Shown one piece after another: positions 1 to 22,858 of a stretch of 22,858 nt of DNA. The position numbers and the translations under genes were made by a program. The first letter of the stretch is position 1; every line of letters starts with the position of its first letter. Source of the stretch: a virus; the IMG/VR virus record IMGVR_UViG_3300035162_003288, positions 1 through 22,858 of that record. One strand, written 5' to 3'. The notes under the pieces were generated by a model that searched no databases, was not told the origin of the DNA, and saw only the letters and a list, made by a program, of their open reading frames with translations.

Positions 1-676
1 CTGAAGCCCTTACAAGATCTAAACAGTTAGCCGCCTCAGCAAAAACATACATAGCTTGCTTCTCAGTAACAGTTGTATTGTACATCTCTCGCCATAGATC
101 TCGCTCCTTATCGAACACTTCAAGACACTTGACTATAACACGAGAAGCATGGTTGATGTCAAGATTGAGGGTGTGTCGCGCCTTGAACATAGTAGCAGTA
201 CCCCCAATAAAAACTTGACCATTCAAACAAGCCGCTTGCCTTGCTCCAACCGACATAATAAATGGGAAGCTACTATCAAAAGATGTAGTACCAAGTAGCT
301 CTAGAGTAGCTGTATCGCCGTCTGGAGTTGTATAGTTATGATTAGGTAGTGTATACCGTACAAAAGTTCTTGAGCCACTGTGACTCGTTTGGATGTTCTC
401 AGTGATGCCATCAGTATTCAAATCACTACGCATAATAATTGCACGTTGTGCATCAATCAAAGTCTTTGGTGCTACCGGCTTATACTTTTTACCGTGAACC
501 CCAAGCTCTTCCATAGTATCTGTGCGGACAACTGCAACCTTAGAAGATGGATGCCACTCACCATTCTCGTTAAAATACATTAGGGGTGCCGTTGCTACAT
601 CAAAACCAGCACCATCATAGCCTTTATCATAAAGACTAGTAGGACGATTAGAAAAAATAGGGCTTACATTATTCAT
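1..676 (-). CDS. DUF932-like protein (C-terminus beyond window)
   Basis: An open frame of 225 codons runs leftward off the window edge without a stop. The start is ATG at 676 with SD GGAG six bases upstream. The N-terminus (MNNVSPIFSN) leads into a segment with VHGKKYKPVAPKTLIDAQ, then TTSFDSSFPFIMSVGARQ, ACLNGQVF and FKARHTLNLD. That order resembles the DUF932 'phage/plasmid-like' family: a 'GxxYxPV' segment, a variable core, an 'R..C.NG' stretch, then a 'kHT' stretch and a long C-terminal helix. Function in that family is not established; members often lie in phage or plasmid accessory regions. It is the last visible gene of the leftward cluster, 25 bases after the 200-aa gene. The family call is from memory and has moderate confidence; the gene itself is secure. 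Confidence 0.7.
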   Translation of the reverse strand, partial: MNNVSPIFSNRPTSLYDKGYDGAGFDVATAPLMYFNENGEWHPSSKVAVVRTDTMEELGVHGKKYKPVAPKTLIDAQRAIIMRSDLNTDGITENIQTSHSGSRTFVRYTLPNHNYTTPDGDTATLELLGTTSFDSSFPFIMSVGARQAACLNGQVFIGGTATMFKARHTLNLDINHASRVIVKCLEVFDKERDLWREMYNTTVTEKQAMYVFAEAANCLDLVRAS

Positions 677-701
677 GATTTTCTCCAAGTAATTTAAGTT
701 T

Positions 702-1304
702 TTACACCATCAAATAATCATAATGAACTTTAGAAACTTCAAAGCCATCAGACCACTTTGGACTCTTAGTAGATAAATAATTACACCAAGTATCCCAAAG
801 ATTTTCAGTACCTATATTGTGACATATAGATATGTACTTGTTTATTTTATCATCCCTAATGTCTTTTGACTTTAAAGACTTAGGAAGTTTTAAAATCTTT
901 TCATCAATACCATACAGCCTAATGTTATGAAGGTCAATACAACCTACTAAACCTGCTGACAACTGACAAACAAAACCAGCCTTCACCATACCAAGCCCAT
1001 CAACACGTAAAAATATATTCATAAGAGAATATGCTTTATCAGTGTCAGACTTACTTGAGTTTATAACCGCAAGGTATTGATTGTGCATAAACGATTTACG
1101 TTTAGTTATATAGGTATAAGCTTTCCGTTTGTTTCCCCAAAGAAATCTAGAATCTATGCCGTTTACTTTTACATCTGCCATTTGTTTACCGACAGATACC
1201 CAAGGTTGTTGAATGCTCAAGACCACCATAGTAATTACATCTACTAGATTATCACTAGATTCTTTTGCGTAATCTTGGATTGCCTTTGCATGAATGTTAT
1301 ACAT
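702..1304 (-). CDS. Helix-hairpin-helix (HhH-GPD-like) phage protein
   Basis: 200-aa protein starting at ATG 1304 behind a strong SD (GGAGG, five bases spacing). Residues 99-111 read LRVDGLGMVKAGF, followed by CQLSAGLVGCIDLHNIRLYG to about 132. This matches the layout of the DNA-glycosylase HhH-GPD motif: a hairpin 'GxGxxKA', a helix, then a conserved Asp followed by a His two residues later ('vDtHv.R'). Here the Asp is D124 and the His is H126. It is shorter than bacterial glycosylases and I see no iron-sulphur cysteine cluster. It could be a base-excision enzyme, a structural HhH DNA-binding protein or a degenerate relative. The gene is preceded by a hairpin at 1357-1393, so it may be a separate transcription unit from the genes upstream. 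Confidence 0.72.
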   Translation of the reverse strand: MYNIHAKAIQDYAKESSDNLVDVITMVVLSIQQPWVSVGKQMADVKVNGIDSRFLWGNKRKAYTYITKRKSFMHNQYLAVINSSKSDTDKAYSLMNIFLRVDGLGMVKAGFVCQLSAGLVGCIDLHNIRLYGIDEKILKLPKSLKSKDIRDDKINKYISICHNIGTENLWDTWCNYLSTKSPKWSDGFEVSKVHYDYLMV

Positions 1305-1341
1305 ACCTACCTCCAGTTGATGGGACAGCCAAGCCCCGCCA

Positions 1342-1347
1342 ATTATA
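1342..1347 (-). promoter_or_regulatory. Possible -10 box for the 200-aa gene
   Basis: On the minus strand the bases read TATAAT, an exact -10 consensus, 38 bases before the ATG at 1304. No recognisable -35 hexamer lies 16-18 bases upstream (that position reads AAAGGG), so this may be chance in AT-rich DNA or a promoter needing an activator. Confidence 0.25.
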
Positions 1348-1356
1348 CGAAAGGAT

Positions 1357-1393
1357 CTTTAAAGCCCTTTCACTTCGTTTAAGGGCTTTAAAG
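1357..1393 (-). terminator. 13-bp perfect stem-loop between leftward genes
   Basis: CTTTAAAGCCCTT (1357-1369) pairs perfectly with AAGGGCTTTAAAG (1381-1393) around an 11-base loop; three more pairs (GGA/TCC) can form beyond one bulged base. It lies 11 bases after the stop of the 131-aa gene. On the minus strand the stem is followed by ATCCTTT rather than a clean T tract, so it may be a weak terminator, an RNA-processing site or an mRNA end stabiliser. Confidence 0.55.
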
Positions 1394-1404
1394 TCCTGAA
1401 GTAT

Positions 1405-1800
1405 CTAACCTATAACAACTACATTATAAGAGTCGATGTAGCTGTCAACCGCAGACACTAATTCTTTTATTTCAACATCTAAGTCCCAATCGATATCCCA
1501 GTACCCAGCCTCTTTTAATCTTGTTTTTAATTCTATACATTGATCACGATTTTTAGCAGACTCAGCATCATCATCTGAAAACTTATGGTGAAAAGAAATG
1601 CCACGTTCAATCGAACTACAACTCCAACTACTTCTATACTCGTGATCTCTATTGCCATAACGTAAACAAAATTCTAGATACCCTTTATAAAAAGGTTCAG
1701 AAGGCTTTTGCACAACCCAAACATCACAATACTCACCTTCAATGTCCATAGAAAATAAATAGTTTTGTTCTGGATGACGGCATTCGTTTATGTATTCCAT
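1405..1800 (-). CDS. Hypothetical 131-aa phage protein
   Basis: I chose the ATG at 1800 (MEYINECRHPEQ) because AGGA lies eight bases upstream. An in-frame ATG 13 codons earlier has no comparable SD and would overlap the preceding gene. The protein is acidic and rich in aromatic residues. It has a central DVWVVQKPSEPFYKGYLEF segment and a C-terminal helical part (residues about 85-125) with ELKTRLKEAGYWDIDWDLDV. The alternating pattern at the start suggests a small alpha/beta fold. I do not recognise the family. The SD overlaps the stop codon of the upstream 59-aa gene, so the two are probably translationally coupled. A stem-loop follows its stop codon. Confidence 0.65.
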   Translation of the reverse strand: MEYINECRHPEQNYLFSMDIEGEYCDVWVVQKPSEPFYKGYLEFCLRYGNRDHEYRSSWSCSSIERGISFHHKFSDDDAESAKNRDQCIELKTRLKEAGYWDIDWDLDVEIKELVSAVDSYIDSYNVVVIG

Positions 1801-1810
1801 AATATTATTC

Positions 1811-1990
1811 CTATGAGTGAGTATATCCATCAGTCTCAATGGCGAGCCACATAGTATTCCAAGGTACTATGACTGCACCATCCATACAAAAACCAAGCTT
1901 AACTGTACGTCTAAATTGTATATATGTTAAATCTGATCCACGATTCCATACATTAAACAGTGAGCGGCGCTGTTCTTTTGTTAGTATCAT
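1811..1990 (-). CDS. Small conserved phage protein, 59 aa
   Basis: ATG at 1990 is preceded by AGAGG with seven bases spacing. The protein begins MILTKEQRRSLFNVWNRG and ends in VPWNTMWLAIETDGYTHS. The 'LTKEQR...R', 'TYIQFRRTV' and C-terminal 'MWLAIEtDGYTHS' elements look like a small protein I have seen repeatedly in phage genomes, always without known function. The order of a basic helical N-terminus, a 'FRR' segment and a Trp-rich tail suggests a compact folded domain that may bind a phage or host protein or nucleic acid; this is inference. It ends with TAG inside the SD of the 131-aa gene. Confidence 0.7.
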   Translation of the reverse strand: MILTKEQRRSLFNVWNRGSDLTYIQFRRTVKLGFCMDGAVIVPWNTMWLAIETDGYTHS

Positions 1991-2006
1991 TACTACACCT
2001 CTGTAT

Positions 2007-2111
2007 TTATAATCCAGCTATCACAACAACTATTGCCACAACTGTTACAATATAACAGCCAGCCAATACAAGTGCCCTAGATTCTCTATACTTAGCTTCA
2101 ACGTGTGTCAT
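2007..2111 (-). CDS. 34-aa single-pass membrane protein
   Basis: A short frame starting at ATG 2111 with SD AGGAG eight bases upstream. The SD lies within the last codons (GAG GAG) of the 61-aa gene. The product has a charged N-terminus (MTHVEAKYRESR) and then a continuous hydrophobic stretch (ALVLAGCYIVTVVAIVVVIAGL) to the end, long enough to span a membrane once. The predicted topology is N-terminus in the cytoplasm. Small one-helix phage proteins can act in lysis, superinfection exclusion or host membrane modulation, but nothing here separates these. The strong SD and tight packing (two bases after the previous stop, 16 bases before the next start) argue that it is translated. Confidence 0.6.
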   Translation of the reverse strand: MTHVEAKYRESRALVLAGCYIVTVVAIVVVIAGL

Positions 2112-2113
2112 TT

Positions 2114-2299
2114 TTATAGCTCCTCTGGAGTGTTAGACTTGACAATTACTTTATATCCCAAAGACTTAATTAGTTTTATTACATAAGGCGTTAGAGTTTT
2201 AGTATCTGCTATCTCAGTAAAACTAATAGCGTTGGAACAAACAGGATAGATATAATCTACCCCGTAGTTATTTCGCATTTCGACTGTAATACTATTCAC
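2114..2299 (-). CDS. Small conserved phage protein with KTLT motif, 61 aa
   Basis: The start is GTG at 2299 (MNSITVEMRNNYG), overlapping the stop of the previous gene by four bases (GTGA), with GGAGG seven bases upstream. The protein has NNYGVDYIYPVCSNA, then FTEIADTKTLTPYVI and a C-terminal LIKSLGYKVIV strand. This layout recalls a small alpha/beta protein frequent in marine phages, of unknown function. The helix-strand order (tKTLT..vi..IK.LGY.v.V) suggests a compact beta-alpha fold. It is part of the chain of overlapping leftward genes. Confidence 0.7.
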   Translation of the reverse strand: MNSITVEMRNNYGVDYIYPVCSNAISFTEIADTKTLTPYVIKLIKSLGYKVIVKSNTPEEL

Positions 2300-2460
2300 T
2301 TGTCTTCCTCCGCATATTTTCTATATCGCTCCACGTGCGCCTTGAATTGTTCATCATCCATAAGGGCTGTAATAGTTAATATGTCTACGTTCTGATAGTT
2401 CGGACTATTCTGAATACTCTCTAAGAGTTTCCATTCGGTTGAGTCGTATCGTGTATTCAT
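2296..2460 (-). CDS. Hypothetical 54-aa protein
   Basis: I place the start at ATG 2460 (MNTRYDSTEWKLLE). AGGA lies about eight bases upstream. The frame stays open further back, but that extension would run through the hairpin at 2495-2512 and into the neighbouring gene. The protein is acidic and probably helical, with NVDILTITALMDDEQFKAHVERY and a charged C-terminus KYAEEDK. The stop TGA overlaps the GTG start of the 61-aa gene, indicating coupling. Family unknown. Confidence 0.6.
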   Translation of the reverse strand: MNTRYDSTEWKLLESIQNSPNYQNVDILTITALMDDEQFKAHVERYRKYAEEDK

Positions 2461-2494
2461 AATATTTATCCTGTGTGAGAGAGAGAGGTTGAAA

Positions 2495-2512
2495 GCCCCG
2501 CCGAAACGGGGC
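2495..2512 (-). terminator. GC-rich stem-loop after the 167-aa gene
   Basis: GCCCCG (2495-2500) and CGGGGC (2507-2512) form a perfect 6-bp GC stem with a six-base loop, 9 bases beyond the stop codon of the leftward 167-aa gene. On the minus strand it is followed by TTTCAACC and then a CT repeat, so the U tract is short. It could partly terminate transcription and lower expression of the small genes downstream. Confidence 0.5.
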
Positions 2513-2521
2513 GATATAATA

Positions 2522-3025
2522 TTACTCGCTGTCGGGTGTCTCTGTGATGTGAGCCATGATGATATCCAGCTTGGCATCCATTGTCGCCATTCGCTTTGTA
2601 TGTTCTTTTGAAGTCTCTTCAAGTTGGGACACTCGGCCTGTAATCTTTTCAAAGTGATCTTTGAAGTCACCGGCTGACATCTCCGATGGCTTCGGAGTCG
2701 CCTTAGTTTTAACGGGTGTCGCCTTGGGCTTGGGTGTCGCCTTAGCTTTAGCCGTAGGCTTTTTGGCGGTGATCATCTTAGTGAACTTCGTTGGCACCTT
2801 TTCACCGGCCTTCCAAGTATCAATGTCCCCCATAGTTATGGGAGTCTCTGAATGCTCTGCATTCCACTTGAGCATCACCGCAGGATAGATCTTCGATAGA
2901 CCATAAACCTCCTTCGGAGTGTCGGCTTCAAGCTGAGCAAAATGACGCCCGATGAAGTATATCTGCTTTGCAGTAGCGTTTGAGTTACGGTCAGTAAACT
3001 GGATGGCACGATCTGAATTACTCAT
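2522..3025 (-). CDS. Hypothetical protein with Lys/Pro/Ala linker and C-terminal coiled coil, 167 aa
   Basis: I chose ATG 3025 (MSNSDRAIQFTDRN) because GGAG lies six bases upstream. The frame extends 50 more codons upstream, but that stretch lacks an SD and holds a promoter-like element. Residues about 17-33 (ATAKQIYFIGRHFAQLE) resemble the 'ATxKQ' helical start seen in several phage DNA-metabolism proteins. Residues about 85-115 form a low-complexity hinge of alternating Lys, Pro, Ala and Thr (KATPKPKATPVKTKATPKP). Residues about 118-160 form heptad-like helices (FEKITGRVSQLEETSKEHTK). This suggests a small N-terminal domain tethered to an oligomerising tail. The basic hinge could bind nucleic acid. 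As the first gene of the leftward cluster after the long structured leader it is a candidate early protein. Function unknown. Confidence 0.65.
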   Translation of the reverse strand: MSNSDRAIQFTDRNSNATAKQIYFIGRHFAQLEADTPKEVYGLSKIYPAVMLKWNAEHSETPITMGDIDTWKAGEKVPTKFTKMITAKKPTAKAKATPKPKATPVKTKATPKPSEMSAGDFKDHFEKITGRVSQLEETSKEHTKRMATMDAKLDIIMAHITETPDSE

Positions 3026-3094
3026 ATGTATCTCCGTTAGGGCTTTGCCCCGTAATGATGAGTTGACCGAGGCGACCATCGCCAAGGCCATTAC

Positions 3095-3124
3095 AGTAAA
3101 GGCACAGCCCTTGAAATTTGTCAA
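3095..3124 (-). promoter_or_regulatory. Secondary leftward promoter candidate
   Basis: On the minus strand TTGACA (3119-3124) is followed after 18 bases by TTTACT (3095-3100). The -35 is exact and the -10 is a fair match. Transcription would start about 60 bases before ATG 3025. Confidence 0.35.
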
Positions 3125-3185
3125 CGTCTTTCCCCGCGCATTATGCGATTGTGAAAGAGCGTATGACACGATCATAGGCGCTTAC

Positions 3186-3207
3186 TTGAGATTCTTCGGA
3201 GTCTCAA
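3186..3207. repeat. 9-bp hairpin with UUCG tetraloop
   Basis: TTGAGATTC and GAGTCTCAA pair over nine positions (one G-T) around TTCG closed by C-G, the classic extra-stable cUUCGg loop in rightward RNA. On the leftward strand the loop reads CGAA, which is less special. A second small stem (3210-3224) followed by four T residues adjoins it on the plus strand. Confidence 0.6.
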
Positions 3208-3247
3208 ATAATACTGTAAGTATTTTTTGTTAGGCTGTTGAAATCTA

Positions 3248-3268
3248 TAGAGTTCTTTGAGAACTCTA
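3248..3268. repeat. 9-bp perfect hairpin
   Basis: TAGAGTTCT and AGAACTCTA pair perfectly around the three-base loop TTG. A run of seven A residues (3268-3274) follows on the plus strand, which is a T7 run entering the hairpin in leftward RNA. Confidence 0.65.
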
Positions 3269-3277
3269 AAAAAATTC

Positions 3278-3297
3278 AGAAGGTTTTAAAGTCTTCT
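3278..3297 (-). terminator. Weak terminator-like stem competing with the 3294-3314 hairpin
   Basis: On the minus strand AGAAG (3297-3293) can pair with CTTCT (3282-3278), followed three bases later by seven T residues (3274-3268). The upstream arm shares bases 3294-3297 with the 9-bp hairpin 3294-3314, so the two structures exclude one another. The stem is only five pairs and AT-rich, so terminator function is uncertain. Confidence 0.3.
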
Positions 3298-3314
3298 AGT
3301 TTTGTAAACTAGAA
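3294..3314. repeat. 9-bp perfect hairpin
   Basis: TTCTAGTTT and AAACTAGAA pair perfectly around the loop TGT. In leftward RNA this would form before the stem at 3278-3297 and block it, the topology of an anti-terminator. Confidence 0.65.
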
Positions 3315-3330
3315 AATCTGTGGCGGGGGC

Positions 3331-3354
3331 TTAAAAATCTTTATAGATTTTTAA
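3331..3354. repeat. 10-bp perfect AT-rich hairpin
   Basis: TTAAAAATCT (3331-3340) pairs perfectly with AGATTTTTAA (3345-3354) around TTAT. It sits next to a GC-rich GGCGGGGGC stretch (3322-3330). Confidence 0.65.
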
Positions 3355-3392
3355 ATATTTTGAAGTCTGGGAGAGGATCGGGATAGTATTAT

Positions 3393-3410
3393 AAAACTCT
3401 AGAGAGTTTT
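3393..3410. repeat. Short-loop inverted repeat
   Basis: AAAACTCT and AGAGTTTT are perfect complements separated by AG; as RNA, seven pairs with a four-base loop. It overlaps the stop codon of a possible leftward 13-codon leader ORF. Confidence 0.6.
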
Positions 3411-3440
3411 CAAGGCGTGTAGGGGTACGCAGGTGCCCAT
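3399..3440 (-). CDS. Possible 13-aa leader peptide
   Basis: On the minus strand ATG at 3440 follows a very strong purine SD (GGGGGAGGGGG, four bases spacing from the GGAGG core) and encodes MGTCVPLHALKTL before TAG. It lies about 135 nt into the predicted leftward transcript, and its stop falls within the inverted repeat 3393-3410, as expected for a leader peptide that senses translation. It is so short that chance is a real possibility. Confidence 0.2.
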   Translation of the reverse strand: MGTCVPLHALKTL

Positions 3441-3581
3441 GCCCCCTCCCCCGTATATATACTCATGCTTCTACATTTCTAAAGATTCTGGATGTCAACC
3501 AGTTTGTCGCCCCACTTCAAAGACTTTAAAGGTGGTAGGCGGCTATGCAGATATATATGTACCCGGTGGGCTACATAATCT

Positions 3582-3610
3582 ATTATATACTTGGATTCTT
3601 GTTTTGTCAA
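3582..3610 (-). promoter_or_regulatory. Leftward sigma70-type promoter, perfect consensus
   Basis: On the minus strand TTGACA (3605-3610), 17 bases, TATAAT (3582-3587): both hexamers and the spacing match the housekeeping consensus exactly. The start site should be near 3575, giving a leader of about 550 nt before ATG 3025. It should be read by host RNA polymerase and so is a likely early promoter. Confidence 0.75.
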
Positions 3611-3661
3611 GGCTTATGCCAACTATTACCAAACATCAATGTATATATTACTTGACAAAAC
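3601..3661. repeat. 11-bp inverted repeat spanning both -35 boxes
   Basis: GTTTTGTCAAG (3601-3611) and CTTGACAAAAC (3651-3661) are perfect reverse complements 39 bases apart. Each arm contains the -35 hexamer of one divergent promoter plus five extra bases. The extra symmetry beyond TTGACA could be a paired operator or a shared promoter duplication. Confidence 0.65.
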
Positions 3662-3680
3662 TCTATATCACCTATATACT
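3652..3680 (+). promoter_or_regulatory. Rightward sigma70-type promoter driving terS
   Basis: TTGACA (3652-3657), 17 bases, TATACT (3675-3680). The start site should fall at about 3687-3689, that is at or one or two bases before the ATG of the small terminase gene, so the mRNA would be leaderless. A further 6-bp inverted repeat (CTATAT 3663-3668 / ATATAG 3681-3686) surrounds the -10. Confidence 0.7.
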
Positions 3681-3688
3681 ATATAGTT

Positions 3689-4081
3689 ATGAATAAAGAA
3701 TTAACTATAAAACAACAATCTTTCTTGGATCACCTTGTTACTTGTAACGGTGATACTAAGCAGGCCGCTGATTTAGCGGGGTATGCTGATGGCTCATATA
3801 CATCCGTAGTTAAAGCTCTTAAAACAGAAATAATAGAACTAGCTGAGAATATATTAGCACAGAATGCCCCCAAAGCTTCTCTAAAGCTTGTTGAGGTTAT
3901 GGATAGCAGTAACCCCATACCACAAGCTAACGTCCGTCTACAGGCCGCACAGACGCTCCTAGACCGTGTTGGCATAGGCAAGACAGATAAACTAGATGTA
4001 AACTTGCAAAACTCTAATGGCCTCTTTATACTACCAGCAAAAGAAGAGGTAGTGATAGAAGCTCAATATGAAGAGGCGTAG
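3689..4081 (+). CDS. terS: Terminase small subunit (putative)
   Basis: 130-aa protein placed directly before the large terminase. The N-terminal part (LTIKQQSFLDHLVTCNGD, then TKQAADLAGYADGSYTSVVK) is the helix-turn-helix layout of small terminases: 'LT.kQ..F...', an alanine-rich recognition region with AGY, then a helix. The middle (LKLVEVMDSSNPIPQANVRL, then QAAQTLLDRVGIGK) is helical and typical for subunit oligomerisation, and the C-terminus is acidic. Small terminases bind the packaging site on concatemeric DNA and regulate the large subunit. No SD precedes the ATG, and the promoter places transcription initiation at this codon, so translation is probably leaderless. The gene overlaps the next one by 14 bases. 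Confidence 0.75.
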   Translation: MNKELTIKQQSFLDHLVTCNGDTKQAADLAGYADGSYTSVVKALKTEIIELAENILAQNAPKASLKLVEVMDSSNPIPQANVRLQAAQTLLDRVGIGKTDKLDVNLQNSNGLFILPAKEEVVIEAQYEEA

Positions 4082-4292
4082 CAGTAGTACCATCCCATTT
4101 GGTTATAAACTAATGGAAGATGGAGAACATCTAGAAGAAATAGAAGTAGAACTAAAAGCTCTTAACAAGATTGTGCCGCTATTGAAAAATAATGTTTTAT
4201 CTTTACGTGAAGCGGCTAATTGGTTAGAGTATGATACAAACAGAACTATATCGCATACTGGTTTAAAGAAGATTGTAGATCGTTATGAATGA
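4068..4292 (+). CDS. Small recombinase-domain-like protein between terminase genes, 74 aa
   Basis: The sequence IPFGYKLMEDGEHLE, then ALNKIVPLLKNNVLSLREAA, NWLEYDTNRTISHTGLKKIV resembles the DNA-binding 'recombinase' domain of large serine recombinases: 'P.GY....dg..l...' followed by 'v..i......g.S.r.ia..Ln...' . The catalytic resolvase domain is absent, so this cannot be an active recombinase on its own. Standing between and overlapping both terminase genes (14 bases with terS, 8 bases with terL), it may be a DNA-binding packaging cofactor or recognise the cut site. This role is inference from position. The SD is weak, so translation is probably coupled to terS. Confidence 0.68.
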   Translation: MKRRSSSTIPFGYKLMEDGEHLEEIEVELKALNKIVPLLKNNVLSLREAANWLEYDTNRTISHTGLKKIVDRYE

Positions 4293-5967
4293 TTGGGAGG
4301 AAAACCCTGATGCGTATATGCAAGACGACAGAGGGGAGTTCATACTTAAAAAGGATGGAACACCTCGCAAAAAAACTGGCAGACCGAAAGGTTCGTCAGG
4401 TCGAGGCTACAACTACCACTCAAAAACTAAAGCCCAGATTGACGCAAGAAAAACTGTACGAAAGAAAGAAAAGCGGTTAGCGCAGGTACGCACCAAGCTA
4501 GAAAACTATAAAAGGTCACTCGACACTTCTAAGAGTACGTTGCAGAAAATAGAAGGAAATGAGGCAAAGACTGAAGGCAAAATAACAACAACAACGACTG
4601 ATGATTTGCCCAAGGCGTTGAGGACTGTTGCAGAAGAGAACGTCATCTTTAAGCCTAATGAAGGCCCACAGACTGACTTTCTTGCCGCTTCTGAGACTGA
4701 TGTTTTGTATGGTGGTGCGGCTGGTGGAGGCAAGAGCTATGCGATGCTGGTTGATCCTCTTCGCTACGCTCATCGGGGAGCGCATAGAGCATTGATCCTG
4801 CGGCGTTCTATGCCAGAGCTACGAGAGCTAATAGACAAGTCTCGTGAACTCTACCCGAAAGCCTTTCCCGGTTGTAAGTACAAAGAAGTAGAAAAGCTTT
4901 GGAACTTTCCGTCTGGAGCTAAAATAGAATTTGGATTCTTGGAGAGAGATGCAGACGTATATCGTTACCAAGGTCAAGCATATAGTTGGATTGGGTTTGA
5001 TGAGATTACGCACCAAGCTACAGAGTTTTCTTGGAACTACTTGGCTTCAAGACTGCGTACAACAGATCCAGAGATTGTACCATATATGCGGTGTACCGCT
5101 AACCCCGGCGGTGTTGGAGCGCATTGGGTAAAGAAAAGATACATAGAGGCTTCACCGCCCAACGAATCATTTAAAGGGGCAGACGGCCTAAGCCGTAAGT
5201 TTATACCAGCAAGGCTAGATGATAATCCATATCTAGCATATGATGGTCGTTACGAACAAATGCTAAAGGCATTGCCGCCTACACAAAGGCGACAGCTTTT
5301 AGAAGGTGATTGGGAGGTTGCAGAAGGTGCGGCCTTCACAGAGTTTGATAGAGATGTTCATATTATTGATCCTTTTGAAATTCCGGTACACTGGGATCGC
5401 ATTAAAGGCATTGACTATGGATATGCTTCAGAATCAGCTTGTGTCTGGGGTGCAATAGATCGCAACGATAATACGTTAATTATATACAGAGAACTTTATC
5501 GAAAAGGTTTATTAGCTACAGACTTAGCTTTTATGCTAACTGAAATGGAATTAAATGATCCAATGAGTGTTCCCGGCGTATTAGATACAGCATGTTGGAA
5601 TCGCACAGGGCAAACAGGCCCAACTGTTGGTGAAACATTAACAAAAGCAGGACATAAGCTCAGACGAGCAGATAAAAACAGAGTCGCAGGAAAAATTCAA
5701 ATCCACGAATACTTAAAAGTTCAGCAAAGCGGAAGGCCCAAACTACAAATATTTAATACTTGTCCTAACCTGATACGCGAACTACAAGGTATTCCTCTGG
5801 ATAAAAACAATCCTGAAGATGTTGATACCCACGCATCAGACCATGCGTATGATGCTTTAAGGTATTTGATTATGTCTAGACCACGCATAGACGATACGTT
5901 TAGTCGTATGAGGCGTTTACAGCGTGAAACTATTTACCAACCTTCAGACGGGACGTTTGGATATTAA
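4285..5967 (+). CDS. terL: Terminase large subunit (ATPase and nuclease)
   Basis: 560-aa packaging motor. The Walker A motif is GGAAGGGKS (143-151), Walker B is WIGFDE (235-240), and the coupling motif is TANPGG (271-276). The C-terminal nuclease shows GIDYGY (D377), VLDTACW (D434) and SDHAYDALRYL (D519, D523), the acidic residues that bind metal in RNase H-type terminase nucleases. It translocates DNA into the prohead through the portal and cuts the concatemer. The first 110 residues are an unusual basic extension: KKTGRPKGSSGRGYN (29-43) contains an AT-hook-like GRPKGS, followed by a Lys/Arg-rich probable coiled coil (48-90). The start at ATG 4285 overlaps the preceding gene by eight bases. 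Confidence 0.95.
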   Translation: MNDWEENPDAYMQDDRGEFILKKDGTPRKKTGRPKGSSGRGYNYHSKTKAQIDARKTVRKKEKRLAQVRTKLENYKRSLDTSKSTLQKIEGNEAKTEGKITTTTTDDLPKALRTVAEENVIFKPNEGPQTDFLAASETDVLYGGAAGGGKSYAMLVDPLRYAHRGAHRALILRRSMPELRELIDKSRELYPKAFPGCKYKEVEKLWNFPSGAKIEFGFLERDADVYRYQGQAYSWIGFDEITHQATEFSWNYLASRLRTTDPEIVPYMRCTANPGGVGAHWVKKRYIEASPPNESFKGADGLSRKFIPARLDDNPYLAYDGRYEQMLKALPPTQRRQLLEGDWEVAEGAAFTEFDRDVHIIDPFEIPVHWDRIKGIDYGYASESACVWGAIDRNDNTLIIYRELYRKGLLATDLAFMLTEMELNDPMSVPGVLDTACWNRTGQTGPTVGETLTKAGHKLRRADKNRVAGKIQIHEYLKVQQSGRPKLQIFNTCPNLIRELQGIPLDKNNPEDVDTHASDHAYDALRYLIMSRPRIDDTFSRMRRLQRETIYQPSDGTFGY

Positions 5968-5968
5968 T

Positions 5969-6262
5969 ATGAAGAAAAAGAGGGATATGTATAATATGGG
6001 TGGGCTATCTGCTCATAAATCTGTAGGCGATTTAGATTTATCTTTATCTGCATCAGGCGATCAAAATTATCAAAGAGCTGGTGCTAGTGCAGGTTATACA
6101 AATAAAAAACAAGGTTTTAAAGTTCGTGGTGAAGTTTCAACAGATAAACGTGGAAATAGAGCCTCATCTGTCCGTGCAACTAAAAGCATAAACAACAGTT
6201 TAGATATCGGCGTACAGAAAAGCAAAAATTATCTTGGAGTCTTTTTTGAAAAAAAACTCTAA
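5969..6262 (+). CDS. Hypothetical beta-rich 97-aa protein
   Basis: Starts one base after the terL stop codon. I chose ATG 5969 (MKKKRDMYNMGG), with GGA seven bases upstream; an in-frame upstream start would lie inside terL, and ATG 5987 or 5996 are also possible. After a short basic start the protein alternates polar and small residues in strand-length units (LDLSLSASGD, AGASAGYTNK, FKVRGEVSTDK, SVRATKSINNS, LDIGVQKSKN, LGVFFEKKL). This looks like successive beta-hairpins, similar in texture to a membrane or fibrous beta-sheet protein. No signal peptide is visible. Family and function unknown. Its 3' end overlaps a small TTG-start gene. Confidence 0.6.
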   Translation: MKKKRDMYNMGGLSAHKSVGDLDLSLSASGDQNYQRAGASAGYTNKKQGFKVRGEVSTDKRGNRASSVRATKSINNSLDIGVQKSKNYLGVFFEKKL

Positions 6263-6353
6263 AGTTGTTTGGCGTCCTTTAAATACTTATGGCATTTATT
6301 TGCTAGGTACAATTATTACTACAACAGTTGCATACGCAATTTATATAATATAG
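6246..6353 (+). CDS. 35-aa single-pass membrane protein, TTG start
   Basis: A frame beginning with TTG at 6246 has a well-placed SD (GGAG, six bases upstream) and runs to TAG at 6353. The product starts with a basic segment (KKNSKVVWRPLNTYG) followed by a hydrophobic helix (IYLLGTIITTTVAYAIYII) reaching the C-terminus. It overlaps the 97-aa gene by 17 bases, and its stop codon contributes to the SD of the next gene. The layout suggests an N-in inner-membrane protein. A role in lysis or host membrane modification is possible but not shown. The rare start codon lowers confidence; the good SD and overlaps raise it. Confidence 0.5.
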   Translation: MKKNSKVVWRPLNTYGIYLLGTIITTTVAYAIYII

Positions 6354-6363
6354 GAGAAAGATT

Positions 6364-6921
6364 ATGTCAGCACTACCCGGAGTTATTGATGTACGCAATG
6401 ATGCAGGATCTGCCCGCGTTGGAGATGTTCGTGATCTTGCAACGCGAGTGGGCGCACAAGCTACAGCTACTACAGGAACAATTGCAGTAACAGCTAATGC
6501 AACCTATGATGTTAGCTTTACTCAACCAGCAGGTACATCAATTAAAAATCTTATTATGATTGCGGCAGGTAACCTTGTTACTGCTGGCTCATCAGGCGAT
6601 GATATTGACTTTGATCTTGGTACTGCCGCTGGTGGTGGTCAAATCATTGATGAAAAAGCAATTGCTGATGATGGTGGTAGTGCTGTAACAATTGCCGCTA
6701 ATACACCCTTGTTTATTATTGAGAACGGCATTCCTGCTGGTGCTCAAAAGTTTGCAGGTATGAGTGGTGGCCCAGCAACTTCAGAAGCTATGACACTTGC
6801 CGGTTCTTTGGCTAGTACAACAGAGCGAACATTACACATTCGCTTAAAGCCTTTAGCCAGTAACCTAGCGACTGCCGCAACTACAGTAACATTTGTAATT
6901 GACTTTATAACGCTACCATAA
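6364..6921 (+). CDS. Putative head decoration or structural protein, 185 aa
   Basis: Start ATG 6364 with AGGAG seven bases upstream. The protein is rich in Ala, Gly, Thr and Ser with beta-strand periodicity (GTIAVTANATYDVSFTQPAG, TLHIRLKPLAS, TVTFVIDFITLP). The central part has GDDIDFDLGTAAGG. It has no signal peptide and few charged residues, in keeping with a virion beta-sandwich such as a capsid decoration or head fibre protein. Its place directly before the portal supports a head role. I do not recognise a named family. Confidence 0.6.
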   Translation: MSALPGVIDVRNDAGSARVGDVRDLATRVGAQATATTGTIAVTANATYDVSFTQPAGTSIKNLIMIAAGNLVTAGSSGDDIDFDLGTAAGGGQIIDEKAIADDGGSAVTIAANTPLFIIENGIPAGAQKFAGMSGGPATSEAMTLAGSLASTTERTLHIRLKPLASNLATAATTVTFVIDFITLP

Positions 6922-6925
6922 AATT

Positions 6926-9094
6926 ATGGCAGAAGATAATACTATACTTGATAGTTCAAACAATCTTTATTTTAAACCTGTAGAAAATGAAGATGGCTTA
7001 ACTATCAACGCAGATGCTCAAGTTAAATCAAATCTTGCAGGGCTTATTGAAGCCCGTTTTGCAGATTCTAAAATGGCTAGAGACTCTGACGAGAACCGTT
7101 GGATTACGGCGTATCATAACTTCCGTGGTTTGTATCCAAAGAACGTAAGGTTTAGAGAATCTGAAAAGTCTCGTGTGTTTATTAAAGTTACGAAGACTAA
7201 GGTACTTGCGGCTTATGGTCAGCTAATTGACGTAATCTTTGGTACAGGTAAGTTTCCAATTGGTGTGACACATACTCCATTACCTGAAGGTATAAGCGAG
7301 TATATGCACCTTGATAGCCAAAGTTCACCGGGAATTGAAACTACTGCTATGGCTCCTCCCCCTGTATCCGAAAATATTTCAACGGGGGATATTGGTTTTG
7401 ATGGTGATGGTCGTGTACTAAAACCCGGAGCTACATTATCTTCTGGTCAAGGATTGTTTGAAGATTTAGAAAACAACGAAAGAGTTACATTTGTTGAGGG
7501 GCCAACACCTATCCCCAATATTCCTGAGATTTCTCCAGCAAAAGAAGCCGCAAGGAATATGGAAAGGTTGATTCATGATCAAATCGATGAGTCTGCCGGT
7601 TCTACAGAACTCCGTAATGCAATCTTTGAGTCTACGCTTTTTGGTACAGGTATTGTAAAAGGCCCATTTAATTTTAATAAAACTTTACATAAGTGGGAAG
7701 AGGGTGAAGATGGACGAACCTACACACCTACAACGGTACGTGTGCCAAGGATTGAATTTGTTAGCGTTTGGGATTTTTTTCCTGATCCTAATGCAACATC
7801 TATTGAAGAGTGTGAGTTTGTAGTACATAGACACAAACTAAACAAATCTCAACTTAGAGCATTACGAAAGATGCCATACTTTAACGAAGATGCTATTCGT
7901 GATTGTATGATGCTTGGCCCTAACTATACAGAAGAAGACTACGAGTACGAACTAAAAGACGACCAACGTATGGCAGAAGCTGGCTATAGTCGTTTTGAAG
8001 TCTTAGAATATTGGGGTTTAATGGATGCAGAATATGCTAAAGAAGTTGGCATAGAGCTTCCAGAAGAGGTAGACATTCTTGATGAAATACAAATTAATGC
8101 TTGGGTTTGTAATGGCCTTGTACTCAGGGCTGTTGTTAATCCCTTTACGCCACACCGTATTCCTTACAATGCCTTTCCATACGAGCGAAACCCCTACAGC
8201 TTTTTTGGTGTAGGCGTAGCAGAAAATATGAACGACAGCCAGCAGATTATGAATGGTCATGCAAGGCTGGCAATTGACAACTTAGCCCTTAGTGGTTCTT
8301 TAGTATTTGACGTAGATGAGACTATGCTTGTTGGTGGACAAAGCATGGAAATTTATCCCGGCAAAGTCTTTAGGCGTCAGTCGGGTATGCAAGGTCAAGC
8401 AATACATGGTCTAAAGTTTCCAAACACATCACAAGAAAACATGATGATGTTTGACAAATTCCGACAGCTTGCAGATGAACAAACAGGTATTCCTAGTTAC
8501 TCACACGGTATGACAGGCGTACAAAGCATGACTCGCACAGCATCTGGTATGTCAATGCTACTAGGTGCGGCATCACTCAACATTAAAACAGTTGTAAAAA
8601 ATCTTGATGATTTCTTACTAAAGCCTTTGGGTAAAGCTTACTTCCAATGGAATATGCAGTTTTTTGAAGGAGCTTTGAAAACTAAAGGCGATTTAGAAAT
8701 TAAGGCTATGGGTACAAATAGCCTCATGCAAAAAGAAGTAAGAAGTCAGCGGTTGACGATGTTTCTTCAGACGGCTCAGAATCCAGCTATTGCACCTTTT
8801 GTTAAAATGTCAAAGCTTATTAGCGAACTAGCATATAGTTTAGATCTTGACCCTGATGAAATTCTCAACGATCCCGAAGAAGCGGCTATTGCCGCACAGA
8901 TTATAGGACTGCAAAATAATGTTGGACAAGCAACTGGCGAACAGGCTGACCCCCTTGGTCAACAACAAGGAGCTATGGGAACCCCTGAAGGAGCACCTCC
9001 AGAACCTACGGATGTTGGAGTTACAGGCACTGGCGACGGCAACATCGGAACAGGAAATGTTCCGCAAGCAGGGGAAAGCGAGTTCTCTGGCTAA
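6926..9094 (+). CDS. Portal protein
   Basis: 722-aa protein following the terminase genes and preceding the scaffold and capsid. Recognisable portal segments include the N-terminal helical part (ARFADSKMARDSDENRWITA), the clip/wing region (TELRNAIFESTLFGTGIVKG) and the stem region with GIPSYSHGMTGVQSMTRTA then MLLGAASLNIKTVVKNL, typical of podovirus portals. The dodecameric portal forms the DNA channel and docks the terminase and later the connector. The last 60 residues are Gly/Gln/Pro-rich and probably disordered; exactly this part overlaps a second reading frame (8919-9152). No clear SD precedes ATG 6926, only four bases after the previous stop, so it may depend on translational coupling. 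Confidence 0.9.
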   Translation: MAEDNTILDSSNNLYFKPVENEDGLTINADAQVKSNLAGLIEARFADSKMARDSDENRWITAYHNFRGLYPKNVRFRESEKSRVFIKVTKTKVLAAYGQLIDVIFGTGKFPIGVTHTPLPEGISEYMHLDSQSSPGIETTAMAPPPVSENISTGDIGFDGDGRVLKPGATLSSGQGLFEDLENNERVTFVEGPTPIPNIPEISPAKEAARNMERLIHDQIDESAGSTELRNAIFESTLFGTGIVKGPFNFNKTLHKWEEGEDGRTYTPTTVRVPRIEFVSVWDFFPDPNATSIEECEFVVHRHKLNKSQLRALRKMPYFNEDAIRDCMMLGPNYTEEDYEYELKDDQRMAEAGYSRFEVLEYWGLMDAEYAKEVGIELPEEVDILDEIQINAWVCNGLVLRAVVNPFTPHRIPYNAFPYERNPYSFFGVGVAENMNDSQQIMNGHARLAIDNLALSGSLVFDVDETMLVGGQSMEIYPGKVFRRQSGMQGQAIHGLKFPNTSQENMMMFDKFRQLADEQTGIPSYSHGMTGVQSMTRTASGMSMLLGAASLNIKTVVKNLDDFLLKPLGKAYFQWNMQFFEGALKTKGDLEIKAMGTNSLMQKEVRSQRLTMFLQTAQNPAIAPFVKMSKLISELAYSLDLDPDEILNDPEEAAIAAQIIGLQNNVGQATGEQADPLGQQQGAMGTPEGAPPEPTDVGVTGTGDGNIGTGNVPQAGESEFSG

Positions 9095-9152
9095 TCTCTT
9101 AACTTTAAAAGAACAAGTAATTCAAAGACGAAAGGACAAAGACGATGGCTAA
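8919..9152 (+). CDS. Overlapping 77-aa helical protein
   Basis: This frame starts inside the portal gene and overlaps it by 176 bases, then overlaps the next gene by eight. The product is a well-formed helical sequence (LWEPLKEHLQNLRMLELQAL, then TSEQEMFRKQGKASSLANLL, TLKEQVIQRRK), unlike the low-complexity portal tail in the other frame. It resembles the small helical proteins found directly after portal genes in many podoviruses, which I know only as unknown or head-associated. AGGA lies ten bases upstream of the ATG. The same DNA therefore seems to encode a disordered tail in one frame and a folded protein in another. Confidence 0.7.
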   Translation: MLDKQLANRLTPLVNNKELWEPLKEHLQNLRMLELQALATATSEQEMFRKQGKASSLANLLTLKEQVIQRRKDKDDG

Positions 9153-10494
9153 AAAATTCCCAGACCTAAACAAAGATGGTAAAGTAACTCAAGCAGATGT
9201 ACTGAAGGGTCGTGGAGTTTTTAATGACGGCGGTTTATCTGACGTAGAAAAAGTAATGCGTATTGTACGTGGAATGTCAATGTCTGAAGCAAAGGCTGAA
9301 ACACCAGAACAAGCTAAAAAAGCAAAACAACAAGGTCAACGTCTTTTAGATACTTTCGATGAGTCTGTTTTACGCAAAGCCTATCAACGCATGGATGCTG
9401 AAAGAGATGACATGGCTATGGGAGGATCTTTAATGGTGGCTCCAGAGCGTGAACAAAAAGGAAAAGGTTCAAAAATTATTGATCTTTTTGAAAGGCTTGT
9501 AGAACCAAAAACTGTAGCCAAAAAGAAAAAGATGGTTGATGAAGAACAAGCATTACGTGAAATTCAAAAGACTGTAGAAAGCGATCCACAAGCTTTAGAA
9601 ATGTTATCAGATGATGACTACATGGAAGTAGTAAGCAGGCTACCACAAAAACAACAGGCTAACTTTGGTTTAAATGATGCTCCTCAAGACGATATAGTTG
9701 AAATGGCTTTACAGATGGAGCCAGAAGAGGTTGCTCAAAACTTACAGTTGTTTGGAAGCATGGAAGATGTATTTGAATATGCTGGTACATTAGACGCTAA
9801 AGATTCTCGTAAGTTTATGAATGCACTTAGTCCTGAAGACAAAGAACTTTTTGCTGGAGAGTTACCTGAGTTTGATCTTGGCCCACGAGCAGTTAAAGGT
9901 CATGGCGGCTCACCAGACGTAGCTATCCTTATGCCAGCAGAATATGAAGAGCCACCCAAAGATACATACAATAATATCAGCAGTGAAGAAGAAAAAGAAG
10001 AAGTTGAGAACATGAACTCTGATGGTGATATGGAAGAAGAGTATCTTGACTACGTAGCTAATGAAGTTTTATCGCAAGAAGAACAAGATTATTTATTTAA
10101 GACTTTAGACGAAGATAACAAACTAGAAGAAATCTTAGATAAAGTAATGTTAAACGCAACAGAATTTACTGGTGCTGGGGAGATTGATGGCCCCGGAACT
10201 GGTGTATCAGATTCGATACCCGCAAGGTTATCGGACGGTGAATTTGTATTCACCAAGAAAGCGACAGATCAAATTGGTTCTGACAAACTCCAAAAAATGA
10301 TGGACGATGCAGAACGTGACTTTGATAGTCGTGATGGCAAAGCTGACGGAGGTCAAGCTGGCACAAGTCCGTTTATTAATCCTGAAAAAATGTCACAACC
10401 TTTAGATAGGTTTGACATGGACAAAGATGATGAACGTGACATTGAACGTCAAATGCTTTACTCAAGCCGTATGCCTAGCCTAATGAATCGATAA
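9145..10494 (+). CDS. Acidic structural protein with EF-hand/dockerin-like N-terminus, 449 aa
   Basis: The N-terminus (FPDLNKDGKVTQADVLKGRG) contains a calcium-loop pattern D7-x-N9-x-D11-G12-x-V14-x-x-x-D18, as in dockerin-type EF-hands. Residues about 125-340 are strongly acidic and helical with many Glu/Asp pairs. Near residues 340-375 is GEIDGPGTGVSDSIPARLSD followed by GEFVFTKKATDQIG, a motif I associate with marine phage virion proteins of unknown role. Position between portal and scaffold suggests a head or internal virion protein. The acidic middle could assist assembly like a scaffold or be an ejected protein. The start overlaps the previous frame by eight bases and has an AAAGGA SD. 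Function unproven. Confidence 0.75.
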   Translation: MAKKFPDLNKDGKVTQADVLKGRGVFNDGGLSDVEKVMRIVRGMSMSEAKAETPEQAKKAKQQGQRLLDTFDESVLRKAYQRMDAERDDMAMGGSLMVAPEREQKGKGSKIIDLFERLVEPKTVAKKKKMVDEEQALREIQKTVESDPQALEMLSDDDYMEVVSRLPQKQQANFGLNDAPQDDIVEMALQMEPEEVAQNLQLFGSMEDVFEYAGTLDAKDSRKFMNALSPEDKELFAGELPEFDLGPRAVKGHGGSPDVAILMPAEYEEPPKDTYNNISSEEEKEEVENMNSDGDMEEEYLDYVANEVLSQEEQDYLFKTLDEDNKLEEILDKVMLNATEFTGAGEIDGPGTGVSDSIPARLSDGEFVFTKKATDQIGSDKLQKMMDDAERDFDSRDGKADGGQAGTSPFINPEKMSQPLDRFDMDKDDERDIERQMLYSSRMPSLMNR

Positions 10495-10626
10495 GGCTAC
10501 CTAGAACCTTAGCCCCTTATCATAATAAAACCTTGAGGCCACCTTGTAGTATCAAGACCCTGTGTTAGATAGCGCAATAACACAGCCACCTTGAAAAGAC
10601 AACAAGCCCCAGAAAGGAGAAGTGAC
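10495..10626 (+). promoter_or_regulatory. Structured intergenic region before the scaffold gene
   Basis: 132 bases holding an 8-bp perfect stem CTGTGTTA (10560-10567) / TAACACAG (10578-10585) with a ten-base loop, a weaker GGCTA...TAGCC stem (10496-10515), and a direct repeat GCCACCTTG at 10538-10546 and 10585-10593. It precedes the most highly expressed virion genes, so a processing site, promoter or terminator is plausible. I see no good sigma70 promoter in it. Confidence 0.45.
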
Positions 10627-11439
10627 ATGAGTGAAGAAGAACAAGCAAATCCGTACAACCAAAAGAAGTCTTGGCATACTGAAAATGACAAGGCTTCAAA
10701 AAGTGCGGAATCATTATTTTTTGAGGAAGAGGCTACTTCCGAAGATGGAACCCCTCAAACAGATCAACGTCCTCGTACCAACTATAAAAAGAGATATGAC
10801 GATCTAAAAAAACATTACGATACCAAGATCTCTGAATTTAAGCAACGCGAACAAGAACTAGAGGCTATGGCACAATCTGCACAACCGCAGTATCAACCGC
10901 CTAAAAGTGCTCAAGATCTTGAACGGTTTAAATCAGAGTATCCTGATCTATATGATACTGTTGAAACAGTTGCTCATATGAGAAGTGAAGAGCAGATGAG
11001 CGCCCTTCAAAGCAAGTTATCAGCAATTGAAACACGCGAAGCAGAAATGTCAAAGCGTGATGCTGAACTAGCTCTCAAAGAGCGACACCCTGATTTTGAA
11101 GATATTAGGGGTGATGACAATTTTCACGAATGGGCCAAGAGCCAGCCTGAAGATATTCAGCGTTGGATTTATAACAACCCAGATAATGTAGCTTTAGCAA
11201 GTCGTGCAATAGATCTTTATAAGATGGAAAATAATATTGCAATACAAAAGTCTTCTCGACAGTCACAACTTTCACGATCCAATGCGGCTGATATGGTATC
11301 AACAAAGACAACCGGCGTTGAACCACAGCAAGCCAAGATTTGGACACAACGGGAAATTGCCGCTTTGTCTATGGATGACTATGATCGTTACGAACAGGAA
11401 ATTGATCTAGCTATCCAAGAAGGACGAGTAGCAAAATAA
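10627..11439 (+). CDS. Capsid scaffolding protein (putative)
   Basis: I chose ATG 10627 (MSEEEQANPYNQKK) because AAGGAG lies seven bases upstream; an upstream in-frame start has no SD. The 270-aa protein is highly charged and helical, with an acidic N-terminus, a predicted coiled coil (TNYKKRYDDLKKHYDTKISE then FKQREQELEAMA) and another long helix region (MRSEEQMSALQSKLSAIETR). The position directly before the major capsid gene and this composition are typical of scaffolds that guide prohead assembly and then leave. The last residues (DDYDRYEQEIDLAIQEGRV) may be the coat-interacting helix, as in other scaffolds; that is inference. Confidence 0.8.
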   Translation: MSEEEQANPYNQKKSWHTENDKASKSAESLFFEEEATSEDGTPQTDQRPRTNYKKRYDDLKKHYDTKISEFKQREQELEAMAQSAQPQYQPPKSAQDLERFKSEYPDLYDTVETVAHMRSEEQMSALQSKLSAIETREAEMSKRDAELALKERHPDFEDIRGDDNFHEWAKSQPEDIQRWIYNNPDNVALASRAIDLYKMENNIAIQKSSRQSQLSRSNAADMVSTKTTGVEPQQAKIWTQREIAALSMDDYDRYEQEIDLAIQEGRVAK

Positions 11440-11467
11440 TATTTGTCTTTTTTAGGAGATTTTAACA

Positions 11468-12457
11468 ATGGCTTATAACGCATCCGATCAATATTTTGAG
11501 CAGTCTACTGATACTAATGGTAACTTTGGTAACTCAGTAGCTGGACAAAATAACTCTTACTTCCTCCCCTCTGTCTATTCTAAGAAGGTTCTTAACTTCT
11601 TCCGAAAGTCATCAGTCGCGGAAGCAATTACAAACACTGACTATGCTGGTGAAATTAGTGCATATGGTGATTCAGTTCGTATTATTAAAGAACCAGAAAT
11701 CACTGTCTATACTTACGAGCGTGGTGCAGACGTAACACAAACTAAGTTGACCGACCAAGAAGTAAGTTTGGTTGTTGACACAGCTAACGCATTCAAGTTC
11801 ATCGTAGATGATATTGAAACTGCTATGTCACACGTCAACTTCAAAGAAGTAGCATCTTCTTCAGCCGCTTACGCATTGCGTGATGCTTTTGACGAAGGCG
11901 TAATTGCTACTATGTTTGCTGGAGTTTCTGCATCTTCTCCGAACCATATCCTTGGTTCTGATAGCGCTACTGACTTGGCGGCTGGTACTTTTGATGGTAC
12001 TGGTAACCTTGACATCGGCTTTGCATCTGGCGAGCACGATCCAATTGATGTTCTTTCGCACATGGCGCGTCTTCTTGACGAAGCTAATGTACCGGAAGAA
12101 GGACGTTGGTTCTTGGCTAATCCTGAGTTTTACGAGCAGTTGGTTCAAACCTCATCTAAGTTGATGAGCGTAGACTTCAACGCTGGTCAAGGCTCTATCC
12201 GTAATGGATTAGTAAGCTCTGGTAAGTTGCGTGGTTTTGATATGTACAAAACTAACAACATTGCCGCCGCTTCTAACGCCGCTGGTAAGTGTATTGCTGG
12301 TCATATGTCATCTACCTGCACAGCACAAACAATTGTAAACACAGAAGTTATTCGTGATCCGGATAGCTTTGGTGATATTGTTCGTGGTCTGCATGTTTAT
12401 GGTGCTAAGGTACTGCGAGGCGAAGCTATGGTTTCTGCCTTCTACGGTATCGACTAA
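11468..12457 (+). CDS. Major capsid protein
   Basis: 329-aa protein with AGGAG nine bases before ATG. It begins with a flexible segment (SDQYFEQSTDTNGNFGNSVA), then the likely E-loop/spine region (GEISAYGDSVRIIKEPEITV, YERGADVTQTKLTDQEVSL) and a probable P-domain helix with HDPIDVLSHMARLLDEANVP then EEGRWFLANPEFYEQL, the 'p...R.~~~~P' pattern common in HK97-fold coat proteins of podoviruses. Length is close to the T7 coat (about 345 aa). No protease gene is visible, so maturation is probably without cleavage. A strong intrinsic terminator follows at 12466-12494, so expression can be kept high relative to later genes. Confidence 0.88.
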   Translation: MAYNASDQYFEQSTDTNGNFGNSVAGQNNSYFLPSVYSKKVLNFFRKSSVAEAITNTDYAGEISAYGDSVRIIKEPEITVYTYERGADVTQTKLTDQEVSLVVDTANAFKFIVDDIETAMSHVNFKEVASSSAAYALRDAFDEGVIATMFAGVSASSPNHILGSDSATDLAAGTFDGTGNLDIGFASGEHDPIDVLSHMARLLDEANVPEEGRWFLANPEFYEQLVQTSSKLMSVDFNAGQGSIRNGLVSSGKLRGFDMYKTNNIAAASNAAGKCIAGHMSSTCTAQTIVNTEVIRDPDSFGDIVRGLHVYGAKVLRGEAMVSAFYGID

Positions 12458-12465
12458 AACGTATC

Positions 12466-12494
12466 GGGGGATGAAATACTCCCCCTTTATTTTT
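12466..12494 (+). terminator. Rho-independent terminator after the capsid gene
   Basis: GGGGGA (12466-12471) pairs with TCCCCC (12480-12485) around an eight-base loop, directly followed by TTTATTTTT. It lies eight bases after the capsid stop codon. The SD of the next small gene (TTGGAG) begins inside the T tract, so some readthrough is expected. Confidence 0.9.
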
Positions 12495-12504
12495 GGAGTA
12501 AAAA

Positions 12505-12648
12505 ATGCCACAGATTGGAAGTGAACAAAAGCCAATTAGAATGAGTCCTAAAAGACGAAAAACCCTAAGTGGTACATTTTATACTGGTGAAAACAAAAAG
12601 AAGTACGATGCAAACTATGATCGTATTTTTGGTAAAAAGGAGAAGTAA
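12505..12648 (+). CDS. Small basic protein, 47 aa
   Basis: ATG 12505 has GGAG six bases upstream, within the end of the capsid terminator. The product begins MPQIGSEQKPIRMSPKRRK and ends with a Lys-rich tail (NKKKYDANYDRIFGKKEK). It is strongly basic, with ten or more Lys/Arg, and probably binds nucleic acid or the inner capsid wall. I do not recognise a family. The last codons supply the SD (AGGAG) of the next gene, linking the two. Confidence 0.55.
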   Translation: MPQIGSEQKPIRMSPKRRKTLSGTFYTGENKKKYDANYDRIFGKKEK

Positions 12649-12650
12649 TT

Positions 12651-12812
12651 ATGTATGGAATGGATAAGAAAAAGAAAAAGCGTGACGGCATGTCAATGGG
12701 CGGTAAAAAAGAACGCCCTATGTATATGGAAGGCGGTAAAGCCCACTCAGGCGCACAGCCTATGTATGGTAACACCGTTGAAACTGCAATGCCAAAAGGC
12801 GGTGCAAACTAA
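12651..12812 (+). CDS. Small Met/Gly/Lys-rich protein, 53 aa
   Basis: Starts at ATG 12651 with AGGAG eight bases upstream. The sequence MYGMDKKKKKRDGMSMGGKK then ERPMYMEGGKAHSGAQPMYG is unusual: a poly-Lys stretch, eight methionines and repeated 'MY.GG' units, with no expected hydrophobic core. Similar small Lys/Gly 'MGGK' proteins occur next to capsid genes in marine phages as far as I recall, without assigned function. It may be a disordered virion-associated peptide. The stop overlaps the next start as TAATG. Confidence 0.55.
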   Translation: MYGMDKKKKKRDGMSMGGKKERPMYMEGGKAHSGAQPMYGNTVETAMPKGGAN

Positions 12813-12976
12813 TGACTACTCAGGTAGCTAAACAAGAATACAAGTCTATTCAAGAAAAAGAAAAGGTTTGTGCTGAAATGACAGGTAATCAATTCCCTTA
12901 TCAAAAGCAGGCTGAAATAAAGTTTCCTAAAGCTAGAGATGAACAGGAGAATCCTGATGCAAGTAGAAGCACCTAA
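12812..12976 (+). CDS. Hypothetical 54-aa protein
   Basis: Starts in the TAATG overlap with the previous gene; no strong SD, so coupling is likely. The product (MTTQVAKQEYKSIQEKEKVC, then AEMTGNQFPYQKQAEIKFPK) is Lys/Gln/Glu-rich and probably helical in its first half, with a charged tail. It overlaps the next gene by 20 bases. Family unknown. Its reality rests on gene packing more than on sequence features. Confidence 0.45.
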   Translation: MTTQVAKQEYKSIQEKEKVCAEMTGNQFPYQKQAEIKFPKARDEQENPDASRST

Positions 12977-13103
12977 AAATTATCATTGGATGAAGAGTGG
13001 GAAAAGCTACAAGCTGATGAAAGATCCTACGGCTGGGTTTAAGCCACACAAGGGCGCTTCTAAAAAAGCTAACTTTGAAATACAAAAGGTTCATAAAAAA
13101 TAA
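12957..13103 (+). CDS. Small basic protein, 48 aa
   Basis: ATG 12957 with AGGAG seven bases upstream, overlapping the previous frame by 20 bases. The sequence (MQVEAPKNYHWMKSGKSYKL, then MKDPTAGFKPHKGASKKANF) is basic, with an 'HWMKSGKSYKLMKDP' segment and an 'HKGAS.KA.F.i.K.HK' tail of a type I have seen in small phage proteins near the tail-connector gene. Function unknown; nucleic-acid or capsid contact is possible. The stop overlaps the next start (TAATG). Confidence 0.6.
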   Translation: MQVEAPKNYHWMKSGKSYKLMKDPTAGFKPHKGASKKANFEIQKVHKK

Positions 13104-13873
13104 TGGCAACGACATACCTACAGCTTACTAACGAACTACTAAGAGAAATGAACGAGGTTGCATTAACTTCTAGTAATTTTTCTTCTGCTATTGGGCTTCA
13201 AGCTCATGCTCAAGATTGTGTCAATAGGGCATATCTTGATATTGTTCTTGAAGAACCTCAATGGCCTTTTCTGTCTGTAGGCGAAAGCGGTTCAACAGAT
13301 CCGCTGTACGGTAATGTAGCTGTCTCTACTGTAGCTAATCAACGATGGTATGAACTTAAAGCCGCAAGCTCATCTCTTGTAGATGACTATGGGTATATTG
13401 ATTGGGATGATTTTTATTTGACTACTGTAGGTGTCTCAGGTGAGTCTGCTCCTTTTGTAACACAAAATTTAAAATTTATAACTTTAGAAGAATGGAAAGA
13501 TTATCATAGAGCACAAGAAAATGCTGACGATGCAAATGCCGCTGTTGGTGGTGAGCCTCGTAGAGTATTCCGTAGTAGTGATGGACGAACCTTTGGTTTG
13601 AGTCCTATACCTAACAAAGTATACAAAGTACATTTCTTTGCTTTTAATCAACCCACACAACTTTCGGCACACGGCGACACAATTGTATTTCCTGATATTT
13701 ATAAAACTGTTTTGCTTGCACGAGCTAGATACTATGTGCATCAGTTTAAAGAAAACATTCAGCCAGCCGCTCTAGCATTAGAAGAGTATCGCAGAGGCTT
13801 GCGTCTTATGAAAAATGCTTTGATGCTCCCTGCACCTAAAACTATTAAAGATGATCGAATGAGGCTTGTTTAA
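13103..13873 (+). CDS. Head-tail connector/adaptor protein (tail tubular A-like)
   Basis: 256-aa protein between the capsid and tail-hub genes. The helical start (YLQLTNELLREMNEVALTSS, then CVNRAYLDIVLEEPQWPFL) matches the adaptor proteins of podoviruses (T7 gp11/P22 gp4-like in role): an N-terminal helix pair that packs under the portal, then a beta-rich middle (KFITLEEWKDYHRAQ; RVFRSSDGRTFGLSPIPNK) and a long C-terminal helix (AALALEEYRRGLRLMKNALM). It would form the ring joining portal and tail nozzle. Assignment rests on position, size and domain texture; I cannot say which named family is closest. Confidence 0.75.
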   Translation: MATTYLQLTNELLREMNEVALTSSNFSSAIGLQAHAQDCVNRAYLDIVLEEPQWPFLSVGESGSTDPLYGNVAVSTVANQRWYELKAASSSLVDDYGYIDWDDFYLTTVGVSGESAPFVTQNLKFITLEEWKDYHRAQENADDANAAVGGEPRRVFRSSDGRTFGLSPIPNKVYKVHFFAFNQPTQLSAHGDTIVFPDIYKTVLLARARYYVHQFKENIQPAALALEEYRRGLRLMKNALMLPAPKTIKDDRMRLV

Positions 13874-15483
13874 TGTCTCAAGCGTATGGTCTTTCATGTC
13901 GTGGTGGTCTAAACACAAACTTAAACTCTATTGAGATTTTAGGTCAGCCGGGATTCGCTAAAGTATTAGAAAACTTTGAGGTTGATCCTGATGGTGGCTA
14001 TCGACGTGTAAATGGTTTTACGGCTTATGGTGCTGGATCTTCTGCACGACCAAATAGCTCTAATGCTATTTTAGGTTTAGCCGCTTACGGTGATGGCGTT
14101 ATTGTTTGTTCTGGTACTGATATATTTTTTAGTAACAACGGAACAAGTTGGTTACAAATAAACAGATCTAGTGTTTCGGGTAGCGGCGACAACCACACAA
14201 CATTTACAGGTCGTTCAGTTCTTTCACGTTCTGGTCAAGGGCAGTGTACTTTTGCTTTGTTTGAAGGCTCTAACTTTGACTATGGTGAAATTGTTATTGC
14301 TGATGGAACTAACAAACCATTTTTATTTAGAATGGAAGGTACTGGAGCAGAGCTTAGTACAAGAACATTTTTTGCGGCTGAAATTACAGTTACAGGAACT
14401 AAAGGCGTAAAGTACGTAACAGTCCATGATCATCATTTAATTGCCACAGGAGTTGAAGATAATTTAAACACTGTGTTTTATAGTGTCTACAACGACATTG
14501 ATGACTTTAGTGGTAGTGGTTCTGGTTCTGTAGCTATAACAGATCAAGTACAAGGTGTCAAGAGCTTCCGTGAAAACTTAATTGTTTTTTCTAAAAATAG
14601 TATTCAAAAACTTATAAACATAAATGATAGCTCAAATATTCGTATAGATCCAATCACAGAAAATGTAGGGTGTCTTTCACACTACTCTATTCAAGAAGTA
14701 GGAGGTGATCTAGTCTTTTTAGCACCGGACGGTATCCGTACCATAGCCGGTACAGCCCGTATTGGTGACGTTGAGTTAAGTTCTGTATCTCGACAGATAC
14801 AAGATATTATAAGTTCTTTAGCATCACGCGCAGGACAGTTTGTTATTACAAGTGCTGTGCTTCGATCTAAATCCCAATATCGTTTATTTTATTCTACAAC
14901 CTCTCAAGAACCCGGAGTAGCAAAAGGCGTTATAGGAACATTTACAGGTCAGGGGTTTGAGTGGTCAGAAACTTTAGGAATACAAGCATTAGGCATTACA
15001 TCAGACTTTAACAAAGATGTAGTTGAGGTTGCTTTTCATGGTGATAAAGATGGATACGTATATAATCACGATACAGGTGCTTCTTTTATTCACAGCGGTA
15101 GTGAAGCAAATATTTTAGCTACTTATGAAACACCAGACATTGATTGTGGCGATATAGGTACACGAAAAACTTTAAAGTATATTCGTACCTCATTTTCACC
15201 TGAAGGAACATTACAGCCAGTTTTAAGGTTGCGGTATGATTATAAAGATTTAAATATACCACAGCCTTCAGACATAACACTATCAACAATTCCGTTACTA
15301 GGAATATTTGGAGATGCTGTTTTTGGTGTAGCTACTTTTGGTGCAGGCTCAGATCCAATGTTTCGTCAAACAGTTACAGGCAGTGGTAATACATTTAGTA
15401 TACGGCTACGATCAAACGATACAAGAAGTCCATATGGTGTAAATGGTTTTTACATAGATTATATGCCATCAGGTAGGAGATAA
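13873..15483 (+). CDS. Tail hub / DNA-stabilising nozzle protein
   Basis: 536-aa beta-rich protein starting in a TAATG overlap with the connector gene. The start has GGLNTNLNSIEILGQPGFAK, then VLENFEVDPDGGYRRVNGF, a 'list of observed positions then name' layout found in P22 gp10-like 'packaged DNA stabilisation' proteins and in other podovirus tail hubs. The middle shows repeated strand units (VKSFRENLIVFSKNSIQKLI; GGDLVFLAPDGIRTIAGTAR), which suggest a beta-propeller. It probably closes the portal channel and supports the tail fibres. The SD lies in the end of the previous gene. Confidence 0.75.
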   Translation: MSQAYGLSCRGGLNTNLNSIEILGQPGFAKVLENFEVDPDGGYRRVNGFTAYGAGSSARPNSSNAILGLAAYGDGVIVCSGTDIFFSNNGTSWLQINRSSVSGSGDNHTTFTGRSVLSRSGQGQCTFALFEGSNFDYGEIVIADGTNKPFLFRMEGTGAELSTRTFFAAEITVTGTKGVKYVTVHDHHLIATGVEDNLNTVFYSVYNDIDDFSGSGSGSVAITDQVQGVKSFRENLIVFSKNSIQKLININDSSNIRIDPITENVGCLSHYSIQEVGGDLVFLAPDGIRTIAGTARIGDVELSSVSRQIQDIISSLASRAGQFVITSAVLRSKSQYRLFYSTTSQEPGVAKGVIGTFTGQGFEWSETLGIQALGITSDFNKDVVEVAFHGDKDGYVYNHDTGASFIHSGSEANILATYETPDIDCGDIGTRKTLKYIRTSFSPEGTLQPVLRLRYDYKDLNIPQPSDITLSTIPLLGIFGDAVFGVATFGAGSDPMFRQTVTGSGNTFSIRLRSNDTRSPYGVNGFYIDYMPSGRR

Positions 15484-15485
15484 TA

Positions 15486-17780
15486 ATGGCTCAAAGTTAT
15501 ACACGACAAAGCACGTTTGCAGATGGCGATACAATTACTGCCTCATTATTTAACGATGAATATAATCAGCTACTAAATGCTTTTGCATATTCTAGTTCGT
15601 CTGCGTCTTCTACAGGCCACAGACATGATGGCACTGCTGGACAGGGTGGCAATATTCCTACTCTTGGTGATTTAGATTTTTTAAATAAGATCACAGTAGA
15701 TGGCACTAATAATCGCATAGGTTTCTTTGTAGAAGTCTCTAGCAGTGCCGTAGAGCAGGTTCGTATTCAAGATGGAGCAATTGTACCTGTCACAGACAGT
15801 GATATAGATTTAGGAACAAGCTCTCTTGAGTTTAAAGATTTATATATAGATGGTACAGCCTATGTAGATGCTATTAACTTTAATGGTACTGCTATTACTT
15901 CAACAGCCGCAGAACTTAACATTCTTGATGGTGTAACATCTACTGCGGCTGAATTAAATTTAATAGATGGTTCAAGTGCTGGAACAATTGTAAATTCTAA
16001 GGCAGTTGTTTATGGGTCAAGTGGTGAAGTTAATGCTACAACGCTTCAAATTGCTGGAACATCTATTACATCTACAGCGGCAGAACTAAACATTTTAGAT
16101 GGTGTAACTTCTACGGCGGCAGAGCTTAACATCCTTGATGGTGTAACATCTACAACGGCTGAACTTAATATCCTTGACGGTGTAACAGCCTCAACCGCTG
16201 AATTAAACATTTTAGATGGCGTAACTTCTACGACGGCAGAGCTTAATGCTTTAGACGGTATTACAGCCGTTGTAGGAGAACTAAATGCTTTAGACTTAGG
16301 CAGTACCGCAGTAGGCACAGCAATTGCTTCTAAAGCTGTTATTCTAGATTCAAACAAAGATTATACAGGCATAAGAAATCTTACTATAACAGGTGATTTG
16401 ACCATTGGAGGTGATGACCTTGTTATGGGAACAAACACTGCTGGTCATCTTCTTATTGCAGATGGAACAAACTTTAATCCTACAGCCGTAGGAGATCTTT
16501 CAGCAATATCAACAGTCGCTAATGATGATGTTTTTCTAGCGGTTGATACTTCTGGAGGAGGACTTAAAAAAATAACTAGAAGTACCTTGGTTGCAGGACT
16601 AGCAACATCAAGCGCCTTATCAAATGTAGTAGACGATAGCTCACCACAATTAGGTGGGGACTTAGACATTAATGGAAACGGTTTAGTTTCTACGTCTAAT
16701 GGAAATATTGCTTTAACACCTAACGGAACTGGTGTTGTAAGGATTGATGGTAATGTAGATATACAGACAGGCGAAATTGTTTTAAAGAATGGTGGCTCTG
16801 TATCTAACATTAAGTTTTATTGTGAGTCTAGTAACGCACACTATACACAGCTTCAGTCAGCCGCACATAGCGCATACAGCGGTAATGTAACACTAACACT
16901 ACCTGCGTCTACTGACACTCTACTGGGTCGTGCAACAACAGATACATTAACTAACAAAACTTTAACATCTCCTAAAATAAATGAAGATGTAGCAGTTACT
17001 GCGACAGCTACTGAACTTAATCTTCTTGATGGAGTTACAAGTACTACAGCAGAACTCAACATTCTTGATGGGGTGACCAGTACCGCCGCAGAACTTAACA
17101 TCTTAGACGGTGTAACATCTACTGCGGCAGAATTGAATTTATCAGATGGCTCTAGTGCAGGAACTATTGTAAACAGTAAGGCTGTTGTGTACGGATCCTC
17201 TGGTGAGGTTAATGCAACTACCTTACAGATTGCTGGAACATCTATTACATCTACTGCCGCAGAACTCAACATCTTAGACGGTGTTACTAGTACCGCCGCA
17301 GAATTAAACATTCTTGATGGTGTTACATCTACAGCGGCAGAGTTAAATATACTAGACGGCGTTACTTCTACAACGGCAGAGCTAAATATTCTTGATGGTG
17401 TGACATCAACTGCCGCAGAGCTAAATCTTCTTGATGGCTATACTGATGTGGGCTTTAAAAATGTACCTCAAAACAGCAAGAGTGCTAATTACACATTAGT
17501 TATTGGAGATTCCGGTAAACATATATTTCACCCTGTAGGTGATAATAATGCTAGAACCTTTACTATACCTGCAAACAGCTCAGTTGCTTATTCTATTGGG
17601 ACAGCTATTACATTTATCAATATGGCCGCCGCAAACGTAACGATTGCTATTACAAGCGACACTATGTATTTGTCTTCCGCAGGAACAACTGGTTCACGGA
17701 CTTTGGCCCAGTATGGATCAGCAACAGCAATAAAAATTACAGACACAAATTGGTTGATTTCAGGAAGCGGATTATCATGA
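15486..17780 (+). CDS. Tail fibre with 13-residue AELNxLDG repeats
   Basis: 764-aa protein with AGGAG six bases before ATG. The N-terminal part (YTRQSTFADGDTITASLFND, then GHRHDGTAGQGGNIP) is probably the virion-attachment domain. Two arrays of a 13-residue unit (consensus STAAELNILDGVT) follow, at about residues 138-272 (8 copies) and 504-654 (9 copies), separated by a beta-rich region with NLTITGDLTIGGDDLVMG and HYTQLQSAAHSAYSGNVTL. The C-terminus (residues 655-764) is a distinct beta domain and the likely distal end. Such repeats would form an extended trimeric fibre. A 63-residue block (161-223) is repeated identically at 554-616. Similar 'TAAELNxLDG' fibres are known from marine phages. 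The stop overlaps the next start by four bases. Confidence 0.85.
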   Translation: MAQSYTRQSTFADGDTITASLFNDEYNQLLNAFAYSSSSASSTGHRHDGTAGQGGNIPTLGDLDFLNKITVDGTNNRIGFFVEVSSSAVEQVRIQDGAIVPVTDSDIDLGTSSLEFKDLYIDGTAYVDAINFNGTAITSTAAELNILDGVTSTAAELNLIDGSSAGTIVNSKAVVYGSSGEVNATTLQIAGTSITSTAAELNILDGVTSTAAELNILDGVTSTTAELNILDGVTASTAELNILDGVTSTTAELNALDGITAVVGELNALDLGSTAVGTAIASKAVILDSNKDYTGIRNLTITGDLTIGGDDLVMGTNTAGHLLIADGTNFNPTAVGDLSAISTVANDDVFLAVDTSGGGLKKITRSTLVAGLATSSALSNVVDDSSPQLGGDLDINGNGLVSTSNGNIALTPNGTGVVRIDGNVDIQTGEIVLKNGGSVSNIKFYCESSNAHYTQLQSAAHSAYSGNVTLTLPASTDTLLGRATTDTLTNKTLTSPKINEDVAVTATATELNLLDGVTSTTAELNILDGVTSTAAELNILDGVTSTAAELNLSDGSSAGTIVNSKAVVYGSSGEVNATTLQIAGTSITSTAAELNILDGVTSTAAELNILDGVTSTAAELNILDGVTSTTAELNILDGVTSTAAELNLLDGYTDVGFKNVPQNSKSANYTLVIGDSGKHIFHPVGDNNARTFTIPANSSVAYSIGTAITFINMAAANVTIAITSDTMYLSSAGTTGSRTLAQYGSATAIKITDTNWLISGSGLS
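15897..16304 (+). repeat. First 39-bp fibre repeat array
   Basis: Eight in-frame copies of a 39-bp unit encoding variants of STAAELNILDGVT, interrupted after copy two by a 34-residue insert (SAGTIVNSKAVVYG...). Copies differ mainly at third codon positions, and the last two have diverged in sequence (STTAELNALDGIT, AVVGELNALDLGS). Confidence 0.85.
16995..17445 (+). repeat. Second 39-bp fibre repeat array
   Basis: Nine in-frame copies of the same unit, interrupted after copy four by the same SAGTIVNSKAVVYG insert as in the first array. The insert and its flanks encode the same residues as the first array, with many different codons. Confidence 0.85.
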
Positions 17781-18595
17781 GCGGAATACTTCAAACTCTT
17801 TATCAAAACCACCGGAGCTTTGGTGGTCCCCCCGGCCAACAAGCATACACTAGCGCGGGAACCTATAACTTTGTTGTTCCCACGGGAATTACCACTATTT
17901 CTGTAGTTACAGTCGGCGCTGGGAAAACGGGGCTTAGATATACTAATCAGGTGGGTTATGGCCCTTCTGGCGGCGGCGGTGCGCTTTCCTATAGCAATGA
18001 TGTAAGTGTCACACCGGGAGAAACACTTTCCGTGGCGATTGATTGTTGCTCCTCTAGAATTAGCCGTGGCGGTACAGTGCTTACTAAAGCAAAAGCCGCT
18101 ACTGGCACAGGTGGAGCCACCACTTCTTGTGGGGTTGGCTGTGTTAAATATGCTGGCGGCAATGGCTCAGGAGCCGGTGCGGCTGGTGGTGCAGGCGGTT
18201 ACGCAGGCAATGGTGGGGCGGGTAGTAGCGCCCGAAGCGGTAGTGGTGGTGATGGAGCAGGCGGCGGTGGTGGTGGTGGTGGTGCCCAAACTTGCTATGG
18301 CGCGGCCCCCAGCGGTGGAGGCGTTGGAATACTTGGACAAGGGTGTAACGGCGCTGGCGGGGTTGCAAATCAAGGTGGCAGGGGCGGCTCCGGTGGCGGC
18401 AATGGAGGTGATGTTTGTGCTCAGTCGGTACAAGGGCCGGGTGGTGCTTATGGCGGCGGCGGCGGCGGTTCCCGCGCTCGCTATGATTATGACGGAGGCG
18501 TTCCGGGAGCGGCGGCTGGAGGCTCTGGCGCAGTGCGAATTATCTACCCCGGAAATAATCGTCAATTTCCGTCCACTTGCACTGCTGACGTATAA
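17777..18595 (+). CDS. Glycine-rich tail tip / adhesin
   Basis: 272-aa protein starting at ATG 17777 (ATGA overlap with the fibre stop); AGGAAG lies upstream. After a short start (MSGILQTLYQNHRSFGGPPG), residues about 22-70 (YTSAGTYNFVVPTGITTISV) form the beta domain seen in many phage and bacterial surface proteins. The rest is dominated by glycine runs (GGDGAGGGGGGGG, GGGVGILGQGCNGAGG) and ends in SGAVRIIYPG. Poly-glycine regions of this type form PGII sandwiches in phage tip adhesins such as that of Salmonella phage S16. Nine cysteines are scattered through it, uncommon for this class. Local G+C is much higher than in the neighbours, as expected from GGN codons. It is probably the receptor-binding tip on the fibre before it. 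Confidence 0.8.
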   Translation: MSGILQTLYQNHRSFGGPPGQQAYTSAGTYNFVVPTGITTISVVTVGAGKTGLRYTNQVGYGPSGGGGALSYSNDVSVTPGETLSVAIDCCSSRISRGGTVLTKAKAATGTGGATTSCGVGCVKYAGGNGSGAGAAGGAGGYAGNGGAGSSARSGSGGDGAGGGGGGGGAQTCYGAAPSGGGVGILGQGCNGAGGVANQGGRGGSGGGNGGDVCAQSVQGPGGAYGGGGGGSRARYDYDGGVPGAAAGGSGAVRIIYPGNNRQFPSTCTADV

Positions 18596-18609
18596 TAACT
18601 GGAGTAATC

Positions 18610-19110
18610 ATGAGACTTTTTATACAAGTTCAGGACGGGATTTCGGTTGATTATCCGTGTTATGAAGACAATTTGATTCAGGCTTATGGGGAAGTTCCCG
18701 CAGGCTGGGAGCTTTTTGTACGCACCCCAGAACCGACTCCAACTGCGTATGAAGTACTGTCACCCGGAAATCCTACAATTGAAAGGGTTGATGGTGTTTG
18801 GACTGATGTTTGGCCTATTCGCTCCATGACTACTGAAGAAAAACTAGCAAAACAACAAGCGGTAAAAAACGAGTTTGCTCAACGCGAGCCTTCTTTAAAC
18901 TGGGCTACATGGACATTTAATGAAAACACTTGCGAGTATGAACCGCCAACTCCTTTTCCTGAAGAAAACGAAGAAAAAATTAGGGCAGGGGTATTTTTGG
19001 CTTGGCACGGTGCAGAAAATAACTGGAAAGATACGCCAGCTAGGCCACAAGACGAAAAAACTTACAAGTTTGATTATTCTGCGTGGACATGGGTGGAAGT
19101 AACAGAGTGA
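18610..19110 (+). CDS. Hypothetical 166-aa protein, possible fibre chaperone or tip partner
   Basis: ATG 18610 with GGAG five bases upstream. The protein begins MRLFIQVQDGISVDYPCYED, then has an aromatic and Pro-rich part (GWELFVRTPEPTPTAYEVL), a helical middle (MTTEEKLAKQQAVKNEFAQR) and a Trp-rich end (WATWTFNENTCEYEPPTPFP; KTYKFDYSAWTWVEVTE). This order, with an 'MRLFI...' start and repeated 'W.W....Y.P' units, recalls small proteins placed after tail fibre genes, some of which act as fibre assembly chaperones. I cannot name the family. It overlaps the next gene by four bases (GTGA). Confidence 0.65.
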   Translation: MRLFIQVQDGISVDYPCYEDNLIQAYGEVPAGWELFVRTPEPTPTAYEVLSPGNPTIERVDGVWTDVWPIRSMTTEEKLAKQQAVKNEFAQREPSLNWATWTFNENTCEYEPPTPFPEENEEKIRAGVFLAWHGAENNWKDTPARPQDEKTYKFDYSAWTWVEVTE

Positions 19111-19760
19111 AACAAGCGCAAAATACCTGCCTTGAAGTTGCGGCATACTTCCCTTGCCTGATTCATTCGATTGAACGTCCTGATTTTTTGCCGATGGTTT
19201 CGGAAGTTTCAGAAGAGTATTTGGCTTTTCAACATAAAAAGCGCCAGTCGGATGAAAGCTCTTTGGTGATGATGAGCGGTAGCTACTATGATGATTCTCG
19301 CATTGTCGAGTTTACTAATTTTGTGGGATCAACAGCGTGGAACATTTTGAGCGAGCAGGGCTATGCTATGCAGGATAAACTTGTGTGGTTTACTGAAATG
19401 TGGACACAAGAACACCATAAACATTCTACTATGGATCAGCACGTACATGGATATAATTCACAGATTGTTGGGTTTTACTTTTTAGAGACTCCAAAAAATT
19501 GTTCACATGTAGTTTTTCATGATCCTCGTGCAGGTAAAGCTCAAATTGACCTGCCAGAAACGGACATATCGCAAGCCACAGCGGCCAGTAAAATGATAAA
19601 CTTTGAGCCAAAACCCGGCCTAATGATTTTTACTAATTCGTGGTTAGCCCATTCGCTTAGTCGACATGCGGCAGACAGGCCCATTAAATTTGTACATTTT
19701 AATATGACTGTGCAAACGGCGACTCCGCAGTTTGATGCGCCTGTTGCGGAGGTGGTGTGA
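19107..19760 (+). CDS. 2OG-Fe(II) oxygenase-like protein
   Basis: I place the start at GTG 19107 (GTGA overlap with the previous stop), with GGAAG seven bases upstream; an ATG at 19083 is also in frame. The 217-aa protein has an H-x-H motif (H112, H114) in QHVHGYNSQIVGFYFLETP, a VVFHDPR strand (about 135-141), a distal His in GLMIFTNSWLAHSL (H182), and an Arg (R191) in RPIKFVHFN. This is the order of a double-stranded beta-helix oxygenase of the type with HxHxxS (2OG-FeII_Oxy_5-like), using iron and 2-oxoglutarate. The substrate is unknown; position after the tip gene suggests a protein or surface glycan of phage or host. The usual HxD/E second ligand is not clear here. Confidence 0.7.
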   Translation: MKQAQNTCLEVAAYFPCLIHSIERPDFLPMVSEVSEEYLAFQHKKRQSDESSLVMMSGSYYDDSRIVEFTNFVGSTAWNILSEQGYAMQDKLVWFTEMWTQEHHKHSTMDQHVHGYNSQIVGFYFLETPKNCSHVVFHDPRAGKAQIDLPETDISQATAASKMINFEPKPGLMIFTNSWLAHSLSRHAADRPIKFVHFNMTVQTATPQFDAPVAEVV

Positions 19761-20023
19761 ACGAGTATCGCATACGGTTCAACAAGTCGCGTGGTCACCC
19801 CGGTCGTGGCACAATGGATCACGTTTGGCGCGTGTTTGAAAACGAAAAAGAATACGTGTTTAAACACCTTGATATCAGAGTCCCAGTACTTAGTAAAAAA
19901 GAGGAGACCTCAGAGGATTGGAATATTGTTTGCGTTGGCGTACTAACAATAGATAGAGAAACTGCTACGGCAATTATTGACAACAACCCCGTCAAACTTA
20001 AAGTTAGCAAACAAAAAAGTTAA
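19757..20023 (+). CDS. Hypothetical 88-aa protein
   Basis: Starts at GTG 19757 in a GTGA overlap with the oxygenase stop; GGAGG lies only four bases upstream, which is close but usable. The product (MNEYRIRFNKSRGHPGRGTM, then DHVWRVFENEKEYVFKHLDI) has a basic beta-strand start, a strand-helix middle (RVPVLSKKEETSEDWNIVC, then VGVLTIDRETATAIIDNNP) and a Lys-rich tail. It looks like a compact beta-alpha protein. I do not recognise a named family. Tight coupling to the oxygenase gene suggests related function. Confidence 0.65.
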   Translation: MNEYRIRFNKSRGHPGRGTMDHVWRVFENEKEYVFKHLDIRVPVLSKKEETSEDWNIVCVGVLTIDRETATAIIDNNPVKLKVSKQKS

Positions 20024-20037
20024 TTTAGGAAACGTTA

Positions 20038-20946
20038 ATGAAACGATTGTTAGTTATTACTGCGTGTTTATTGTGGCCTGTCTTGTCTCTGGGAGAGGAG
20101 ACAACGACGAATATAGATACAACATCGTCATCTACAAGCACCAGTGACAACAATAATCAAAACACTAATATTAATACGACGACCTACACAGGTGAATCTA
20201 CGAACACTAACGTAAGTACAAACACAAATTTAAATACAAATACAAATGTAAATACGTCAGTAATAGACTCAACCTCCAACGCAAACAATACTAATCTTAA
20301 TCAAAATATTAACACGACCGATTATACTGGGGTGTTAACAAACATTAACACCAACACTAATAATAGCACTAATACTAATAGCAACACCAATAACAACACT
20401 AATACATCGGTCAGTACGGCTACTAACATCAACCAGAATTCAAACACTAGCAACAGTGTCAATCTAACGACATCTGACACAACTATCAATCAGACAAGTA
20501 ACTCTACGTCAGACGTTAATTCGACTAACAATAATGTGAACAACAATAATAACAACAGTAACTCCGTAAGTACATCAACTCAGAGAGTTACGCAGGATAT
20601 AAACTCGCCTCCACCTAGTGCAATAGCTCCTAGCATTGGTAGCTCTTATTCTCAAGACTTATGTACAACAGGAATTTCTGGCGCAGTACAGACGCAAATA
20701 CTTGGATTTTCTACGGGTAAGTCTGTAAGAGATAAGAATTGTGAAAGGATTAAGTTAAGCAAGACTCTTTACGACATGGGAATGCGCGTAGCGGCTGTAA
20801 GCCTTATGTGTCAAGACTATAGGGTTTGGTCGTCAATGATGGATGCTGGAACACCTTGTCCAATTGAAGGGCAGATAGGTGACGAAGCTAAGGCTTTATG
20901 GTCAAAGTATACTGATCGTGTACCCCGTAAAGAAAGGGGAATGTAA
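20038..20946 (+). CDS. Exported Asn/Thr-rich repeat protein with four-cysteine C-terminal domain
   Basis: 302-aa protein. Residues 1-19 (MKRLLVITACLLWPVLSLG) form a clear signal peptide. Residues about 22-180 are almost entirely Asn, Thr, Ser and a few Val/Ile. They contain a duplicated unit of roughly 45 residues that begins NINTTTYTGESTNTN (about 44-58) and returns as NINTTDYTGVLTN (about 90-102). The alternating N-x-N pattern resembles curli-like beta-solenoids in texture only. After a Pro hinge (SPPPSAIAPSIG, 190-201) is a compact C-terminal domain with Cys at 209, 235, 258 and 274, including GISGAVQTQILGFSTGKS and NCERIKLSKTLYDMGMRVA. It is followed one base later by a second exported protein. 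Function unknown; an exported or virion-surface role is inference. The N/T bias could also reflect a linker or spacer. Confidence 0.75.
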   Translation: MKRLLVITACLLWPVLSLGEETTTNIDTTSSSTSTSDNNNQNTNINTTTYTGESTNTNVSTNTNLNTNTNVNTSVIDSTSNANNTNLNQNINTTDYTGVLTNINTNTNNSTNTNSNTNNNTNTSVSTATNINQNSNTSNSVNLTTSDTTINQTSNSTSDVNSTNNNVNNNNNNSNSVSTSTQRVTQDINSPPPSAIAPSIGSSYSQDLCTTGISGAVQTQILGFSTGKSVRDKNCERIKLSKTLYDMGMRVAAVSLMCQDYRVWSSMMDAGTPCPIEGQIGDEAKALWSKYTDRVPRKERGM

Positions 20947-20947
20947 G

Positions 20948-22783
20948 ATGAAGAGGCTTGTTAGCGCAATATTTGTATTTTACGCATGTGCTGGATATGG
21001 ACAGGCGCAAACCTCAACCAATTTGTTAGGTTCTCCTACAACGTCAATTAATATTTTGTATAACGAAGGCCAAAACAGTTATCAGTATAGTTATCAAACT
21101 GGGCAAGTAACGGCATCCGGGCCTTTGCCACAGTATGACCCCTTGCAGATACTGACTTTAAGTTGGTCGTTTGACGCGCTCATGAACTGCAACAATTCTA
21201 TTGGTGGCTACTGCGACGATCCAGATGGCACAGAAGATGAACTATCTGCATTTCTTGAGGTAGACAATTCACAGGGTGACGTTGATGCGCGGAACGTGTT
21301 TTCTACACAGGGTTACTCTACAGAGTGGCAGACGTTTAGTGGCAGTGAAACCTACGACTTTAGCAGTGCTTACGAAAACGTAAACTTTAGAATAGAAGGT
21401 AGAGATAGAGGATACTGGGCTGGATTTTACGGACCTAGAGTCAGAAATCCCTCGGTGGTGGCTATATACACCCCTATAAATACTGGGACTACTATTGTTT
21501 CTACTTGCAGTACCTCTCAAAATGATCTGTCTTGTGGTAATTATGAAAACAATATTACTGTAGAACAGCCGGTAATAGTTGAAGAGCCACAGCCTCCAAC
21601 CTTTGGAGAGCAAGCAACAAATGTAGTTTTTGGAGATTCCCCTGACGATTTTTTGTATTTAGATCAACCTGATTCTACCGGCAAGCCAAAGATAATAAAG
21701 CATATAGAGTCTCATCAGGCTCATCAAAACATGTCGCAAGAAACAGGAATGTTTGAATTACCTCTTGAACAAGACATGCTACGAATAAATGGTGAGCCTT
21801 TTGTGCCTAAAGATTCTGTGCCAGCACCAGAGGTTACACAAACAACAGAAATAAAAAAAGAGCCTGTTTGGGTTCCAGAAACAAGAAAAATGAGGTTTGC
21901 TGAACCAGAAGAAATAATTGCCGAAGTAGAAAGGGTAACAAAAGAACCGCGCCCTCAAGGCGCTCGCGTACAGGAGGCTGTTAAACCAGAGCCGGTTTTT
22001 GCAGAGAGGAGAGTAGTTCCTGTAGAGGTTGTTGCAGAAACACGGGCACAGCCAATTGAAGAGGCTATAAATACAGTGGTAAGGCCGACTGTTGATGTAG
22101 TTGGAATAGCTTTATCTCTTGTTAATCAACAGACAGATCAAACAAAAAGAGCATTAAACAACCCACAACAATACCAAACAATGCAACAAATGAATCAAGG
22201 CAAAGGCGAAGTAAGTCTAAATCAAACAGAAAAAATTAATTACTGGGACTTTACAACAAAACAAACTCAAGTTTTACAGACTTTAGCTCAACAAACTCAA
22301 CAGCAGGTAAACACTACGACTTCTGTTGATTCAGCGCCTCCAGCACAAGCTCAGTTTGAAGATGACTTTAATGATGCGATTGCTACTGGGCAAAGTGTAG
22401 GGCAGTTTTTAAGCGCGCAACCACCAGACTTTAGCCGCTTTGATGTAGATGAGCCAAGCGTTCAAGAGCAAAAGCTGATGAAGAAGGCAACCGTAGCCCT
22501 GAAAACCATGAGCGAGGTGCAGATTGACAAGAGCATGGATCAGCAGTTAGAAACTTTATCAGATACAGGCGGGTTTACAGACCAAAGTATTACTGTGTTT
22601 TTAATATCTAGCAATCCTTCTTTTAACCAATATCAGGATATAAATCTTTCTGATCGTGAAGAATTTTATAAAAGCACTCAGGTTTATCCAAAAAACATTC
22701 CACGGGTTGATCCTCTTGGTGTGTTACGACTAGGTGGATCAGAAACATTTAACAACTTGGTGGATATTCAATGGCAGAGGTAG
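20948..22783 (+). CDS. Exported 611-aa protein, unknown function
   Basis: Starts one base after the previous stop at ATG 20948. The N-terminus (MKRLVSAIFVFYACAGYGQA) is a signal peptide with possible cleavage near residue 21. Residues about 25-180 look like a beta-sandwich with YQTGQVTASGPLPQYDPLQI, SWSFDALMNCNN and YCDDPDG, and further Cys at 187 and 196. Residues about 205-370 are Pro/Glu/Val-rich and probably extended (VEQPVIVEEPQPPTFGEQA; EPVWVPETRKMRFAEPEEII). Residues about 400-470 are Gln-rich and possibly helical. The C-terminal part (about 500-611) has MKKATVALKTMSEVQIDKSM and a terminal RVDPLGVLRLGGSETFNN. I recognise no enzyme motif. It looks like a multi-domain surface or periplasmic protein acting with the Asn/Thr-rich protein. 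Confidence 0.75.
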   Translation: MKRLVSAIFVFYACAGYGQAQTSTNLLGSPTTSINILYNEGQNSYQYSYQTGQVTASGPLPQYDPLQILTLSWSFDALMNCNNSIGGYCDDPDGTEDELSAFLEVDNSQGDVDARNVFSTQGYSTEWQTFSGSETYDFSSAYENVNFRIEGRDRGYWAGFYGPRVRNPSVVAIYTPINTGTTIVSTCSTSQNDLSCGNYENNITVEQPVIVEEPQPPTFGEQATNVVFGDSPDDFLYLDQPDSTGKPKIIKHIESHQAHQNMSQETGMFELPLEQDMLRINGEPFVPKDSVPAPEVTQTTEIKKEPVWVPETRKMRFAEPEEIIAEVERVTKEPRPQGARVQEAVKPEPVFAERRVVPVEVVAETRAQPIEEAINTVVRPTVDVVGIALSLVNQQTDQTKRALNNPQQYQTMQQMNQGKGEVSLNQTEKINYWDFTTKQTQVLQTLAQQTQQQVNTTTSVDSAPPAQAQFEDDFNDAIATGQSVGQFLSAQPPDFSRFDVDEPSVQEQKLMKKATVALKTMSEVQIDKSMDQQLETLSDTGGFTDQSITVFLISSNPSFNQYQDINLSDREEFYKSTQVYPKNIPRVDPLGVLRLGGSETFNNLVDIQWQR

Positions 22784-22858
22784 AGTTTGCGGGACTAAAA
22801 ATATCAGGCGGTAAGTTACTGCTCGTAATACCGTTGTTGGGTAGCATCTTAGCCGCCA
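22771..22858 (+). CDS. Membrane protein (N-terminus only)
   Basis: Begins at ATG 22771, overlapping the previous gene by 13 bases, and runs open off the window edge. The visible 29 residues start MAEVEFAGLKISGGKLLLVI and continue into a hydrophobic PLLGSILAA, the beginning of a membrane helix. It is probably a small membrane protein of the exported cassette. GGTGG 13-9 bases upstream is a weak SD. Confidence 0.6.
   Translation, partial: MAEVEFAGLKISGGKLLLVIPLLGSILAA

Follow-up and report, generated by a model that had tools for sequence, protein, structure and literature searches.

Among the described systems closest to the locus studied here are the two-component spanins (lambda Rz/Rz1), whose i-spanin sits in the inner membrane, contains coiled coils and uses its C-terminus to bind its partner (PMC6139136). 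Of the phages surveyed, about 13%, including many marine ones, lack a recognisable spanin, and other membrane topologies have been suggested as possible spanins (PMC6139136). Moreover, pelagiphages are known to carry phage-borne curli systems (PMC9599517). The cluster PHROG_20531 holds gene A of the present locus and its relatives, including one from phage phiAxp-2; it is a cluster name only, with no function or partner genes described. Lastly, DUF2730, which we take to be the releasin family of Mu gp25, comprises small proteins that resemble the third gene of our locus in having one transmembrane segment (TM). The three-gene cassette described below (A-B-C) is a concrete candidate for the means by which spanin-less phages breach the outer membrane. 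We found no description of this trio in the open-licence papers searched; its carriers include phages of the most abundant bacteria in the ocean, yet it has been given neither name nor function.

The window, i.e. the whole stretch of DNA analysed, is an IMG/VR virus record, linear and 22,858 bases long, whose + strand encodes terminase, portal, major head and tail proteins. A-B-C lies at the end of the tail genes and on the same strand, as in many relatives, and tail-fibre genes are found closely upstream both in the window and in its relatives. The features are as follows.

20038..20946, + strand: gene A, 302 aa, N-terminus MKRLLVITACLLWPVLSLGEETT...
A, residues ~1-20: signal peptide
A, residues 21-185: Asn/Thr/Ser-rich region, 75% Asn+Thr+Ser
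A, residues ~191-199: Pro hinge PPPSAIAPS
A, residues ~200-302: four-Cys C-terminal domain
20590..20943, + strand: conserved domain of A, modelled with AlphaFold2 as a beta hairpin and four helices
20948..22783, + strand: gene B, 611 aa, N-terminus MKRLVSAIFVFYACAGYGQAQ...
B, start: signal peptide, followed at about residues 35-180 by a lectin-like beta-sandwich
B, motif: C-x5-D-x2-C-x2-Y-like
B, linker: long, disordered, Pro/Glu-rich
B, C-terminus: conserved, helical, ending LVDIQWQR
22771..22858, + strand: gene C, first 29 residues only, MAEVEFAGLKISGGKLLLVIPLLGSILAA; the contig end cuts the gene

These coordinates confirm the earlier note, in which two adjacent genes for exported proteins were placed one base apart with a membrane-protein gene overlapping the second. 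The single base between A and B is 20947. The ATG of C at 22771 gives a 13-base overlap with the end of B, and a TM begins within the 29 visible residues. The record stops within the cassette, and no endolysin, holin or spanin was found among the scanned window genes. Elsewhere in the window, a probable tail-fibre gene (15486-17780) contains 39-base tandem repeats giving TAAELNILDGVTS units, and a 2OG-Fe(II) oxygenase (19083-19760; PF13759, E 1.1e-10) lies two genes 5′ of A.

The architecture first noticed in A, namely an Asn/Thr/Ser tract with a duplicated unit, a Pro hinge and a four-Cys C-terminal domain, was borne out in every part. The unit NINTT[TD]YTG is present at residue 44 and again at residue 90; the mature protein contains exactly four Cys (209, 235, 258, 274), all of which are invariant in an alignment of 54 sequences; the hinge is nearly invariant among the same relatives. 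Many A proteins end in an additional hydrophobic segment. By a crude rule used in place of SignalP, which bears on the signal peptides proposed earlier, 67/72 A proteins carry an export signal compared with 317/1575 (20%) background ORFs from the same loci. Neither A nor B has an acceptable lipobox. The helical part of the A domain is mostly modelled at pLDDT >90; the fold has no PDB match by sequence search or Foldseek, and its structural matches among viruses are uncharacterised proteins only. A belongs to PHROG_20531 (E 2.1e-12), of unknown function, and a weak, below-cut-off Pfam match to Nuc_deoxyri_tr3 was taken as chance. A codon comparison with five relatives places the A domain under purifying selection (dN 0.07-0.10, dS saturated). 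A distant A-like protein is encoded by Achromobacter phage phiAxp-2 (L200, 44598-45155, - strand; PHROG_20531, E 1.4e-5). It has a signal peptide, an Asn/Ser-rich composition and a Cys-rich end, and its gene adjoins that of another exported protein, rich in Gly and Ala; this pair is not part of the late structural block.

Relatives of B are usually a single gene of 250-1000 aa between A and C, with exchangeable N-terminal domains and a conserved C-terminal pattern (..FY..IY..Q..DN.R.LR.L....M[VI].xQY). The same five-relative comparison shows purifying selection on the B C-terminus (dN 0.12-0.18 vs dS 1.6-1.8) and a weaker constraint on the linker than on either this C-terminus or the A domain. 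The model of B has low confidence overall (mean pLDDT 48.5). The best Foldseek matches of its beta-domain are sugar-recognition domains (Fbs1, E 2.5e-5; CBM22, E 1.2e-3), and matches to tail-fibre domains are weaker (E 4e-4 and above), ranking below them. A weak Pfam match to Ly49 fell below the cut-off and was taken as chance. In some cassettes several small exported proteins lie between A and C, and in one variant B is split into four proteins, most of them exported. By eye B2 and B3 of this variant look pilin- and chaperone-like, and a Csu-type pilin/chaperone was suspected; searches of Pfam and PDB sequences gave no match and did not confirm it. Three exported proteins related to B2, B3 and B4 also occur in Vibrio phages pVp-1 (L119, 5139-6445) and Brizo (L120) and in 50 T5-like Vibrio records, where they and a small lipoprotein lie directly 5′ of a holin and an M15 endolysin and are unnamed in the records.

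In its closest relatives C has 156 aa and ends ILDNPLN(T/D)EE. Members of the C family have one N-terminal TM, a coiled coil that gives coiled-coil profile matches, and an NPL motif near the C-terminus that is invariant in 27/27 aligned members. The family thus has the predicted build of an i-spanin (inner-membrane, N-terminal TM, periplasmic coiled coil), which is read from the relatives, the window C showing only the start of the TM. PHROG spanin matches of C reached only E 0.001-0.03 and were taken as coiled-coil bias. Unlike the releasins, the MedDCM gene C and four others have no Pfam match to DUF2730, leaving the DUF2730 annotation in MedDCM unsupported. Other annotations of the trio are misleading too: C is called 'lysozyme' in two roseophages, A 'OmpA family protein' in CRP-810 and B 'tonB' in ctXG6705 (the entries concerned being CRP-207 gp73, CRP-810 gp51 and gp53, ctXG6705 UOF77515 and MedDCM BAQ94058).

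With A as tblastn query, matches were confined to the C-terminal domain and came from nine annotated phages that belong to unrelated groups. Six are pelagiphages, the myovirus Mosig among them; the others are a spring podovirus, a T7-like (Autographiviridae) virus and roseophage CRP-207. A second query added ct7L0027 and CRP-810. The trio is present in SAR11 podo- and myoviruses, roseophages and a T7-like virus, and its cultured carriers include HTVC202P, HTVC033P, HTVC023P, HTVC115P, Baldr, Mosig, CRP-207 and CRP-810. Scanning IMG/VR with the A domain alignment gave at least 598 confirmed matches on contigs of 4 to 300 kb, and at least 600 matches were listed for each of the scans with A and with C; the trio is shared by phages, marine as well as freshwater and unrelated to one another, that number at least in the hundreds. 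Matches in genome_contigs are short, come mostly from MAG contigs of scattered phyla and are most likely phage sequence.

The earlier note had asked whether the three genes always travel together. Of the 75 A loci followed by 3.5 kb or more of sequence, 70 have a C gene (N-terminal TM and NPL/NPM in the last 16 residues) that was detected automatically 0.6-4.7 kb downstream. Inspection traced four of the remaining five to gene-calling problems and recovered C in each, so that only L113 lacks it. Reciprocally, A is present at 40/40 C loci with enough upstream sequence (39 by pattern, L193 by eye). A and C are obligate partners, and C, beyond what had been proposed from the window, belongs with A and B as one unit; about a hundred loci show the same arrangement, which is therefore not due to chance.

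Like the two-component spanins, C has one N-terminal TM, a predicted periplasmic coiled coil and a conserved distal end, it has a partner with a Pro-rich stretch and Cys, and the genes are compact, overlapping and near endolysin or terminase in several lineages. Unlike spanins, the trio has no lipoprotein partner and no significant match to the Rz family (PF03245 over cut-off in 0/56 carrier records), C has two exported partners, one of them large with a sugar-binding-like domain, and some carriers have a spanin-like pair as well. The trio cannot be filed as a spanin because it has neither lipoprotein nor family match, and it may work like one nonetheless.

Gene position was examined for a link to lysis. 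In HTVC202P and Baldr, A-B-C immediately precedes terL, and in a T7-like MedDCM phage it sits between tail fibre and terminase, two small genes ahead of terL; the region between tail fibre and terminase is where T7 carries lysis genes. A relative of the window (L013) has the order A-B-C-holin-lysozyme-terL, and in another group (L030) the genes after C encode a 2-TM protein and a GH19 endolysin. In 20/37 records an endolysin is found no more than 5 kb from A, against 10.5 expected (naive P 0.0008), and with one vote per A-identity cluster the value becomes P 0.03-0.13; the linkage, strong at first sight, is weak once relatedness is corrected for. A distance of 12-28 kb separates A from the recognised endolysin in HTVC115P, CRP-207, HTVC202P and Baldr, and in some carriers the trio is found away from the tail genes.

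No lipobox gene was called in 14/15 complete or long carrier records (HTVC202P, Baldr, MedDCM-S28-C10, ctXG6705, HTVC033P (1-50 kb) and 9/10 further carrier contigs), whilst 6/6 positive controls were detected; these 14 therefore have no recognisable o- or u-spanin. In HTVC202P and MedDCM, A and C are the sole proteins of 70-230 aa with a single N-terminal TM. The SAR11 phages HTVC010P, HTVC019P and HTVC011P, taken as controls, carry no trio and likewise no lipoproteins, and thus the absence in carriers is not specific. Moreover, an o-spanin-like lipoprotein (phrog_456; 8/56 records at E <1e-5) occurs in freshwater T4-like carriers, in three of them beside the endolysin upstream of A, and some of these carriers have this lipoprotein, an Rz-like protein and the endolysin directly 5′ of A. 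In such phages the trio does not simply stand in for a spanin, and the idea that it replaces spanins, since no lipoprotein is present, is weakened by both the controls and the carriers with spanin-like pairs. The T4-like carriers also have two recurrent, unnamed genes 3′ of C (L079 8861-9519, L043 9625-10175, L076 9369-10098), one for a small, usually lipobox-bearing protein with YRYPCQ(N/D)P(D/S)NW...CPE and one for a 2-TM protein (phrog_25359).

Taken together, the trio probably builds a structure across the host cell envelope late in infection, as suggested by gene position, the i-spanin build of C and the 14/15 carriers without a lipobox gene. It may help its carriers, most of which lack recognisable spanins among those scanned, to exit the cell. 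We tentatively propose a spanin-like complex without a lipoprotein that spans the envelope and aids disruption of the outer membrane. The N-terminal TM of C would fix it in the inner membrane, from which its coiled-coil rod would reach into the periplasm and could offer an invariant tip (NPL) as docking site for the conserved C-terminal domains of both A and B. A and B would be exported via Sec with their variable parts pointing outward, which in A is a long Asn/Thr/Ser chain and in B a sugar-binding-like beta-sandwich carried by a long, flexible linker. By binding wall or outer-membrane glycans the complex would bridge the two membranes and aid in breaking the outer one as holin and endolysin act. 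The evidence favouring a role in release is circumstantial, and lysis is the best single explanation, not an established one, because of the trio-less controls without lipoproteins and the T4-like carriers with an o-spanin-like one. A broader view, which we consider somewhat doubtful, is that rod, Cys-rich adaptor and glycan-binding arm form a class of lipoprotein-free trans-envelope lysis machine common to unrelated aquatic podo- and myoviruses of Gram-negatives, and explain part of the 'spanin-less' problem. Under the lysis reading the trio joins the phage envelope and lysis complexes; should it fail, the trio is an unclassified envelope system.

The main rival, rather unlikely in our estimate, is superinfection exclusion or surface masking, in which A and B, anchored by C, would sit at the infected cell's outer membrane, either on its surface or beneath it, and prevent other phages from adsorbing or delivering their DNA, or keep progeny from adhering to debris. 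Variable outer parts (the Asn/Thr region of A, the exchangeable domains of B) on conserved anchoring ends would suit this, as would the lectin-like domain, the coexistence with spanins and the distance of the cassette from the lysis genes in several phages. It is opposed by the place of A-B-C at the end of the tail genes, on their strand and not in an early block, by the adjoining terminase or endolysin in several lineages, and by the lack of likeness to known proteins in Pfam or PHROGs. The same anatomy could serve an envelope stabiliser or lysis timer that tethers the inner membrane to the wall or to the outer membrane and postpones bursting until progeny suffice. Full spanin-endolysin sets in some carriers would leave room for such a role, to which we give a slim chance, the lysis timers known to us being small holin/antiholin proteins.

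Two further readings concern the nature of A and B themselves. The earlier note's view of an exported, undescribed set stands as regards the signal peptides, the absence of an enzyme motif, the lack of any Pfam family that fits A, B or C and the PHROG of unknown function; its suggestion of a pore is without support, and that of a curli-like fibre fails. Pelagiphage curli systems (CsgGF, CsgA/B; type VIII secretion) do resemble the trio as phage-encoded exported proteins of SAR11 phages and as a multigene cassette spread over different phage families. They consist, however, of different genes: A and B have no Pfam curlin match and CsgG occurs in 1/56 carrier records, which also disposes of a curli identity for the trio. 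A secreted fibre or adhesin of another kind, aggregating infected or neighbouring cells like the 'sibling capture' proposed for phage curli, would draw on the repetitive region of A, the multi-gene variants with several small exported proteins and the existence of curli-bearing pelagiphages (PMC9599517). We consider it quite unlikely, given these curli results and a cassette without an outer-membrane export pore. That A and B are ordinary tail proteins of the virion whose N-termini merely resemble signal peptides is very unlikely, despite the tail-fibre genes close upstream. The excess of export signals in A over background, the TM of C, the Cys-rich A domain and the occurrence of the trio away from tail genes all argue against it, and a host-envelope role fits A and B better. 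The searches proposed in the earlier note, by profile and structure with the C-terminal domain of A and with B, led to no well-characterised lysis or tail family, and neither A nor B matches a known tail family in Pfam or PHROGs. No virion proteome of a trio carrier was found in the open-licence papers searched.

Lastly, another one-TM coiled-coil protein is encoded in pelagiphages HTVC010P (25223-25940), HTVC019P (38973-39338) and HTVC115P (L002, 9836-10403; phrog_20984), the last of which has both this protein and the trio. A small gene follows it in HTVC010P and HTVC115P, and the two are possibly an analogous envelope pair.
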